Part shown: one piece after another, positions 1-64,000 of the stretch | Layout: each line of letters opens with the position of its first letter | Position numbering within the stretch: the stretch's first letter is position 1 | NCBI RefSeq assembly: GCF_013314895.1 | Contig: NZ_JABTYE010000014.1 | Span: forward strand, 1-64,000 | Direction: 5' to 3' | DNA from: Cupriavidus gilardii | GTDB lineage: Bacteria > Pseudomonadota > Gammaproteobacteria > Burkholderiales > Burkholderiaceae | Length of the DNA: 64,000 nucleotides | The notes under the pieces: model-generated | Databases searched by the model: none | What the model saw: only the letters and a program-made list of their open reading frames with translations | Told to the model about the DNA's origin: nothing | Made by a program: the position numbers and the translations under genes

Positions 1-173
1 GGTGCTGCTGGCCGCGCCTTGGTAGCCGGTGCTGCTGGCCGCGCCGTAGTCGCCGGTGCTGCTGGCCGCGCCTTGGTAGCCGGTGCTGCTGGCCGCGCCG
101 CGGGTGCCGGTGCTGCTGGCCGCGCCGTAGTCGCCGGTGCTGCTGGCCGCGCCTTGGTAGCCGGTGCTGCTGG
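1..173. repeat. 27-bp tandem repeat inside the DUF7666-like gene
   Basis: Six full 27-bp units start at 1, 28, 55, 82, 109 and 136, with a partial seventh to 173. All share GGTGCTGCTGGCCGCGCC and vary only in the last nine bases. The unit is a multiple of three and encodes 9-residue repeats on the minus strand, so selection is probably at protein level. The array continues beyond the window edge, so copy number is unknown. Confidence 0.95.
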
Positions 174-525
174 CGGGCGAATCCGGGTCGATCGGCTTGC
201 ACCGGCTCGTGGTGTACTCGATCGCCGCCTTGACCATGCCGACGATGTCGAGCTCAGCCTTGATGGAGATCTTGCGGCTTGCGACCTTCGTGTCGCCGCT
301 GTCTCGGCTCAGGTCGCCCGACTGCTCGACCACGGCGAAGCGGCTACCGGCGGGCGGGTAATAGCCGAACACGTCAAGCGGGTACTCGCAGGCATGAAAA
401 CCGCCGGCGCAGGCCTCGACGTCGCCCTCGTGTTCATAGGTCTTGCCGAGTTCGTACTGAAAGCCGCGGCACTGCATGTCCTTGTCGAAACCCTTGTAGG
501 TCACGATGGGCGTGGTGTCCGACAT
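1..525 (-). CDS. DUF7666-like phage protein with C-terminal GAASST repeats (partial)
   Basis: Reading leftward from ATG at 525, the frame stays open to the window edge (175 codons), so the C-terminus is missing. The first ~110 residues begin MSDTTPIVTYKGFDKDMQCR and contain GFHACEYPLDVFGYYPPAG, which I recognise as the DUF7666 type of phage/plasmid protein of unknown function. From about residue 117 it turns into 9-residue repeats such as GYQGAASST and GDYGAASST, the usual tail of this family. GGAGAA sits 6 nt upstream of the ATG and supports the start. It is in the leftward early operon driven by the pL-like promoter near 1375. Confidence 0.72.
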   Translation of the reverse strand, partial: MSDTTPIVTYKGFDKDMQCRGFQYELGKTYEHEGDVEACAGGFHACEYPLDVFGYYPPAGSRFAVVEQSGDLSRDSGDTKVASRKISIKAELDIVGMVKAAIEYTTSRCKPIDPDSPASSTGYQGAASSTGDYGAASSTGTRGAASSTGYQGAASSTGDYGAASSTGYQGAASST

Positions 526-562
526 CGATTGTTCTCCGTTGAGGTTGTTGCGTTGTCGTTGT

Positions 563-874
563 TCAGGCGGCTTGCCAGTGGGTATTGCCGCGCCAGTCAC
601 TGACCGGGCGTAGCGACCGCTCGTATGCCTCGCGGGCATCGCGTTCGAATCGCTCCCAGTGGGTGCCCTCGAGCGAGTCGCGCAGGCTGATCGTCGTGCC
701 GGCGATGGCGACGTCGGCCACATAGATCCGAGCGCTCATGCCGTTGCCAACGACGTTGCCGTACACCTCGACGCGCAGGTCGCCGAAGAAGGACGAGCAG
801 AGGTGTTCCAAGTCGTCCGCCACCTCGGGCTGGCCCGGGACTCGGATCAGGTCTTGGATGAGGGTGGCTGCCAT
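563..874 (-). CDS. Hypothetical phage early protein
   Basis: A 103-residue protein starting MAATLIQDLIRVPGQPEVAD, in the leftward early operon just upstream of the DUF7666-like gene. I do not recognise a domain. It has an LRVEVYGNVVGNGMSARIYV strand-like core, then an acidic/basic C-terminal helix. The frame is open further upstream, but GGAG lies 6 nt before this ATG. The longer version would overlap the opposite-strand zinc-ribbon gene, so the short form is preferred. Confidence 0.55.
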   Translation of the reverse strand: MAATLIQDLIRVPGQPEVADDLEHLCSSFFGDLRVEVYGNVVGNGMSARIYVADVAIAGTTISLRDSLEGTHWERFERDAREAYERSLRPVSDWRGNTHWQAA

Positions 875-964
875 CGCTTGCTCCATCAGATGGGTGGGAA
901 GGGCGCCCCATGCGAAAATCGTTGTCCCTACAACAACCTCGCCTCTAGCGAGGCGACCTTCCCA

Positions 965-1162
965 ATGACTCAAGAAATTGCTCAGCCGAAGTGCCCGGAC
1001 TGTGGTCTTGTCGGTGTCGATACGATCGGATGCACGCCAAGCCGTCAGAAGAACGGCGCCGGTGATCCGTGGTTCGAAATCGCTCACTGCATCGCCTGCG
1101 GGCACGTGTACGGAACCTTCGCTAAGGTCGTGAATCCGTCGTCGTATCGCATCGGCGGTTGA
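965..1162 (+). CDS. Small zinc-ribbon-like protein
   Basis: A 65-residue protein with two Cys pairs, CPDCG near the start and CIACG in the second half, separated by a GDPWFEIAHC segment and followed by HVYGTFAK. This is the layout of small phage/plasmid zinc-ribbon proteins. The function is unknown; binding of nucleic acid or a protein partner is inference. It lies on the opposite strand to its neighbours and overlaps the end of the next leftward gene by about 40 bp, so it may be an independently acquired gene. Longer upstream starts would run antisense through a real gene. Confidence 0.6.
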   Translation: MTQEIAQPKCPDCGLVGVDTIGCTPSRQKNGAGDPWFEIAHCIACGHVYGTFAKVVNPSSYRIGG

Positions 1163-1316
1163 CCGTATTGGCGTCCGTCGCTCGACGCGCGTAGTGATGG
1201 ACAGCTTCGTGCTGTCGCGCCTTGCGCGCATCGAGCAGGTCGAGCATGGGCTCGACGAGCCAGTACACGAGCCGCCAGAACGCGGCTCGTTTTCCTTTCG
1301 TGCGGGTGTTGTTCAT
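1122..1316 (-). CDS. First gene of the pL operon, small basic hypothetical protein
   Basis: A 64-residue, Arg/Lys-rich protein starting MNNTRTKGKRAAFWRLVYWL. It is the first reading frame downstream of the pL-like promoter (TTGACG/TAAGAT at 1380-1352). GGAG stands 6 nt before this ATG; an in-frame ATG four codons upstream is also possible. No domain is recognised. By position it corresponds to lambda N or other immediate-early left genes, but no antitermination motif is visible. Confidence 0.5.
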   Translation of the reverse strand: MNNTRTKGKRAAFWRLVYWLVEPMLDLLDARKARQHEAVHHYARRATDANTVNRRCDTTTDSRP

Positions 1317-1351
1317 CTGCGGCTCCATCGGTGTAGTGCGTCGATGGATGT

Positions 1352-1402
1352 ATCTTAGGACAGCCTAAAACATGCGTCAAGAATTATTTTAGGAAGGACT
1401 AA
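1352..1402 (-). promoter_or_regulatory. pL-like promoter with two repressor operators (OL)
   Basis: On the minus strand, -35 TTGACG (1380-1375) and -10 TAAGAT (1357-1352) are separated by exactly 17 nt. The operator TTAGGACAGCCTAA (1355-1368) covers the spacer and the edge of the -10. A second site, TTAGGAAGGACTAA (1389-1402), lies just upstream of the -35 and overlaps the stop codon of the 73-aa gene. The geometry copies that at pR (3242-3270), so one repressor should close both promoters. Confidence 0.88.
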
Positions 1403-1620
1403 AATTTCGCTCGACCGATGTCCGCCAGCAGTTCCGCGCTTACCTCGACAAGTGCCTGGACCGCGAGCTGTCGCGAAATGGCGTACGCACCCGAAATTGA
1501 ATAGGCATGTGTACCGTCCGGCTGCCACTGGATCGTAATCGTCCCGTCCGGCGGCTTCGGCTGGTGCTGCTCGCGCTGCGCCGATCCCCGGTAGCGCGCC
1601 AGCTCAATAACATTTGACAT
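1399..1620 (-). CDS. Hypothetical protein between pL and the cI operon terminator
   Basis: A 73-residue protein, MSNVIELARYRGSAQREQHQ at its start, with an ITIQWQPDGTHAYSISGAYA strand region and a helical end. No family is recognised. A GAGAGGGG stretch precedes the ATG. It follows the terminator at 1852-1875, so it needs its own promoter in the 1621-1845 gap. That gap also holds a small inverted repeat, TGTGTAGTTAGCACA (1681-1695), and a GCCGG/CCGGC hairpin (1637-1654) in the presumed leader. It may be a lysogeny-expressed gene independent of cI. Confidence 0.6.
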   Translation of the reverse strand: MSNVIELARYRGSAQREQHQPKPPDGTITIQWQPDGTHAYSISGAYAISRQLAVQALVEVSAELLADIGRAKF

Positions 1621-1851
1621 GGACCCCTCTCATGCTGCCGGTCCTTGTGCCGGCTCTTTGAGGGATCAAGTTAAGGGATTTGTGTAGTTAGCACATACAA
1701 AATGCCCTGCCGAGGTGCATGCGCTACAGGGTAGGGTGAGGCCCAATGTACCGATGGGGAGGTCGAGGCGCACTGAGCGCGTGGGGCGCATTAGGCGCTC
1801 CAGGTAGGCAGAGAGACTTGCCGGGGTAGGGCAAGCGATAGGCGTAAAAAA

Positions 1852-1875
1852 GCCCGCCGGAGTGGCGGGCTTTTT
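1852..1875 (-). terminator. Bidirectional terminator ending the cI operon
   Basis: GCCCGCC (1852-1858) and GGCGGGC (1864-1870) form a 7-bp stem with a 5-nt loop. T runs flank it on both strands (five T on the plus strand, six on the minus strand). It lies 16 bp after the last gene of the leftward cI operon and should end that transcript. Confidence 0.9.
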
Positions 1876-1890
1876 ACCTACGCGAGGCGT

Positions 1891-2076
1891 CTACTTGGTG
1901 CGTGTGAGTTGCTTCTTCGAGGCGCGGTCGATCGTTTTGGCCCTGATGACCCTCGACTGCGTCTTCACCATCTCCTGCTGCACATCACGTGTCGCTGCCA
2001 GCATCGCTTGAATGGGCGCGAAATAGAGCCGCGGCGTCTCTTTGGCTGCTTCCCAAAAAATCGTCCATGTGCTCAT
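1891..2076 (-). CDS. Small hypothetical protein, last gene of the cI operon
   Basis: A 61-residue protein starting MSTWTIFWEAAKETPRLYFA with a Lys/Arg-rich C-terminus. The aromatic N-terminal half may be an amphipathic or membrane-associated helix. Its ATG overlaps the TGA of the upstream membrane gene by 4 bp, so the two are translationally coupled and probably work together. A terminator follows directly. Function unknown. Confidence 0.65.
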   Translation of the reverse strand: MSTWTIFWEAAKETPRLYFAPIQAMLAATRDVQQEMVKTQSRVIRAKTIDRASKKQLTRTK

Positions 2077-2348
2077 TTCATCTCCTCAAAGGCTGCTTGA
2101 ACTGCGTTCCAAAGGAAGAATAGCATGCAGACCGCGTCTGCCGCGAAGATCAAGTACTCCAAGCCGGTCAGGCCGATCACCAAGGCATAGGATGCGCCAT
2201 TTGCCTCAAGGAACGAAACGAACTTCCCTAGCCCAAAGGCGAGCAACGCAAGGATTACGAAGATCGCCGCTCCCGCCAGCGCGTGTCCCGCAAACGCCCA
2301 CACGGCTTTCCATGGGGACTGGTGTCCCCGGTTCTTGTTATTCGACAT
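2073..2348 (-). CDS. Two-helix membrane protein in the cI operon
   Basis: A 91-residue protein with two hydrophobic stretches, roughly residues 15-46 and 54-84, and charged ends (SNNKNRG at the N-terminus, EEMK at the C-terminus). It is a small inner-membrane protein. It lies downstream of the repressor on the same strand and is coupled to the 61-aa gene, so it should be made in lysogens. By position it resembles lambda rexB, but no sequence relation to RexB is claimed. Confidence 0.7.
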   Translation of the reverse strand: MSNNKNRGHQSPWKAVWAFAGHALAGAAIFVILALLAFGLGKFVSFLEANGASYALVIGLTGLEYLIFAADAVCMLFFLWNAVQAAFEEMK

Positions 2349-2432
2349 TCTCTTTTTGGTTTTGTTGCGACCGGGCGGATCTGCCGGCTTGGCTCAGCCG
2401 GTCTTCTTCTGGTCGGCCTGCACACGGCTCCC

Positions 2433-2747
2433 CTAGAAGCCGCCTTTCAATATAAATTCGAGGTGTTTCTCAATGTCCTGGAAGACCTCAGATGACTCAT
2501 CCATCAACATCGCGCGTTCAGCAGGATGAAATTCACCGCTGGGCGGAAGATCTCTTAAGCTTCGGAGACCCTTCTCCAGAAGAACGCGAGCAAGCGATCC
2601 AATGGCTCCTGGCTCTTCGTCGGCGCCTTTCTCGACGCATTTCTGTTTGGCAAGCGCAGTTATCAGCACAAGCACCAGATGCTCAAGGACCAGGACCTGA
2701 TGCCTGAGCCTTTGGTGCTCAAGGTCGTGCTCTGTGAAGGTCGGCAT
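2433..2747 (-). CDS. Coiled-coil hypothetical protein next to cI
   Basis: A 104-residue protein starting MPTFTEHDLEHQRLRHQVLV. The first ~35 residues have Leu/Val spaced as in a heptad coiled coil or amphipathic helix; the rest is charged and helical. It is 33 bp downstream of the repressor gene on the same strand. An opposite-strand open frame at 2492-2707 was judged the shadow, because this one matches the operon direction and the heptad pattern. Function unknown. Confidence 0.55.
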   Translation of the reverse strand: MPTFTEHDLEHQRLRHQVLVLEHLVLVLITALAKQKCVEKGADEEPGAIGSLARVLLEKGLRSLRDLPPSGEFHPAERAMLMDESSEVFQDIEKHLEFILKGGF

Positions 2748-2780
2748 TCCGATCTCGTTCCCTGACTTTTCTTTTGCGGC

Positions 2781-3206
2781 TCAGCCGGTTTTTTTGTGCT
2801 GCCCAGGCAGGCGGCGCGAGCCGGCTACGCCGGTGACCTCCGCAGGGCGGTCAGCATTCTTTCCTTTGCGCTCCCATCGATCGATGGTCTGCGAAATGAA
2901 GTCGTCGACCCGCTCGATCTCGTCTGCTGGGAGCTGCATTACCGCGTTGACGTCAACCGAGAATGGCCACACGTCGCGCTGGAACTTCGGCAACTCACCA
3001 AACAACACCCACTCTGGCCGAATGCCGAGCTCGCGACAGATTGCAAACAGGCGATGAGCGCCTATGGTCTCAGCTGGCTTGATGCTGGCGGCGCCCACCC
3101 ATGCGGAGAACGTGGGCGCAGACACGCCTGCCTTCTTGGCGAGAGAGTTGTTGGACTGGCCGCTTTCCTCGCAGGCGGCGGCAAGCCGGTCATTCCACGT
3201 TTCCAT
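2781..3206 (-). CDS. CI-like HTH repressor
   Basis: A 141-residue XRE-type protein. The helix-turn-helix spans about residues 16-45 (SNNSLAKKAGVSAPTFSAWV). The rest is short and has no visible S24 peptidase Ser/Lys dyad, so it is unlike self-cleaving lambda CI. It is divergent from the Cro-like gene across a three-operator region, the normal place for the prophage repressor. The operator at 3206-3219 overlaps its start codon and ribosome-binding region, which suggests negative autoregulation. How it is inactivated at induction is not visible here. Confidence 0.88.
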   Translation of the reverse strand: METWNDRLAAACEESGQSNNSLAKKAGVSAPTFSAWVGAASIKPAETIGAHRLFAICRELGIRPEWVLFGELPKFQRDVWPFSVDVNAVMQLPADEIERVDDFISQTIDRWERKGKNADRPAEVTGVAGSRRLPGQHKKTG

Positions 3207-3270
3207 TAGGTAAGCCTAACCGATTGCGTTTTAGGATGCCCTTGCATATTCTTTTAGGAAGACCTAAAAT
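3206..3270. promoter_or_regulatory. OR region with pR promoter and three operators
   Basis: Rightward pR: -35 TTGCAT (3242-3247), 17-nt spacer, -10 TAAAAT (3265-3270). Operators are TTAGGTAAGCCTAA (3206-3219), a half-degenerate TTAGGATGCCCTTG (3231-3244) that touches the -35, and TTAGGAAGACCTAA (3254-3267) between -35 and -10. Centres are about 25 and 23 bp apart. The first site overlaps the cI start, the third blocks pR. This is the layout of a lambdoid switch built on a different operator. Confidence 0.9.
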
Positions 3271-3301
3271 AGGACCGGAAGACCAATGCACAGGGAACGT
3301 C

Positions 3302-3532
3302 ATGAACGAGTACGACCACTACGCCGTAACAGCAATCGAGCGAATGGGCGGCACGTCCGCCGTCGCTCGACTCTGCGAGATCGCTCCAGCGTCGGTGTCT
3401 GAGTGGAAGCGCACTGGCATCCCCAGGTCGCGCTTGCAGTACCTCAAGCTGGCGCGTCCGGATGCCTTTGATGGCCTTGTCGAGCCGATGAGCGCTTGCA
3501 CCAGCAAGGAATCGTCTGCTCAGGCCGCGTGA
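3302..3532 (+). CDS. Cro-like HTH protein
   Basis: A 76-residue protein. The HTH is clear at residues ~15-40 (GGTSAVARLCEIAPASVSEW), followed by KRTGIPRSRLQYLKLARP, typical of Cro/YdaS-type small regulators in Burkholderiales phages. It is the first gene after pR, divergent from cI, and AGGGA precedes the ATG. It should repress cI and early transcription by binding the same operators, with different site preference. Confidence 0.85.
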   Translation: MNEYDHYAVTAIERMGGTSAVARLCEIAPASVSEWKRTGIPRSRLQYLKLARPDAFDGLVEPMSACTSKESSAQAA

Positions 3533-3589
3533 CCGTGGCTATGCCTTCCCGTTCCTCTCGTGGTCGTCCATTTTGCCGAAGGAGAAGAG

Positions 3590-3721
3590 ATGAAACGACT
3601 GTATGCCCGTTTGATGCTCTGGATCATTCGCCCAGCATTGAGCCTGCACGTCCGCGCCTCAGCGGAAAGCGCGGCGCCTTCCGCCAACGACGCGGAAGCG
3701 TTCAAGAGATTAGGTCTTTGA
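3590..3721 (+). CDS. Small phage protein, 43 aa
   Basis: MKRLYARLMLWIIRPALSLH at the start, then an Ala/Ser-rich end closing with AFKRLGL. A very good ribosome site (AAGGAGAAGAG) precedes the ATG, and position and strand fit the pR operon. The N-terminal half could be a short membrane-active helix. It overlaps the end of the opposite-strand gene by 20 bp. Function unknown. Confidence 0.6.
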   Translation: MKRLYARLMLWIIRPALSLHVRASAESAAPSANDAEAFKRLGL

Positions 3722-3929
3722 GCGCGTCGCGATGCTTGTACAGGCTTTCCTTCCAGTCGTCGCTTCTGCCGATTGTGGCGAAGGCTGCAGCGATGGAGTC
3801 CAGGTTCCGGTCGAACTCGGTGAAAAACCGCTCCCGTGCGTCCTGGGGCTGGACTTTCGCGAGCGCGATGAAGGCCGCCTCCAACGCGCGAAGGTGAGCG
3901 TCCAACTTCTCCAAAGTCATCGTTTCCAT
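3702..3929 (-). CDS. Hypothetical helical protein
   Basis: A 75-residue protein, METMTLEKLDAHLRALEAAF at the start, strongly helical and charged, without a recognised domain. AGGGGAAC precedes this ATG; the frame continues upstream but only through low-quality sequence. It faces against the early right operon, so it must have its own promoter in 3930-4025, where it would be divergent from the next gene. Confidence 0.6.
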   Translation of the reverse strand: METMTLEKLDAHLRALEAAFIALAKVQPQDARERFFTEFDRNLDSIAAAFATIGRSDDWKESLYKHRDALKDLIS

Positions 3930-4025
3930 GCGTTCCCCTGGTTTGGGTGGTTGAGAAAGTGAGATGGCTCGATTTTTCCATATCCATGGGGAATGCACCC
4001 CTTTACCTGATTGTTGAGGTACCCG

Positions 4026-4250
4026 ATGTCCCGCCGTGCTGAGTTTCGGAACGAGGTGAAGACGCGTCTTCGTGACCGCGCCTACGAAGCCCTCCAGCTC
4101 TACAAGGAGGTCCACGGGATCGATTCGGATTCCGCGGCTCTCGCCCGCATCGCCGAGATTGCTTTGTTCGGCGCTGTCGGAACTTTGCCCGTCGCGATCA
4201 GCGGCGTCAGTGACGGTTTGGGCCATTCCGGCCCGCTGGTGGCGGCATGA
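4026..4250 (+). CDS. Hypothetical early protein, possible small DNA-binding regulator
   Basis: A 74-residue protein starting MSRRAEFRNEVKTRLRDRAY. The basic N-terminal helix and the SAALARIAEIALFG segment resemble small regulators in phage early operons, but no family can be named firmly. TTGAGG lies 8 nt before this ATG. It overlaps the next gene by 4 bp (ATGA), so the two form one operon. Confidence 0.6.
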   Translation: MSRRAEFRNEVKTRLRDRAYEALQLYKEVHGIDSDSAALARIAEIALFGAVGTLPVAISGVSDGLGHSGPLVAA

Positions 4251-4450
4251 GCCAGGTCAAGACGGAAGTGGTCGCGCTGATTCCGCCGGACGAGGCGAGG
4301 GACTTGGTGATGAAAGCCGCTGCGATGGGATGCAACACGCCCGATTTGCTCGGGATGCTGATCCTGGAAGCCGCCTATGGGTCGTTACACCCCGAGGTCA
4401 TCGCCTTCCATAAGCGGGCCAAGCAGGGACAAGTTGGGACGCAGGGGTAG
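4247..4450 (+). CDS. Hypothetical early protein
   Basis: A 67-residue protein (MSQVKTEVVALIPPDEARDL at the start) with a helical MKAAAMGCNTPDLLGMLILE core. It is translationally coupled to the gene before it and lies 3 bp ahead of the replication gene. No domain is recognised; a regulatory or replication-accessory role is only suggested by position. Confidence 0.6.
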   Translation: MSQVKTEVVALIPPDEARDLVMKAAAMGCNTPDLLGMLILEAAYGSLHPEVIAFHKRAKQGQVGTQG

Positions 4451-4452
4451 CA

Positions 4453-5334
4453 ATGCGCGACTACGGCAAGGTCAGCCCTCAGTTTTGGATGGGGCGAACG
4501 GGAAAGGAGTTGCGCAAGCGTGGCCCCGAGGCGCAGCTTGTCGCGCTGTACCTGATGACCTGTCCTCACGCCAATATGCTCGGCCTCTACTACGTGCCGC
4601 TGATGTACATCGCGCACGAGACTGGCTTGGGCATGGAAGGGGCATCGAAGGGGCTTGCATGGGCCATCGAAGCTGGGTTCTGCGAGTACGACGAGGACTC
4701 CGAAGTGGTCTGGGTGGTCGAAATGGCCCACTACCAGATCGGAGAGCGTCTGAGCCCGAGCGATAAGCGCTGTGCAGGGGTGCAGAACGAGTACAACGCG
4801 CTTCCCGAAAACCCTTATCTGGCGCGGTTTTTCGAGAAATACGAGGCTGATTTCAACCTCACGAGAAAGCGCGAAAACGGAAGCCCCTTGGAAGCCCCTT
4901 CCAAGCCCCTTGCAAGCCAAGAGCAGGAACAAGAGCAAGAGCAAGAGAAGGAACAGAAAAGAGTAGATGCGCCGGCAAAGCCGTCGCCTGCTAGCCGCGG
5001 GTCTGCGTTGCCCAAGGACTGGGAGCCGGACGACGAGCAAATCGCGTTCTGTCGCAGCACTCGGCCTGACCTGGACCCTCGCGCTGTTGCCGAGCGATTC
5101 CGCGATTACTGGATCGCGCAGCCTGGCGCCAAGGGCCGCAAGTCCGACTGGCCTGCGACGTGGCGCAACTGGGTGCGAAACGAGAAGGCCGTACCGCGCG
5201 CCGGGCCCGCGCAGCAGAGCAGGCTGGACCAGCAGAAGCAAATCCTCGACGAATTGACCGGACGCAGCAGGGACAGAAGCTATGACCCCGACGACCCTTT
5301 CACCATCGAAGCCACAGCGCGCCTCGTCGGCTGA
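4453..5334 (+). CDS. Lambda O-like replication initiation protein
   Basis: A 293-residue protein with a winged-helix-like N-terminal half (about 1-120), a Gln/Glu-rich linker (EQEQEQEQEKEQK, ~157-169), and a C-terminal DnaT/primosomal-type module around 185-245 (LPKDWEPDDEQIAFCR, then DWPATWRNWVRNE). This architecture fits phage initiators that bind origin iterons lying inside their own gene, as lambda O does. Four 11-bp-spaced iterons do lie within it, at 4881-4922. Its end overlaps the P-like gene by 53 bp. Confidence 0.75.
   Translation: MRDYGKVSPQFWMGRTGKELRKRGPEAQLVALYLMTCPHANMLGLYYVPLMYIAHETGLGMEGASKGLAWAIEAGFCEYDEDSEVVWVVEMAHYQIGERLSPSDKRCAGVQNEYNALPENPYLARFFEKYEADFNLTRKRENGSPLEAPSKPLASQEQEQEQEQEKEQKRVDAPAKPSPASRGSALPKDWEPDDEQIAFCRSTRPDLDPRAVAERFRDYWIAQPGAKGRKSDWPATWRNWVRNEKAVPRAGPAQQSRLDQQKQILDELTGRSRDRSYDPDDPFTIEATARLVG
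4881..4970 (+). repeat. Candidate phage replication origin: four iterons plus purine-rich tract
   Basis: AAGCCCCTT occurs at 4881, 4892 and 4903, and a degenerate AAGCCAAGA at 4914, so spacing is exactly 11 bp, about one helical turn. Eleven is not a multiple of three, so the repeat is not forced by the protein it encodes. A strand-asymmetric A/G-rich stretch (4920-4970) follows. Iterons then an easily melted tract inside the O-like gene is the lambda ori plan. Confidence 0.65.
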
Positions 5335-6001
5335 CTGGCCGGCCGCAGCGCTTCCCGAGCATTGGATCGATTCGCTGTTCGAGCGGCTGGAAGGCTTCTA
5401 CGGCGCCAAGTTCGCCAACGCTTGGGCAGGCACGAGCCGAGCCGCGATGCGGCGTCTGTGGGCGATCGAACTGGCGACGCTTGGTCGCGATGAGCTGGCC
5501 TTCGGTGTCAAGGCGCTGCGCACGCTGGCATGGCCTCCGACGCTGCCCGAGTTCATCGCTCTGTGCCGCCCTCCGGTCAACTACGACGCGGCGCTGTACG
5601 AGGCCACGCAGCAGCTTCGCCTGCGGGGCGAAGGCAAGGATCAATGGACCAATCCGGCGTTCTACTGGGCCGCAGTCAAGGTTGGGGAGTTCGACATGCT
5701 GAACCTGTCGCACAGCGCGCTCATCAAGCGCTACAGCGCAGCGCTGGATGAGGTGCTGCGAGGCGAGGTCAACCCTGTGCCGCCGCGTGCTGTCGCCCTG
5801 CCGGCGACTGGCAAGACCCGTGCGCAACCGGAGCGGGTGCAGGCTGCCGTAGCCGAGGTCAAGGCGATGCGCAAGGACGTGGGCAACAAGGACTGGGCCA
5901 AGCGGATCTTGGAGCGGCAGAAGCGGGGCGAGAAGTTCACGCTCGCCGTTGTGGACATGGCCAAGCGCGCGCTGGGGATGCCGATCGGAGTTGCCGCATG
6001 A
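5282..6001 (+). CDS. Lambda P-like replication protein (helicase loader type)
   Basis: A 239-residue protein of the phage replication protein P type. An N-terminal region with WIDSLFERLEGFYGAKFANA and RRLWAIELATLGRDELAFGV matches the alpha-helical P family that recruits the host replicative helicase. A Lys/Arg-rich C-terminus (KDWAKRILERQKRGEKF) ends it. It overlaps the O-like gene upstream, and its stop overlaps the next start (ATGA). Helicase-loader function is inferred from family and context. Confidence 0.78.
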   Translation: MTPTTLSPSKPQRASSADWPAAALPEHWIDSLFERLEGFYGAKFANAWAGTSRAAMRRLWAIELATLGRDELAFGVKALRTLAWPPTLPEFIALCRPPVNYDAALYEATQQLRLRGEGKDQWTNPAFYWAAVKVGEFDMLNLSHSALIKRYSAALDEVLRGEVNPVPPRAVALPATGKTRAQPERVQAAVAEVKAMRKDVGNKDWAKRILERQKRGEKFTLAVVDMAKRALGMPIGVAA

Positions 6002-6570
6002 CGACGGCCCAAGAGATTGAGGACATCATTCGGCGCCATAGCCGATACCCCATGGGAACGGTGGACGCGTCGCTGCCGATCGGCAAACGGTTTGACGCGA
6101 TCCGGTCGAACTATAGGTCCAAAGCGCGCCGCGTCGAGGATGGGCTCGACACATGGAGTTATGGGGACCCGTATGAGATCGCTGATTGGGTCAGCATCTT
6201 CTCGCCGATCGAATATGACGCTTGGTGCGAGATTCGTGGCCTGGGTGTACCGCTTTGGCCCCAGCTTCCGGTTGGTAAGTACTTCGTCGACTTCGGCAAT
6301 CCGGTTGTGAAGATCGCCCTGGAATGCGATGGGAAGGAGTGGCATGACGCGGAGAGGGACGCCAAGCGAGACGCCGACCTTCTGGAGTTGGGGTGGTCGG
6401 TCTATCGCGTTACGGGAAAGCAGTGTGCGAAAACGCGGTTCATGCTCTCTCCCGAACAAAAGAGGGACTACGGAGAGGATGTAGACAGCGCGTACATCCA
6501 GCGCTACGACAGCGAAACCGTAGTCGGCGCCATCAAGAAGATCAAGCAACGAATGGAAGGGCGCGCATGA
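5998..6570 (+). CDS. PD-(D/E)XK-type endonuclease, DUF559/VSR-like
   Basis: A 190-residue protein. The centre (about residues 86-140) reads YFVDFGNPVVKIALECDG then KRDADLLELGWSVYRVTG, the D...ExD core and conserved GW-V-R strand of VSR/DUF559 nucleases. The catalytic candidates are the Asp in YFVDF and the Glu/Asp in LECDG. It sits between replication gene P and rusA, so a role in phage recombination or DNA processing is likely but inferred. Confidence 0.68.
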   Translation: MTTAQEIEDIIRRHSRYPMGTVDASLPIGKRFDAIRSNYRSKARRVEDGLDTWSYGDPYEIADWVSIFSPIEYDAWCEIRGLGVPLWPQLPVGKYFVDFGNPVVKIALECDGKEWHDAERDAKRDADLLELGWSVYRVTGKQCAKTRFMLSPEQKRDYGEDVDSAYIQRYDSETVVGAIKKIKQRMEGRA

Positions 6571-7091
6571 CCATCGACGAAATGCTCGAAATCGCCTGCT
6601 GCTGCGATCCGAAGCCGGAAGAAATGGGTACGGATGCCGCCACGACGCGCGTGCGCGCGCGCGTTTGCACGTTCACGGTCCCGGGCGCACCGGTGGCAAA
6701 GGGCAGGGCGCGGTTCGCCAAGCGGGGCGGCTTCGTGCGCGCCTACACGCCGGCCAAGACCGCGGCATACGAGGGCCTGGTTGCTATGGCCGCAGCCGAA
6801 GCGATGGCCGGCGCTGACCCGATGCAAGGCCCGATGCGCCTGGGCGTGACGATCCTGCTGCCGATCCCGACAAGCTGGAGCAAGCGCAAGCAGGCGCTGG
6901 CCGTGGAAGGGCTTGTGGCCGCGACGAAGAAGCCGGACGCAGACAACGTGCTCAAGGCGATCAAGGACGGGATGAACGGCGTGGTCTACGTCGACGACTC
7001 GCAGGCAGTGGAAATCAACGTGGTGAAGCGGTACGCAGCGACGCCGAAGGTGGTGGTCGTGGCGCAAGAACTCGAACTCGAAAAGGCGTAA
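6567..7091 (+). CDS. rusA: RusA-type Holliday junction resolvase
   Basis: 174 residues. The RusA catalytic acidic residues are seen in KKPDADNVLKAIKDGMNG (Asp124, Asp126) and VVYVDDSQ (Asp143/Asp144). An FTVPGAPVAKGRARF segment near residue 36 is also typical. The enzyme resolves four-way junctions during phage recombination and replication. The N-terminal ~30 residues are an extension with CCC of unknown role. Start ATG overlaps the upstream TGA. Confidence 0.9.
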   Translation: MTIDEMLEIACCCDPKPEEMGTDAATTRVRARVCTFTVPGAPVAKGRARFAKRGGFVRAYTPAKTAAYEGLVAMAAAEAMAGADPMQGPMRLGVTILLPIPTSWSKRKQALAVEGLVAATKKPDADNVLKAIKDGMNGVVYVDDSQAVEINVVKRYAATPKVVVVAQELELEKA

Positions 7092-7102
7092 GGAGAACTG
7101 AC

Positions 7103-7714
7103 ATGGACAAGGAAGCGGTGGGGATGGAGCAGCGTGCAGTCGTGACCGAGGAAATGATGGCAGCGGGAGCGCGTTCTCTCATCGACGGCCAAGAGAACCG
7201 GCCCGGATCGTCGTGGGCTGACGAGGCACTCTGGTGCTACGAGGCGATGCACGCCCTCGCGCAGCAGCCGGCAGCGCAGGCGGCGCCCTACGCTTATGAC
7301 GTGACGTGTGCCGACGGTGAATCCGAGCTGGTGTATGCCGCCTACATGGAGCGCCACGGGAAGGACATGGACTACGTTTCGCGCGTGCCGCTCTACGCGG
7401 CGCTGCCAGCGCAGGCGCCGGGGCTGGCGGATGAGCAGTTCATCGCGACGCATGGTGAGCGTCTAGCAGCGCTGTTGGGCATCAAGAAATGGTGGGACAT
7501 CGCTGACCGTGACGCGCGTATCAAAGCGGCCCTGCTATCCCGCGCAGCGCCGAGCGGGGAGCCGGTGGCGTGGGTGCGCTTCCGCAGCGACGGCGGCATC
7601 GAGGGGCCGATACTGGACACAGACCCTCGTATGGACGATGTGCGCCGGAAGTCCGGCGCATGGACGGCGCTCGGCGTCATCACCCCGCAGCCGAGCGGAG
7701 GCAAGCATGAATGA
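7103..7714 (+). CDS. Hypothetical phage protein
   Basis: A 203-residue Ala-rich protein with no recognised domain, from the accessory stretch between rusA and terS. AGGAGAACTGAC stands before the ATG. The C-terminal third contains GEPVAWVRFRSDGGIEGPIL, a segment common in phage early proteins of unknown function. It overlaps the endonuclease gene by 8 bp. Confidence 0.6.
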   Translation: MDKEAVGMEQRAVVTEEMMAAGARSLIDGQENRPGSSWADEALWCYEAMHALAQQPAAQAAPYAYDVTCADGESELVYAAYMERHGKDMDYVSRVPLYAALPAQAPGLADEQFIATHGERLAALLGIKKWWDIADRDARIKAALLSRAAPSGEPVAWVRFRSDGGIEGPILDTDPRMDDVRRKSGAWTALGVITPQPSGGKHE

Positions 7715-8246
7715 GCCCACCCAAGAGGCACTGCGCGCCATGTTCGGGTATGACCCACAGACCGGAGCCATGACATGGCTTCCACGCCCTCATGATGAAC
7801 GATGGACGAAGCGGTATGCGGGCAAAGAGGCCGGTTCCGTGAACTGCCGAGGGTACCGCCTGACGACCATCAACAACCGCAAGCATCCGGTGCATCGCCT
7901 CGTGTGGATTTGGATGCATGGCGACATTGGCGACAAGCAGATCGACCATATCAACGGCGATAAATCGGACAACCGGATAGCGAATCTCCGTGCGGTTACG
8001 AAGCTGGAGAACAACCGCAATACCAGCATGCCGCGTCACAACACGACGGGCACCGTTGGGGTCTACCACTGCGCGCGCTACGGGACATGGGAGGCATCGA
8101 TAACGGTGAACCAAAGACGCATGAATCTCGGCACCTACAAGACGATGGCTGAAGCAATCGCAGCCAGGAAGGCCGCTGAGAAGATCTACGGATTCCATCA
8201 GAACCACGGCAGAAAGCCGATCAATTTATCGCGGGAGGCAGCATGA
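7707..8246 (+). CDS. HNH homing-type endonuclease with AP2 domain
   Basis: 179 residues. An HNH core lies at about residues 60-100 (HRLVWIWMHGD, IDHINGDKSDNRIANLR). A C-terminal AP2-type DNA-binding region follows around 111-170 (TGTVGVYHCARYGTWEASI, LGTYKTMAEAIAARKAAE). The arrangement is that of free-standing phage HNH/AP2 endonucleases. It overlaps its neighbours by a few bases rather than splitting one. One of three endonuclease genes of different families in this prophage. Confidence 0.88.
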   Translation: MNEPTQEALRAMFGYDPQTGAMTWLPRPHDERWTKRYAGKEAGSVNCRGYRLTTINNRKHPVHRLVWIWMHGDIGDKQIDHINGDKSDNRIANLRAVTKLENNRNTSMPRHNTTGTVGVYHCARYGTWEASITVNQRRMNLGTYKTMAEAIAARKAAEKIYGFHQNHGRKPINLSREAA

Positions 8247-9472
8247 ACACGAAGAACAAGCCGCAGGCCGAGCCAGAAAGCCCGATGAAGGCGGCGGCCG
8301 ATGCGCTGCGCCGGAAAACGGAACTAGAGCAGGCGCATCAAGACGGATACCGCGACGGGTTCAAGGATGCGCAAGCGATGCTCGCGAAGCCCGAGCAGCC
8401 CGCCGAGGAAGCGCGCGGGGTGGATGAGCAGTGCGACGGCTGCGGTGGAGAGCTTGGCGATGCGTACTGCGCTGGCTGTCTCGTGGATTCGGTCGGTACA
8501 TGGCTGCGCAGCATCAAAGAGGACGGCTACCGCACGGACAACGAACGATGCGCCGCTGAAATCCTGTTGAAACTGGCCGTCGAGCATCGCGCCCTACTCG
8601 CCGCGCCCGCCGCAGGGACGAAACAAGCCGCTACCGGGGTGGCGGGGCCGGACACGACATACAACCTTGGCTGGTCTGCTGGCTGGGCTGCGCACGAGCG
8701 CGCCTACGGCCCGCAAGCCGCTACCGGGGCGCAGCCAGATCGCGTCAAGTGGGACAAGTTTCCCGCCTGGCTGATCGACCACCACGAAGGCGACACGATC
8801 ACCGAAGAACTGTTGCAGCGCGCGCTGGCCGACATGCTTAAGGTGCATCCACCTGTCGGACATTCCCGGCAAGAGCAAAGCCGGCCGGTACCGGATGAGG
8901 GGCGCGATGCGCTGCCTCCTCTGCCGTATCCCGACCTATGGCGTCACGGCGCTGGATTCCAAGGCTACACGGCGAAGCCCGGTGAAGGACCGTGGTTCAC
9001 GGCGGCGCAGATGCGCCAATATGCCCAAGCCGCCCAATCCCGCCAGCCGGAAGGCGCGGCGCTGACGGATGAGGAAATCATCACGGAGTGCATCGCTCAC
9101 GGTATGGATGCCGGGGTGGCTTTCCCGGCTGACAAGGCCGCTATTTGCGACGCATTCCGCGCCGCCCTCGCCCGCGCCGCATCGGAGCCGCGCGTGGAGG
9201 GGGCACTGTCGGAGAGTAGTGCAGACGAAATTCTAGCCAATCATGCCAGCCGGTTGGCATTCGAACTGGAATGCTGTCTGTTCGACAATCAACGCTTTTT
9301 CGATCAGGCGTGTGCCGCACTGGGTGCTTACAAGGCCGACGTGGAAAAACTGTATCCATCGCCGCCGACTTTCATGGGCGAGCCAATCCCGGCAGAGCGT
9401 AAAGAGCGCTATAGGAATATGCGGCAAGAACGCGCCGCCCACCACCCGACCGGAGGCGGCAATGCAGATTGA
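8243..9472 (+). CDS. Hypothetical phage protein with a small Cys cluster
   Basis: A 409-residue protein of mosaic look. Its first ~80 residues include CDGCGGELGDAYCAGC, a possible zinc-binding knuckle. Ala/Gly-rich linkers follow, with two similar segments QAATGVAGPD and QAATGAQPD, and then an LTDEEIITECIAHGMDAG helix. Such patchwork proteins are frequent in Burkholderiales phage accessory regions. No function can be assigned. Overlaps the HNH gene by 4 bp and the next gene by 11 bp. Confidence 0.6.
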   Translation: MNTKNKPQAEPESPMKAAADALRRKTELEQAHQDGYRDGFKDAQAMLAKPEQPAEEARGVDEQCDGCGGELGDAYCAGCLVDSVGTWLRSIKEDGYRTDNERCAAEILLKLAVEHRALLAAPAAGTKQAATGVAGPDTTYNLGWSAGWAAHERAYGPQAATGAQPDRVKWDKFPAWLIDHHEGDTITEELLQRALADMLKVHPPVGHSRQEQSRPVPDEGRDALPPLPYPDLWRHGAGFQGYTAKPGEGPWFTAAQMRQYAQAAQSRQPEGAALTDEEIITECIAHGMDAGVAFPADKAAICDAFRAALARAASEPRVEGALSESSADEILANHASRLAFELECCLFDNQRFFDQACAALGAYKADVEKLYPSPPTFMGEPIPAERKERYRNMRQERAAHHPTGGGNAD

Positions 9473-9918
9473 TCTGGATGCGCTGGAGCGGCTGGCGAAG
9501 GCGGCAGGAGCCGATGCTGGCCTCGGCACATGGGATGCCACCGGCTGCGTTGTCTGGTTCCCTGACGGCGATTCCGTTTTCGAGGCTGGATACTCGAAGC
9601 CGAAGCCCCAATACCGTCCGGTTGGTGTTGCCTTTAACCAACATCGGCGCATGGCCCGATCCGGTCGATGAGGATGCGGTGGGCGAATTCATCGCCGCCG
9701 TTTGCCCAGATGCAGTGCTTGCCCTGATCGCCAAGGTCCGCGAGCTGGAGCAGGACGCGGCGCGGCTGGACTGGCTAGATCAAGCCGCGCACTGCGCTGA
9801 TTGGGTTGAAGGCGAGCCGGTCAAGCGGGTGATCCGTGCGGATGATGGCGAAATAATCCAAGGGGATACATGGCGCGCCGCCATCGACGCGGCTCGCGGA
9901 GGGAAGGAACATGGCTGA
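9462..9918 (+). pseudogene. Ead/Ea22-like accessory protein, frameshifted
   Basis: From ATG 9462 the frame reads MQIDLDALERLAKAAGADAG ... VVWFPDGDSVFEAGYSKPK and stops at 9671. The neighbouring frame then carries GEFIAAVCPDAVLALIAKVR and a normal C-terminus to 9918. Together they give the usual plan of Ead/Ea22-type phage proteins (LERLAKAA...FIAA..PDAVLALI), so one gene appears split by a one-base shift between about 9600 and 9645. The alternative, two overlapping genes, is weaker, because the second half has only poor TTG/GTG starts and no ribosome site. Confidence 0.55.
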
Positions 9919-10873
9919 GCACAGCGCAATCGAATGGACCGACCACACCTTCAATCCGTGGGAGGGCTGCCAGAAGGTCGGGCCTGGCTGTGACCACTGC
10001 TACGCCGAGACGCGCAATGCGCGCTTTGCCGGCGGCACGGCCATCAACTGGGGACCGGGCGCGCCGCGCCGCCGCACTTCGGCCGCCAACTGGCGCAAAC
10101 CAGTGGTTTGGAACGCCAACCATGACGCGTTCATGGCCGAGCACGGACGGCGGCAGCGGGTGTTTTGCGCCAGCCTAGCGGATGTGTTCGACAACGCTGT
10201 CGACCCGCAGTGGCGAGAAGACCTGTTCGCGCTCATCCGGAGTACGCCGAACCTCGACTGGCTGCTTCTGACCAAGCGCATCGGTAACGTGCAAGCAATG
10301 GTGTCCACTATTCCGGGCTGGTTGCCCGACAACGTCTGGCTCGGCGCCACCATCGTCAACCAGGCAGAGGCCGACCGCGACATCCCGAAACTGTTGGCCG
10401 TGCGCGCGCGGGTTCGCTTCCTATCCATGGAGCCTTTGCTCGGTCCGGTAACGCTTCCTTTCGATCGCATCACGCAGTGGAACGCCTTGGCACGTGAGCA
10501 CAACCAGGCCGAGGCATCAGCGTCGCTCGACTGGGTGATCGTCGGCGGCGAGAGCGGCCCCGGCGCGCGCCCGATGCATCCGGATTGGGCGCGAAGCCTG
10601 CGCGACCAGTGCGCTGCCGCCGGCGTCCCGTTCCTGTTCAAGCAGTGGGGAGAGTGGACTCCAGGGGTGAATGTCGGTCGCATGACTGGAATCGTCGACA
10701 CTGCCTCACTCTTTGCCGGCTCGTGGCGCTTTGGCCGAGAGAACCTCGCAAGCGCCGACGGCCACATAGACGATGAACCGGACCTGTACCGCGTGGGCAA
10801 GAAGGCCTCCGGTCGCCTGCTCGACGGCGTTCAGCACGATAGCTTCCCGGCCAGCAAGGGAGAGAAGGCATGA
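9911..10873 (+). CDS. Phage Gp37/DUF5131-type cysteine-cluster protein
   Basis: 320 residues. The N-terminus has IEWTDHTFNPWEGC, then GPGCDHCYAE, giving C20-x6-C27-x2-C30, the signature of the phage Gp37/Gp68 (DUF5131) family, thought to resemble radical-SAM-type iron-sulfur enzymes. Further family motifs are NLDWLLLTKR, NVWLGATI, RFLSMEPLLG and WVIVGGESGPGARPM. Its substrate is unknown. It is a full-length accessory gene; its start overlaps the gene before by 8 bp and its end the next by 4 bp. Confidence 0.83.
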   Translation: MAEHSAIEWTDHTFNPWEGCQKVGPGCDHCYAETRNARFAGGTAINWGPGAPRRRTSAANWRKPVVWNANHDAFMAEHGRRQRVFCASLADVFDNAVDPQWREDLFALIRSTPNLDWLLLTKRIGNVQAMVSTIPGWLPDNVWLGATIVNQAEADRDIPKLLAVRARVRFLSMEPLLGPVTLPFDRITQWNALAREHNQAEASASLDWVIVGGESGPGARPMHPDWARSLRDQCAAAGVPFLFKQWGEWTPGVNVGRMTGIVDTASLFAGSWRFGRENLASADGHIDDEPDLYRVGKKASGRLLDGVQHDSFPASKGEKA

Positions 10874-11082
10874 GCGAGCGCACACCGTGGTTCCCGGTCG
10901 GATCGAAGCCGGTCCGCAAAGGCACCTACGAACTGCAATCCTACTTCCCGCACAGGAAGGTCTTCCGGGCTTACTGGAACGGCCATACGTGGATGAATGA
11001 CGCGATTCGTTGGCTGCGCTTCGACCGTGGCGAGTGGTGCAAATGGCGCGGGCTGACGAAGGGGAGCGACGATGGACGATAA
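10870..11082 (+). CDS. Small phage protein rich in Trp and Arg
   Basis: A 70-residue protein with PWFPVGSKPVRKGTYEL and WLRFDRGEWCKWRGLTKG. This conserved type of small phage protein is seen often in early accessory regions but has no known function. It overlaps both neighbouring genes by a few bases. Confidence 0.65.
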   Translation: MSERTPWFPVGSKPVRKGTYELQSYFPHRKVFRAYWNGHTWMNDAIRWLRFDRGEWCKWRGLTKGSDDGR

Positions 11083-11356
11083 GCAGATGCGCGCCATCTT
11101 TGAGCGCGAGCACGACTGCCTTGACCTTCGCCGCGACCCTGAGCACGGGTTCTACCTGGACAAACTGACTCAAGGGTATTGGGAGGGCTTCATTTTCGGA
11201 TGGGGCAACGCCTACGCCGCTGGCATGGAGCGGGCGGCGGGGATTTGCGACCGCGAGGTTTCCGCGCTGCATGAGGTTGTGGGATCGCCGGCCTACGGCT
11301 CCGAGCGCTGCGCCGACGCCATCCGCGCGGAGATACCAGGAGACCGAAATGGCTGA
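11072..11356 (+). CDS. Hypothetical phage protein
   Basis: 94 residues. The segment YWEGFIFGWGNAYAAGMERA followed by AAGICDREVSA is a widespread phage pattern (aromatic helix then A-xx-C) with no assigned activity. It overlaps the genes on both sides, consistent with one continuous early transcript. Confidence 0.6.
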   Translation: MDDKQMRAIFEREHDCLDLRRDPEHGFYLDKLTQGYWEGFIFGWGNAYAAGMERAAGICDREVSALHEVVGSPAYGSERCADAIRAEIPGDRNG

Positions 11357-11672
11357 CCACCTGCATTGCCCCTTCTGCGGCGACGACGGCGAAAAGGGCG
11401 AGATCGAAATGACCGAGTTCCCGTCGCGCAACCAGTACAAGGTCATCAAGTGCTACACCTGCGGCGCGAGCTGCCCGGAGGCGAACTGGAACATGCGGGT
11501 GGGCGTGGGGCCCGCGAAGGCTGAGCCCGCGCCCACCTTCGCCGACTGGCAGGCGTTCCATGACTCGCTGCGCCAGGCTGGGGCGACGGAGCAGGAGATT
11601 GCTGAGGTGGCGGCCAGTCGGGACGAGTCTGGTGCAGGGATGCTCGTCGGGGCGGTTGGCGGGAAGAGATAG
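11349..11672 (+). CDS. Lar-like zinc-ribbon protein (restriction alleviation family)
   Basis: 107 residues. N-terminal LHCPFCGDDGEKG, then VIKCYTCGASCPEANWNMR, is the CPFCG...C..CGA...A...WN.R pattern of the Lar restriction-alleviation family. Rac prophage Lar modulates EcoKI, but many family members are untested. The C-terminal 55 residues are an acidic extension. Right after it lies the Q-like gene. Confidence 0.65.
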   Translation: MADHLHCPFCGDDGEKGEIEMTEFPSRNQYKVIKCYTCGASCPEANWNMRVGVGPAKAEPAPTFADWQAFHDSLRQAGATEQEIAEVAASRDESGAGMLVGAVGGKR

Positions 11673-11703
11673 GAATCAGGATTTCATGCGTACGGGGACC
11701 GGA

Positions 11704-12132
11704 ATGGATCTGGAAAAGCGGTTGGAGAATTGGGCCAAGGCCAACAGAGTTGGAGGGCCGCGGCCGGGCTACTGCGCGCCATGGGCGAAGCTGGCCGACA
11801 TCTTGGCGAACGGGCCCCACGTTCCCGAGATCGTCGAGATCGACCACAAGGACGCCGATCGCGTCACGAAGGCATGGCGGCGGCTGGTGCCGTACCAGCA
11901 GCAGTTGCTCAAGCTGTCGTACATCACCAACCTGCCGCCGTGGCTCGTCTGCCGCAAGCTCGGCATCCGGCAGCGCCCGCACAGCGTCTTCGACCTGGAG
12001 ATGGCGAGGGCCAAGCATCTGCTGAAACAGCATCTGGTGCGGATCGACGACGAGGGTGTTGTAAACCGAAAAAAGATGCCCTATACTGCGCCGGACAACT
12101 TGATTCCGGCCATTGCCGAGACCGCCGCCTAA
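11704..12132 (+). CDS. Q-like late antiterminator
   Basis: A 142-residue protein. The central part AWRRLVPYQQQLLKLSYITN and WLVCRKLGIRQRPHSVFDLE resembles sigma-region-4-like helix-turn-helix segments of phage antitermination Q proteins. It is the last early gene, followed by terminators and the late operon, exactly where Q acts. Start chosen at ATG 11704 (MDLEKRLENWAK); an in-frame ATG at 11686 adds six residues. Confidence 0.68.
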   Translation: MDLEKRLENWAKANRVGGPRPGYCAPWAKLADILANGPHVPEIVEIDHKDADRVTKAWRRLVPYQQQLLKLSYITNLPPWLVCRKLGIRQRPHSVFDLEMARAKHLLKQHLVRIDDEGVVNRKKMPYTAPDNLIPAIAETAA

Positions 12133-12160
12133 GGGGCGGCGCTCGCCCCGGAGAAAGAGA

Positions 12161-12184
12161 AGCCCGCCAGTGAGCGGGCTTTTT
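12161..12184 (+). terminator. Terminator after the Q-like gene
   Basis: AGCCCGC (12161-12167) and GCGGGCT (12174-12180) form a 7-bp stem with a 6-nt loop followed by a T run. It lies 29 bp past the Q-like gene. With the next terminator it fits the tR-prime place through which Q would let late transcription pass. Confidence 0.85.
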
Positions 12185-12312
12185 GCGTTTACGGCGTTGC
12201 TTCAGAGCTTGTGCTGGTGTGCCGAACCATGGCGGCAGGGTTAGCTCCCAGCCGGCTCAAGCACTGAGGGAATGCCCCTCAACTCGTCTCCTCTCGCGCC
12301 CACCGCGAGTTC

Positions 12313-12339
12313 GCCCCGTCCGGTCTCGGCGGGGCTTTT
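12313..12339 (+). terminator. Terminator just ahead of terS
   Basis: GCCCCG (12313-12318) pairs with CGGGGC (12330-12335), with a further CCG/CGG in the loop, then TTTTCTT. It is only 19 bp upstream of the terS start, so terS expression should depend on antitermination. The stretch between the two terminators (12185-12312) has no gene; it holds the AGGGTTAGCTCCC element (12237-12249) and a TGAGGG/CCCTCA hairpin. Confidence 0.72.
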
Positions 12340-12357
12340 CTTATTCTGATCTGACCC

Positions 12358-12807
12358 ATGTCGAACGAAGCACCCAACCTCCGCGCCGAAGATGGGTCGT
12401 GGGATAGGGCTGCCGTCATGGAGGTTGTCTGCGAGCGCATCGCTGGTGGCGAGAGCGTTAGGCAGATATGCGAAGGGTCGGACCTGCCCGACAGGAAGCA
12501 GATCAATCGTTGGATCGCCTCCGACGAGGGACTGCGCAAGCTGTATCTGGAGGCGTGCCACGCGAGAACGTACTTCCACGCTGAGGAAGTCATCGAGATC
12601 GCGGATACCGAACCTGATCCAGCCGTCGCCCGGGTCCGAATGGACGCCCGACGCTGGCACTGCGCCAAGTTCAACCGCGTCGATTTCGGCGAGAAGGTGA
12701 CGCAGGAGCACGTCGGCAAGGACGGCGGTCCGATCGAACAGAAGACGACGGTGGTCGATGAACGCGAAGTCAAAGCTATCGTCGACCGAGTCGAGGCCGA
12801 ATACTGA
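12358..12807 (+). CDS. Terminase small subunit
   Basis: 149 residues. The N-terminal HTH ([20 protein letters not shown] then [18 protein letters not shown]) and the middle [34 protein letters not shown] follow the common small-terminase family that binds phage packaging sites. It is directly ahead of TerL, with 50 bp overlap. The packaging site (cos or pac) could not be located. Confidence 0.85.
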
Positions 12808-14299
12808 TCTCGAACTGGCGGTCATCAAGGCGAAGTGCGAGCGGGACCATCTGTTCTTCAGCCGCTACTTCTTCAAGCACCGCCAGGGCATCAAGTTCCG
12901 AGTCAATTGGCACCACGTCCTGATCGCCGATACGGTCCAACGGGTTATCGACGGCGAGCTCAAGAACGTCGTCATCAACGTGCCGCCGGGCTCGTCGAAA
13001 ACCGAGCTCGTTGCGATCAACCTGATTGCCCGCGGCCTGGCGCTGAACCCGCGCGCCCGCTTCCTGCACATCTCGTATTCGGACGACCTCGCGCTGCTCA
13101 ACAGCGAGACCGCCCGCGAGATCGTTGGATCGGACGAGTACCAGGCGCTGTGGCCGCTGGCCATCGCTGACGACGCCAAGTCGAAGAAGCGTTGGAACGT
13201 GGTCGTCGACGGCAAGAAGGCCGGCGGCGTCTACGCGGTGTCGCTGGGTGGGCAGATCACCGGCTTCCGGGCCGGCCACATGGCGGAAGGATGGCAGGGC
13301 GCGATCATCATCGACGATCCGCTCAAGGTCGAGGACGCCTACAGCAAGACGAACCGCGACAAGGCGAATCGCAAGCTGCTGTCCACGGTCAAAAGCCGGA
13401 AGGCCAACCCTGACACGCCGATCATCGTGATCATGCAGCGGCTGGCCGAGGAAGACCCGACGGGCTTCATCAAGGCCGGCAAGGTGCCGGGGAACTGGGA
13501 GTTCATCGAGATCCCGGCCCTGATCACCGACGCCTACGTCGCCAATCTGCCTGAGCGCGTCCGCGCCATGGTGGAGCGTGTCGATACCGACGCCGATGGA
13601 CGGTTCAGCTACTGGCCCTACAAGGAGCCTCTGGCTGACATGCTGGAGATGGAGCGGGCCGACCGCTACGTCTTCAGCGGCCAGTACATGCAGCGACCGA
13701 GCCCATTGGGCGGCGGGATCATCAAGAGCGCCAACTTTGGCCGCTACTCGGTGGTGCCGGAGCTCGTCAAGCGCGTCATCTATGCCGACACGGCGCAGAA
13801 GACCGCAGAGCGGAACGACTACAGCGTCTTCCAGTGCTGGGGGCTGGGCAAGAACGGGCGGATTTACCTGCTCGACCAGATCCGCGGCAAGTGGGAGGCG
13901 CCTCAGCTGCGCCGTCAGGCGATCGACTTCTGGAACAAGCATCTGCCGCTCGGCATGCCGCACGGCGCCGCGCTGGTGAAGATGCGCGTTGAGGACAAGG
14001 CCAGCGGCACGGGGCTGATTCAGGACATCCGGGAAAGCGGCGGCATCCCCATCGAGGGAATCGAGCGGGATAAGGACAAGCTGACCCGCGTGATGGACGT
14101 GGTCAGCTACATCGACTCGGGGTACGTCAACATCCCCGAGTCGGCGCCGTGGGTGAGCGATTTCGTCCAGGAATGCGACGCGTTCACCCCTGACGATACG
14201 CACGCGCACGACGACCAGATTGATCCGCTCGTCGACGCCATCAATGACCTGCTGGCCTCCGGCCGAGTCATCGACACCTGGGCAAGGCTCGCACAATGA
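12758..14299 (+). CDS. Terminase large subunit
   Basis: 513 residues. The ATPase part has Walker [10 protein letters not shown] (around 78-86) and Walker [11 protein letters not shown] (around 186-195). The RNase H-like nuclease part starts with [10 protein letters not shown] (around 343), with further acidic residues in [13 protein letters not shown] near the end. It is the DNA-packaging motor and nuclease that loads the prohead through the portal. It is complete and overlaps the portal gene by 4 bp. Confidence 0.93.
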
Positions 14300-15867
14300 A
14301 TCGCAAACAACGAAAAGACGCGGCGATGGCGCACAAGGCCAATGTCGCGGCTTCCGCCAATGCGAAGCGCTGGGCCAGCGGTGACAGCTTCCAGAACTTC
14401 GAGGCGCGCGTCGGCCTGGGCACCGCCAATCAGGCATCGCAGTACACCTACGGGTTCGACTTCATCAGCCGCAATCGCGTGCAGATGGAGGCGATGTACA
14501 GGTCGTCGTGGGTGGTCGGCCAGGCCGTGGACGTGGTCGCGGACGACATGACCCGCGCCGGGGTCGATTTGGACGCCGATCTGGACCCGGGCGACCGGAA
14601 CAAGCTGACGGCCGGATTCGAGCGCATGGCGCTCTGGGACCGGATCAACGACACCATCAAATGGGCGCGCCTCTACGGCGGGGCGCTCGCGGTGATGCTG
14701 ATCGACGGTCAGAACCCGTCGACACCGCTGAACCCCGAAAGCATCGGGCCTGGGCAGTTCAAGGGCCTGTTTGTCATGGATCGGTGGCTGGTGCAGCCGA
14801 CCCTGACGGACCTGGTCAAGGAAATGGGCCCGGACATGGGCATGCCGCGCTACTACGACGTGGTGGCCGACAGCATGGCCCTGTCGCGGCAGCGCATCCA
14901 CTACAGCCGGGTGCTGCGGATCGACGGCGTTGAGCTGCCGTACTGGCAGAAGATCGCTGAGAACCTGTGGGGTCAGTCGGTCATCGAGCGGTTGATAGAC
15001 CGCCTGGTGGCGTTCGACAGCACGACGATCGGCGCGGCGCAGTTGGTCTACAAGGCCCACCTTCGCACGCTGAGCGTCGACAAGCTGCGCGAGATCATCG
15101 CGGCCGGTGGCCCGGCCATGGAAGGGCTGCTCAAGAACGTCGACATGATCCGCCGGTTCCAGTCGAACGAGGGCATGACCCTGATCGACGCGGCGGACAC
15201 CTTCGAGACTCACCAATACCAGTTCTCCGGGCTGGACAACGTGCTGATGCAGTTCGGGCAGCAGTTGTCCGGCGCGTTGCAGATCCCGCTGGTGCGGCTG
15301 TTCGGTCAATCGCCGGCTGGCCTGAACTCCAGTGGGGAGTCGGACCTGCGGACCTACTACGACAACATCAAGCAGCAGCAGGAGCGGCGCCTACGCGCAC
15401 CGTTGACGCGGCTGTTTGACGTGCTCGTGCGCTCGGAGCTTGGGCACAAGCCGCCGGAAGGCTTCGCCTATAGCTTCACGTCGCTATGGCAACTCTCGGA
15501 CACCGAGAAGGCGACCAACGCCAAGACGACGACCGAGGCCATCGTGACGGCCTACGACGCCGACCTGATCGACCGACCGACGGCGATGAAGGAGCTGCGC
15601 CAGGCCAGCCATAGCCACGGCGTGTTCACCAGCATCTCGGACGAAGCGATCGAGAAAGCGGAGAACGATCCGCCGCCCGCGCCTGAACTGGAACTGCCCA
15701 ATGCTGACGACCCGAACGACCGACCGCAAGCGGGGCCGGAAGAATCCGGTCAGGACGAGCGGTCCGGAAAGGCTGTACAGGACGCAGCTACGGCAGGTCG
15801 CGCAGCAGGTGGGCGCGCTCGTCAATGGCTTTCCGCCTGGCGATCCAAGCGCCGCGCCGACGATTGA
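14296..15867 (+). CDS. Portal protein (DUF1073 type)
   Basis: 523 residues. Features of the DUF1073/HI1409-like portal family: [54 protein letters not shown], and [20 protein letters not shown]. It forms the dodecameric ring at the head vertex for DNA entry. The C-terminal ~60 residues are acidic then basic. Its last 167 bp overlap the head morphogenesis gene in another frame, an unusually long overlap. NCBI sometimes names this family after the anti-CBASS protein Acb1; nothing here indicates that activity. Confidence 0.88.
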
Positions 15868-16450
15868 GCAGCTGCTGCGGCGGTACGCCGAGGCGCTGAC
15901 TCCATGGGCTGAAGCGACCGCCGCTCGGATGCTGGCCGAGGTCAACCGCCGCGATGAGCAGGCGTGGATGGCGCAGGCCAAGGAGATGTCTCGGGCACTG
16001 CAGCAGGAGATTCGCTCCGCTCCGACTGGCGCGACGATGCGCGCCTTGATGGCCGAGCAGGTCGGACTCATCAGGTCCATTCCGATCGAGGCCGCGGAGC
16101 GTGTCCACAAGCTGACGATCGAGGGGCTGGAGAACAGCTCCCGGGCCTCGGAGATATCGAAGGCCATCCAGGCATCGGGCGAGGTCGCCAAGAGCCGCGC
16201 TGACCTGATCGCCCGGACTGAGGTAGCTCGCACCGCTTCGGCACTGACCGAGGCGCGGGCGCTGCATGTTGGCTCGCCGGGATACATCTGGAAGACCTCC
16301 GGCGACTCGGACGTCCGCGACTCGCACCGAAAGATGAACGGCCAGTTCGTGCGCTGGGACGACCCGCCGACGCTGGACGGAATGACCGGGCACGCCGGGC
16401 AGTTTCCGAACTGCCGGTGCTGGTGCGAAGTGGTGGTACCAGAGGATTGA
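15701..16450 (+). CDS. Phage head morphogenesis protein (SPP1 gp7/Mu F type)
   Basis: 249 residues. The C-terminal module has SRADLIARTEVARTASALTE, then WKTSGDSDVRDSHRKMNGQF and HAGQFPNCRCWCEVVV, the conserved minor head protein signature. A few copies are built in with the portal and may help DNA ejection. The start lies inside the portal gene. Immediately after its stop, a structured DNA segment and an HNH gene break the head operon. Confidence 0.88.
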   Translation: MLTTRTTDRKRGRKNPVRTSGPERLYRTQLRQVAQQVGALVNGFPPGDPSAAPTIEQLLRRYAEALTPWAEATAARMLAEVNRRDEQAWMAQAKEMSRALQQEIRSAPTGATMRALMAEQVGLIRSIPIEAAERVHKLTIEGLENSSRASEISKAIQASGEVAKSRADLIARTEVARTASALTEARALHVGSPGYIWKTSGDSDVRDSHRKMNGQFVRWDDPPTLDGMTGHAGQFPNCRCWCEVVVPED

Positions 16451-16472
16451 TTGAACCGATAGAATGGTTTCC

Positions 16473-16524
16473 GCACGGCTAGGGTAGCTCCCGAAAGGCT
16501 GGTTTGACCGCCAGCTTGCCGTGC
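16473..16524 (+). other. Structured segment ahead of the HNH gene
   Basis: GCACGGC (16473-16479) and GCCGTGC (16518-16524) can close a stem over two inner hairpins: GGG-TAGCT-CCC (16482-16492) and GCTGG (16498-16502) with CCAGC (16511-16515). A weaker AACC/GGTT hairpin lies just upstream. It sits between the head morphogenesis stop and the HNH start. Whether it acts as RNA or as DNA is unknown. An AGGG(T)TAGCTCCC core also occurs at 12237-12249 upstream of terS. Confidence 0.5.
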
Positions 16525-16556
16525 CTCCAAACGGTCAGCCCCTAGTCAAGGCGAAA

Positions 16557-17231
16557 ATGCAACCCATCATCACCCGCGATGCGGCAAAGGCTGCCGGGTT
16601 GCCGAGATATTTCACCGGCAAGCCATGCAAACACGGGCATCTCGCCCCTCGATATACGTCATCCACGACCTGCGTCATCTGCCAGCATGCGGCGACGCAA
16701 GCCTTGCGAGCGAAGAATACTGAGCGCACGCGCCGGCAAAATGCGGAGACACGCGAGCGCACGAGGGAGAAGCGCAACGCATACCACAGGGAATGGATGA
16801 AGCGGAATCCCGAGAAGAACCGGGCGAATGTGGCGCGGTGGAGGCGGGCCAATCCTGACAAAGTGTCTGCCTTGTCTGCTGCGTATCACGCTAGGAACGC
16901 TGAGCGCCTCAATGCCCGAAGACGGGCATACAGAAAGAACAATCCGCATGTTGGTGCTGCATCGTCAAGGCGGCGGCGCGCAAAGCTGCGGGGCGCGGAG
17001 GGGTCGCATACGGCGGCCGAGATTCTAGCGCTGGCTCAAAAGCAGAACTATCGCTGCGCGTGTTGCGGCGTTTCTATTCGACGCGGATATCACGCAGACC
17101 ACATTACTCCGCTCGCCAAGGGCGGATCGGATTGGATTACGAACATCCAGTTGCTTTGTGCCAAGTGCAACAAGCGCAAAGCAGCGAAAGACCCGCTGGC
17201 GTGGGCAGCCGAGAACGGACTGCTGCTGTAG
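16557..17231 (+). CDS. HNH endonuclease inserted in the head operon
   Basis: 224 residues. N-terminal ITRDAAKAAGLPRYFTGKPC plus HGHLAPRYTSSTTCVIC forms a zinc-finger-like head. A very basic linker (about 60-145) follows, then an HNH domain with CACCGVSI, YHADHITPLAKGGSDWITN and LLCAKCN. It is a free-standing homing-type endonuclease carried between two morphogenesis genes, with a hairpin element before and its own terminator after. A GTG at 16521 is possible, but AAGG before ATG 16557 and family starts favour the latter. Confidence 0.85.
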   Translation: MQPIITRDAAKAAGLPRYFTGKPCKHGHLAPRYTSSTTCVICQHAATQALRAKNTERTRRQNAETRERTREKRNAYHREWMKRNPEKNRANVARWRRANPDKVSALSAAYHARNAERLNARRRAYRKNNPHVGAASSRRRRAKLRGAEGSHTAAEILALAQKQNYRCACCGVSIRRGYHADHITPLAKGGSDWITNIQLLCAKCNKRKAAKDPLAWAAENGLLL

Positions 17232-17253
17232 CGGAAAGCATTGGAACACGACA

Positions 17254-17277
17254 GGCCGCCAAGAGCGGCCTTTTTTT
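17254..17277 (+). terminator. Strong terminator after the HNH gene
   Basis: GGCCGC (17254-17259), 5-nt loop, GCGGCC (17265-17270), then seven T. It lies 23 bp past the HNH stop and only 13 bp before the protease/scaffold gene. It is inside the late operon, so late transcription must be antiterminated to cross it. Confidence 0.9.
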
Positions 17278-17289
17278 CGTCCATACGCC

Positions 17290-18600
17290 ATGCGATTTTT
17301 CACACCCGAAATCCTTGGGCCAAAGCAATCGTTGACGCCGTCCGGATTCCTCGTTTGCCACGACGTGCCGATTGCCAGAACCGGGGAAATGCTCTATGGG
17401 GCCGGCGAAGTTCCGGTGGAGCCTGGGCCCGACGGGATCGTGCGCATCAGCCGAACGCCCGACGAAGTATTCCGGCCGGAAACGATTGCCAGCTTTGAAG
17501 GTGCGGCCGTCACGATGGACCACCCGGACGACTTTGTTGGGCCATCAAACTGGAACGACCTCGCCGTCGGAACTGTGATGAACGTCCGGCGAGGAACCGG
17601 CATTGAAGACGACCTTCTTCTTGCCGATCTGATGATCACCAATCAAGGGGCCATCGACGAGGTGCGAGCTGGGCTTCGAGAGGTGTCCTGCGGATACGAC
17701 GCAGGGTATGAGCAGGTAGGACCTGGGCGCGGGGTGCAGCGCGAAATCATTGGAAACCACGTAGCCCTCGTCGAGCGCGGCCGGTGCGGTCCGCGCTGCG
17801 CGATCGGCGATAAGGAACCCGAAGACATGAAGACCAAAGACAGCAAGCCGAAGGGCAAGCGAACCTGGCTGGATCGCCTCATGACGGCGATGAAGGCCAA
17901 GGACGAAGCGGCCATCGAGGAGGCCATCGAAGAAGGCCAGACGGCCCTCGACGAGGAATCCGAGGAAGAGCGCGAGGCCCGCGAAGCCCAGGAGCGCGAA
18001 GCCAAGACCGGCGACACCCTGAGCCAGATCCTGAAGACGGTGAAGGCGCTGGACTCGCGCATGTCCAAGCTCGAATCCCGGGACTCGGAGCGCGAAGAAA
18101 CCGACGACGAGGACGAGGACGACGACGAGAAGGCCAAGACCGGCGACGAAGGCGACCTCACCGACCCCGAGACGGCCGCCAAGCTGGACGAGTCCGACGT
18201 CGACCTCTACACCGGCGACGCCGCGGCCAGCATCCCGTCGCGCGCCGAAATTCTGGCGCCCGGCATCAAGCTGCCGACCCTCGACGCCAAGATGAACACC
18301 AAGGACCGCGCCGCGGCCCTGTGCAAGTGCCAGCGCAAGGCGCTCGACCTGGCGTACCAGACCGAGGCCGGCAAGAAGGCGATCGCCCCGTTCCTGGGCA
18401 ACAAGACGGCCGACTTCGAGAAGCTGCCGCCCGCACTGGTGCACGCCGCCTTCATGGGCGCGAGCGAACTGGTGAAGGCGCAGAACAACGCCGGCACGAC
18501 CCGCAGCGCAGCGCCGACGCGCGACTTCGGCAAGGCCAAGACCGTGGCGGACATCAACGCCGCCAACCGCAAATTCTGGGCCGATCGGTCCGCCAACTGA
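17290..18600 (+). CDS. DUF2213-type prohead protease/scaffold protein
   Basis: 436 residues from ATG 17290. The N-terminal ~180 residues (LTPSGFLVCHDVPIARTGEM, AAVTMDHPDD, GLREVSCGYDAGYE, NHVALVERGRCG) are the DUF2213 domain, likely the prohead protease. A very acidic coiled-coil stretch follows (EEAIEEGQTALDEESEEERE onward), the profile of a scaffold fused to its protease. No good ribosome site precedes the ATG, because the HNH-cassette terminator is directly upstream. The open frame extends further 5-prime through that terminator. Confidence 0.82.
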   Translation: MRFFTPEILGPKQSLTPSGFLVCHDVPIARTGEMLYGAGEVPVEPGPDGIVRISRTPDEVFRPETIASFEGAAVTMDHPDDFVGPSNWNDLAVGTVMNVRRGTGIEDDLLLADLMITNQGAIDEVRAGLREVSCGYDAGYEQVGPGRGVQREIIGNHVALVERGRCGPRCAIGDKEPEDMKTKDSKPKGKRTWLDRLMTAMKAKDEAAIEEAIEEGQTALDEESEEEREAREAQEREAKTGDTLSQILKTVKALDSRMSKLESRDSEREETDDEDEDDDEKAKTGDEGDLTDPETAAKLDESDVDLYTGDAAASIPSRAEILAPGIKLPTLDAKMNTKDRAAALCKCQRKALDLAYQTEAGKKAIAPFLGNKTADFEKLPPALVHAAFMGASELVKAQNNAGTTRSAAPTRDFGKAKTVADINAANRKFWADRSAN

Positions 18601-18610
18601 GGAGTCCCAC

Positions 18611-19105
18611 ATGGGCAACGCAATCCTGTATCGCATGCCTTCGGGCATTCCGGGCGACATCTCGCGCCAGTCGCAAGCCACCGTCGAACCGCAGATTTTC
18701 GACCCGGCGCTGCCGTTCCCCGGCTACGGCCTGTTCGGCAAGCTGGCTGCGGGCAAGTTCGTGCCCGTCGCCAGCGGTGACACCGCTGCCGTCATCTATG
18801 GCCTGCTGGTCCGTCCGTACCCGACCACGGGTGGCGCTGGCTCGGAGCCGCTGGGCACCGCAACGCCGCCGACCAAGGGAGTGTGCGACGTGCTGCGCCG
18901 TGGCTACATGACCGTCAAGAACAACGCCGGCACCCCGGCGCTGGGCGGCACCGTGTACGTGCGCGTCGCTGCCGCTGCGGATGGCAAGCCGATCGGTGGC
19001 ATCGAGGCCGCTGCCGATGGCACCAACACCGTCGCGGTGACCGGCGCCATCTTCATGGACGGCGGCGATGCCAACGGCAACGTCGAAATCTCCTTCAACA
19101 TCTAA
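18611..19105 (+). CDS. Structural cement/head decoration protein
   Basis: 164 residues. It starts MGNAILYRMPSGIPGDISRQ and has FPGYGLFGKLAAGKFVPVAS and VLRRGYMTVKNNAGTPALGG, typical of the Gp24-like cement proteins found between the protease and capsid genes in this phage class. It should bind the outside of the capsid shell. GAGG precedes the ATG, and the gene is complete. Confidence 0.78.
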   Translation: MGNAILYRMPSGIPGDISRQSQATVEPQIFDPALPFPGYGLFGKLAAGKFVPVASGDTAAVIYGLLVRPYPTTGGAGSEPLGTATPPTKGVCDVLRRGYMTVKNNAGTPALGGTVYVRVAAAADGKPIGGIEAAADGTNTVAVTGAIFMDGGDANGNVEISFNI

Positions 19106-19118
19106 GGGGCTACCCAGA

Positions 19119-20156
19119 ATGAGCAAAATCATCGTTCCGCGCATGACCGCGGCCGCCGCGATCGCCATGGTCAATGCCCCGGCGATCATCCGCGCCCGTA
19201 CCCGCGACAGCATGCTGACGTTCGACAGCCGGACCATCGACAGCACCGGCGCGTTCCTGATCGGCGAGCTCGAGCGTCTGGACCAGACGCTGCACATGCC
19301 GCTGGCGTCGGTCACCTGGTCGCGTGACATCGACCTGCGCGAAGACGTCTCGATCGCTGACGAAACCTCGTCGTTCACCAATTCCAGCTTCGCCGCCGCG
19401 GGTGGCGCGTCGCCCAACGGCAAGTCGTGGATCGGCAAGGACGCTTCGGCCATCGCCGGTATCGCGCTCGACATCGGCAAGACGGCCAGCCCGCTGACCC
19501 TGTGGGGCATGCAGATCGGCTGGACCATCCCCGAGCTGGAATCGGCCCAGAAGCTCGGCCGCCCGGTCGACCAGCAGAAGTACCAGGGCATGGTGCTCAA
19601 GCACAACATGGACGTCGACGAGCAGGTCTACATCGGCGACCCGGTTCTCGGCGTGACCGGCCTGGTCAACAATGCCGCAGTCGGCAACCTCGCCAATGCC
19701 AAGGTCGGCAACTGGGCGACGGCCACGCCGGACCAGATCCTGGAAGACGTCAACGAGCTGCTGACGAGCGTCTGGCAGGAGTCGGCGTTCGCCATCTGCC
19801 CGAGCGAGCTGCGAGTGCCGCCGGCCAAGTTCGGCATCCTGGTGAGCAAGAAGGTCAGCGACGCCGGCAACATCAGCGTGCTGGAATACCTGAAGCAGAA
19901 CACCATCTCGAACTCGATCAACGGCCGCCCGCTGAACATCCAGCCGCTGAAGTGGCTGTATCAGCGCGGTGCAGCGAATGCCGACCGCATGGTCGCGTAC
20001 ACCAAGGAGCAGGACAAGGTCCGCTTCCCGCTGGTGCCGCTGCAGCGCACGCCGCTCGAGTATCGCGACATCCGCCAGCTGACCACGTACTTCGGTCGCC
20101 TGGGCGTCGTCGAAGTGGTCTACCCCGAGACGATCGGCTATCGTGACGGCATCTAA
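19119..20156 (+). CDS. Major capsid protein (DUF2184 type)
   Basis: 345 residues from ATG 19119 (AAGGGG lies 9 nt upstream). The DUF2184 hallmarks are seen: [20 protein letters not shown] near the start, [20 protein letters not shown] in the middle, and LPLNIQ-type and YGRPLNIQ-like segments (here [18 protein letters not shown]) toward the end. It forms the icosahedral shell. The position after the cement protein gene matches related myophages and prophages. Confidence 0.87.
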
Positions 20157-20166
20157 GGGGAACGCC

Positions 20167-20529
20167 ATGGCAAAGGTTAAAATCCACGTGGCCAAGGCGT
20201 TCAAGCTCCTGGGCAAGGACGGCAAGCAGCACGATTTCCCGGTCGGCAACCACACCGTCGACCAGGACGTCGCCGAGCACTGGTTCGTGAAGGCGCATTT
20301 GGACGGCGAGTCCGCTCAAAGCGCCGACACCGAAGCGGCGGCCGACGAGCTGCTGGCGGAACTCGAGGCGAAAGCCAAGGCCATCGACGAGCGCGAAGCC
20401 AAGGTGGCAGAGCGTGAGAAGGCCGTCGCCGAGCGCGAGCAGGCTATCGAGGCGAAAGCCAAGGAAGAGGCGGAAGCGAAAGCCAAGGCGGAAGCCGAGG
20501 CCAAGCCGGCCGCGAAGACCTCCAAGTAA
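20167..20529 (+). CDS. STY1053-like phage protein with coiled-coil tail
   Basis: 120 residues. The first ~50 ([33 protein letters not shown]) match the small STY1053-type proteins found after the capsid gene. The last ~60 residues are Ala/Glu/Lys repeats ([17 protein letters not shown] and alike), a long charged coiled coil. Its role in head completion is not known. Confidence 0.72.
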
Positions 20530-20537
20530 GGTGAGCC

Positions 20538-20924
20538 GTGGTTGACGTTGCCCAGTTCAGAGAGGACTTCCCCGAGTTCTCGGATACAACGAAGTACCCC
20601 GATTCCGTCGTCCAGTTCTGGCTCACGGTCTCGGCCTCGCTCGTCAATCCGTGCCGCTGGGGCGTCCTGACCGATCAGGGCATCGAGCTCTGTACGGCTC
20701 ACCACCTCGTCTTGGCTGCTCGGGATGAGCAGGCCGCCGCGGTAGGCGGCATTCCGGGCCAGATGACCGGCCCGCTCTCTTCAAAAGCCGTCGACAAGGT
20801 CAGCGCCAGTTACGACACGGGCGCGGCGACCTTGGATGATGCTGGGTTCTGGGCTCTCTCCAGTTATGGGATCCGTTATCTCACGCTGGCGCGCCTATTT
20901 GGTGCTGGAGGTATTCAGCTTTGA
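20538..20924 (+). CDS. DUF4054-type head-tail adaptor
   Basis: 128 residues, GTG start after AAGGTGAG. FREDFPEFSDTTKYPDSVVQ and LCTAHHLVLAARDEQAAAVG are DUF4054 signatures, a family at the adaptor position after the capsid gene. The end (YGIRYLTLARLFGAGGIQL) is also typical. The stop overlaps the possible TTG start of the inserted GIY-YIG gene. Confidence 0.78.
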   Translation: MVDVAQFREDFPEFSDTTKYPDSVVQFWLTVSASLVNPCRWGVLTDQGIELCTAHHLVLAARDEQAAAVGGIPGQMTGPLSSKAVDKVSASYDTGAATLDDAGFWALSSYGIRYLTLARLFGAGGIQL

Positions 20925-20938
20925 CATCGGAATCTGCG

Positions 20939-21574
20939 ATGCGCGACGAGCGCCGGGACTTCTATGTCTACATGCTCTTGCGCCCCGGAACCAGCGTGCC
21001 GTTCTATGTTGGCAAAGGCCGTGGACGCCGCATGCATAGCCATATGCATGATGAGCGCGGGAATAGCCACAAGGCCAACATAATCAGGAAGATCAAGGCC
21101 GAAGGCGGCCGGGTCGTCGGCATCAAGATCGAGACGGATCTGACTGAGGCAGAGGCATTTGCCGAGGAAATGGCGTGGATAGCTTGGATGGGTAGGTATC
21201 CCATTGGCCCACTGGTTAACAAGACGCCAGGCGGTGAAGGTGTAAGCGGCCCACGAAGTGTCAGTGAACGCGAGCGGCTGATTGCCTTGCACACGGGCAG
21301 GAAGCGCTCCGAGGCAACGAAGGCAGCCATCTCGGCGGCACTGAAGGGCAGGAAAAAGAGCGCGGAGCATGTCGCTGCTCACGCAGCATCGCTCCGAGGA
21401 AGGAGCCTCTCTGCCGAGAATCGAGCCGCCATAAGTGAGGCACTCAAAGGCAGGCCGTGCCCGGAAGGCACGCGCTTAGCGCTAATCGAGTCGAACAAGC
21501 GTCGCGCTGGACGCAAGTGGTCAGCCGAAGAGCGGGCGAAGCAAATGGCTTTGAGGGCGGCCAAGAAGGGGTAA
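20939..21574 (+). CDS. GIY-YIG homing endonuclease with NUMOD3 repeats
   Basis: 211 residues. The GIY-YIG core is FYVYMLLRPGTSVPFYVGKG with GRGRRMHSH after it and the downstream Glu-rich helix (LTEAEAFAEEMAWIAWMG). The C-terminal half carries at least three NUMOD3-type DNA-binding repeats (GRKRSEATKAAISAALKGRK, SAENRAAISEALKGR, GRKWSAEERAKQM). It is a free-standing mobile gene between two neck genes. ATG 20939 has GGAA 7 nt upstream; a TTG at 20921 is the alternative. Confidence 0.9.
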   Translation: MRDERRDFYVYMLLRPGTSVPFYVGKGRGRRMHSHMHDERGNSHKANIIRKIKAEGGRVVGIKIETDLTEAEAFAEEMAWIAWMGRYPIGPLVNKTPGGEGVSGPRSVSERERLIALHTGRKRSEATKAAISAALKGRKKSAEHVAAHAASLRGRSLSAENRAAISEALKGRPCPEGTRLALIESNKRRAGRKWSAEERAKQMALRAAKKG

Positions 21575-21578
21575 CCCC

Positions 21579-22058
21579 ATGGGCGTCATCAAGGTGGATC
21601 GGCTGAAGGATGTCCTGCAGTCGATCAACGGACTAGTCCAAAAGCAGGTGCTAGTCGGCATCCCCGACAGCGCGCCAGAGCGGAAGGACGACGCGCCGAT
21701 CGGCAACGCTGCTATCGGCTACATCCAAGAGACAGGCTCTCCGGCAAACAACCTGCCGGCCCGGCCGTTTCTGGTACCCGGTGTATCTGATTCCCTTCCA
21801 AAGGCCACCGCTCAACTCGAGAAGGCGGCCACGGCGGCGCTGGAAGGCGACCCGGCAGCGGTTGAGCGGCGCTTGTCGTCTGCTGGCCTGGAGGCACAGA
21901 ACAGCGTCCGGGCAAAGATCAACAGCGGCATCAAGCCTGACCTGAAGCCGAGCACGATCGCTGATCGTCTCCGCCGCGGAAGGACTGGCACGGTGCCGCT
22001 GGTCGACACAGGTCAGTTGAGGAACTCGATCACCTATGTGATCAGACGGAAGAAATAG
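21579..22058 (+). CDS. Neck/head-tail joining protein, HK97 gp10-like
   Basis: 159 residues. KQVLVGIPDSAPERKDDAPI, IGYIQETGSPANNLPARPFL and LVDTGQLRNSITYVIRRK are typical of HK97 gp10-like tail-completion proteins. Placed between the DUF4054 adaptor and the next neck gene once the inserted GIY-YIG gene is ignored. Confidence 0.77.
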   Translation: MGVIKVDRLKDVLQSINGLVQKQVLVGIPDSAPERKDDAPIGNAAIGYIQETGSPANNLPARPFLVPGVSDSLPKATAQLEKAATAALEGDPAAVERRLSSAGLEAQNSVRAKINSGIKPDLKPSTIADRLRRGRTGTVPLVDTGQLRNSITYVIRRKK

Positions 22059-22061
22059 ACC

Positions 22062-22433
22062 ATGGCGCTACTAGACGTCGTCGACGTGCTGCTCGACCCG
22101 GATTTCATGGACACCGGCCTGGTGTGCAACCGGATGACGCAGACGGTGGACAGCCATGGGCGCGCCGTCAACACCGTCACGGCCACGCCGTTCGCAGCCG
22201 TGGTGACCAGCGACCAGGGCGACATCCTGGAGCGGATCGCCGAGGGAAGTCGCATCGTCGGCTCGATCCTCGTCCATACCCCGTTTCGCCTGCGCGATGG
22301 CGGCGATGGCGCTGACGCCGACGAGATCGTCTGGCGCGGCCGGACGTACACGGTGGCGAAGGTCAACGACTACAGCCACTTCGGGCGCGGCTTTGTCTGC
22401 GCCACCTGTGACATCAAGCCTCTCTCGGGGTAA
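22062..22433 (+). CDS. Head-tail joining/neck protein
   Basis: 123 residues, MALLDVVDVLLDPDFMDTGL at the start, with ILVHTPFRLRDGG and DADEIVWRGRTYTVAKVNDY. Small beta-rich neck proteins of this size at this position act as stoppers or joiners. Assignment rests on position and general likeness, not on a unique motif. Confidence 0.65.
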   Translation: MALLDVVDVLLDPDFMDTGLVCNRMTQTVDSHGRAVNTVTATPFAAVVTSDQGDILERIAEGSRIVGSILVHTPFRLRDGGDGADADEIVWRGRTYTVAKVNDYSHFGRGFVCATCDIKPLSG

Positions 22434-22436
22434 GCC

Positions 22437-23027
22437 ATGAACGACAGCTCGACCGGTGGCTACCTGGCGCCAGTCGCCGCATCGCCGCCGCTCGAGGACG
22501 ATGCACTCGACGACCTGCTGCAGGAAATGGTGGCCGGCATCACCGGCTTGCCACCCACGATGGTGCGCCCGCGGTGGCAGCCAACTGTGCCAAAACAGCC
22601 CGAGCCGTCGGTGAACTGGTGCGCGCTGGGTATCACAGCGCAGGAAAACGACGCGGGCCCCGCGATCCAGCACGACCCGACGGGAGACGGTAGCGACGTC
22701 TACCAGCGCCACCAGGAAATCGAATTGCTCTGCACGTTCTACGGGCCCGGCGCGAAGGGATATGCCCAACGCCTGGTGGATGGCCTCGCCATCCCACAGA
22801 ACAGCGAACAGCTTGGCCTGAACGACATGAAGTTTGTGTCGGTCGGGACAATTCGCGCAGCGCCCGACTTTGTCAATCAGCAGTGGATCCGCCGCTACGA
22901 CGTCACCGTCGCTTTGCGCCGCAAGATCACCCGGACCTATCCGGTCCTCAACCTCATGTCCGCCCAGGTGAAGACCGAGACCGACTCGGTACCGCCGATG
23001 AGCGGCACCATCAATATCGACCAGTAG
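22437..23027 (+). CDS. Neck terminator-like protein
   Basis: 196 residues. NWCALGITAQENDAGPAIQH, YQRHQEIELLCTFYGPGAKG and WIRRYDVTVALRRKITRTYP resemble phage neck terminator (gp12-like/LIC_12616 type) proteins, which cap the tail tube at the neck. It directly precedes the sheath gene, as expected. Confidence 0.72.
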   Translation: MNDSSTGGYLAPVAASPPLEDDALDDLLQEMVAGITGLPPTMVRPRWQPTVPKQPEPSVNWCALGITAQENDAGPAIQHDPTGDGSDVYQRHQEIELLCTFYGPGAKGYAQRLVDGLAIPQNSEQLGLNDMKFVSVGTIRAAPDFVNQQWIRRYDVTVALRRKITRTYPVLNLMSAQVKTETDSVPPMSGTINIDQ

Positions 23028-23036
23028 AGGATGACC

Positions 23037-24512
23037 ATGCCCAACGGATTGCCGGTGTCGCGGCTGATCGACGTCACCATCAACATGTCGCCGCTGGCGG
23101 CGCAGGGTGCGAACCTGAACACGGCGCTGTTCCTGGGCGCCTCGGCCGTGATCGACACCAACGAGCGCATGCGCTCCTACGGCACGATCGACGCGGTTGC
23201 CTCGGATTTCGGCACGTCGGCGCCTGAGTACAAGGCGGCCGTGCTCTACTTCCAGCAGACGCCGCAGCCTTCGCAGCTGTATCTCGGCCGCTGGGCCAAG
23301 AGCGCAACCTCGGGCTCGATCCGTGGTGGCGTTCTGTCCGCCGCGCAACAGGACATGGCGGCCTGGAATGCCGTGACCAATGGCGGCTTCAAGATCAGTG
23401 TGGACGGCGTCGAGAAGTCGCTCACCGCGCTGGACTTCTCCGCCGAAACCAACCTGAACGGCGTCGCAAGCGCCATTCAGGCCGCTCTGACCGGCGCCAC
23501 GATCGTATGGACTGGCCAGCAGTTCGTCGTCACCTCCGACACGACTGGCACTACCTCGACGCTGAGCTACGCGACGGCTCCGGGCACCGGCACCGACATC
23601 TCGGCCATGCTTGGCCTGACGAGCGGCGTGGCTTCGGTCCCGGTCGCTGGCATCGGTCCGGAGACGCCGGACGCCGCGGTGGCGCTGTTCCTGAACCGCT
23701 TCTCCAACAAGTTCCTTGGCCTGATGTTCGCGGATACGGGTCTGACGAACGACCAGCACGAGGCGGTGGCAGACCTCGTCGAGGCCGATCAGCGCCATCT
23801 GTACGGTGCGACGAGCCAGGAGCCGCTGGCGCTTGATCCGACCAGCACCACTGATCTGCTGTCCCGCTTCAAGGCCAAGGGCTACAAGTACTCGTTCTCG
23901 CAGTACTCGAGCAGCAATCCGTATGCCGCGGCGTCGATGCTCGGCCGGCTGCTGACGACGGACTTCAACGCGAACAACTCGACGATCACGCTGATGTACA
24001 AGCAGGAGCCCGGCATCGTTCCGGAGACCCTGACCAGCAGCCAGGCCGACGCCATCCAGGCGAAGAACGGCAACGTATTCGTCGAGTACAGCAACGACAC
24101 GGCGATCATCCAGTACGGCGTCACGCCGAGCGGCATCTTCATCGACTCGGTCTACAACTCGATCTGGTTCCAGAACCGAATTCAGACCGATGTGTACAAC
24201 CTGCTGTACCAGTCGCCGACCAAGATCCCGCAGACGGACGCGGGTAATGCCCTGATCGCGGCAACGATCGAGGCGGCATGCGATGCGGCGGTGAACAACG
24301 GCTATCTGGCTCCGGGCGTCTGGAACTCCGGCGGCTTCGGTGCGCTGCGCCAAGGCGACACGCTGGCCAAGGGCTACTACGTCTACGCGCCGCCGATCGC
24401 GCTGCAGTCGCAGGCCGACCGCGAGGCGCGCAAGTCGGTGTCGTTCCAGGTCGCGGCCAAGGAGGCCGGCGCCATTCACACCGTTGACATCCTGGTCAAC
24501 GTGAACCGCTGA
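23037..24512 (+). CDS. Contractile tail sheath protein (DUF3383 type)
   Basis: 491 residues from ATG 23037 (GAGG lies 6 nt upstream; an ATG two codons earlier is possible). [20 protein letters not shown] at the start, then [10 protein letters not shown] and [19 protein letters not shown], and a C-terminal [20 protein letters not shown], are DUF3383 sheath hallmarks. Its presence makes the tail contractile, so the prophage is myovirus-like. It polymerises around the tube and contracts on infection. Confidence 0.88.
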
Positions 24513-24523
24513 TAGGGGAAATC

Positions 24524-24967
24524 ATGTCCGGAACGTATTCGTTCATCGACGTACAGGCGTCGCTCGTTGGCCCGGGCGGGGCCTTCCAGCTCGGCTATGG
24601 CGAGGCCACTGCCGAGGAAGGCATCACCATCGCTACCGCGAACGACAAGAACACCATGACGGTGGGATCGGACGGCAGCGTGATGCATAGCCTGCGCGCT
24701 GATAACTCGGGCCAGATCACGCTTCGGTATCTGAAGACCTCCCCGGTCAACCGGACGCTGATGGCGCTGTACAACGCCCAGAAGATCGACAGCCGACTGT
24801 GGGGCAAGAACGTCATCACGGTCACGCAGTCGGTCGCAGGCGACATCGCCACCGGCATCCAATGCGCCTTCAAGAAGGTGCCGGACCTGAACTACGCCAC
24901 CGAAGGCGGCATCGTCGAATGGGTGTTCGACGCCGGCCGTATCGAAGAAATGCTCGGGACCTACTGA
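24524..24967 (+). CDS. Tail tube protein (DUF3277 type)
   Basis: 147 residues. TYSFIDVQASLVGPGGAFQL, GSDGSVMHSLRADNSGQITL and KTSPVNRTLMALYNAQ are characteristic of the DUF3277/KPP10-type tube proteins that always follow DUF3383 sheaths. It makes the inner tail tube. Confidence 0.85.
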   Translation: MSGTYSFIDVQASLVGPGGAFQLGYGEATAEEGITIATANDKNTMTVGSDGSVMHSLRADNSGQITLRYLKTSPVNRTLMALYNAQKIDSRLWGKNVITVTQSVAGDIATGIQCAFKKVPDLNYATEGGIVEWVFDAGRIEEMLGTY

Positions 24968-24969
24968 CC

Positions 24970-25410
24970 ATGTCGACCGAAATCGAACTCGGCGGGAATC
25001 GGTACTCGCTCGGCCGGATGAGCGCGATGCAGCAGTTCCACGTATCGCGCCGCATCGCGCCGATCATTCCGGCCCTGATCCCGGTGTTCGTGCGGTTCCG
25101 CGAAAGCGGGAAGGCACCGACCGAGGATCTGGAAGGGATGGCCGTGGCGCTGCAGCCGCTGGCCGACGGCCTGGCCGCCCTCAAGGACGAGGACGCCGAG
25201 TACGTCATCGGAGCGTGCCTGTCGGTCGTGCAGCGCAGGCAGCCGACCGGCTGGGCTCGGGTCTGGAATGGCGCGCTCATGTTCGATGACATGGACCTGG
25301 CGACCATCCTTCCCTTGGCGGTGCAGGTCATCACGGCCAACCTCGGGCCTTTTATTCAAGGCCTGCTTACCAGCCAGCAGAGCGGGCCGGAGGCGACACA
25401 AGCTGGCTGA
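24970..25410 (+). CDS. Tail assembly chaperone, zero-frame product
   Basis: 146 residues, MSTEIELGGNRYSLGRMSAM at the start, ending QQSGPEATQAG. It lies between the tube and tape-measure genes, where phages encode the two tail assembly chaperones. A second coding stretch continues in the -1 frame past its stop (see next entry) and lacks a proper start, so a -1 frameshift product is likely. It should bind the tape measure during tail assembly. Confidence 0.78.
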   Translation: MSTEIELGGNRYSLGRMSAMQQFHVSRRIAPIIPALIPVFVRFRESGKAPTEDLEGMAVALQPLADGLAALKDEDAEYVIGACLSVVQRRQPTGWARVWNGALMFDDMDLATILPLAVQVITANLGPFIQGLLTSQQSGPEATQAG

Positions 25411-25595
25411 GGACTCTCCCGGGCGGCGAGGATTGGCTTCTGGCGCCGGTTGCCGAGGGCTGGTGCAAGTACGAATCGCTGATCGACGGCACGCTGGGCC
25501 TGGAGGACGTCGCCCTGATGAACGACGCCATCGCGGTTCGGGGCGACAACCTCGCGGCTGCGCGCCGCATGCTGGAACAGAACAATGGCCGATAG
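25407..25595 (+). CDS. Tail chaperone -1 frame extension (DUF6889-like)
   Basis: Sixty-two residues read LRTLPGGEDWLLAPVAEGWC ... ESLIDGTLGLEDVALMNDAI, a pattern I associate with DUF6889, found downstream of tail chaperones. No ATG, GTG or TTG lies upstream of the conserved part in this frame. The -1 frame is open from 25290, so ribosomes would have to slip between 25290 and 25410. The coordinate given starts at an in-frame CTG for convenience. It overlaps the tape-measure start by 11 bp. Confidence 0.65.
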   Translation: MRTLPGGEDWLLAPVAEGWCKYESLIDGTLGLEDVALMNDAIAVRGDNLAAARRMLEQNNGR

Positions 25596-27501
25596 CGCTG
25601 TCATCCGAGAATTTTTGGTGGCTCTCGGGTTCAAGGTCGACGAGAAGGGGCTGAAGAACTTCAATGCCGGCGTCGAGCAGGCCACGAAGGGCGTCGTCCG
25701 CTTGGTTAGCACCATCCAGGGCGCTGCTCTGTCGATCGGCGCAGGCGTCTCGGCCTTCGCGTCGAAGCTGGAGGGCCTGTACTTCGTCTCCAAGCGGACC
25801 GGCGCCGCGGCGACGAGCCTCAAGGCGTTCGAGTACGCCGCGCGGAACCTCGGCGTCTCGTCCGAAGCGGCCTTTGGAACCGTCGAGAACCTGGCGAAGT
25901 TCTTGCGCAACAACCCCGCCGGCGAGGGGTATCTGGGCACGATCGGCGTCCAGACGCGCAACGCCAACGGCGAGCTGCGCGATACCGTTGACATCCTGGC
26001 CGACCTCGGCAAGGAGTTGGGGAAGAAGGACTTCTGGCTCGCCAACCAGTACGGCAGCATCCTCGGCATCGACGAGAACCTGCTGTTGGCGATGCGCGAT
26101 GGCGAGTTCGCCAAGTTCATGCAGCAGTACCGGGACATGTCCCGGAACAACGGCCTTGACAAGGCCACGAAGGACTCGCATGCCTTCATGATCGCTCTGC
26201 GCGATCTCGGCACGACGTTCGAGAACTTCGCCATCAAGGTCCAGGCGTCGCTGCTGGGCAAGGTCGGGCCACAACTGGAGCGGTTCAAGCGGTGGTTCGA
26301 CCAGAACTCGCCCTTGATCGCAGACCGGGTGGCCACTATCGCAAGCGCCGTGCTGCGCGCGGCCGAGGCCATGGGGCCGCCGCTGGCTTGGGTGATCGAC
26401 AAGTTTATCGAGCTCGACAAGGCAACCAACGGCTGGTCGACGCAGATCCTGCTGCTGATCGGCGCGTTTAAGGTGCTGGGCGGCTTCCAGATCATCTCCG
26501 GCATCTGGAAGATGGTCGCGGCCGTGCGAGCGCTCGGTGCTGCGAACGCAGCGGCCGCCGCTGCGGCCGCTGGTGGAGCTGCCGCTGGAGCGGGGGGCGC
26601 CGCTGCGGCCGCTGGTGGAGCTGCCGCTGGAGCGGGGGGCGCCGCGGGCGCTGGTGCGACGGCCGGCATTCTGTCGCGGTTCCTGCCGTGGCTGGCCAAG
26701 GCCGGTCGCGCTGCAGCGCTGCTGTTCTACAGCGGCGGCCTGAACAAGGGCGAGGAAGAAGAACTTGCCCGGCGCCGAGCGGCGGCTGGCCAAGAAGGCG
26801 GCAGCAGCGATCCCTCTCGTCGCCCGGGCACCCTCGCCGATACCCCATTCGGCAAGCTGATTGCGAGGGGCGAGGGCGATTACAACAGCGTCAATCGCGG
26901 CGCGAAGGGTGGCTACAAGGCAGGGACCGAAAACCTCGAGGGCATGACTGTCTCCGAGGTCATGCGGGCCCAGCAGGAAGGCCAGTTCAACGCTGCGGGC
27001 CGCTACCAGATCATCAAGACGACCCTGGCCGATGCGGTCAAGAAGCTGGGTCTCACCGGTACCGAGAAGTTCGATCGAGGCCTGCAAGACCGAATCTTCA
27101 GTGAGTACCTGGTCGGCACGAAGCGATCGGCCATCAAAGACTACCTGACCGGCGCCAGCGACAACATCGTGGCGGCCATGCAGGCCGCTGCCCGGGAATG
27201 GGCGAGCGTGGCCGATCCGACGACCGGCAAGAGCTTCTACGATGGCGTCGGCAACAACCGCGCGTCTATCTCGGTTGAGCAACTGGAGCAGGCGCTGCGC
27301 AATACCCGGGCAGCTATGACGGCGACGCCGACGGTGTACGCGCAACGCGCGCCAGGCGGCAACAGCGTGCAGCTCGAGCAGCGAACCGAGATCAACGTGT
27401 ACGGCGTCAACGATGCTGCTGCGGCAGGTCGAGAAGTTTCGCGCGAACAGGGCCGGCTTAACGGCGACCTGGTGCGCAATCTGCAAGGAGCAGTCTCGTA
27501 A
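25585..27501 (+). CDS. Tail tape measure protein with lysozyme-like domain
   Basis: 638 residues. The N-terminal ~250 (LVALGFKVDEKGLKNFNAGV, FVSKRTGAAATSLKAFEYAA) are tape-measure-like. A hydrophobic stretch lies near residue 290, then an Ala/Gly linker encoded by a 42-bp duplication. Residues about 415-560 (LIARGEGDYNSVNRGAKGGY, FNAAGRYQIIKTTLADAVKK) look like a muramidase-type domain, with the Glu in ARGEGDYN as candidate acid. It sets tail length and probably aids cell-wall passage. Confidence 0.83.
   Translation: MADSAVIREFLVALGFKVDEKGLKNFNAGVEQATKGVVRLVSTIQGAALSIGAGVSAFASKLEGLYFVSKRTGAAATSLKAFEYAARNLGVSSEAAFGTVENLAKFLRNNPAGEGYLGTIGVQTRNANGELRDTVDILADLGKELGKKDFWLANQYGSILGIDENLLLAMRDGEFAKFMQQYRDMSRNNGLDKATKDSHAFMIALRDLGTTFENFAIKVQASLLGKVGPQLERFKRWFDQNSPLIADRVATIASAVLRAAEAMGPPLAWVIDKFIELDKATNGWSTQILLLIGAFKVLGGFQIISGIWKMVAAVRALGAANAAAAAAAAGGAAAGAGGAAAAAGGAAAGAGGAAGAGATAGILSRFLPWLAKAGRAAALLFYSGGLNKGEEEELARRRAAAGQEGGSSDPSRRPGTLADTPFGKLIARGEGDYNSVNRGAKGGYKAGTENLEGMTVSEVMRAQQEGQFNAAGRYQIIKTTLADAVKKLGLTGTEKFDRGLQDRIFSEYLVGTKRSAIKDYLTGASDNIVAAMQAAAREWASVADPTTGKSFYDGVGNNRASISVEQLEQALRNTRAAMTATPTVYAQRAPGGNSVQLEQRTEINVYGVNDAAAAGREVSREQGRLNGDLVRNLQGAVS
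26556..26644 (+). repeat. 42-bp direct duplication in the tape-measure gene
   Basis: GGTGGAGCTGCCGCTGGAGC recurs 42 bp later (26572 and 26614) with identical flanks. It encodes two copies of a 14-residue Gly/Ala unit between the tail-length part and the lysozyme-like domain. The period keeps the frame, so copy number could change without breaking the protein. Confidence 0.9.
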
Positions 27502-28085
27502 TGCTGGACATCATCTCCTTCCTGTCGCCAAAGATGATCGGCGACATCCGGGTGCCGGTCACGATCGAGGAAGCCTACCAAGACGACCTCCAGATCACCG
27601 AGCACCCGGTGGAGAAGGGGGCGGAGATCACGGATCACGCCTTCAAACGGCAGCCTGAGGTCGTGATCAAGTGCGGCTGGAGCAATTCGGACCTGATGGC
27701 GCTGGCTGGCACGCTGGAGGCGATTTTCCTCGGTGGCAGCCTGCCGACTGCTGACTACATCAGCACGGTCTACTCCCAGCTTCTTGCCCTGCAAGAGCTT
27801 CGGGAGCCGTTCGACGTCGTGACGTCGCTGCGCAAGTACGACAGCATGCTGTTCAAGTCGCTGTCGGTGCTGAAGGACCAGAAGACCGGAGCGGCGCTAT
27901 CGGTCACGGCGACACTGAAGCAGCTACGCATCGTCAATACGCAGGCGACCACGTTGCCGCCTCGGGATAACCAGGCAGACCCGGCCGCCACCGCTGAGAC
28001 GCAGAACACCGGCGTCAAGGCGGCTGCGCCGGCAACACCTGCGCCGGGCGGGTCTGTACCGCCGGTGCAGTGGGGCAATCCATGA
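27501..28085 (+). CDS. Baseplate protein
   Basis: 194 residues, MLDIISFLSPKMIGDIRVPV at the start, with VTIEEAYQDDLQITEHPVEK and AFKRQPEVVIKCGWSNSDLM. This type follows the tape measure in DUF3383-class myophages and is a baseplate hub or distal tail component. The C-terminal ~45 residues are a Pro/Ala-rich tail. Start ATG overlaps the tape-measure stop by one base. Confidence 0.68.
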   Translation: MLDIISFLSPKMIGDIRVPVTIEEAYQDDLQITEHPVEKGAEITDHAFKRQPEVVIKCGWSNSDLMALAGTLEAIFLGGSLPTADYISTVYSQLLALQELREPFDVVTSLRKYDSMLFKSLSVLKDQKTGAALSVTATLKQLRIVNTQATTLPPRDNQADPAATAETQNTGVKAAAPATPAPGGSVPPVQWGNP

Positions 28086-28396
28086 ACTACTTTGAGATCC
28101 CGCTTTCGCCGGAGCCGCAGCGGTTCACGATCACGCTCAGTGGCGTGGATTACCGGCTGACGGTGCAGTATCGCAAGGCGGGCGGCGCGGGTTGGATTCT
28201 CGACATCGCGGATGCCAACAACGCTCCGCTGGTCACCGGCATCCCACTGGTGACCGGCATTGACCTGCTTGGTCAGTACCGGCACCTTGGGTTCGCCGGC
28301 CGGCTATGGGTTCAGGGCGCTGACGACCCGGACAACGTGCCGACGTATGAGGATCTTGGGATCGGGTCGCATCTCTTCTGGGTGACGGACGAATGA
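28082..28396 (+). CDS. Baseplate plug-type protein
   Basis: 104 residues from ATG 28082. MNYFEIPLSPEPQRFTITLS and YRLTVQYRKAGGAGWILDIA, then GIPLVTGIDLLGQYRHLGF, is the usual pattern of the phage baseplate plug family. It overlaps neighbours by 4 bp on both sides, as expected in the tail operon. Confidence 0.8.
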   Translation: MNYFEIPLSPEPQRFTITLSGVDYRLTVQYRKAGGAGWILDIADANNAPLVTGIPLVTGIDLLGQYRHLGFAGRLWVQGADDPDNVPTYEDLGIGSHLFWVTDE

Positions 28397-29367
28397 GCAC
28401 GCCGCAATTCGGCCGCAAGGTCTCGCTGATCATCGGACAGGACAGCGGCGCCGCGCTCGACCTGTCGGAGCTGCGCTTTCGCTTCGACGTCCGCCGCGGC
28501 GACCTGCAGACGCCGAACTCGGCTCGCATCCGCGTCTACAACGTATCGCAGCAGACAGCCCAGCGAGTCGAGCGGGAGTTTTCCCGAGTAGTGCTGCAGG
28601 CTGGCTATCAGGGTAACTACGGGATCATCTTCGATGGCACCGTCAAGCAGGTGCGGCGAGGCCGGGAAAGCCAGACCGACACCTATCTGGATATCACTGC
28701 GGCGGATGGCGACTCGGCCTACAACTTCGCCGTGGTCAACACGACGCTGGCTGCTGGTTCGACGCCAGCGGATCATGTTGCTGCGGCCTGCACCGCCATG
28801 AACCCGTACGGGGTGACACAGGGCTATCTGCCGGAGCTCCCGAAGAACCCGCTGCCGCGCGGGAAGGTCATGTTCGGCATGGCGCGGGACTTCATGCGGT
28901 GGACGGCGAAGACGACGCAGACTGTGTGGAGCATCCAGGATGGCAAGGTCATCCTGGTCCCAGAGACGGCCTACATGCCAGGGGAAATCCCGGTGATCAC
29001 GTCGGAGACCGGGATGGTCGGCCTGCCCGAGCAGACCCAGAACGGCATCACGATCAAGATGCTGCTGAACCCCAGCGTCAAGATCGGGCGTCTGATCCAG
29101 ATCGACAATGCCAGCGTCCAGCGATACGAGTACAGCCTGTCCGTCAGCCAGCAGGCGCAGAACCAGCGGATCGAAGAACAGGCGAAGCTACAGGACGACG
29201 GGTACTACTACGTCATGATCGCGGAGCACTACGGCGACACTCGAGGGAACGACTTCTACACGGAGGTGATCTGCCTGGCGGCGGATGTGACCGTCTTGCC
29301 GGACAGCTTCAAGGACCGTGCGACGGTGCCGCCGGAGAATGTCGCCGTCATCAAGAAGTACGGCTAG
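28393..29367 (+). CDS. Baseplate hub protein
   Basis: 324 residues. SELRFRFDVRRGDLQTPNSA, RIRVYNVSQQTAQRVEREF and YGIIFDGTVKQVRRGRESQT, with a later NGITIKMLLNPSVKIGRLIQ, fit the gp27/protein-D-like hub family that holds the spike. Its stop codon shares bases with the stop of the antisense secreted-protein gene. Confidence 0.78.
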   Translation: MSTPQFGRKVSLIIGQDSGAALDLSELRFRFDVRRGDLQTPNSARIRVYNVSQQTAQRVEREFSRVVLQAGYQGNYGIIFDGTVKQVRRGRESQTDTYLDITAADGDSAYNFAVVNTTLAAGSTPADHVAAACTAMNPYGVTQGYLPELPKNPLPRGKVMFGMARDFMRWTAKTTQTVWSIQDGKVILVPETAYMPGEIPVITSETGMVGLPEQTQNGITIKMLLNPSVKIGRLIQIDNASVQRYEYSLSVSQQAQNQRIEEQAKLQDDGYYYVMIAEHYGDTRGNDFYTEVICLAADVTVLPDSFKDRATVPPENVAVIKKYG

Positions 29368-29729
29368 CGCCCGTACGTCGGGAGGGCCTTGATGGTCATG
29401 GTCCTGCCGTCCCTCTGGACGTCGGCCTTTGCAAGAACGGACAGCGGCATGGAGTTTGGCGGGAGGTTGGGCACGATGATGAGCGCCTGACCGTCAATGG
29501 TTTGTCCCCAGCATCCAACGTCCCATACGCCGCGGTAGGAAGCGTACGCGCGCATGTCCTTGGCATTGACCAAGGGCAGGTCGCACTTCTTCTTCAGGTA
29601 CAGGACCGTCGGGAACGGGTTGTCGACCGTCTCGCCAACTTTCATCCCGTTGAAGGGATAGACCAGAGCGTCCTCCGCGTACGCGGCGGAGGTGGCTGCC
29701 AGGGCTGCGATTAGTACCAGCTTCTTCAT
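29364..29729 (-). CDS. Secreted protein gene inserted antisense in the baseplate operon (moron)
   Basis: 121 residues with a clear signal peptide, MKKLVLIAALAATSAAYA, cut before EDALVYPFNG. The mature part has three Cys (KKKCDLPL, WDVGCWGQ and related), VGETVDNPFPTVLYLKKK, and a C-terminal TMTIKALPTYGR. No family is recognised. It lies backwards between hub and spike genes, fitting a lysogenic-conversion moron made from its own promoter, which I cannot pinpoint because its upstream DNA is coding on the other strand. Confidence 0.72.
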   Translation of the reverse strand: MKKLVLIAALAATSAAYAEDALVYPFNGMKVGETVDNPFPTVLYLKKKCDLPLVNAKDMRAYASYRGVWDVGCWGQTIDGQALIIVPNLPPNSMPLSVLAKADVQRDGRTMTIKALPTYGR

Positions 29730-29739
29730 AGCGAACACC

Positions 29740-30465
29740 ATGGATAGACGAGAGCGGGTTGACGATCCCGAGGTTGCGCTTCGGGAGGCGTTCGACGGAC
29801 TGCGCGCGGGCATTTGGACGGCGCTGCCGGGGATTATCCAGTCGTTCGATGCCGTCGCTCTGACGTGCGAGGTCCAGCCGACGATCAAGATCCCGGTGCG
29901 CAAGCTCGACGGCACGATCGAAAGCGTAGCGCTGCCTCTGCTGGTCGATTGCCCGGTGCAGTTTCCGTCTGGCGGGAATTGTACGTTGACTTTCCCGGTC
30001 AAGCCGGGCGACGAATGCCTGGTTGTGTTCGCCAGCCGTTGTATCGACGCATGGTGGCAATCGGGCGGCGTCCAGGAGCAGGCCGAGATTCGGATGCACG
30101 ACCTATCGGACGGTTTCGTGTTCCTGGGCTTCCGGTCGAAGCCGCGGGCGCTGCAAGGCGTGAGCACTACAGCGGCTCAACTGCGAACCGACGATGGCAG
30201 TGCTTTTGTCGAAGTGAATGGCGCCACCCATGCGATCAACATCAAGACGACGGCGCCGGTGAACGTCACCTCCAGCGCTTCGGCGCGCGTGACCGCTCCG
30301 AGCATCAGTCTCGGCGCGTCGGGGCAATCTCTGTTGTCCTTCGTGACTTCCGCATTTCAATCCCTGTTCAACCAGCACACGCACAACGAAACCGGCAGCG
30401 TGACCGGAGCCCCGAATCAGCAGATGGGGGACACTCACCTGACGAGCACGGTAAAGGGCGGATGA
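29740..30465 (+). CDS. Gp138-like membrane-puncturing spike protein
   Basis: 241 residues from ATG 29740. LRAGIWTALPGIIQSFDAVA, CEVQPTIKIPVRKLDG and CPVQFPSGGNCTLTFPVKPG are the OB-fold part of Gp138-type spikes. The C-terminal NGATHAINIKTTAPVNVTSS onward is beta-helical, ending NQQMGDTHLTSTVKGG. It pierces the outer membrane at sheath contraction. The start lies 10 bp from the antisense gene start. Confidence 0.85.
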   Translation: MDRRERVDDPEVALREAFDGLRAGIWTALPGIIQSFDAVALTCEVQPTIKIPVRKLDGTIESVALPLLVDCPVQFPSGGNCTLTFPVKPGDECLVVFASRCIDAWWQSGGVQEQAEIRMHDLSDGFVFLGFRSKPRALQGVSTTAAQLRTDDGSAFVEVNGATHAINIKTTAPVNVTSSASARVTAPSISLGASGQSLLSFVTSAFQSLFNQHTHNETGSVTGAPNQQMGDTHLTSTVKGG

Positions 30466-30466
30466 C

Positions 30467-30820
30467 ATGCGGTATCGCAAATTGGACGCCGACGGCGATT
30501 ACGTCTTCGACGGGGGGCAGGCCGACTTCTACAAGGACAGCCCGGACGCCGTAGGCCAAGCGGTGATGACGCGACTGCGGCTGCTTCGTGGCGAGTGGTT
30601 TCTCGACACGACCGAGGGCACGCCGTGGGCAACTGAGGTGCTCGGCAAATACACCGCCGCTTCCTATGACGCCGCGATTCGGCAACGGATCCTCGGGACG
30701 CAAGGGGTGCGGGAGTTGGCCGACTACTCAAGCTCGTTTGACGCCGAGACACGGCACCTGAGCGTGTCAGCAACGATCAACACCATCTACGGCACCACCA
30801 CGGTGCAGGCGACGCTGTAA
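30467..30820 (+). CDS. Baseplate wedge protein, gp25/W-like
   Basis: 117 residues. AVMTRLRLLRGEWFLDTTEG followed by TPWATEVLGKY and a C-terminal beta part (FDAETRHLSVSATINTIYGT) is the usual pattern of gp25-like wedge proteins upstream of gpJ. Its stop overlaps the baseplate J start by one base. Confidence 0.8.
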   Translation: MRYRKLDADGDYVFDGGQADFYKDSPDAVGQAVMTRLRLLRGEWFLDTTEGTPWATEVLGKYTAASYDAAIRQRILGTQGVRELADYSSSFDAETRHLSVSATINTIYGTTTVQATL

Positions 30821-32001
30821 TGGCAATCACGACGACCGCACCGACCATCGACGCGAACGGCATCACGGCGCCGACCTATGCCGAAGTGCTGGAATACCTG
30901 AAGGATCAGTACCGGGCCATCTATGGGCCCGACGTGTACCTGGAGGCCGATAGCCAGGATGGCCAGCTGTTGGGGGTATTCGCCAAGGCGATCAGCGACG
31001 CCAACTCGGTGGCGATTGCCATCTACAACTCGTTCAGCCCGGCGACGGCGCAGGGTGCTGCCCTGTCGAACAACGTCAAGATCAACGGGATCGCCCGTAA
31101 AGCGCCGTCGTTCTCGACTGCCGATCTGCTGATCGTGGGACAGGCAGGCACGACGATCACCAACGGCATCGCCAAGGATGCGGACGGCAACCAGTGGGCA
31201 TTGCCTGCAAGCGTCGTCATCCCTCCATCTGGCGAGATCACGGTTACGGCGACCTGCACCACCATTGGCGCAGTGTCGGCGGCCGCCGGGGCGATCAACC
31301 AGATCGGCACGCCGACGCGCGGCTGGCAGACGGTGACGAACCCAGCGCCGGCTGCCGAGGGGGCTCCCGTCGAGTCGGATGCAGCGCTGCGCCAGCGGCA
31401 AACCGTTTCGACGGCGCTGCCGTCTCGGACTGTGCTGGACGGAATCATCGGCGCGGTGGCCAACATTCCGGCGGTTACCCGCCTGGTCGCCTACGAGAAC
31501 GACACCAGCGCCACGGACACCAACGGCATCCCGTCGCATTCGATCTCGCTGGTGGTTGAGGGAGGCGACGCCACGGCGATCGCCAATGCCATCGCGGTCA
31601 AGAAGACGCCAGGCTCAGGCACCTACGGCACGACGGCGATCCCGGTCACGGATGTCTACGGGCGTCCGATCACAATCAAGTTCTTCCGGCCGACTGATGC
31701 GCCGATCACGGTCACGGTGAGCCTGAAGGCGTTGCCCGGGTATTCCAGCCAGACCGGCGCGGCAATCCAGAAGGCGGTGTCCGACTACATCAACTCAGTG
31801 CGGATCGGAGGCGGCACGTCGGGCAGTGTGGAGTGGGGCGACGCCATCACCGCGGCAAACGGTGTTGGTGGAGGCATGACCTTCAAGCTGACCGGACTGA
31901 CGATGACCGGCCCGCGTGGCGACGGCAACCCCGATGTGGCGCTTCTGTTCAACGAGGCGGCGTCCTGCACGCCGGCCAGCGTGACTCTGAACGTGACCTG
32001 A
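30820..32001 (+). CDS. Baseplate J-like protein
   Basis: 393 residues. EVLEYLKDQYRAIYGPDVYL, DSQDGQLLGVFAKAISDANS, VESDAALRQRQTVSTALPSR and YENDTSATDTNGIPSHSISL are standard landmarks of the baseplate J (gp6-like wedge) family. It is complete, and it helps trigger contraction when tail fibres bind. Confidence 0.9.
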   Translation: MAITTTAPTIDANGITAPTYAEVLEYLKDQYRAIYGPDVYLEADSQDGQLLGVFAKAISDANSVAIAIYNSFSPATAQGAALSNNVKINGIARKAPSFSTADLLIVGQAGTTITNGIAKDADGNQWALPASVVIPPSGEITVTATCTTIGAVSAAAGAINQIGTPTRGWQTVTNPAPAAEGAPVESDAALRQRQTVSTALPSRTVLDGIIGAVANIPAVTRLVAYENDTSATDTNGIPSHSISLVVEGGDATAIANAIAVKKTPGSGTYGTTAIPVTDVYGRPITIKFFRPTDAPITVTVSLKALPGYSSQTGAAIQKAVSDYINSVRIGGGTSGSVEWGDAITAANGVGGGMTFKLTGLTMTGPRGDGNPDVALLFNEAASCTPASVTLNVT

Positions 32002-32002
32002 C

Positions 32003-32662
32003 ATGGCGCAGCTGACTGACTACACGGGGCTCATCACGTCGGAGCACAACCATCGGCCGAAGTTCATGGCGGTGGTCACGGCTCTAGCGCAACCGATGGT
32101 CGACCTGATGAACGTGCTCGGGAGCATGCCGAACAAGTTCGATCTTGACCAAGCGGTTGGCGTGCAGCTCGATGCGATCGGGCTATGGGTTGGCATCTCG
32201 CGGCACGTCAGCGTGCCGCTGACCGACGTCTACTTCTCTTTCGACATCGACGGGCTCGGCTTCGACCAGGGCGCGTGGAAAGGGCCATTTGATCCGGACA
32301 ACGGCCTGACGGACCTCGACGACGACACGTACCGGCTCGTGATCCGCGCCAAGATCGGCGCGAACCATTGGGACGGGACGATGGAGTCGACTGTTGCCAT
32401 CCTGAACACCATCTTCAACGGTGACACGCACGTCTTCATCCAAGACAACCAGAACATGACGATGACGATCGGTGTGTCTGGCCGGCCGCCGTCTGCAGTT
32501 TTTCTGGCGCTGCTCGCCGGTGGCTACATCCCGCTCAAGCCAGAGGGCGTGCGCGTCGACCTCGTAATCGTGTCAACCACCGACGGGCCGCTGTTCGGCT
32601 TCGACGTCCAGAACGATCTGATTTCAGGCTTCGATACCGGAGTCTGGGGAAAACCACTGTAG
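32003..32662 (+). CDS. Tail protein, DUF2612/gpI-like
   Basis: 219 residues. KFMAVVTALAQPMVDLMNVL, KFDLDQAVGVQLDAIGLWVG and DTYRLVIRAKIGANHWDGTM match DUF2612, the phage baseplate outer-wedge (gpI-like) group. A repeat of FDIDGLGFDQGAWKGPFDP and GFDVQNDLISGFDTGVWGKP at the two ends may be a duplicated beta unit. It attaches the tail fibre. Confidence 0.82.
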   Translation: MAQLTDYTGLITSEHNHRPKFMAVVTALAQPMVDLMNVLGSMPNKFDLDQAVGVQLDAIGLWVGISRHVSVPLTDVYFSFDIDGLGFDQGAWKGPFDPDNGLTDLDDDTYRLVIRAKIGANHWDGTMESTVAILNTIFNGDTHVFIQDNQNMTMTIGVSGRPPSAVFLALLAGGYIPLKPEGVRVDLVIVSTTDGPLFGFDVQNDLISGFDTGVWGKPL

Positions 32663-32671
32663 GAACCATCA

Positions 32672-33577
32672 ATGGCAACGAGCGACTTTCTTCCTTTCGC
32701 AACCGGCGCTGCCGCGAACGTCATGTCACAGGCGGATTGGGCTGCGCTGGCGCAGCGCTTGTCCGGATTCCAGTCTGGCGTCGCGCAGTCAGCCCAACTG
32801 AACAAAGCTTGGCGTCAGTCGAGCATCATGGCCGCAGTGCTTGCGCAGTTTATCGTCGACCAGTCCGGGCAGGATGCTATCGATGACGGCACCACTGACA
32901 CGCTTCTGGCGAATCTTAAGGAAGCTACCGCCGGTCGCCTTCTCAACGTTCAGCGTTTCACCTCGAGTGGCACGTACACGCCCACACCTGGCACGACATC
33001 GATAGTCGTAGAGTTGGTTGGGGGGGGGGGAGGTGGTGGTGGGTCGTCGACGTGTAGCGCGACGCAAGCAAGTGCTGGACAGGGCGGCGGTGCGGGCGCA
33101 TATGCAAAGGCAAGATTGACCAGCGGCTTTGCCGGTGCGTCAGTCACCATCGGCGCTGCCGGCGCAGCGGGTACGGCGGCAAATTCCGGCGGAAACGGGG
33201 GCACAACGAGTTTCGGTGCGCTGGCCACCGCCCCGGGCGGAAACGGTGGAAAGAGCGGCGCAGCCGTAACGCCGCCAGCAATTGCGCAGAGTTCCACTGC
33301 GGGCAGCAATCCTCCGACGGGTACCCTGATCGCCGGATATGCCGGCCAACCGGGGACAAGCGGTGTCCTGTTCGGAACGGGGACGAATGGCCTCTCCGGA
33401 TATGGCGCCGCATCGCCCTTTGGGTCCGGTGGCGTCGGCGTATTCGGGCAAGGGTCCGGCACTGCGGGGTCCGGATTTGGAACGGGTGGCTCCGGCGGTT
33501 ACACCGTCAACTCGGGTGCTGGTTCAGCCGGCGGTGCCGGCACGGCCGGCATCGCGATCGTCTGGGAGTACGCATAA
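32672..33577 (+). CDS. Glycine-rich tail fibre/receptor-binding protein
   Basis: 301 residues. The N-terminal ~100 (MATSDFLPFATGAAANVMSQ, WRQSSIMAAVLAQFIVDQ) attach to the baseplate, as in many phage fibres. Then FTSSGTYTPTPGTTSIVVEL leads into a long Gly/Ala/Ser-rich distal domain ending GIAIVWEYA, like receptor-binding tips of polyglycine sandwich type. A run of 11 G at 33020-33030 encodes the first glycines and is prone to slippage. Confidence 0.82.
   Translation: MATSDFLPFATGAAANVMSQADWAALAQRLSGFQSGVAQSAQLNKAWRQSSIMAAVLAQFIVDQSGQDAIDDGTTDTLLANLKEATAGRLLNVQRFTSSGTYTPTPGTTSIVVELVGGGGGGGGSSTCSATQASAGQGGGAGAYAKARLTSGFAGASVTIGAAGAAGTAANSGGNGGTTSFGALATAPGGNGGKSGAAVTPPAIAQSSTAGSNPPTGTLIAGYAGQPGTSGVLFGTGTNGLSGYGAASPFGSGGVGVFGQGSGTAGSGFGTGGSGGYTVNSGAGSAGGAGTAGIAIVWEYA
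33020..33030 (+). repeat. Homopolymer run of 11 G in the tail fibre gene
   Basis: Eleven consecutive G encode part of the first glycine stretch of the distal fibre domain, directly followed by more G-rich triplets. A one-base slip would cut the fibre at about one third of its length. In the sequence as given the frame is intact. Confidence 0.95.
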
Positions 33578-33768
33578 TGGCCAACTACGCGGTGATAAGA
33601 GATGGGGTCGTTGAGAATATCGTCGTGATCGACGACCCGAACGCTTGGACGCCCCCGGACGGTACAACGATTGTCCACGTGGAGGACGGTACGTTTTTCG
33701 ATATCGGCTATCTCTACGTAGACGGTCAATTCGTGCCGCCCGAGGGGCCCACCGAGGATACGGTCTAA
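33577..33768 (+). CDS. Small tail fibre-associated protein
   Basis: 63 residues, MANYAVIRDGVVENIVVIDD, then YLYVDGQFVPPEG. This is a short version of the head domain of phage tail fibre assembly/accessory proteins. It overlaps the fibre stop by one base, so it is expressed with it. A chaperone role is inferred. Confidence 0.65.
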   Translation: MANYAVIRDGVVENIVVIDDPNAWTPPDGTTIVHVEDGTFFDIGYLYVDGQFVPPEGPTEDTV

Positions 33769-34565
33769 GGCGCCGCGGTGAGCGACGTTATGGCGTCGGC
33801 GAACAGTTCCCCCAGCTTTACCTGCCCGGCCGTATCGTAGTGCAGATTGTCCGCGCCCTTGCTCAGGCCATCACAGTCGAACCATCGGTACTTGACGATC
33901 GGCGCAGATGCCTGGGCGGCACGGACAACATCGGTGTATGGGAACTGGTCAGCCGGGGCCGTTTCACGGCATGCCGTGACGGGCAGATCAGGCGTATTCA
34001 GGTCGCGACGCAGTGCTGCGACGAGCGCGACGAAGTTTGCGGCGTAAGAGTCGGCCATCACCTGCGTTGCTCCGTCGCTCTCTCCCTGCATCCAGAGGAC
34101 GCCTGCGACCTTGATAGGCCTGGTCTTTGCCGCGTCAGCAACGGCGGCAATGGTCTTGGAATACAGGGCGCCAGGTATCGCTGGATTCCACTGCGTATAG
34201 AGCGTCGTGTTGCCTTCCGCGACCTTGATGATGCCAATCTTGCCGTGGCTCGTCATGCGATTGGCGAAGGACAGTTCCGGCCCGATGCCCGGTGGCTCGG
34301 CGACGCCAGGCTGCAGCGTTACCCATGCGCCCCCCTTGAAATAGAGCGCATCGGTCTGAGGGACTGTCAAGTGCGCGGGCAATTCCTCCACCTTTGACCG
34401 CATACCGACCATGTTGCTCTGGCCGAGCAGCAAGTAGACCGAGAGAGGGGCTTCTACAGGCGCGGTCGCCACAGGCTGCGCTGGCGCCTCATCACCGCCG
34501 CCACCTCCGCATCCGCTACACGCGACAACGAACGCACCAGCAAGGCTCGCAATTGCACCCTTCAC
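33765..34565 (-). CDS. Lipoprotein SGNH/sialate-O-acetylesterase-like hydrolase
   Basis: 266 residues, GTG start overlapping the TGA of the upstream regulator. A signal peptide with lipobox VVAC (Cys16) is followed by a Gly/Pro linker. GQSNM (Ser50 as nucleophile), LWMQGESDGA and the late DNLHYDTAG (Asp/His) are the catalytic blocks of the SASA/CE6-like SGNH esterases. It would be a membrane-anchored carbohydrate deacetylase. It points against the late operon and is paired with an HTH gene, suggesting surface modification in the lysogen (inference). Confidence 0.8.
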   Translation of the reverse strand: MKGAIASLAGAFVVACSGCGGGGGDEAPAQPVATAPVEAPLSVYLLLGQSNMVGMRSKVEELPAHLTVPQTDALYFKGGAWVTLQPGVAEPPGIGPELSFANRMTSHGKIGIIKVAEGNTTLYTQWNPAIPGALYSKTIAAVADAAKTRPIKVAGVLWMQGESDGATQVMADSYAANFVALVAALRRDLNTPDLPVTACRETAPADQFPYTDVVRAAQASAPIVKYRWFDCDGLSKGADNLHYDTAGQVKLGELFADAITSLTAAP

Positions 34566-34828
34566 GACTTGGTTTCCTCGGACAGCGATGCGCCGAGAGC
34601 CCGCATCCGATTGAAGAGTCGCGCGATCGTTTGTTCGTCCAGCTCGAGCCTGGCTATGCCGAAAAACAGCATCTGCATACTGATCTCCCGCTCGCCACCA
34701 GAATACTTTCGCCATTGCCGCCCGTCCGACACGCCGAATAGATCGGCCATCTGGGCGCTGGACATGCCGAGTTCCTGCTTGAGAGCTGCCAGTTGCGCCG
34801 GTGAGGGAGGGGAATAGGAGATAGGCAT
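34562..34828 (-). CDS. XRE-like regulator of the esterase gene
   Basis: 88 residues. An HTH is visible at about 12-40 (LAALKQELGMSSAQMADLFG, then VSDGRQWRKYSGGEREIS). It is the first gene of a two-gene leftward operon with the lipoprotein esterase, coupled by a 4-bp overlap. A perfect 17-bp palindrome lies 69 bp upstream of its start, a likely autoregulatory operator. Confidence 0.75.
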   Translation of the reverse strand: MPISYSPPSPAQLAALKQELGMSSAQMADLFGVSDGRQWRKYSGGEREISMQMLFFGIARLELDEQTIARLFNRMRALGASLSEETKS

Positions 34829-34896
34829 AGCGGAGCATGGTTCATTCCTTTCGGAGGTGCGGGCCGCGCGAAATGCGCTTCCCTATGACTCCATGC

Positions 34897-34913
34897 TAGG
34901 GCCATTGGCCCTA
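34897..34913. promoter_or_regulatory. 17-bp perfect palindrome upstream of the XRE/esterase operon
   Basis: TAGGGCCATTGGCCCTA has two perfect 8-bp arms around one base. It lies between the leftward regulator start (34828) and the rightward lysis genes, in a position to control the leftward promoter. It differs from the TTAGG-N4-CCTAA operators of the main repressor, so a second regulator, presumably the 88-aa protein, would bind it. Confidence 0.7.
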
Positions 34914-34936
34914 TGTGTCAATACGATTCATTCAAC

Positions 34937-34959
34937 GCCCGCCAAAGAGCGGGCTTTTT
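34937..34959 (+). terminator. Terminator between the conversion module and the lysis cassette
   Basis: GCCCGC (34937-34942), 6-nt loop, GCGGGC (34949-34954), then five T. It stands 16 bp ahead of the holin start, so late transcription must read through it to reach the lysis genes, or lysis has another promoter. Confidence 0.85.
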
Positions 34960-34974
34960 CTTTTCGGGGTCTAC

Positions 34975-35193
34975 ATGCGGCTGCCTACTCCCGTTGAAGC
35001 AACCGGCTACGCCGGATCGGTCGTTTCGATCGGCGCATCTCTGACGCTGACCGACATCGGAATCATCGTCGGCATCATTACGGCGCTTCTCACCTTTGGC
35101 TTTAACGCCTGGTACATCCGGCGCAAGGACAGGAGAGAAGTGGAGGAGCACGCGGCACGCATGCGGGCGCTTGGGGGCAGCCATGAACTCTGA
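34975..35193 (+). CDS. Small phage holin
   Basis: 72 residues with one clear membrane segment (about 24-48, LTDIGIIVGIITALLTFGFN) and a charged C-terminus (RRKDRREVEEHAARMRALGG). The size, topology and place directly before the endolysin fit a small holin; with a SAR lysozyme it may work as a pinholin. Its end overlaps the lysozyme start by 11 bp. Confidence 0.78.
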   Translation: MRLPTPVEATGYAGSVVSIGASLTLTDIGIIVGIITALLTFGFNAWYIRRKDRREVEEHAARMRALGGSHEL

Positions 35194-35638
35194 CCTGCGT
35201 ACACGCCTGATTGCTGCCGGCATCGCGGCGGCGGTTCCACTGGTAGCTGCATTCGAGGGTCTGCGCCAGCGCGCCTACCTCGATCCGGTGGGCATCCCGA
35301 CCGCCTGCTTTGGGACCACGAAGGGCGTTCGCCTCGGCCAGGTCTACACAAGCGAGCAATGCGACAACCTTCTCGCGCGCGATCTGCTGACGGCGAACGT
35401 TGATGTCGATGCATGCGTGCGCGTGCCGCTGACGGATGGCCAGCGCACCGCGCTTGTGTCGTTCACCTACAACGTCGGTCGCGGCAACTTCTGTGGCTCT
35501 ACGCTGGTGCGCAAGCTCAATGCCGGCGACTACGTGGGCGCGTGCAATGAATTGCCGCGTTGGGTCTATGCGAAGGGCGTGAAGCTGCCGGGGCTGGTGA
35601 ACCGTCGGGAGCAGGAGAGGGCGCTATGCCTTGGGTGA
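35183..35638 (+). CDS. SAR-type phage lysozyme (GH24)
   Basis: 151 residues. N-terminal LIAAGIAAAVPLVAAF is a weakly hydrophobic signal-anchor-release segment. The catalytic pattern Glu25-x8-Asp34-x5-Thr40 (FEGLRQRAYLDPVGIPT) is that of T4-type muramidases; ALVSFTYNVGRGNFCGSTL is a further GH24 block. It would be exported by Sec, tethered, then released to cut peptidoglycan. Confidence 0.9.
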   Translation: MNSDLRTRLIAAGIAAAVPLVAAFEGLRQRAYLDPVGIPTACFGTTKGVRLGQVYTSEQCDNLLARDLLTANVDVDACVRVPLTDGQRTALVSFTYNVGRGNFCGSTLVRKLNAGDYVGACNELPRWVYAKGVKLPGLVNRREQERALCLG

Positions 35639-35988
35639 GGATCGCAATTGGGGCCGGCGCGCTTGCGATCGCATTCCTAGCCGGCTGGACGGTGAACGGC
35701 TGGCGCAAGGATGCGGAGCTGGCCGAGCTGACTGCGGCTCGCGCGCAGGCCGACCTAGCGACGGCGAATCAGGCGCTCGGCGATCTGAGGGCCGCCGGCG
35801 CTGACATCCGTGCCCGGGCCGACGAGTACCGCGGCATCACCACCGAGCTGGGCGCCGCGGCCAGCGCCATCCGGAAGGAACTGAAGAATGCGAAGCCTTT
35901 GCCTGCTGATTGCCGCCCTGACGATTTCCGGGTGCGCAAGCTGTCCGACGCCGTCGACGCTGCCAAGCGAGCCGCTGCCGCTCGATAG
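35626..35988 (+). CDS. Rz: Rz-like inner-membrane spanin
   Basis: 120 residues: a short N-terminus, one membrane helix (about 6-24, IAIGAGALAIAFLAGWTVNG), then a long periplasmic coiled coil (AELAELTAARAQADLATANQ onward). This is the i-spanin plan. It starts inside the lysozyme gene and contains the Rz1 start in another frame, the usual nested arrangement. Together with Rz1 it fuses inner and outer membranes at lysis. Confidence 0.88.
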   Translation: MPWVRIAIGAGALAIAFLAGWTVNGWRKDAELAELTAARAQADLATANQALGDLRAAGADIRARADEYRGITTELGAAASAIRKELKNAKPLPADCRPDDFRVRKLSDAVDAAKRAAAAR

Positions 35989-36133
35989 CGCACTCGCCGC
36001 AGACTGCGTGGTGCCGGACGCGCCGACGGTGGCGAGCTATGACGTGTGGCAGGAGTGGATAACCGTGGTGCTGGCTTCGCTTGGCGACTGCGCCGCGCGA
36101 CATCGCAAGACCGTGGAGGCCTGGCCAAGGTGA
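35888..36133 (+). CDS. Rz1: Rz1-like outer-membrane spanin lipoprotein
   Basis: 81 residues. The signal peptide MRSLCLLIAALTISGC ends in a lipobox Cys16; then Pro/Ser/Leu-rich sequence follows (PSTLPSEPLPLDSAL). It begins within Rz in the +1 frame and extends past its stop. It is the o-spanin partner of Rz. Confidence 0.87.
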   Translation: MRSLCLLIAALTISGCASCPTPSTLPSEPLPLDSALAADCVVPDAPTVASYDVWQEWITVVLASLGDCAARHRKTVEAWPR

Positions 36134-36165
36134 GCGCCGCCACCAATAGGTAGAAGCCACGGGCA

Positions 36166-36181
36166 CTGTTATTTTGTACAG
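36166..36181. promoter_or_regulatory. LexA (SOS) box
   Basis: CTGTTATTTTGTACAG fits CTGT-N8-ACAG exactly, with an A/T-rich centre as in LexA sites. It ends 8 nt before the ATG of the small Cys-rich gene. Repression by host LexA and induction on DNA damage is a direct expectation. Confidence 0.8.
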
Positions 36182-36188
36182 TATCTGT

Positions 36189-36392
36189 ATGCCGTACGAC
36201 CATGACTTCCAGTTCCCTGAGCAGCCGATTTACAAGATTGGGAAGAACCCGTGCTATCGGTGCTCGAAGCCGCGCATCTATACCGAGTACGCCTACCGAG
36301 TCTGGTACCTGAAATACGACTGTCCGATCAATGAGTTGTGCCCGATGAAGCTGGGGTGCGAGCACTTCAGCCGGGAGCCGGGTGTCGATTGA
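36189..36392 (+). CDS. SOS-controlled small Cys-rich protein at the prophage end
   Basis: 67 residues, MPYDHDFQFPEQPIYKIGKN at the start, with Cys in CYRC, DCPINELCP and LGCEHF (five in all), a possible metal-binding fold. No family recognised. ATG 36189 lies just after a LexA box and without a clear ribosome site. A TTG at 36174 would overlap the box. As the last gene before host DNA, transcribed outward, it may be a moron or a prophage regulator such as an anti-repressor (inference). Confidence 0.62.
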   Translation: MPYDHDFQFPEQPIYKIGKNPCYRCSKPRIYTEYAYRVWYLKYDCPINELCPMKLGCEHFSREPGVD

Positions 36393-36592
36393 CCCTCTCA
36401 GTCTTCACGCCATCATCACGCCAAGTCGATATAACCCATTGATTTGAAAGGACAGGAGATTCCTGTCGGCGGGACCACTCCCCACAATCGAATCCGCATT
36501 CTCTGCAGTTCGCGGTCCGCGACGCCGGACGCCGCTCGTGCTCTCAATGGCCGAGCGTCGGCATCCGGCAGGATTGAAATTACCGTCGACGA
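36393..36592. other. Prophage/host junction region (attR expected here)
   Basis: No gene is seen. The last phage-like gene ends at 36392 and the first host-like gene (reverse strand) ends at 36593. A perfect inverted repeat, GACAGGA-GAT-TCCTGTC (36451-36467), is present; in the minus direction it is followed by CTTTCAAATC and could be a weak terminator for the host gene. No tRNA end is visible. The core can be fixed only with the other prophage end. Confidence 0.5.
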
Positions 36593-37015
36593 TCAGGCGC
36601 CGTCGAGGAAAGGACTGCGCTGGCCCAGGCGCGTGCCGAGCGCATCGGGCGGCAGGCTCATGCTGGCCGGATCGATGGCGGGCGCCATGCCCGGCTGCGC
36701 GACCGGGGCCGCAGCCTGCGCGTACGGATCGCCGGCGACCGGTGCGCCTGCTTGCGCCGAGGTCGTTGCCGCGGGCATGGTCTGCATCGGCTGACCGGGC
36801 GGCATCGCCTGTGCGGAGGGCGCGGACTGGATCGATGGCGTGGACTGGGCGGATGTGGTGGATTGCATCGGCTGCATCGGCTGCGTCGGCTGCGTCGATT
36901 GAGCGGCCGGCATTGGCTGCATCGACTGGATGGGCTGGGACTGCTGCGCGAGCACCGGGTACGACGCGATCATCGCGCCAGCCATCAACAGGGATTTCGC
37001 CAGATGTTGCTTCAT
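36593..37015 (-). CDS. Secreted Gln/Met/Pro-rich low-complexity protein
   Basis: 140 residues. Signal peptide MKQHLAKSLLMAGAMIASYP then VLA, followed by QPIQSMQPMPAAQSTQPT-like repeats up to about residue 100 and a final SLPPDALGTRLGQRSPF. No enzymatic domain; exported by Sec. It is the first host gene after the prophage. Function unknown; repetitive secreted proteins of this kind are frequent in Cupriavidus-like genomes. Confidence 0.65.
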   Translation of the reverse strand: MKQHLAKSLLMAGAMIASYPVLAQQSQPIQSMQPMPAAQSTQPTQPMQPMQSTTSAQSTPSIQSAPSAQAMPPGQPMQTMPAATTSAQAGAPVAGDPYAQAAAPVAQPGMAPAIDPASMSLPPDALGTRLGQRSPFLDGA

Positions 37016-37104
37016 TCGTGTACCTCCGTAAAACGCCTACAGGCAAGGGAAGGCTCACTGTAGCGGCGAGGCGTCTGACATTCTGTTCGATTTTGCAACG
37101 GTGA

Positions 37105-37233
37105 TTAACGAGCCTTGTCATCGGCGCCAATGCGGCTTACAACCACGCGCGCAACGGTGGCAACGGTGGCAACCATGATCACCGTGACGACCGCAGCAAC
37201 GGTGGCAATGGCGAGCGAGGTGCTTGCGCGCAT
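37105..37233 (-). CDS. Possible 42-aa single-helix membrane peptide
   Basis: MRASTSLAIATVAAVVTVIM, more Val/Ala/Thr, then ARVVVSRIGADDKAR: one hydrophobic helix with a basic end. It is encoded in a GCAACGGTGG-repeat stretch, so composition could produce it by chance. No good ribosome site. It is given because the rest of 37016-37426 has no other gene. Confidence 0.25.
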   Translation of the reverse strand: MRASTSLAIATVAAVVTVIMVATVATVARVVVSRIGADDKAR

Positions 37234-37278
37234 GGCGCGGCAGCACGACCATGGAGGTTCGATGCGAAAGGGCCAGTG

Positions 37279-37426
37279 TAGAATCGGCGGCCTCCTGCCG
37301 TAGCGCCGGGACAGGCTCCGGCGCCGTGGTGAAGGGCCTTCACGGAGTCGACAAGATGGAAGGACAACAACCAGCGATCTCCTGCATGCACGAGACCCGC
37401 AACGTCGATTCGCCAATGGCCGACCG
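37279..37426 (+). other. Leader region of the potassium uptake operon with two hairpins
   Basis: A TAGAAT -10-like box lies at 37279-37284. Downstream are two strong hairpins: GCGCCGG (37303-37309) with CCGGCGC (37318-37324), and GTGAAG (37329-37334) with CTTCAC (37338-37343), extended by CCGTG/CACGG. About 80 nt of unstructured-looking sequence then leads to the trkH start. This could be a regulatory leader; no known riboswitch class is recognised. The remaining part of the gap (37016-37278) shows only the repeat stretch described above. Confidence 0.4.
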
Positions 37427-38755
37427 ATGAAATCCATCGCGCATCCGCCACGCGTTGTCGCGCTGGCCTTCCTGCTGGCGATCGCGCTCGGCACGCTGCT
37501 ATTGGTCCTGCCGATCTCCCAGGCGGACGGGCAGCCCGTGCCCTGGCTGACGGCCGTGTTCACCGCGGTATCCGCGGTCTGTGTGACGGGGCTCGTGGTC
37601 GTCGACACCGGCACCTACTGGTCCGGCTTTGGCCAGGCCGTGATTCTCGTGCTGTTCCAGATCGGCGGCTTCGGCATGATGACCGCGGCGACCCTGCTGG
37701 GCCTGATGGTCAACCGCTCGCTGCGGCTGCGCACCAAGCTGATCACGCAGGTCGAGACGCGCTCGCTGGGCATGGGGGACGTGACCAGCGTGGCGCGGCT
37801 GGTGCTGGCGGTGACGCTGGCGTCCGAGGCCCTCGTCGCGATGTTTCTGACGCTGCGGCTTCGCTATGCCCATGACCTGCCATGGGGCGAGGCCGTGTGG
37901 AGCGGACTGTTCCATGCGGTGTCCGCCTTCAACAATGCCGGCATTTCGATCCATGCGGACAGCCTGACGCGCTATGCCGCCGATGCGCTGATCCTGATTC
38001 CGGTGATGCTGGCGACCGTGGTCGGCGGTATCGGTTTCCCCGTGCTGCACGATGTCCGGCGCAAGGCGCGCAGCCCCCATCATTGGTCGCTGCATACCAA
38101 GCTGACCCTCGCCGGCACGGCGGTACTGCTGGCGATGGGCTTCATTGGGGTGCTGCTGTTCGAATGGACCAATCCGAATACGCTGGGCCCAATGTCCGCC
38201 GCCGACAAGTTGCTGTCCGCGGCGTTCGCATCGGTAGCGGCACGGACAGCGGGCTTCAATACCCTGGACATCGGCTTGCTCACGCCCGAAACGTGGGCGC
38301 TGCACTACTTCCTGATGTTCGTCGGCGGCGGCAGCGCGAGTACCGCCGGCGGCGTCAAGGTGGGCACGATCGCCATCCTGGTCCTGCTGGTGATCGCCGA
38401 GATTCGCGGGCAAAGCGACTGCGAGGCATACGGCCGCCGGCTCGGCGCGTCGGCGCAGCGCCAGGCCATCACGGTGCTGGTGCTTGGCAGCGCGATGGTC
38501 ACCCTCGGTACACTGGTGTTGCTGCGCACGACCGACGTGCCGACCGATCAGATCATCTTCGAGGTCATCGCCGCCTTCGGAACGACGGGGCTGTCGACGG
38601 GGATCACCGGCGATCTGCCGGTGCCGGCCCAATTGACGCTGATCCTGCTGATGTATGCCGGCCGGGTGGGCACCATCACGCTGGCGGCATCGCTGGTATT
38701 GGGCGAGCGCCGCATGCCGTTCCGCTATCCAGAGGAGCACCCAATTGTTGGCTAG
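37427..38755 (+). CDS. trkH: TrkH/KtrB-type potassium uptake channel subunit
   Basis: 442 residues, many membrane helices. The four pore loops with selectivity glycines are seen: SAVCVTGLVV (around 48), HAVSAFNNAGISI (around 164), ASVAARTAGFNTLD (around 268) and AAFGTTGLSTGITG (around 384). It imports K+ and is gated by the TrkA/KtrA-type subunit of the next gene, which overlaps it by 11 bp. Closer to KtrB in length than to E. coli TrkH. Confidence 0.88.
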   Translation: MKSIAHPPRVVALAFLLAIALGTLLLVLPISQADGQPVPWLTAVFTAVSAVCVTGLVVVDTGTYWSGFGQAVILVLFQIGGFGMMTAATLLGLMVNRSLRLRTKLITQVETRSLGMGDVTSVARLVLAVTLASEALVAMFLTLRLRYAHDLPWGEAVWSGLFHAVSAFNNAGISIHADSLTRYAADALILIPVMLATVVGGIGFPVLHDVRRKARSPHHWSLHTKLTLAGTAVLLAMGFIGVLLFEWTNPNTLGPMSAADKLLSAAFASVAARTAGFNTLDIGLLTPETWALHYFLMFVGGGSASTAGGVKVGTIAILVLLVIAEIRGQSDCEAYGRRLGASAQRQAITVLVLGSAMVTLGTLVLLRTTDVPTDQIIFEVIAAFGTTGLSTGITGDLPVPAQLTLILLMYAGRVGTITLAASLVLGERRMPFRYPEEHPIVG

Positions 38756-39443
38756 ATTATTTACCGAGCAGTTTTCCTTCTCGAAGGGCGACAGCGTCGT
38801 CGTGATCGGGCTGGGCCGCTTCGGCAGCTCGGTCGCGCAATCGCTGATGCGCCTGGGCCACGACGTGATGGGCCTGGACAAGGAAGCGGAGCCCGTGCAG
38901 GTCTGGGGCAATTACCTGACGCATGCGGTGCAGGCCGATTCGACCAACGTCAACGTGATGCGCCAGCTGGGCGTGGCCGACTTCGCCCATGCCATCGTCG
39001 GCATCGGCTCGGACCTTGCGGCCAGCCTGATGACGATCATGACGCTCACCGAACTGGACATCAAGGACATCTGGGTCAAGGCGATGTCGGCCGAGCACGG
39101 GCAGATCGCGCAGCGCATCGGCGCGCATCACGTCGTCTATCCGGAAGCGGATATGGGCGAGCGCGTCGCGCATCTGATCACCGGTCGCATGATGGATTTC
39201 ATCGAGTTCGACGATGGATTCGCGATCGCCAAGGTCCATGCGCCGACGTCGACCCACAACCAGACGCTGGCGCAATCGGGCGTGCGGGAGAAGTCCGGCG
39301 TCACGGTGGTCGGCGTCAAGCGCGCCAACGAGGACTTCCAGCACGCCACACCGAGCACGCGCGTGCTGCCGGGCGATCTGCTGATCGTGTCGGGCCCGAC
39401 GCGCAAGATCCAGTCGTTCGCCGGCGACGTGACGAAGCGCTAG
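38745..39443 (+). CDS. TrkA/KtrA-type potassium channel regulator (RCK)
   Basis: 232 residues from a TTG start; GAGGAG precedes it and the frame has no ATG nearby. An RCK_N nucleotide-binding fold (VVVIGLGRFGSSVAQSLMRL, acidic GLDKEAE) and an RCK_C domain with VVGVKRANEDFQHATPSTRV and LPGDLLIVSG are present. It binds nucleotides in the cytoplasm and gates the TrkH-like channel encoded just before. Confidence 0.88.
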   Translation: MLARLFTEQFSFSKGDSVVVIGLGRFGSSVAQSLMRLGHDVMGLDKEAEPVQVWGNYLTHAVQADSTNVNVMRQLGVADFAHAIVGIGSDLAASLMTIMTLTELDIKDIWVKAMSAEHGQIAQRIGAHHVVYPEADMGERVAHLITGRMMDFIEFDDGFAIAKVHAPTSTHNQTLAQSGVREKSGVTVVGVKRANEDFQHATPSTRVLPGDLLIVSGPTRKIQSFAGDVTKR

Positions 39444-39462
39444 TTCACGGCCCCAGGCACAC

Positions 39463-40074
39463 ATGCCGAACCGACTCGATCAAGCCCGCCGCCTGCTGGC
39501 CCTCGCGCAGACGGGCCTGCACTTCAGCCGCGATCCCTTCGATGCCGAGCGCTACCGCGAGATCGCGGCCATCGCGCACGCTCAGATTGCCGCGCTGGCC
39601 GAGGGCGATGCGCAGGACGTCGCGCGGCTGTTCATGCCTGAAGTGGGCTACGCCAATCCGAAGCTCGACGTACGCTGCGCCGTGTTCGACGAGGCCGGCC
39701 GCGTGCTGCTGGTGCGCGAAGCGGCCGAGGGCCTGTGGTCGCTGCCAGGCGGCTGGGCCGATGTCGGCGCGACGCCGGCGGAGAACGCGGCGCGCGAGGT
39801 CAGGGAGGAGAGCGGCTATACGGTCCGCATCGGCCGCCTGCTGGCGCTGTGGGACATGCGCAAGCACCGGCATCCCGCCTCGCCGTTCCATATCTGGAAG
39901 CTGGTGTTCGAGGGCGAGATCGTCGCGGCGGGTGCGCCTACCGATGGCGAGACCGATCAGGTCGGCTTCTTCGATCTCGATGCGCTGCCGCCGTTGTCGG
40001 TGGCCCGCATCCTGCCCGAGCAGCTTCGGCGGCTGGGACAGCTGCATCGCGACGGGGGCATGGAGTTCGATTAG
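39463..40074 (+). CDS. NUDIX hydrolase with N-terminal helical domain
   Basis: 203 residues. The Nudix box is intact: GG-WADVGATPAENAAREVRE then ESGY, at about 104-127. The first ~60 residues (ARRLLALAQTGLHFSRDPFD, YREIAAIAHAQIAAL) are the helical extension seen in MutT-like proteins of the ADP-ribose/CDP-choline pyrophosphatase type. Substrate not determinable. Not part of the potassium operon by function but follows 19 bp after it. Confidence 0.83.
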   Translation: MPNRLDQARRLLALAQTGLHFSRDPFDAERYREIAAIAHAQIAALAEGDAQDVARLFMPEVGYANPKLDVRCAVFDEAGRVLLVREAAEGLWSLPGGWADVGATPAENAAREVREESGYTVRIGRLLALWDMRKHRHPASPFHIWKLVFEGEIVAAGAPTDGETDQVGFFDLDALPPLSVARILPEQLRRLGQLHRDGGMEFD

Positions 40075-40122
40075 GCCGCCGGCAGGTGGCCGTGCGGATG
40101 GCCGTGCATGGCCGTTCGTCGT

Positions 40123-40983
40123 TCAGCCGCCAAGGCGCGACAGCACCGCCCGATTCAGGTCCTGGATCTGATCTTCGCAGGCTTGCGGATATTCCAGTCC
40201 CGCGCGCTCTGCCACCTCTCGTCCCAGGCGCCCATAGAGCCGGACCGTGGCCTCGAAAGCGTGTCGTGCATCGGCGGTGTCGAAGCGTCCGAATACCTGC
40301 TGCATTGCATGCCAGGAATCCCGCTCGGCCCACTGTTCCATGCGCAGACCGTTGTGCCAGATATCGACATTGCCGCCGTGCAGCGCCAGCGCGTGCCATT
40401 GCGCCATGCGCAGCAGCAGCGTCTTCATCGTCCAGTCGCGCTGCTTGACCAGCCACAGCTCGCCGCGTGCCAGATACCGGGGGACATGAAAGGCTTCGAA
40501 CCAGAACTCTTCGACACTCGTCTGGAATTCCTGCTGTGAAGGCAGTGGTTCAACGGGGAAGCGGTACGGCGGAGGCGGCAGCGATGCGGCAACTCCCGCC
40601 TTGTCCAGCAGGACGCGATAGCCGCGCGCATAGAGGTTGTCCAGACCTTCTGGCGCGGCCATTCGACGCAGGCGTTCGATACCGGCGACGGTGAAGTCGA
40701 CCTTGACGCCGCCCCGGTATATCGCGAGCCGCGTCGGCCATGGCTGATCGCTGCCGGCTTCGAGACGCAACACCGTGATCAGAGAGCCAATCCGGTGCAG
40801 CCAATCATCGTCCCTGGCCAAGGCATCGGAATCGGACGAGATGATCTCGATATCGAGGTCGGAATACTCGTCAGCGGAAGTGTCCCGGCGTGCCAGCGAA
40901 CCGGTCTGGATCAGCGCCAGCACCGCGTCCGCGGCGCTTGCCCACTCCAGTACCGATTGCAGATATTCGTCTCGTAGTGTCAT
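40123..40983 (-). CDS. ANT(6)/AadS-like aminoglycoside nucleotidyltransferase
   Basis: 286 residues, the length of aminoglycoside 6-adenylyltransferases. The nucleotidyltransferase core is present: ALIQTGSLARRDTSADEYSD then LDIEII, giving the GS and D-x-D motifs, plus GGVKVDFTVAG for the third acid. The C-terminal helical half has WHALALHGGNVDIWHNGLRM typical of the family. It could confer low streptomycin resistance, but chromosomal homologues may have other substrates. Confidence 0.75.
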   Translation of the reverse strand: MTLRDEYLQSVLEWASAADAVLALIQTGSLARRDTSADEYSDLDIEIISSDSDALARDDDWLHRIGSLITVLRLEAGSDQPWPTRLAIYRGGVKVDFTVAGIERLRRMAAPEGLDNLYARGYRVLLDKAGVAASLPPPPYRFPVEPLPSQQEFQTSVEEFWFEAFHVPRYLARGELWLVKQRDWTMKTLLLRMAQWHALALHGGNVDIWHNGLRMEQWAERDSWHAMQQVFGRFDTADARHAFEATVRLYGRLGREVAERAGLEYPQACEDQIQDLNRAVLSRLGG

Positions 40984-40990
40984 CCGGGGC

Positions 40991-41092
40991 TCAGCAGCCT
41001 TGCGGCAGCATTCGGTGAGACTTCGCGATGCCCCGCGCGATCGCCGCGTCCTCGTCGGCGCTCGGCAGGGTCAGCTTAGATTTCCTGTTCAT
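40991..41092 (-). pseudogene. brnA antitoxin remnant
   Basis: Thirty-three residues, MNRKSKLTLPSADEDAAIAR then GIA, match the start of BrnA antitoxins. After GIA the frame turns into KSHRMLPQGC and stops, where BrnA should continue with its acidic linker and ribbon-helix-helix domain. It is thus a 5-prime stump, ending 7 bp before the nucleotidyltransferase start. It overlaps brnT by 17 bp, as in intact modules. Confidence 0.65.
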
Positions 41093-41324
41093 AGTCTCGC
41101 ACCTCTCGGAAATTGGCCTTGCGTAGACTGATGGCCCGCAGCGTGTCGCCTCGTAGGGTGAAGACCAGGCAGTGCAGGCGAGTGCCGATCGGGGCGTAGG
41201 CGATGTAGCGCGTCTTGCCGTATTTTGCTACTACGCTAAATCGCCTGGGGATGCTGCGCTTGTACCGAGTCGACGAAAGCATCAAGAACAGGGCGTAGTG
41301 GGATCGCATGCGTCGTTGTCTCAC
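41076..41324 (-). pseudogene. brnT toxin remnant with broken N-terminus
   Basis: The C-terminal part, KTRYIAYAPIGTRLHCLVFT, then ISLRKANFREVRDYEQE, is clearly BrnT (RNase toxin with RelE-like fold). The first ~33 residues (MRQRRMRSHYALFLMLSSTR ...) do not fit BrnT. Another frame of the same DNA reads PVLDAFVDSVQAQHP, closer to the expected strand, so a frameshift near 41250 is likely. The toxin is probably inactive, consistent with the truncated antitoxin. Confidence 0.6.
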
Positions 41325-41364
41325 GCCTCCTGTCAGCGCTGAGGTGCCCCGTCGCGCTTGACGT

Positions 41365-42546
41365 TCAACGCCCTTCCCGCGGCCGCAGCACCCACAGCGC
41401 GACGATCCCGCCCACCACGCCCCAGAACGCCGAGCCGATGCCGGCCAGCGTCATGCCCGAGGCGGTGATCATGAAGGTCAGCAGCGCGGCCTCGCGCTCG
41501 CCGGGGTTCTGCATCGCCGTGGTCAGGCCGCTGGCGATGGAGCCGAGCAGCGCGAACGCCGCCACGGCGATCACCAGCGCCTGCGGGAAGGCGGCGAACA
41601 GCGCCGCGATGCTGGCGGCCAGCGTGCCGGCGACCAGGTAGCCGATGCCGCAGACCACCGCCGCGGTATAGCGCCGCGCCGGGTCCGGATGCGCCTCGGC
41701 ACCGGTGCAGATGGCTGCCGTGATCGCGGCCAGATTGATGCCGTGCGAGCCGAACGGCGCCAGCACCGCAGACGCGATGCCGGCCACCGTGATCAGCGGC
41801 GAAGCCTTGACGTGGTAGCCGTCGGCACGCAGCACGGCCAGGCCAGGGATGTTCTGCGATGCCAGCGCGACGATGAACAGCGGAATCGCGATGCTGACGA
41901 AGGCTTGCAGCGAGAAGGACGGCGTGGTCCACACAGGCGCGGCCACCGCGAAATGGAACTGCTCGAAATGCAGCTGCCCCAGTACGCCGGCCAGCGCCAC
42001 GCCGATCACCAGCACGCCCGGCACCGCATAGCGTGGCCACCAGCGCTTGCCGAGCAAGTACGCCGCGAACATGGGCAACAGCAGCAGCGTCTGGTGTTGC
42101 GCCTGCACGAAGACGTCGATGCTGATGCGGAACAGGATGCCGGCGAGCAGCGCGGCGGCGATGCTGGCCGGCAACGCGCGCATCAGCCGGTCGAACCAGC
42201 CGGTCAGGCCGGCGGCGGTCATCAGCAGCGCCGCCAGCAGGAAGGCGCCGATCGCTTCGGCGTACGGCACGCCCGGCAGGCTTGCAATCAGCAGAGCCGC
42301 GCCCGGCGTGGACCACGCGATCACGATGGGCACGCGTGTGAGCAGCGACAGCCCGATGGTGGTCACCCCCATGCCGATCGACAGCGCCCAGATCCACGAG
42401 GCGATCTGGGCATCGCTCAGATGCGCGGCCTGTCCGGCCTGGATCATCAACACCAGCGAACTGGTGTAGCCGGTCAGCATGGCGACCAGTCCGGCGACGA
42501 CGGCCGAAACGGAAAGATCGGAGACTTTGAGCGTGGCGGAGGGCAT
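41365..42546 (-). CDS. benE: BenE family benzoate/H+ symporter
   Basis: 393 residues starting MPSATLKVSDLSVSAVVAGL, with about 12 membrane helices. GYTSSLVLMIQAGQAAHLSD, WALSIGMGVTTIGLSLLTRV, WSTPGAALLIASLPGVPYAE and FGSHGINLAAITAAICTGAE are BenE signatures. An in-frame ATG at 42714 only adds Arg-rich sequence, so it is rejected. It stands alone without other benzoate genes, so the true substrate is open. Confidence 0.88.
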   Translation of the reverse strand: MPSATLKVSDLSVSAVVAGLVAMLTGYTSSLVLMIQAGQAAHLSDAQIASWIWALSIGMGVTTIGLSLLTRVPIVIAWSTPGAALLIASLPGVPYAEAIGAFLLAALLMTAAGLTGWFDRLMRALPASIAAALLAGILFRISIDVFVQAQHQTLLLLPMFAAYLLGKRWWPRYAVPGVLVIGVALAGVLGQLHFEQFHFAVAAPVWTTPSFSLQAFVSIAIPLFIVALASQNIPGLAVLRADGYHVKASPLITVAGIASAVLAPFGSHGINLAAITAAICTGAEAHPDPARRYTAAVVCGIGYLVAGTLAASIAALFAAFPQALVIAVAAFALLGSIASGLTTAMQNPGEREAALLTFMITASGMTLAGIGSAFWGVVGGIVALWVLRPREGR

Positions 42547-43001
42547 GGCGATTGGGTTCGGTCGGTGCGGTCGATCGCATATCGCGGTTGACGAGCCGGC
42601 GTTGCGGCGATCGACACGGCGGCGATCGGCAACGGCAGTCGGAACGCGCGAATGCGCTGGCGAGCGGGAGCTGCAGTGCGTTGAGGGCGACATCTTCGCA
42701 CGAGCGAGCGGCATCGTCGACGCGGCCGGGAGACCGCCGGCGGCCTACAGGCGTTTTCCCTTACGGATTTGTCCGACTGGAGCGCCCGCCGCCGTCCCGA
42801 TACAGTGAGGCCGTGCCTTGGGAGCAGGGCACCGAGGAGAGACTCTTCAGCCCGCCTATGTCGCGGGCTGTTCTTTTTTGTGGACCGTTGATCGGCATCG
42901 ATGGTGCGTAGGGTGGCACCCCGCCACACATGGACTCCACGCCGTCTTCACAATCGACCGCGACACTGCGCTGCCTGTCACCGACGCAACAGGAGCCCGG
43001 C
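42547..43001. other. Intergenic region with a candidate small RNA/attenuator
   Basis: No gene is seen between the divergent benE and FAD oxidoreductase genes. A clear terminator lies inside: AGCCCGC (42849-42855), 7-nt loop, GCGGGCT (42863-42869), then GTTCTTTTTT. A weak promoter (TGGAGC, 17 nt, TACAGT ending near 42806) precedes it. Together they would give a transcript of about 70 nt that ends ~120 bp before the next gene. Confidence 0.4.
42849..42879 (+). terminator. Terminator upstream of the FAD oxidoreductase gene
   Basis: A 7-bp perfect stem (AGCCCGC/GCGGGCT) followed by GTTCTTTTTTG. No protein gene ends just before it on the plus strand, so it ends either a small RNA or a leader transcript. 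Confidence 0.8.
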
Positions 43002-44234
43002 ATGATGCCATTCCGTCCCGCAGTGTCCGTCCCGAACTCCGCTCCCGCTTCCGAATCCGCTTCTGCTTCCGATTCCGCTTTCGATTCCGCAACGACCGTC
43101 TTTCCGCAGTCCGCCGCCACGGCCGACTACGACGTGATCGTCGTCGGCGCCAGCTTTGCCGGCGCCGCCTGCGCGCTGGCGGCAGCCCGTGCCGGCTTGC
43201 GCGTAGCGGTGCTCGAGCGCAAGCGCGATCCGGGCGCGAAGCTCCATACCACCGGCATCGTCGTCAAGGAGGCGGCCGAGCGCACGTGGCTGGGCCGTGC
43301 GCCGGCGCACTGCTTCCGCCGCGTCGAGCAGGTCCGGCTCTATTCGCCGGCGCTGCGCAGCCTGCGGCTTGACGCGCCCGGCTACTACTTCCTGACCACC
43401 GATACGCCGGCGTTGATGCGCTGGCTGGTCGACGAGCTGGCGCGGCATGGCGTGGTGGTGCACCTGGGCACCCCTTTCGTGCAGGCAATGCGCGATGGCG
43501 ATCGCTGGCGCATTCCGGGCATCGGCCGCACCCGCTACCTGGTCGGCGCCGACGGCGCCAAGTCGCGCGTGGCGGCGTGGCTGGGCCTTCCTGGCCCACG
43601 CGACTTCCTCTACGGCATCGAGTACGAGTTCGACGGCCTGACCCTGCCCGAGCCGGGGGCCTTGCACTGCTTCGTCGGCAAGCGTTTTGCGCCCGGCTAT
43701 CTCGGCTGGGCCGCGCAAACGCCCACCGGCGTGCAGATGGGCCTGGCGCTGCGGCGCCGCCGCCGCGGCCCGCGCACGCCCGATATCGACGGCTTTCTCG
43801 CCCGCGTGCGGCATCTGCTCGGCGTGCCCGACGATGCGGTGCCGGCATCGACGCGCGCCGGGCTGATTCCCTGCGGCGGACCGGTGCTGCCGCTGGGCCG
43901 CGACGGCGTGCTGCTGGCGGGCGATGCGGCCGGCGTGGTGTCCCCGGTCACCGCGGGCGGCATCCATTCGGCGTGGGAGCACGGCGAGACGATCGGCACC
44001 GCGATCGCCGCGCATCTGCGCGAGGGCGGGCCGGCACCCGAGCGTGCCGTGCCGCGCGCCACGCCGCGCTTTCGCGCCAAGCGCGTGCTGCGCTGGCTGT
44101 TCGACCGCTGCCAGTCCGATCGCCTGTTCGAGTGGATGCTGTATTCCCCGCCGCTGCGCTGGGCCGCGCAGCGGCTCTACTTCCATCGACGGCGCCAGCG
44201 GCAGGGCGGGGCCGCCCTCGGCGCGCTCGACTAG
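43002..44234 (+). CDS. FAD-dependent oxidoreductase, geranylgeranyl-reductase-like
   Basis: 410 residues. After a ~40-residue Ser/Ala-rich leader (SESASASDSAFDSA) comes the dinucleotide fold YDVIVVGASFAGAACALAAA, then CAVLERK-like VAVLERKRDPG. The GD motif VLLAGDAAGVVSPVTAGGIH and the VGADGAKSRVA segment are typical of FAD monooxygenase/geranylgeranyl reductase-like enzymes. AGGAGCCCGGC precedes ATG 43002. Substrate unknown. The creB gene follows almost directly. Confidence 0.8.
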   Translation: MMPFRPAVSVPNSAPASESASASDSAFDSATTVFPQSAATADYDVIVVGASFAGAACALAAARAGLRVAVLERKRDPGAKLHTTGIVVKEAAERTWLGRAPAHCFRRVEQVRLYSPALRSLRLDAPGYYFLTTDTPALMRWLVDELARHGVVVHLGTPFVQAMRDGDRWRIPGIGRTRYLVGADGAKSRVAAWLGLPGPRDFLYGIEYEFDGLTLPEPGALHCFVGKRFAPGYLGWAAQTPTGVQMGLALRRRRRGPRTPDIDGFLARVRHLLGVPDDAVPASTRAGLIPCGGPVLPLGRDGVLLAGDAAGVVSPVTAGGIHSAWEHGETIGTAIAAHLREGGPAPERAVPRATPRFRAKRVLRWLFDRCQSDRLFEWMLYSPPLRWAAQRLYFHRRRQRQGGAALGALD

Positions 44235-44292
44235 AATGACGGACCCGCTTCCTGCCTCCCATTTTCCGCCGCAGCCGCCTGCAAGCCCTTCC

Positions 44293-45012
44293 ATGCAAGC
44301 CAACGCCACGCATGTCCCGTCGATCCTGGTGGTCGACGACGAGTCCGCCATTGCCGATACGATCCTCTATGCGTTGCGCACCGAAGGCATGCAGGTCGAG
44401 CACTGTGCGCTGGGCGGCGATGCCATCGCACGTCTGCGCGCGCGGCCGGTCGACCTCGTCATCCTCGACGTGGGCTTGCCTGACCTGAACGGCTTCGAGG
44501 TCTGCCGCACGCTGCGCACCTTCTCCGATGTGCCGGTGATCTTCCTGACCGCGCGCCACGAGGAGATCGATCGTGTCGTGGGGCTGGAGATCGGCGCGGA
44601 CGACTATGTGGTCAAGCCGTTCTCGCCCCGCGAACTGGCCGCGCGCGTGCGCGTGATCCTGCGTCGCATGCGCGGCCGGGGCGAGGGCGCGGCGCCAGTC
44701 CCCGCGCAAAAGGCCGCGCAGGAGGCCGCGCCGCCGTTCCTGCACGATCGCGACGGCGCCCGGCTGGCCTACCGCGGCCAGTGGCTCGACCTGACCCGCT
44801 ACGAATACCGCCTGCTCGCGCTGCTGGCCGACCATCCCGGCCGCATCTATTCGCGCGCGCAATTGATGGACCTGGTCTGGGACGACGCGCTCGACACCAG
44901 CGACCGCACCGTGGACACCCACGTCAAGACGCTGCGCGCCAAGCTGCGCGCGGCCGGCGACGACGACCCGATCCGCACCCATCGCGGCATGGGTTATTCG
45001 CTCGCGATCTGA
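44293..45012 (+). CDS. creB: CreB response regulator
   Basis: 239 residues from ATG 44293 (an in-frame ATG at 44236 would add 19). The receiver has VVDDE, phosphate-acceptor Asp59 in LVILDVGLPDLNGFEVCR, and Lys in DDYVVKPFSPRE. The OmpR-type winged helix has LTRYEYRLLALLADHPGRIY, MDLVWDDALDTSDRTVDTHV and THRGMGYSL, all very close to E. coli CreB. Its sensor gene creC follows at 15 bp but is frameshifted. Confidence 0.87.
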   Translation: MQANATHVPSILVVDDESAIADTILYALRTEGMQVEHCALGGDAIARLRARPVDLVILDVGLPDLNGFEVCRTLRTFSDVPVIFLTARHEEIDRVVGLEIGADDYVVKPFSPRELAARVRVILRRMRGRGEGAAPVPAQKAAQEAAPPFLHDRDGARLAYRGQWLDLTRYEYRLLALLADHPGRIYSRAQLMDLVWDDALDTSDRTVDTHVKTLRAKLRAAGDDDPIRTHRGMGYSLAI

Positions 45013-45027
45013 GCGGGACCGGTACGC

Positions 45028-46481
45028 ATGCGGATCGGTCTGCGCATTTTCCTGGGTTTCTTCCTGATCGTCGGGCTGCGGCCTGGCTGACGCTGCGCGT
45101 GTTCGTACAGGAGGTCAAGCCGGGCGTGCGTCAGGCGATGGAGGACACGCTGATCGACACCGCGCACGCGCTCGCCGCGCTGGCGGCCGACGACATGCGC
45201 GAGGGCCGCATCGCCGACGGCGCGTTCGCGCGCCAGCTGACCGGTCTGCGCGACGCGCCGCTGGACGCCGAACTGTGGGGCCTGCGCAAGCGCGAAATCG
45301 GTTATCGCGTCTATGTCACCGACACGGCCGGCATCGTGCGTTTCGATACGGCCGGCACCGCGGTAGGCCAGGACTATTCGCGCTGGAACGACGTCTACCT
45401 GACGCTGCGCGGCAAGTACGGGGCGCGCAGCACGCGCAGCGATCCGAACGACGAGGGCAGCACCGTGATGTATGTCGCCGCGCCGATCCGCGACGGCGAG
45501 CGCTTGCTCGGCGTGCTGACGGTGGCCAAGCCCAACGCGGTGATGGCGCCGGTGATTGCGCGCAGCCAGCACCGCATCCTGCTGCACGGGCTGCTGCTGA
45601 TGGGCGTGGCCGCGGCGATCGGCCTGGCCTGCACGCTGTGGCTGGCCAACGGACTGCGCCGGCTGCGGCGTTATGCGCGTGCGGTGGCGGCCGGCGAGCG
45701 CGCCGCGATGCCGCTCTCGGGCCGCGGCGAACTGGCCGAGCTGGGCCGGGCGATGGAGACCATGCGCCTGCGGCTCGAGGACAAGCAGTACGTCGAGCAC
45801 TACATCCACACGCTGACCCACGAGATGAAGAGCCCGCTGGCGGCGATCCGGGGCGCGGCGGAATTGCTGCGCGAGGACATGCCGGCCGCCGACCGCGCCC
45901 GCTTCGTCGGCAATATCGACAGCCAGGCGCGGCGGCTGGCCGAGATGGTCGCCAAGCTGCTGGCGCTGGCCGAGGTCGAGCAGCGCCAGCGGCTGGAGGC
46001 ACCGCGGCCTGTCGCGCTGGCACCGCTGCTGGCGGAACTGGCGACCGAGCTCGAGCCGCGGGCGCGGCAGCGTGGCGTCGTGCTGTCGCCGCGCGTGGAG
46101 ATCGATGCCGGCCATGCCGAGGTGCTGGGCGACCCGTTCCTGCTGCGGCAGGCGCTAGCCAACCTGGTCGAGAACGCGATCGACTTCGCGCCGGCCGGCA
46201 CCACCGTCGCGCTGGGTTTGCGGCGCGAGCGCGGCGACCACGGGGAGGCGCTCGCCGTGACGGTCGCCGACGCGGGCCCCGGCATCCCGGACTACGCGCT
46301 GCCGCGGGTGTTCGAACGCTTCTATTCCCTGCCGCGGCCGGGCGGCCGCGACAAAGGCACCGGCCTGGGTCTATGCTTCGCGCGCGAGGTGGCGCTGCTG
46401 CATCGCGGGGAGCTGACGCTGGGCAACCGGCCGGAGGGCGGTGCGCAGGCTAGCTTGCGCCTGCCGGCAATGCCGCGCTAG
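45028..46481 (+). pseudogene. creC: creC sensor kinase with a one-base frameshift
   Basis: From ATG 45028 the frame reads MRIGLRIFLGFFLIVG, then hits a stop at 45088. One frame over, AAWLTLRVFVQEVKPGVRQ continues without break to 46481. Restoring one G to the GGG at 45073-45075 gives a full CreC: CreC sensor region (GQDYSRWNDVYLTLRGKYGA), membrane helix, HAMP, H-box HTLTHEMKSPLAAIRGAAEL, N-box LVENAIDFAP and G-boxes GPGIPDYALPR and KGTGLGLCFA. It is either a real inactivation or an assembly error. All kinase motifs downstream are intact. Confidence 0.85.
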
Positions 46482-46652
46482 CCGTTCGTCGGCGCCCGGT
46501 GCGCCGCCGCGGCGCCATGCTCTACAATGCCGGCTCGCCGCCGATCCGGCCGTGCGCGCGCCGTGCGACGCTCATGCCACCATCACGCCGCGTCCGTCTG
46601 GTCCGCCTCGGCGCTCGCGACCCTTCATCCTGCGCCTCCTTCCCTCGCTGTC

Positions 46653-48620
46653 ATGGCCCTGTTCTCCATTTCCGACGCCCAGCTGGCCTTTGGCCATGTG
46701 GCACTGCTCGACCATGCCGACTTTTCGCTGGAGGCCGGCGAACGGGTCGGCCTGATCGGCCGCAACGGCTCGGGCAAGTCCTCGCTGCTGAAGATCGTGG
46801 CCGGACTCGCTGCGCCCGATGACGGGCTGATCGCACGGCAGCAGGGCATCACGACCGCCTATGTGCCGCAGGAACCGGAATTCGCGCCCGAGCTGACCGT
46901 GTTCGATGCGGTCGCGCAGGGCATGGGTGCCGCGCACGATCTGCTGGTCGCGTACGAGCATGCCGCCAACCGGCTCGCCGAACATCACGACGAGGCTACG
47001 CTGGCCGAACTGCATCGGCTGCAGTCGGAGCTCGACGCGGCCGACGCCTGGCAGCTGCGCACGCGCGTCGAGACGACGCTGGCACGCCTGGGGCTCGATC
47101 CGGTCGCACGGGTCGAAGCGCTGTCCGGCGGCACGCGCAAGCGCGTGGCGCTGGCGCAGGCGCTGGTGGCCGAGCCGGACATCCTGCTGCTGGACGAGCC
47201 GACCAACCACCTCGACGTCGAAGCGATCCGCTGGCTGGAGGATCTGCTGCTGGGTTTTCGCGGCAGCGTGCTGCTGATCACCCACGATCGCGCCTTCCTC
47301 GATCGCGTCGCCACGCGCATCGTCGAGCTCGATCGGGGCAAGCTGGTGTCCTTCCCGGGCAACTTCGCGGCCTACCAGACGCGCAAGGCCGAGATGCTGG
47401 CCGCCGAACAGGTCGAACAGGCCAAGTTCGACAAGCTGCTGGCGCAGGAAGAGGTCTGGATCCGCAAGGGCGTCGAGGCGCGCCGCACGCGCAGCGTCGC
47501 GCGCATCCAGCGGCTGGTGGCGATGCGTAACGAGCGCGCCGCCCGACGCGAGGTGCAGGGCAACGTCAAACTCGAAGTCTCGCAGGCCGACCGCTCGGGC
47601 AAGATCGTGGCCGAGCTGATCGACGTGACCAAGTCCTTCGGCGACCGCACCGTGGTGCGAGACTTCACCGCGACCATCATGCGCGGCGACAAGGTCGGCG
47701 TGATCGGCCCGAACGGCGCGGGCAAGACCACGCTGCTGCGGCTGATCCTCGGCGACCTGGCGCCCGACGCCGGCACGGTCAAGAACGGCAGCAACCTGCA
47801 GGTTGCGTACTTCGACCAGATGCGCACGCAGCTGGATCTGGAGACGTCGCTGGCCGACACCATCAGCCCGGGCAGCGACTGGGTCGAGGTCAACGGCCAG
47901 CGCAAGCACGTGATGAGCTATCTGGGCGATTTCCTGTTCGCGCCCGAGCGCGCGCGTTCGCCGGTCAAGTCGCTGTCAGGCGGCGAGCGCAACCGCCTGC
48001 TGCTCGCTCGGCTGTTCGCGCGGCCGGCCAATGTGCTGGTGCTCGACGAGCCGACCAACGACCTCGATATCGAAACGCTGGAACTGCTGGAAGAGCTGCT
48101 GCAGGACTACGGCGGTACCGTGTTCCTGGTGTCGCACGACCGCGCCTTCCTCGACAACGTGGTGACCTCGACCATCGCCTGGGAAGGCGAGGCGCGCTGG
48201 CGCGAGTATGTCGGCGGCTATTCGGACTGGGTCCAGCAATCGGCGCGCAGCACGGCTGCGCAGGGTCAGCAGGGCCAGGCCGGTCAGAAGGGCGCCGAAC
48301 GCAAGGGCGCCGATGCCGGCAAGCCCGCCGGCACGGACGAGGTCGCCAGGACGGCCGGCCGCGACGCGCGCGGCGCCAATCGCACTGTCAAGCTGTCGTA
48401 CAAGGAGCAGCGCGAACTGGAAGCGCTGCCGGAGCGCATCGCCGCGCTGGAGGCCGAGCAGAAGACGATCGGCGGCCAGCTCGAGGACGGCTCGCTGTAC
48501 GTCAGCGATCCGCCGCGCGCCGCACAGCTGGCGGCGCGCTTCGACGAGATCGAGATGGAACTGCTGGAAGCGCTGGAGCGCTGGGAAGTGCTGGAGGCGA
48601 AGAGCCGCGGGGAAGGCTAG
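46653..48620 (+). CDS. uup: Uup-type ABC-F ATPase
   Basis: 655 residues from ATG 46653. Two ABC cassettes: Walker A GRNGSGKSSLLK (~37) and GPNGAGKTTLLR (~354); signatures LSGGTRKRVALAQAL and LSGGERNRLLLARLF; Walker B DILLLDEPTNHLDVEAI and VLVLDEPTNDLDIETL. No membrane part. The C-terminal ~100 residues include an Ala/Gly/Lys-rich linker and a coiled coil (ELEALPERIAALEAEQKTIG), the DNA-binding end of Uup. It acts on ribosomes/nucleic acid rather than transport. Confidence 0.92.
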   Translation: MALFSISDAQLAFGHVALLDHADFSLEAGERVGLIGRNGSGKSSLLKIVAGLAAPDDGLIARQQGITTAYVPQEPEFAPELTVFDAVAQGMGAAHDLLVAYEHAANRLAEHHDEATLAELHRLQSELDAADAWQLRTRVETTLARLGLDPVARVEALSGGTRKRVALAQALVAEPDILLLDEPTNHLDVEAIRWLEDLLLGFRGSVLLITHDRAFLDRVATRIVELDRGKLVSFPGNFAAYQTRKAEMLAAEQVEQAKFDKLLAQEEVWIRKGVEARRTRSVARIQRLVAMRNERAARREVQGNVKLEVSQADRSGKIVAELIDVTKSFGDRTVVRDFTATIMRGDKVGVIGPNGAGKTTLLRLILGDLAPDAGTVKNGSNLQVAYFDQMRTQLDLETSLADTISPGSDWVEVNGQRKHVMSYLGDFLFAPERARSPVKSLSGGERNRLLLARLFARPANVLVLDEPTNDLDIETLELLEELLQDYGGTVFLVSHDRAFLDNVVTSTIAWEGEARWREYVGGYSDWVQQSARSTAAQGQQGQAGQKGAERKGADAGKPAGTDEVARTAGRDARGANRTVKLSYKEQRELEALPERIAALEAEQKTIGGQLEDGSLYVSDPPRAAQLAARFDEIEMELLEALERWEVLEAKSRGEG

Positions 48621-48644
48621 GGCGGCGTCGGTACGCTGCCCTCT

Positions 48645-48783
48645 CCCCCGGCCGCTCTCCCGCGAGCGGGAGAGGGGCGCGTCGGTTCATCGGCTGCTGT
48701 CGGACCGAGTCCCGCCGGTTTTCTCCCCTCTCCCGCGCGCGGGAGAGGGGGGTGAGGGCATTGGGCGCCCAATGCCCTCACCC
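48645..48783. repeat. Cluster of three intergenic palindromes
   Basis: Three dyads: CTCTCCCGC-GA-GCGGGAGAG (48655-48674); a perfect 26-bp palindrome, arms CCCCTCTCCCGCG (48725-48737) and its complement (48738-48750); and arms GGGTGAGGGCATTGGGC (48750-48766) with its complement to 48783. They lie between convergent genes uup and the MFS operon and probably act as a two-way terminator. The last dyad contributes the stop codon of the 43-aa gene. The first two look like a dispersed repeat family. Confidence 0.85.
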
Positions 48784-48909
48784 ACACCAGGCCAGCACCA
48801 TATTGGTCAGATCGACCATGAACCCCGGCTGCAGATAGCCGATAAAGCCGAGCACCAGCGCCGCCGCCAGCGTGGCGGCGCCCATGATCCGCAGCGCGCG
48901 GGTCGTCAT
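48778..48909 (-). CDS. 43-aa membrane peptide after the MFS gene
   Basis: MTTRALRIMGAATLAAALVL then GFIGYLQPGFMVDLTNMVLA and WCG. It has one membrane helix and an amphipathic end. The ATG lies 2 bp after the MFS stop, on the same strand, so it is co-translated and may be a small partner of the transporter. Its stop lies in the repeat palindrome. Confidence 0.65.
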   Translation of the reverse strand: MTTRALRIMGAATLAAALVLGFIGYLQPGFMVDLTNMVLAWCG

Positions 48910-48911
48910 GA

Positions 48912-50123
48912 TCAGGCGGCCGCCGCCTGCGGGCGCACCAGCGCCTGCTCGCGGATCGGCAGATTGACCAGCGCCGCCACCACGCCGAGCGCGATGGCGA
49001 TGCCCCAGACGATGTCGTAGGCGCCGGTGCGGTCGTACAGATAGCCGCCCAGCCACGCGCCGAGGAAGCTGCCGATCTGGTGCGAGAAGAACACCACGCC
49101 CGACAGCATCGACAGATACTGCACCCCGAACACCTGCGCGATGATGCCGTTGGTCAGCGGCACCGTCGACAGCCACAGCGCGCCCATGATCGCGGCGAAC
49201 ACCCAGGTGCTGAACGCCGACAGCGGCAGCAGCAGATAGGCGGCGATCACGATCGAGCGGCTCAGGTAGATGAACGACAGCAGATAGCGCTTGGGCATGC
49301 GCTGCCCCAGCGCGCCGGCGGTATAGGTGCCGAACACATTGAACAGACCGATCAGCGCCAGCGCCACCGTGGCGACCTTGGGATCGGTGAAGCCGCGGTC
49401 CTTCAGGTACGGCGCCAGGTGCACGCCGATAAAGACGACCTGGAAGCCGCAGACGAAGTAGCCCAGCGTCAGCAGCTGGAAATTGCGGTTGCCGAACGCT
49501 TCCTTGACCGCCTGGCCGATGGTCTGCTGGAAGCCCGGCGCGGCGCTGCCCTGTTTCGGCTCGCGCAGCGCGACGACCAGCGGCAGCATCATGCAGGCCA
49601 TCACCGCCAGCACGAACAGCGCGTTCTGCCAGCCGATCGCCGAGATCAGGCCCTGCTCGACGGGGATCATCAGGAACTGGCCGAACGAGCCGGCCGCGGC
49701 GGCGATGCCCATCGCCCAGACCCGCTTCTCGGGGCTGGCGACGCGGCCGATCACGCCGTAGACCACGCTGTAGGTGGTGCCGGCCTGCGCGATGCCGATC
49801 ATGATGCCGGCGCCCGAGGCGAACGCGGTGCCGCTAGAGGCCAGCGCCATCACCACCAGGCCGGCGACATAGAGCGCCACGCCGACCAGCATCACCCTGA
49901 CCGAGCCGAACTTGTCGGCCAGCGCGCCGGCAAAGGGCTGCGCCACGCCCCACATCAGGTTCTGCAGCGCCAGCGCGAAGGCGAAGGTCTCGCGGCTCCA
50001 GCCGTGCGCCTGCGTGATCGGCAGGTTGAACAGGCCGAAGCCGTGGCGGATGCCCATCGACAGCGTGACGAGCAGGCCGCCGCAGATCAGCACGGTGGTC
50101 AGGGAGAGTTCTTTTCTTGGCAT
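48912..50123 (-). CDS. MFS transporter, OFA/OxlT-like
   Basis: 403 residues, 12 predicted membrane helices. MGIRHGFGLFNLPITQAHGW near the N-terminus, QNLMWGVAQPFAGALADKFG (the loop 2-3 motif), YSVVYGVIGRVASPEKRVWA and FSHQIGSFLGAWLGGYLYDR are standard for monocarboxylate/oxalate-type MFS proteins. The substrate is unknown. Transcribed with the 43-aa membrane peptide and convergent to uup. Confidence 0.83.
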   Translation of the reverse strand: MPRKELSLTTVLICGGLLVTLSMGIRHGFGLFNLPITQAHGWSRETFAFALALQNLMWGVAQPFAGALADKFGSVRVMLVGVALYVAGLVVMALASSGTAFASGAGIMIGIAQAGTTYSVVYGVIGRVASPEKRVWAMGIAAAAGSFGQFLMIPVEQGLISAIGWQNALFVLAVMACMMLPLVVALREPKQGSAAPGFQQTIGQAVKEAFGNRNFQLLTLGYFVCGFQVVFIGVHLAPYLKDRGFTDPKVATVALALIGLFNVFGTYTAGALGQRMPKRYLLSFIYLSRSIVIAAYLLLPLSAFSTWVFAAIMGALWLSTVPLTNGIIAQVFGVQYLSMLSGVVFFSHQIGSFLGAWLGGYLYDRTGAYDIVWGIAIALGVVAALVNLPIREQALVRPQAAAA

Positions 50124-50481
50124 GTGTGGCTCGGTTCGGAGGGTGTTGCCGTTGTCGTTGTTGTCTTGTTCGTTGCCGTCGCGTTGCCCTGCCGGGCAAT
50201 CGTGCTGGCGAGTGTACTCCGCATCGAAAAGGCGCGTCGGCCGCCGCCGAATTCACCCGCGCGGCCAGGGTTTTATGCCGGCGGGGTGGCCCGGGGGCCG
50301 CGCCGGCGAGCCTGCGGCGCGGCCGTAACCAGGCACGCCGGCCGCGCCGGAACGGGCAGAATTCCGCGCTTGATACGGGATTGGCGGCCCCGGCGTTCCA
50401 TTACAATGCAGGCTGCCCGGCCTGGCCGGCCCTCCGAAGCGGATGTCCGGCGGCCGCGATTCCCACTTTCGTAACGACTCC
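50124..50481. other. Divergent upstream region of the MFS gene and parE
   Basis: No gene seen. TACAAT (50402-50407) is a good -10 for parE, about 75 nt ahead of its ATG, with only a weak -35 (GATTGG, 17 nt upstream). The stretch nearer the MFS gene has GTTGTCGTTGTTGTC-type low complexity. A longer open frame from 50443 just adds residues before the parE start. Confidence 0.4.
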
Positions 50482-52485
<2,004 letters not shown>

Positions 52486-52523
52486 TGGCCCTTCAGGGCC
52501 CTGGCGGCAGGTATTGAGTATCC

Positions 52524-54848
52524 ATGGAACAACAAGACATTACGTTTCAACCCGACGAGCCGGCCGATTCGCTGACGCTGGCCCATTACGCCGAACGGGC
52601 CTATCTCGACTATGCGATCAGCGTGGTCAAGGGCCGCGCGCTGCCGGAAGTGGCCGACGGCCAGAAGCCGGTGCAGCGTCGCATCCTGTTCGCGATGCAC
52701 GAGATGGGCCTGCGCGCCGACGCCAAGCCGGTCAAGTCGGCGCGCGTGGTCGGCGACGTGCTGGGCAAATTCCACCCGCACGGCGACCAGTCGGCCTACG
52801 ACGCGCTGGTGCGGCTGGCGCAGGACTTCTCGCTGCGCTATCCGCTGATCGACGGCCAGGGCAACTTCGGCTCGCGCGACGGCGATGGCGCTGCGGCGAT
52901 GCGCTACACCGAAGCGCGCCTGACGCCGATCGCGCGGCTGCTGCTCGACGAGATCGACCAGGGCACGGTCGACTTCACGCCGAACTACGACGGCTCGATG
53001 GAAGAGCCGAAGCTGTTGCCGGCGCGGCTGCCGTTCGTGCTGCTCAATGGCGCGTCGGGCATCGCGGTCGGCATGGCCACCGAAATCCCGCCGCACAATC
53101 TGCGCGAGGTCGCCGCCGCCACGGTGGCGATGATCCGCAATCCGAACATCACGCTGGCCGAGCTGCTGGCGCTGATGCCGGGTCCGGACTATCCCGGCGG
53201 CGGCCAGATCATCTCATCGGCGGCGGAGATCGCGCAGATCTACGAGAACGGCCGCGGCAGCCTGAAGGTGCGCGCGCGCTGGGTGATCGAGGACATGGCG
53301 CGCGGCCAGTGGCAACTGGTGGTCAACGAGCTGCCGCCCGGCACCTCGGCGCAGAAGGTGCTCGAGGAAATCGAGGAGCTGACCAATCCGAAGGTGCGCG
53401 CCGGCAAGAAGTCGCTGACGCCCGAGCAGCTGCAGCTCAAGCAGACCATGCTGGGCGTGCTCGACGCGGTGCGCGACGAGTCCGGCAAGGATGCGCCGGT
53501 GCGTCTGGTGTTCGAGCCCAAGAGCAAGAACATCGACCAACAGGAATTTGCGCAGACGCTGCTCGCGCATACCAGCCTGGAATCGGGCGCGCCGATCAAC
53601 CTGGTGATGATCGGCACCGACGGCCGTCCGCGGCAGAAGGGCCTGATCGAGATCCTGCGCGAATGGATCGCCTTCCGCTTCGAGACGGTGACCCGCCGCA
53701 GCCGGCATCGGCTGGCCAAGGTCGAGGACCGCATCCATATCCTCGAAGGCCGGATGCTGGTGCTGCTCAATATCGACGAGGTGATCCGCATCATCCGCGA
53801 AGGCGACGAGCCCAAGCCGGCGCTGATGCAGGCCTTCGGCCTGTCCGAGCGGCAGGCCGAGGACATCCTCGAAATCCGGCTGCGCCAGCTCGCGCGGCTC
53901 GAATCGATCCGCATCGAGCAGGAGCTGAAGGACCTGCGCGAAGAGCAGGCCGAGCTGGACGTGCTGCTCAAGTCCGAGACGATGATGCGCCGTCGCATCA
54001 TCAAGGAGATCGAGGCCGACGCCAGGCAGTACAGCCCCGCCGACAAGGACCCGCGCCGCACGCTGATCCAGGAAGAGCGCCGTGCCGCCGCCGAGGTGCG
54101 CGTGATCGACGAACCGGTCACCGTGGTGGTATCGCAGAAGGGCTGGGTGCGCACGCGCCAGGGCCATGGCCACGAACCGCAGCAGTTCACGTTCAAGGCC
54201 GGCGACGCGCTGTACGGCACCTTCGAATGCCGCACCATCGACGTGCTGCTGGCCTTCGGCACCAATGGCCGCGTCTATTCGGTGCCGGTGGCAGGGCTGC
54301 CGGGCGGCCGCGGCGACGGCGTGCCGCTGACCACGCTGGTCGAGCTGCAGGCCGGCACGCAGATCGCGCATACCTTCGCCGGCACGGCCGATCAGCGCAT
54401 GCTGATTGCCACGCGCAACGGCAACGGCTTCCAGAGCAAGATCGGCGACATGATCAGCCGGCAGAAGGGCGGCAAGTCGTTCCTGACGCTCGACGATGGC
54501 GATGCACCGCTGGCGCCCGCGCCGATCGGCGACGAGGCGACGCACGCGGCCTGCCTGTCCGGCAACGGCCGCCTGCTGCTGATCGCGCTCGACGAGATCA
54601 AGGTGCTGTCCGGCGGCGGACGCGGCGTGATCCTGATGGAGCTCGAGCCGAAGGAGACGCTGCAGCAGGTCGCCGCGGTGGGCGCGCCCGGACTGATGGT
54701 GTCCGGGCAGGGCCGCGGCGGCAAGGCGTCGTCGCAGAAGCTGGCCGGCGCCAATCTGCTGCCCTATGTCGGCAAGCGCGCGCGCAAGGGCAAGGCGGTC
54801 GAGCTCAAGCTCAAGGAGATGGCGATCGAGCCGATCAAGGCTGTCTGA
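52524..54848 (+). CDS. parC: DNA topoisomerase IV subunit A
   Basis: 774 residues. Winged-helix domain with catalytic Tyr128 in [10 protein letters not shown]. The quinolone pocket is [10 protein letters not shown] (Gln89 and Asp93 at the E. coli 80 and 84 positions), which I take as the normal betaproteobacterial form. A long coiled coil (around 440-500) and the C-terminal beta-pinwheel ([30 protein letters not shown]) follow. It separates daughter chromosomes together with ParE. Confidence 0.95.
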
Positions 54849-54885
54849 TCGCCGGTTGCTCGCCCGTTCGCTGGGCGGGCGGCCG

Positions 54886-56484
54886 CTACGAGCCGGCGGC
54901 GGCCAATGCCGCCGGCAAGCGCGACGCCGGCCCCGGCGTGCGCAGCGTGACGTCGATGTCCGCGACGCGCGCCGCCCGCTGGAAGTCGGTCAACGTTTCC
55001 TCGATATCGTGGTCGATGCGCTCGCAACGGGTCGCATCGATGATCAGCTTGCCGCCCGGTTCGACTTTCGCCAGATGGCGCCGCAGCTGCGCCTTGTGGA
55101 AGAAGGACACGTCCTTGTGCAGCCGCAGCAGATAGCAATCCTCGTAGCGCGTCAGCGAGATCGCGCTCTGCGCGTGATGGCGCAGCGTGAACGCGATCCC
55201 CACCGCCATGCCGATGGCGATGCCGAACAGCAGGTCGGTGGCCAGGATGGCCGCGATCGTGACGACGAACGGCAGGGCCTGTGCCGGGCCCTTGCGCCAG
55301 GCCTCGACGAACAGCGCGGGCTTGGCCAGCTTGTATCCCACGTGCAGCAGGATGGCGGACAGGGCCGCGAGCGGAATCCAGCGCAGCAGATCGGACAGGA
55401 ACAGCACGCTGGCCAGCAGCAGCACGCCATGCACGACCGCCGACACCTTGGTGCGGCCGCCTGCGCTGATATTGGCCGAGCTGCGCACGATCACCGCCGT
55501 CAATGGCAGCGCGCCGAGCAGGCCGGCCATCATGTTGCCGACGCCCTGCGCGTAGAGCTCGCGATTGGGCGGCGCCACGCGGCGCATCGGGTCGAGCTTG
55601 TCTACCGCCTCCAGACTCAACAGCGTCTCCAGGCTGGCAACGATCGCCAACGTCAGCGCGACCACGTACAGATCGGGATTGGCCAGCGCCGAAAAATCCG
55701 GCCGCACCAGTTCGGCCAGCAGCGAGGCCGGACCATCGATGGCTGGCAGCTGCACCAGATGATCGGGCGCCAGCGCGGCATCCGGGCTCGCATGCGCCGC
55801 AAAGCGCTGGTACAGCACGCCCCACAGCACCGCCAGCAGCGGCGCGGGCAGGGCGCGCAGCGCGCGGCGCTGGCGCACGAAATCGGTATCCCATAGCACC
55901 AGGATTGCCAGCGCCACCGCCGCCACCGTCAGATTGGTGCCGGACACCATGCCGAGCGCCTGCTGTGCGGCCTCGGCCAGGCCCGCCTCGTCGACGAGCC
56001 GGCTGTCCAGCGGCGCGGACGAGGGCAGGCCCAGCGCGACCGGCAGTTGCTTGAGGATCAGCAGCAGCCCGATCGCGGCGAGCATGCCCTTGATCACGGC
56101 CGACGGCACCAGCGCGGCGATATCGCCGGCGCGCAGCCACGCGAACACGACCTGCAGCGCGCCGGCCAGCATCACCGCGACCAGGAAGGCGGAGAAGCTG
56201 CCGAGCGTCGAGATCGCGCCAACGACGATCACGACCAGGCCGGCCGCCGGGCCGCTGACGCTCAACTGTGAGCCGCTCAGCATGGCGACCACCACGCCGC
56301 CGATCACGCCGGCCAGCAGGCCAGACAACAACGGTGCGCCGGAGGCCAGCGCGATGCCCAGGCACAGCGGCAGGGCAACGAGGAAGACCACCACGCCGGC
56401 CGGAATGTCGCGGCCGAGGTGGCGGAGATAGGCGTCGCGCAAGGACGCGTTGGAGACGGTCGGGGTAGGGGGCGCGGAGGTCAT
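54886..56484 (-). CDS. SulP family transporter (probable bicarbonate uptake)
   Basis: 532 residues from ATG 56484. SulP core: GRDIPAGVVVFLVALPLCLG, SQLSVSGPAAGLVVIVVGAI, SLETLLSLEAVDKLDPMRR and QGVGNMMAGLLGALPLTAVI. A short C-terminal STAS-like end contains GGKLIIDATRCERIDHDIEE. The beta-carbonic anhydrase gene lies just upstream on the same strand, a pairing seen in bicarbonate/CO2 modules, so bicarbonate rather than sulfate is the likelier substrate (inference). Confidence 0.85.
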   Translation of the reverse strand: MTSAPPTPTVSNASLRDAYLRHLGRDIPAGVVVFLVALPLCLGIALASGAPLLSGLLAGVIGGVVVAMLSGSQLSVSGPAAGLVVIVVGAISTLGSFSAFLVAVMLAGALQVVFAWLRAGDIAALVPSAVIKGMLAAIGLLLILKQLPVALGLPSSAPLDSRLVDEAGLAEAAQQALGMVSGTNLTVAAVALAILVLWDTDFVRQRRALRALPAPLLAVLWGVLYQRFAAHASPDAALAPDHLVQLPAIDGPASLLAELVRPDFSALANPDLYVVALTLAIVASLETLLSLEAVDKLDPMRRVAPPNRELYAQGVGNMMAGLLGALPLTAVIVRSSANISAGGRTKVSAVVHGVLLLASVLFLSDLLRWIPLAALSAILLHVGYKLAKPALFVEAWRKGPAQALPFVVTIAAILATDLLFGIAIGMAVGIAFTLRHHAQSAISLTRYEDCYLLRLHKDVSFFHKAQLRRHLAKVEPGGKLIIDATRCERIDHDIEETLTDFQRAARVADIDVTLRTPGPASRLPAALAAAGS

Positions 56485-56506
56485 GGGCTCGATGCTATAG
56501 GTGGGT

Positions 56507-56566
56507 TCACGCGGTGAGATCACGCGGTGAGATCACGCGGTGAGATCACGCGGTGAGATCACGCGG
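56507..56566. repeat. 13-bp tandem repeat between the carbonic anhydrase and SulP genes
   Basis: TCACGCGGTGAGA occurs four times in tandem (56507, 56520, 56533, 56546) with a partial fifth. Each unit is itself a dyad (TCACGCGGTGA). It fills the leader between the two co-directional genes, upstream of the SulP start. It could bind a regulator or just tune spacing. Confidence 0.93.
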
Positions 56567-56573
56567 GGTCGGT

Positions 56574-57206
56574 TCAGGCGGCCAGCGGTTCGAGGCCAGC
56601 CACCGCCTCCGTGCCGTCAAGGCACAGCCGCTCCTCCAGCAGGCCGGTTTCCAGCGAGTAGATCCACGCATGCAGGCGCAGCGTTCGGCCGCTGTCCCAC
56701 ACCTTGCGTACCAGCGGCATCTCGGCCAGCTTGCGCACCTGCGCGATCGCGTTCAGTTCGACCAGCCGCGCGGTGCGGGCGTCGTCGCCATCGAGGCGAT
56801 CGAGCTCGCGGCAATGCGCGCGATAGACCTGCCGGATCTCGTCAAGCCGCGCATCGACGTGGGGCAGCTCGGGCACGCGCGCCAGCGACGCACGCACGCC
56901 GCCGCAGCCCTGATGCCCGCAGACGATGACGTTGCCCACGCGCAGCACCTCGAGCGCGTACTGCAGCACGCTCATCAGATTGGGATCGTCTTCGCACACC
57001 AGATTGGCGATGTTCCGGTGCACGAACAGATCGCCCGGCTCGGCATTGGTGATCAGCTCCGCCGGCACGCGGCTGTCCGAGCAGCCGATCCACAGCACGT
57101 CGGGCGACTGTCGCACGGACAGGCGCTTGAAGCGGTCGGGATCGCGTGACAACACTTCGGTGGCCCAGGCGCGGTTCTCGAGCATCAGGCGTTTGGCGAC
57201 TTCCAT
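56574..57206 (-). CDS. Beta-carbonic anhydrase
   Basis: 210 residues. Zinc ligands Cys42 (in GCSDSRVP with Asp44/Arg46), His98 and Cys101 (CGHQGCGGVRAS) are all present, as is VHRNIANLV. The enzyme interconverts CO2 and bicarbonate in the cytoplasm. Length and sequence are those of the E. coli Can type. It is upstream of and co-directional with the SulP transporter, separated by the 13-bp repeats. Confidence 0.92.
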   Translation of the reverse strand: MEVAKRLMLENRAWATEVLSRDPDRFKRLSVRQSPDVLWIGCSDSRVPAELITNAEPGDLFVHRNIANLVCEDDPNLMSVLQYALEVLRVGNVIVCGHQGCGGVRASLARVPELPHVDARLDEIRQVYRAHCRELDRLDGDDARTARLVELNAIAQVRKLAEMPLVRKVWDSGRTLRLHAWIYSLETGLLEERLCLDGTEAVAGLEPLAA

Positions 57207-57439
57207 GGTGGCTCCCTGCTATGCGGACGGTTGGAGACGACGGCCACGCAGGTGCCACGTGCGTTGATACGTTAGTGCACTGCATCAGTGCATCGTGGTC
57301 GCGGTGCCGTACGGCGGAACAACTCTTCGTCCGGCCGCAGCGAAAGTCAGTTCCGTGTTACATCGCACAAATTTGTGCAATGCAGAATTCGGCCGCATTG
57401 AAGCCGGGGGGGCGCCGTTGCCGTACCTGGCCGCTTTTG

Positions 57440-58048
57440 CTAGCCCAGCACCAACGTCAACGCGAGGCCGAGCATCACCGCGGCGATGGCGCCGTCCAGA
57501 CAGCGCCATGCCACCGGGCGCCGGAACAGCGGCGCCAGCAGTCCGGCGCCATAAGCGAGCGCCAGGAACCACGACAGGCTGGCCAGCGCCGCGCCGACGC
57601 CGAAGGTCCAGCGGCCATCGCTGCCATGCTGACTGGCCAGCGCGCCGAGCAGCACCACGGTATCGAGGTAGACGTGCGGATTCAGGAAGGTGAAGGCCAG
57701 GCAGGTGATCAGCGCGGTTGCCAGCGGCAGCGGCGCCGAGGCCTGCAGTTCGACCTTGCCTGCATCGAACGCGCGCCGCGCGGCCATCAGACCATAGATC
57801 GCGAGGAAGGCCGCGCCGCCATAGCGCGTCAGCGTCAGCCAGCCGGGATGCGCGTGCAGCAGCGCGCCGAGGCCGGCAATGCCGACGCCGATCAGCAGCG
57901 CATCGGACGTGGCGCACAGCAGGGCGACCGGCAGGCGATGCTGGCGCCGGATGCCAAGCCGCAGCACGAAGGCGTTCTGCGCGCCGATCGGGATGATCAG
58001 CGCCAGGCTGGAAAGGAAGCCGGCCATCAGGGGCATGTCGATCTTCAT
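57440..58048 (-). CDS. argO: LysE/ArgO-type amino acid exporter
   Basis: 202 residues, six membrane helices. GFLSSLALIIPIGAQNAFVL and LGIRRQHRL at the N-terminus, then CATSDALLIGVGIAGLGALL and LAFTFLNPHVYLDTVVLLGA, are LysE superfamily signatures; the length matches ArgO (arginine exporter). It is divergent from an ArgP/LysG-like regulator across a 97-bp region, the classic arrangement for controlled export of basic amino acids. Confidence 0.88.
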   Translation of the reverse strand: MKIDMPLMAGFLSSLALIIPIGAQNAFVLRLGIRRQHRLPVALLCATSDALLIGVGIAGLGALLHAHPGWLTLTRYGGAAFLAIYGLMAARRAFDAGKVELQASAPLPLATALITCLAFTFLNPHVYLDTVVLLGALASQHGSDGRWTFGVGAALASLSWFLALAYGAGLLAPLFRRPVAWRCLDGAIAAVMLGLALTLVLG

Positions 58049-58091
58049 CGGGGGTGGACTGGAGTCGGGCGGGAAAGGCCCTCACCATAGC

Positions 58092-58106
58092 TTTGCTGTC
58101 AGCAAA
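58092..58106. promoter_or_regulatory. Palindrome in the argO-argP intergenic region
   Basis: TTTGCTG-T-CAGCAAA is a perfect dyad of two 7-bp arms (58092-58098 and 58100-58106) with one central base. It fits the T-N11-A pattern of LysR-type operators. It lies 44 bp from the argO start and 40 bp from the argP start, so ArgP binding could control both. Confidence 0.72.
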
Positions 58107-58145
58107 AGAAAAACTAAACTTCCTTTTCCTGGATTAGAAACGCTA

Positions 58146-59111
58146 ATGATGAAGATCGACAACGGCCAACTGGCCGCCTTCGCCGCCGTGCTGCAGGAGG
58201 GAAGCTTCGAGGCCGCGGCCCGGCGTCTGCATGTCACGCCATCGGCGATCAGCCAGCGCATGCGCCAGCTCGAAGAGCGGCTCGGCCAGGTGTTGCTGCA
58301 ACGGGGCAGTCCCTGCCAGCCGACCGCGGCCGGCCGCACGCTGGCGCGCTATACCGAGCAACTGGCGCTGCTCGAAGCGGAGACGCTGGCCGAGCTCGGC
58401 GATGGCAATGGCTTGCGGGGCAAGGACGGGATGCCGCTGCGCGTGCCGCTCGCCGTCAATGCCGATTCGCTCGACAGCTGGTTTCCCGCGAGCTTCGATG
58501 CATTGCCGGCCGAGCCCGCGATGGTCTTCGATCTGCGCGTCGAGGACCAGGACCATTCGGCGACGCTGCTGCGCGAGGGGGTGGTGATGGCCGCGGTCAG
58601 CGCCAGCGCCGAGCCGGTGCAGGGCTGCACCGTCGAACCGCTCGGCATCATGCGCTATCTGGGCGTGGCGTCGCCGGCGTTGATCGCCGAGGCGTTTGCC
58701 GGCGGCGTCGACGCCGCCAGCCTGGCGCGCACGCCGATGCTGGCCTTCAATCGCAAGGACGCGTTGCAGGCGCGTTTTATCGCGCTGCTGATCGGCTTCG
58801 ATTTCCAGCAGCCGCTACCGCCGACGCACTACGTGCCGTCGACCGCCGGCTTCGTCGCCTTTGCGCAGCGCGGGCTTGGCTGGGGAATGATGCCCGAGCC
58901 CTTCGTGCGCGAGCCGCTGGCGCATGGGACGCTGGCCGAATTCGCGCCAGGCCGCCATCTGGACGTGCCCTTGTACTGGCACCGGTGGCGGCTGCGCTCG
59001 CCGGCGCTGGATGCCATCACGGTCGCCGTGCGGCAGGCGGCGTCGAAGTCGTTGCTGCCGTTGGGGGCGCCGGGGCCGCGGCGGCCGTCGCGGGCAGGGA
59101 AGAAGCGCTGA
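58146..59111 (+). CDS. argP: ArgP/LysG-like LysR regulator
   Basis: 321 residues (a second ATG follows directly). LysR HTH at about 5-60: QLAAFAAVLQEGSFEAAARR, LHVTPSAISQRMRQLEERLG. The effector domain has VNADSLDSWF, a marker of ArgP/LysG regulators that sense arginine or lysine. It is divergent from argO. The C-terminal 20 residues (Pro/Arg/Gly-rich) extend past the usual family end. Confidence 0.88.
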   Translation: MMKIDNGQLAAFAAVLQEGSFEAAARRLHVTPSAISQRMRQLEERLGQVLLQRGSPCQPTAAGRTLARYTEQLALLEAETLAELGDGNGLRGKDGMPLRVPLAVNADSLDSWFPASFDALPAEPAMVFDLRVEDQDHSATLLREGVVMAAVSASAEPVQGCTVEPLGIMRYLGVASPALIAEAFAGGVDAASLARTPMLAFNRKDALQARFIALLIGFDFQQPLPPTHYVPSTAGFVAFAQRGLGWGMMPEPFVREPLAHGTLAEFAPGRHLDVPLYWHRWRLRSPALDAITVAVRQAASKSLLPLGAPGPRRPSRAGKKR

Positions 59112-59149
59112 ACGATCGCGCTCGCGTTCGGCTCGGAGTTTGGATCAGG

Positions 59150-59227
59150 CGATCGGCTTGGCGGCGATCACGACACAGTGCGCATTGGGCTCAGGGGTTG
59201 AGTCAGCCGATCGGCTTGGCAGCGATC
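59150..59227 (-). repeat. Duplicated 3-prime end of the flavin reductase gene
   Basis: CGATCGGCTTGGC recurs at 59150 and 59208 with similar sequence after it (GGCGATCA and AGCGATCG). On the minus strand both copies encode IAAKPI. The copy at 59150 lies beyond the true stop at 59203, so it looks like a short duplication or a displaced older gene end. Confidence 0.7.
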
Positions 59228-59781
59228 GTCGAGGACGAGCGTACAAAGTTGCCGCCGCCCAGATGATGGATCGTGTGCAGGTCCTCGTTGCCCGCATCGA
59301 ACTTCCACCGGCCATTGGCGAACACGCGCGGATCCGCGGCCGCCGCCACGACCTCGCCGAAGCAGGTGTCGTAGGCATCTTCGGTATGCGCCTCCGGAAT
59401 CAGCCGGCACTCCATCCACGCGCTGCAGCCCGCTTCGATCAGCGGCAGTCCAAGCTCGGGGCCGGTGATGGCGGCGATGCCGAACTGCGCGAACTTGTCG
59501 ACGTCGCGGCCGGTGGCGCTGCCCACCGCGTAAGTCATATCGATCGCGGCCGCGCCCGGGATGCAGATGCCAAAGCTGCCGCTGGCCGCGACCAGCTCGC
59601 GCGTGAAGGTGCGCTTGTCGATCACGATCGCAATGCGCGGCGGCGTGAACTCGACCGGCATCGACCACGCCGCGGCCATCACGTTGCGGCGGGAGCCGTC
59701 GCTGCTGGTGATCAGCACCGTCGGGCCGTGGTTGATCAGGCGGCTGGCGTATTGGAGGGGGACGGGTTGGAAGGCGGTCAT
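59203..59781 (-). CDS. Flavin reductase-like FMN-binding protein
   Basis: 192 residues. QYASRLINHGPTVLITSSDG, NVMAAAWSMPVEFTPPRIAI, ASGSFGICIPGAA and ECRLIPE are typical of the flavin reductase-like (split-barrel FMN-binding) family. It would reduce FMN or be an FMN-dependent oxidoreductase; no partner oxygenase is next to it. The C-terminal GGGNFVRSSSTIAAKPIG is partly duplicated downstream. Confidence 0.82.
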   Translation of the reverse strand: MTAFQPVPLQYASRLINHGPTVLITSSDGSRRNVMAAAWSMPVEFTPPRIAIVIDKRTFTRELVAASGSFGICIPGAAAIDMTYAVGSATGRDVDKFAQFGIAAITGPELGLPLIEAGCSAWMECRLIPEAHTEDAYDTCFGEVVAAAADPRVFANGRWKFDAGNEDLHTIHHLGGGNFVRSSSTIAAKPIG

Positions 59782-59877
59782 CGGCTGGCTCGGCTTGGAT
59801 GGAAAGTAAAGGATGATTGCCGCGATGATGCCACCGGTCTGGCAGGAGGGTTGCTGTCCGCAACACTGGAAAACAAA

Positions 59878-59906
59878 AACCCGCGCAGCTGACGCTGTCG
59901 CGGGTT
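59878..59906 (-). terminator. Terminator of tmRNA
   Basis: AACCCGCG and CGCGGGTT arms (59899-59906 and 59878-59885) flank a 13-nt loop, followed in the minus direction by TTTGTTTT. It lies 36 bp past the tmRNA 3-prime end. Confidence 0.85.
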
Positions 59907-59941
59907 TGAGGACATCTGCCGGATGTCGTCGGGTGGAATAC

Positions 59942-60300
59942 TGGTGGAGCCGGCGGGAATCGAACCCGCGTCCGCAGATCCTCCACAGAGAGTTCTACAT
60001 ACTTAGTTCTGTCATTTGATTTAACCGTCGCATCGCGGACGAACACGCTCTACGACGGCGAGTCACTTGGTTTTCGTCCCTGAGGTCGTGACACCCGCAG
60101 GGCTTATCTGACGTAAATGACCTCGCGTGGTCTTGCGACCCTAGCCCGTCAGCGAGCCAGTGCGAGGACGGCGGCCCTTAGGCTGCCAGTGCGTAACGTT
60201 CGTCGTTAGCAGTTATTGCGTTCCCATTGATTTACGAGGTGACGGGTCCTCGGTATGCCCTCTACTGCTTTGCAACCCACGTCGAAACCAGGTCGGCCCC
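59942..60300 (-). ncRNA. ssrA: tmRNA
   Basis: A 359-nt RNA on the minus strand. It begins GGGGCCGACCTGGTTTCGAC and ends GGGTTCGATTCCCGCCGGCT then CCACCA, the tRNA-like ends. The internal tag frame (60210-60178) reads ANDERYALAA followed by TAA. It rescues stalled ribosomes by adding the tag for proteolysis. The 3-prime end, often a phage target, is intact and next to normal host genes here. Confidence 0.97.
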
Positions 60301-60354
60301 AGTAAGGAAAACGGATTGTACTCGCTTTCGACGCCGGGCGTGCGCACCGGTTCC

Positions 60355-61029
60355 CTAGGGTGCGGCAACGCCAGCGGTGAGCAGCGGAATCAACTCGCTT
60401 GGATGCCGCACCAGGTGGTCGCCGCCCCAACGCTCGGGCGGCTCACCCTCGCCACAGTACCCGTAGGCCGCCGTGATCGTGGCCATGCCGGCCGCCTTGC
60501 CGGCCTGGATGTCGCGCAGGTCGTCGCCCACGTAGGCGCATCGCAGCGGATCGACGCCGCTGATCTGCGCGGCGTGCAGCAGCGGGGCGGGGTGAGGTTT
60601 CGGATACGGCGTCGTGTCGCCGCTGACCACTGCGGCCGCGCGCGGCGCCAGGCCGATGGCATCGACCAGCGGCGTGGTGAAGCGGGCGATCTTGTTGGTG
60701 ACGATGCCCCACGGGATGCCCGCGGATTCGAGTGCCGCAAGAACCTCTTCGATCCCGTCGAACAGGCGGGTTTGCACGGCGATGTCGGCTTCGTAGTAGT
60801 TCAGGAAGGCATCGCGCAGTGCGGGGAAGTCGGGGTCGTCGGGCGTCTTGCCGAAGGCGGCGCCGATCAGCCCGCGTGCGCCATGGGAAGCCACCGGGCG
60901 CAGCAGCGCGTAGTCGACCGGTGGGCGGCCATGCTCGACCACCAGTCGATTCGCGGCGGCGGCCAGATCGGGCGCGGTATCGGCCAGCGTGCCGTCCAGA
61001 TCGAAGAAAACAGCGTCGAAGGTCGGCAT
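60355..61029 (-). CDS. gph: Phosphoglycolate phosphatase
   Basis: 224 residues. HAD motifs: FFDLDGTLADTAPD (nucleophile Asp10, Asp12), IPWGIVTNK (motif II), KPHPAPLLHAA (motif III Lys) and CAYVGDDLRDIQAGKAAGM (motif IV). Family and the ubiG neighbour support Gph. It clears 2-phosphoglycolate. It follows ubiG by 2 bp on the same strand, so they form an operon. Confidence 0.9.
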   Translation of the reverse strand: MPTFDAVFFDLDGTLADTAPDLAAAANRLVVEHGRPPVDYALLRPVASHGARGLIGAAFGKTPDDPDFPALRDAFLNYYEADIAVQTRLFDGIEEVLAALESAGIPWGIVTNKIARFTTPLVDAIGLAPRAAAVVSGDTTPYPKPHPAPLLHAAQISGVDPLRCAYVGDDLRDIQAGKAAGMATITAAYGYCGEGEPPERWGGDHLVRHPSELIPLLTAGVAAP

Positions 61030-61031
61030 GC

Positions 61032-61781
61032 TCAGGCGGCGCGGCGCAGGGCCATCAAGTAGTTGACGTCGGTATCGGCGCTCAGCTCGTAGACCTGCGA
61101 CAGCGGCCGGTAGACCATGCCGCGCATCTCGACCAGATCCAGACCGGCCTGTCGCGCGTAGCGGGCCAGTTCGGCGGGTTTGATGAACTTGTCGTAGTCG
61201 TGCGTGCCGCGCGGCAACATATTCATTACGTATTCGGCGCCGATCACCGCCAGCAGATAGGCTTTCAGGTTTCGGTTGATGGTCGAGAAGAAGACGTGGC
61301 CGCCGGGGCGGACCAGGGTGGCGCAGGCTCGCACGATCGACGCCGGGTCGGGCACGTGCTCCAGCATCTCCATGCAGGTGACCACATCGAAGCTGGCCGG
61401 CATGCGCGCTGCGAGCGCTTCCGCGGCGATCTCCTCGTAGGTCACCGCAACACCCGACTCCAGGCTGTGCAGGTCGGCGACCTTCAGTGCCTTGGTCGAC
61501 AGGTCGATGCCCCGCACGGTCGCACCGGCGCGCGCCATGCTTTCGGAGAGGATGCCGCCGCCGCAGCCGATATCGACCACCTGCTTGCCGCGCAGATCGG
61601 CGATGCTGTCGATCCAGCCCAGCCGCAGCGGGTTGATCTCGTGCAGCGGCTTGAATTCGCTGTTCGGATCCCACCAGCGGTGGGCCATTTCGCTGAACTT
61701 GTCGATCTCCTTCAGATCGGCGTTGCGCGCAATCTGGTGGGTCTCGACGGTGGGGTGAATCACGGGGGAAGTCGGCGTCAT
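61032..61781 (-). CDS. ubiG: Ubiquinone biosynthesis O-methyltransferase
   Basis: 249 residues. [37 protein letters not shown] motif [20 protein letters not shown], and [13 protein letters not shown] are UbiG signatures; the end has [20 protein letters not shown]. It performs both O-methylations in ubiquinone synthesis. Operon with gph. Confidence 0.95.
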
Positions 61782-61926
61782 GAATCTGGCGCGCGCGTCG
61801 GAGCGCGGGACATTAGGAATTGGGGCAACTCTAACAAAATGCGCCCCGCGAGGCGAGCCGACGGCGGTGTGTCCAATGGACAGGAGAGCGGAGCAGGGGC
61901 GTTGATCCCAAACGCAGGACGAAAAA

Positions 61927-61952
61927 AAGCCCAGCTTGCGCTGGGCTTTTTC
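61927..61952 (-). terminator. Bidirectional terminator after ompA
   Basis: AAGCCCAGC (61927-61935), 4-nt loop TTGC, GCTGGGCTT (61940-61948), flanked by A and T runs on both sides. It lies 19 bp past the ompA stop. Confidence 0.92.
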
Positions 61953-61970
61953 GCCGTGGAGCGGGACCGA

Positions 61971-62633
61971 TCAGCGAGCGCTGCGGGTACCGACCACTTC
62001 GACTTCCACGCGGCGGTTCGGCTGCTGGCAGGCGATCTGAGCGGTGCGGTTGCCCTTGCACGACTTCGGATCGACCTTCAGCTGACGCTCGCCCTTGCCT
62101 TCGGTGTAGACGCGGTTGGCTTCCACGCCCTTGCTCACCAGATAGGCCTTGACGGCTTCGGCGCGGCGGATCGACAGGCGATCGTTGTAACGATCGGTGC
62201 CGAACGAGTCGGTGTGGCCGACGGCGATGATCACTTCCAGGGTGATGCCCGACAGCTTCGACACCAGGTCGTCCAGCTTGGCGCGGCCTTCCGGCTTCAG
62301 CACAGCCTTGTCGAAGTCGAACAGCGTGTCAGCGGCGAAGGTGACCTTCTCGCTCGAGACAACCGGGGGAGCGACCGGAGCCGGAGCCGGAGCCGGGGCA
62401 GCAGCCGGAGCCAGCGCGCCGTCGCACTGAGCATTGGCCGTGGCCGGGGTCCAGGAGCTATCGCGCCAGCAGAGCTCGTTCGTGCCATTCTTCCACACGT
62501 ACTCGCTCGTACCGTTACCCCAGTTGTCGTTCACCGCCTTCTTTTCGTAGGGGACCGACGCGGTCTGGGCTTGAGCGGATGCGGCCATTACTGCGGTAGC
62601 TGCAACGAGCGCGAGCTTGGCAAATTTTTTCAT
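61971..62633 (-). CDS. ompA: OmpA family outer-membrane protein
   Basis: 220 residues. Signal peptide MKKFAKLALVAATAVMAASA then QA; a short N-terminal region (YVWKNGTNELCWRDSSW) takes the place of a beta barrel; Ala/Pro linker; C-terminal OmpA-like peptidoglycan-binding domain with DTLFDFDKAVLKPEG, AVGHTDSFGTDRYNDRLSIR and QPNRRVEVEV. It anchors the outer membrane to the wall. AGGAG precedes the ATG. A -10 TATACT (62714-62709) gives a leader of about 70 nt. Confidence 0.92.
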   Translation of the reverse strand: MKKFAKLALVAATAVMAASAQAQTASVPYEKKAVNDNWGNGTSEYVWKNGTNELCWRDSSWTPATANAQCDGALAPAAAPAPAPAPVAPPVVSSEKVTFAADTLFDFDKAVLKPEGRAKLDDLVSKLSGITLEVIIAVGHTDSFGTDRYNDRLSIRRAEAVKAYLVSKGVEANRVYTEGKGERQLKVDPKSCKGNRTAQIACQQPNRRVEVEVVGTRSAR

Positions 62634-63070
62634 ATTTCTCCTCTCAGGATGAGATCACCGCAGGGTTACTGCGAGCAAATGGACGAAAACAAGTCATACA
62701 TTCTTCGGAGTATAACCTTCTCGCTCGAGGTGACGAATGCTCCACTTCGAACAATGTCTGGCTCTTCGCTGGGGAATTGTGCCACAAGGCTCGTTTCCTA
62801 AGAAGTAAATATATGCGATTCAATCCATGGCTTCGGGGCCTGTGGTGTTTGTGCAACATGGCCTCTTGCGATGCCCGCAAACCCTTGTCCGGCTTGGGTT
62901 TCGAGACATCGAGGCAGATCGTCAGGGCCTGCATGGAGGGTGGTCCCGGGGGCGAGGGGAGGCGGTGCGGCGCATGTTAGAATGCCATGTTACCCGCCGC
63001 GCTGGCAGCGCCGGATCATCCGGTGCCGACCGCCGCTTGCGGGCGTTTCAACCGCATAAGCCACGCCGCA
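62634..63070. other. Divergent promoter region of ompA and gyrA
   Basis: No gene is supported. On the minus strand TATACT (62714-62709) with TTCGTC 17 nt upstream is a probable ompA promoter. On the plus strand TAGAAT (62978-62983) is a probable gyrA -10, with no good -35. Short open frames here lack ribosome sites and coding character. Confidence 0.5.
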
Positions 63071-64000
63071 ATGGATCAATTCGCCAAAGAAACCCTTCCG
63101 GTCTCCCTCGAAGAGGAAATGCGTCGCTCGTACCTGGATTACGCCATGAGCGTTATCGTCGGGCGCGCGCTTCCCGATGTACGGGACGGCCTGAAGCCCG
63201 TCCATCGGCGAGTGCTGTTTGCGATGCACGAGCTGAACAACGACTGGAACCGCCCTTACAAGAAATCGGCACGTATTGTCGGCGATGTGATTGGTAAATA
63301 TCACCCGCACGGCGATACCGCGGTCTACGACACCATCGTCCGCATGGCGCAGGATTTTTCGCTGCGTTATATGCTGGTCGACGGCCAAGGCAATTTCGGT
63401 TCGGTCGACGGCGACAATGCCGCGGCCATGCGTTATACGGAAATCCGGCTGTCGAAGATAGCGCATGAAATGCTGCTGGACATCGACAAGGAAACCGTCG
63501 ATTTCGTCCCGAACTACGACGGCTCCGAAAACGAGCCGCAAATCCTGCCGGCCCGTATTCCGAATCTGCTGATCAACGGTTCGTCGGGTATTGCGGTCGG
63601 CATGGCCACCAATATCCCGCCGCACAATCTGAACGAAGTGGTCGACGGCTGTCTGCACCTTCTGCGCAACCCGCAGGCGACGGTCGACGAGCTGATCGAG
63701 CTGATTCCGGCGCCCGACTTTCCGACCGCCGGCATCATCTACGGCATCCAGGGCGTGCGCGAAGGCTACCGTACCGGCCGTGGCCGGGTGGTGATGCGAG
63801 CACGTACCCACTTCGAGGATATCGACCGCGGCCAGCGCCAGGCAATCATCATCGACGAGCTGCCCTACCAGGTGAACAAGCGCACCCTGCTGGAGCGCAT
63901 CGCCGAGCTGGTCACGGAGAAGAAGATCGAGGGCATCTCCGACATCCGCGACGAATCGGACAAGTCCGGCATGCGCGTGGTGATCGAACTCAAGCGCAAC
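63071..64000 (+). CDS. gyrA: DNA gyrase subunit A (partial)
   Basis: The first 310 residues, cut by the window end. [20 protein letters not shown] at the start; quinolone pocket [10 protein letters not shown] with Thr83 and Asp87 (E. coli numbering agrees exactly), catalytic Tyr122 in [10 protein letters not shown]. Thr83 is, to my knowledge, the wild-type residue in Burkholderia relatives, so no classical resistance change is seen. Gyrase introduces negative supercoils. Confidence 0.97.

Follow-up and report, generated by a model that had tools for sequence, protein, structure and literature searches.

Two small overlapping genes, mem91 and p61, are a real, conserved, and mobile two-gene membrane module that sits, in a prophage of Cupriavidus gilardii, at the position occupied by rexAB in phage lambda. 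Within the libraries searched, this family is new; the kind of system is one that is already known. Given its position and its predicted membrane topology, mem91-p61 is probably an exclusion or abortive-infection unit.

Layout of the repressor region

The window, that is, the whole 64,000-nucleotide stretch of DNA that was analyzed, belongs to contig G000:C6 (147 kb) and forms its left end. Its phage-like genes ran from the contig start to approximately 36 kb, as judged from ORFs read by eye. Family scans covered the proteins that are named individually here. The features of the repressor region were as follows.

1122..1328, minus strand: 68-aa ORF (ORF call) downstream of the OL-like sites, at the position of lambda N; no family match in Pfam or PHROGs
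1353..1404, no strand: OL-like region with two operator-like palindromes (1353 and 1387), both scoring 13 of 14
1399..1620, minus strand: p73, a conserved 73-aa gene beyond the terminator, on the far flank of the cargo slot; matched in 8 of 60 genomes of the genus
1846..1875, minus strand: intrinsic terminator 3' of p61, based on its fold and on aligned copies in loci L007 and L041
1891..2076, minus strand: p61, encoding a cationic 61-aa protein, with a 4-bp overlap (ATGA) with mem91
2073..2348, minus strand: mem91, encoding a two-helix membrane protein of 91 aa, the first gene of the cargo pair
2433..2747, minus strand: cc104 (104 aa), the next gene after the cI-like repressor gene
2781..3206, minus strand: cI-like repressor, 141 aa (phrog_8, E 1e-8; phrog_4, E 9e-8; Pfam HTH_26, E 6e-5)
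3204..3269, no strand: OR-like region between cI and cro, with operator-like palindromes at 3204 (score of 10 of 14), 3229 (11), and 3252 (14)
3302..3532, plus strand: cro-like gene, divergent from cI; matched by phrog_8008 (E 2e-12) and, short of the cut-off of that model, by Pfam P22_Cro (E 3.5e-5)

A first-pass annotation of this DNA had described cI and genes for proteins of 104, 91, and 61 aa on one strand, a 4-bp coupling of the last two genes, and a strong terminator closing the block. All four ORFs were present on the minus strand, the ATGA overlap was verified, and the terminator segment (1835-1895) folded at -30.1 kcal/mol (z -4.7), with 0 of 200 shuffles as good. The terminator could be aligned with sequence in L007 (block 1508-1874) and in L041 (block 1841-1871). 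From cI to p61, the genes were on one strand, and no minus-strand terminator was found between them in a simple scan, which also failed to list the strong terminator 3' of p61. In the case of the repressor, a Pfam and PHROGs scan detected an N-terminal HTH only; no S24 peptidase domain was found.

The operator-like sites matched the consensus TTTTAGG-N4-CCTAAAA. Based on 10 first-order resamples, 2.3 sites scoring at least 10, 0.1 scoring at least 11, and 0 scoring at least 12 were expected by chance in the window; the consensus was derived from these sites themselves, and the scores serve as a rarity check and not as an independent discovery. Because sites at 17023 (score of 10) and 21550 (score of 11) equaled those at 3204 and 3229, the latter two sites rest on position and not on score. 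The OL-like sites coincided with the sole promoter-like match in 1-6000 (TTGACG-17-TAAGAT, 1380 to 1352, minus strand), an interval for which shuffles yielded 1.2 such matches versus the 1 observed.

The lambda record J02459 has the order OL, three leftward coding sequences, OR, and cro; all three coding sequences are labeled rexb, and we take them to be rexB, rexA, and cI. Operator starts were 23 and 24 bp apart in lambda OR and 25 and 23 bp apart in the OR-like region of the window. Since the order of genes and operators was the same, with operator-like sites on both flanks of the block, the earlier description of this position as the place of rexAB was right. Positions 1-180 of the window contained tandem repeats that encode ASSTG-type units; the minus-strand ORF to which they belong continues beyond the start of the contig.

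Conservation and predicted structure of mem91 and p61

When the window was compared with locus L002, nonsynonymous differences were far less frequent than synonymous differences in both mem91 (pN 0.113, pS 0.761) and p61 (pN 0.239, pS 0.784), which indicates that the two genes are more than chance ORFs. In the membrane protein, H22, G26, F30, D71, and E89 were invariant in 23 of 23 sequences, and E64 was present in 22 of the 23. In the partner, P15, F19, A20, and P21 were invariant in 21 of 21 sequences, which gave the motif P-x-x-(Y/F)-F-A-P, and all 21 had a positive net charge (+2 to +15). In addition, the distances between loci for the membrane protein and for p61 were correlated (r 0.80; nine loci), and none of 5,000 permutations reached a value as high.

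The initial prediction of a two-helix membrane protein was borne out by two hydrophobic stretches and by a modeled helical hairpin (H12-49 and H54-90; mean pLDDT 80.8, pTM 0.54). The p61 model was helical and had low confidence (pLDDT 67.8). E64 and D71 are seven residues, or one heptad, apart in the second mem91 helix; a plain anchor would not usually show this arrangement, which would suit an oligomer or a pore.

Both proteins had been thought to lack a recognized family, and we indeed found no significant match for mem91 or p61 in Pfam, PHROGs, PADLOC, NCBIfam, or PDB. In PHROGs, the best E values were 0.58 (mem91) and 0.061 (p61), and cc104 had no match. No PADLOC model was matched by mem91, p61, cc104, the membrane protein and p61 of L002, the p61 of L039, or the membrane protein of L040. 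Because the proteins are short and either hydrophobic or charged, four weak similarities were set aside as chance: the Sensor domain PF13796 (touched by 5 of the 23 membrane proteins, best E 0.015), SpoIIM (one of the 23, E 0.0046), DUF6976 (two of the 21 partners, best E 0.061), and the NCBIfam model PRK14618 (mem91, E 0.037). A structure-based search, which had been proposed for all three proteins, was run with the mem91 model alone and returned generic helical hairpins; the best E values were 0.63 in PDB and 0.34 in BFVD, no match reached E <= 0.001, and the fold was thus not informative. Sequence searches of solved structures were likewise uninformative for the pair. Finally, no description of the pair was found in the literature searched, including PMC11436027 (in excerpt), which does not prove that there is none.

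The leaders of the membrane gene varied among loci. In the window, L002, L003, and L061, the gene was preceded by an A-rich leader with no clear Shine-Dalgarno sequence, and AAAACCAAAAAG was common to the leaders of the window (2349-2368) and L061 (5683-5701). The leaders of L004, L006, and L013 were less A-rich, and in L010, L012, L039, and L040, which are non-phage copies, an AGGAG-type site was present ahead of the membrane gene.

Occurrence of the gene pair in phages, plasmids, and genomes

We collected 28 loci via a match to one or the other gene, and the counts that follow apply to these loci and not to a random sample. In an HMM search, the two genes were adjacent and on one strand in 27 of the 28 loci. 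The exception was the weak match L026 of genome G337 (E 1.8e-5; no p61 within 3.2 kb), which was excluded from the family, as was G617, whose membrane-gene match (E 9.8e-4) had a stop inside. L005 was left out of the counts because the contig ends inside the gene. The 27 paired loci included two sets of identical records (L012/L067 and L039/L068) and one near copy (L014), which left 24 distinct loci. A start codon of p61 permitted an overlap with the membrane gene in 26 of the 27 loci; the overlap was 4 bp in 19 loci, 8 bp in five, and 11 bp in two. In L078, the remaining locus, the frame of the membrane gene stops early and there is no overlap. We defined a mem91-p61-type pair by adjacent genes, the residues D71 and E89, and the P-x-x-(Y/F)-F-A-P motif, and the window's pair had all of these.

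A repressor gene on the same strand preceded the pair in six of the seven distinct phage copies. Specifically, in viral contigs, the pair was located behind a repressor of phrog_4 with a UmuD-like part in L002, L003, and L004, behind a 276-aa repressor (read from the sequence) in L061, and after a repressor and two further genes in L013 and its near copy L014; the window's own pair is the sixth such copy. The phage copy in L006 was located beside an integrase gene, with no repressor. In L061, L002, L003, and L004, the gap between the repressor gene and the membrane gene was 19 to 147 bp. Under a fixed rule, 9 of 14 loci, all seven phage copies among them, had a stem followed by a T-run no more than 160 bp beyond p61; the five loci that failed were all outside phages, and resampled sequence passed in 2 to 12 of 200 cases. 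This count supersedes a looser look that had no control.

In whole genomes, the pair was rare. In the genus, 3 other genomes among 60 had it; the counts were 4 others among 398 for the family and 3 others among 399 for the order, with one weak match in each of these two sets. In the family to which G418 belongs, 1 genome among 150 had it; p61 matched 2 other genomes of 398 in the phylum and no other of 369 in the class. Relatives of the membrane protein encoded by the Cupriavidus metallidurans plasmid pMOL30 were found in 34 of 72,556 plasmid records, 23 of which were typed conjugative; by genus, these were Pseudomonas (22), Cupriavidus (7), Stenotrophomonas (2), and others (three), and the 34 contain repeats of one plasmid, such as pMOL30, which is present twice. 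The window's own mem91 had no match among the 72,556 plasmid records, and neither it nor the pMOL30-type protein had a match in 50,697 phage records.

Two p61-like ORFs with the FAP motif were present at nine plasmid loci (L064, L065, L066, L070, L071, L073, L074, L075, and L076). Eight of these loci had a single membrane gene in the stretch covered, and L075 had a second, weaker one. The second ORF, located near the pair, suggests that the motif marks a wider family of small proteins.

The 104-aa gene is separable from the pair

The first-pass annotation had treated cc104, mem91, and p61 as one unit, and this part of the proposal did not survive. Among 60 genomes of the genus, relatives of cc104 were found in three further genomes, two of them weak. 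Close relatives (91-92%) were located behind a short repressor of 175 aa in L007 and behind another, of 152 aa, in L041 (G011:C49), and weak relatives (36% and 32%) adjoined HTH proteins, identified by eye, in L042 and L043, where the cc104 relative sits in front of the HTH gene. The mem91-p61 pair was absent from all four of these loci. Conversely, a tblastn search with cc104 against the 26 other pair loci and L026 gave a best E value of only 0.42, in stretches of which many were just 3 kb. We therefore rejected a three-gene unit, since cc104 and mem91-p61 occur apart in relatives. Because cc104 is found beside short HTH proteins without the pair, and the pair is found without cc104, cc104 probably belongs to the repressor circuit, and it looks like a part of that circuit in phages whose repressor lacks S24.

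A 71-aa plus-strand ORF inside cc104 (2492-2707) was considered and rejected as a real gene: relative to L007, its dN and dS were 0.051 and 0.081, compared to 0.05 and 0.25 for cc104 (91% identity), and cc104 was preferred on these values and on its distant relatives. After the cc104 stop, one frame of 2388-2432 (minus strand) reads GSRVQADQKKTG and then a stop, which resembles the end of the window's cI, GSRRLPGQHKKTG. The resemblance is a 21-bp repeat, and 5 of 2,000 shuffles were as good or better. The repeat may be a recombination scar from a time when the pair was directly behind a repressor.

The pair occupies a cargo slot between the repressor and p73

The DNA blocks conserved between the window and L007 were 550-885 (97%), 1508-1874 (89%), 2430-2741 (92%), and 3523-4450 (84%). 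The second block corresponds to p73 and the terminator, and the third corresponds to cc104. In contrast, the stretch that carries the pair, 1875-2429, was unrelated. With L041, the conserved blocks ended at 1871 and resumed at 2430. Thus, the pair is replaced by other genes in two sister prophages, which identifies mem91-p61 as cargo. The L007 slot held an ORF of 86 aa and a phrog_3996 (moron class) membrane protein of 200 aa; a weak PADLOC match in this slot (E 0.0044) was discounted. The L041 slot held a DUF6932 protein (PADLOC PDC-M63A, E 3.5e-6) and a 330-aa protein.

Among the 60 genomes of the genus, p73 was matched in eight, with the window's own genome counted. We surveyed nine loci of the Cupriavidus type in which both a repressor and p73 were present, namely, eight of the nine genome places of p73 plus L007; the ninth place, G044:C163, was outside the survey, as its p73 match is weak and has a stop. 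Five of the nine slots (the window, L007, L041, L042, and L056) contained several genes, two (L059 and L060) contained one secreted-looking gene, and two (L057 and L058) contained no ORF of at least 60 aa. An HNH restriction endonuclease (PADLOC E 3.8e-25) and PDC-M24B (E 3.4e-13) were found in L042, in which one slot protein (4568-5134) was outside the PADLOC scan. Convincing PADLOC matches were thus present in two of the six other occupied slots (L041 and L042), and to this extent the defense candidacy that had been drawn from the rex-like position applied to the slot as well. Secreted-looking proteins without a Pfam match were present in L056, L059, and L060. Such occupants, together with the two slots that have no ORF of at least 60 aa, indicate that the slot is not reserved for defense genes.

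Two of these loci, L041 and L056, are contigs 49 and 51 of G011, so that one Cupriavidus genome carries two such slots with different cargo. In L056 (587-1434, minus strand), two slot genes resembled by eye a RelE-type toxin and its partner, with no Pfam or PADLOC match.

Plasmid neighborhoods of the pair

We opened six plasmid regions with flanks of 6-9 kb. Abi or restriction genes were near the pair in three of the six, a count that has no control for how often such genes occur within 9 kb. On pMOL30, the pair (RMET_RS29765/RS29760) is within an 18-kb stretch that also contains AbiEi/AbiEii (PADLOC E 3e-56 and 4e-103), VapBC, and a UvrD-type helicase. On pSTJ1, its neighbors are genes for a rhomboid protease, an ATP-binding protein, a restriction endonuclease, and an N-6 methylase, and on pALIDE01 an AbiEii-family gene is approximately 4 kb away. 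The neighbors on pSTY and in two other regions were mostly hypothetical, with rdgC in two; in these three regions, no defense gene was annotated except for a DNA methyltransferase gene on pSTY. The defense genes near the plasmid copies are suggestive and not proof.

The pMOL30 pair belongs to the same family as the window's pair (membrane-protein HMM, E 1.5e-36; p61 HMM, E 9.6e-23) and has the same 4-bp overlap. It differs in that the plasmid is typed conjugative, no annotated repressor is beside it, and an AGGAG-type site precedes the membrane gene (L012). Both of its genes are annotated only as "hypothetical protein."

Discussion

The place behind cI, the predicted membrane hairpin, the coupled partner, and the neighbors all point to membrane protection that is expressed in the lysogen. 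The explanation that we favor, at a probability that we judge to be just short of even, is that mem91-p61 is a swappable two-gene cargo at the end of the cI operon, made in dormancy, that protects the lysogen at the inner membrane. Its direct support consists of the conserved overlapping genes, the operator-like sites on both sides, the terminator, the replacement in sister prophages, and the recurrence behind different repressors; from these we infer transcription with cI and protection against phages. At the end of the cI operon, the pair would be made whenever the prophage is dormant. Within the inner membrane, mem91 would oligomerize as a hairpin whose second helix carries the acidic residues E64 and D71, and p61 would bind it from the cytoplasm via the P-x-x-(Y/F)-F-A-P motif and a cationic tail. 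An incoming phage might then trigger the complex, which would depolarize the membrane in a Rex-like abortive infection, or it might be stopped at DNA entry in a SieA-like manner; we have no firm preference for either mode of action.

The earlier proposal of an exclusion candidate in the rex position therefore stands in part: a cI-strand block between operator-like sites, with an unrecognized, coupled membrane pair in a cargo slot, is what we found, and the unit has two genes rather than three. A drawback of the protection reading is that no family or fold match (Pfam, PHROGs, PADLOC, NCBIfam, PDB, or BFVD) supplies a function. Other points against it are the PADLOC matches in only two of six slots, the slots with secreted-looking proteins or with no ORF of at least 60 aa, the phage copy without a repressor in L006, the three of six plasmid regions without a clear defense gene, and the five non-phage loci that had no terminator after p61 under the fixed rule. 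A broader version of the idea, which we consider unlikely as a whole, is that a two-gene membrane guard is common to temperate phages, where it is behind repressors, and to megaplasmids of Cupriavidus, Pseudomonas, and Stenotrophomonas, with one complex shielding the host from invading DNA.

The main rivals to an exclusion unit are addiction and plain lysogenic conversion. In an addiction (toxin-antitoxin) module, mem91 would be a small membrane toxin and p61 its neutralizer, and the pair would be kept because loss of the element is punished. Small two-helix membrane toxins exist, such as GhoT, and the tight coupling of the genes, the presence of one module in both phages and large plasmids, and the proximity of AbiE and VapBC on pMOL30 are all in line with this idea. 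On the other hand, the membrane protein is first in the gene order, which is unlike most type II toxin-antitoxin pairs, and eight of the nine plasmid loci with two p61-like ORFs have a single membrane gene in the stretch covered. We give addiction a rather small chance.

We see an equally small chance that the pair serves lysogenic conversion, in which case its membrane protein would adjust the physiology of the host (envelope stress, leakage of ions or protons, motility, or receptor assembly) and would have no exclusion role of its own. The secreted-looking slot proteins in L056, L059, and L060 are compatible with such a role, as are two plasmid copies that are among small hypothetical, partly membrane, proteins. 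Conversion alone, however, leaves the repressor link and the two slots with defense candidates unexplained.

Entry exclusion in conjugation, in which the pair would block incoming plasmids and prophages would have borrowed it, is a much weaker candidate. The F-type proteins relevant to this idea are TraS and TraT, and 10 of 15 opened plasmid regions were typed MPF_F, in addition to the 23 of 34 plasmid records typed conjugative. The gain for prophages would be little, however, and none of the six wide regions had an annotated transfer gene close to the pair, although many of their genes are hypothetical. Lastly, a lytic or regulatory role for the three genes (for example, as a holin and an antiholin) in place of a lysogeny function is very improbable. 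Holins can be small two-helix membrane proteins, but the genes are on the cI strand, between operator-like sites, closed by a terminator, and far from the late genes (a lysozyme-like ORF, read by eye, is at 35183-35638), and the pair recurs behind repressors and on plasmids.

If mem91-p61 does exclude phages, as we favor, it would be a minimal system (152 aa for both proteins together) whose invariant residues are clear targets for mutation and that is also present on plasmids like pMOL30. More generally, prophages use cargo linked to the repressor to carry genes with effects on the lysogen, and the slot that runs from the repressor, or from the repressor and cc104, to the terminator and p73 offers a simple positional route to more prophage defense genes. 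If the broader guard idea is true, Cupriavidus prophages would have a predictable place for cargo in their repressor-to-p73 interval, from which further systems could be read.

Comparison with known exclusion systems

Among known systems, lambda RexA/RexB is similar in that two genes are downstream of cI and between OL and OR, and one encodes a membrane protein (PMC6426606, in excerpt). Homology to RexAB was rejected on sequence, as hhalign gave a probability of 0.6 to RexB and 0.05 to RexA. In addition, mem91 and p61 had no tblastn match at E <= 1 in the phage collection, which includes lambda. The architectures also differ: RexB is a 144-aa four-pass membrane protein (PMC7542560, in excerpt) and RexA is a large cytoplasmic protein of 279 aa, whereas mem91 has two helices in 91 aa and its partner has 61 aa, and the membrane gene is first here, unlike in lambda. 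As they are not homologues of RexB and RexA, mem91 and p61 would at most be similar in how they work and would not be members of that family.

A second group comprises inner-membrane, prophage-expressed proteins that block DNA injection, such as P22 SieA and HK97 gp15 (PMC10883804, in excerpt). SieA is alone necessary and sufficient and has three predicted membrane helices in 162-164 aa, which sets it apart from the pair. In the phage collection, from which P22 and HK97 may be absent, neither mem91 nor p61 had a match. The Pseudomonas phage Fc02 gene olg1 (sie1), with gene 10, is another small exclusion gene that apparently shares one transcript with the repressor in the lysogen; it differs in that it is upstream of the repressor and in overlapping frames, and Olg1 is in the soluble fraction (PMC9936078, in excerpt).

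A further likeness is to the two-gene prophage defenses with a membrane component, namely, CarolAnn gp43/gp44, Sbash gp31/gp30, and Butters gp31/gp30 (PMC6426606 and PMC7542560, in excerpt). Searches with mem91 and p61 (tblastn, E <= 1) gave no match in the phage collection, which may not include these three phages, and the proteins of the CarolAnn type (a 178-aa four-pass membrane protein and a 370-aa partner) are unlike the 91-aa and 61-aa proteins here. The gp43 and gp44 genes of the Gordonia phage CarolAnn are cotranscribed with the repressor gene (PMC6426606, in excerpt) and encode a membrane protein and a partner for which depolarization has been proposed (PMC6426606 and PMC7542560, in excerpt). 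By analogy, we consider CarolAnn gp43/gp44 to be the nearest experimental precedent for mem91-p61.
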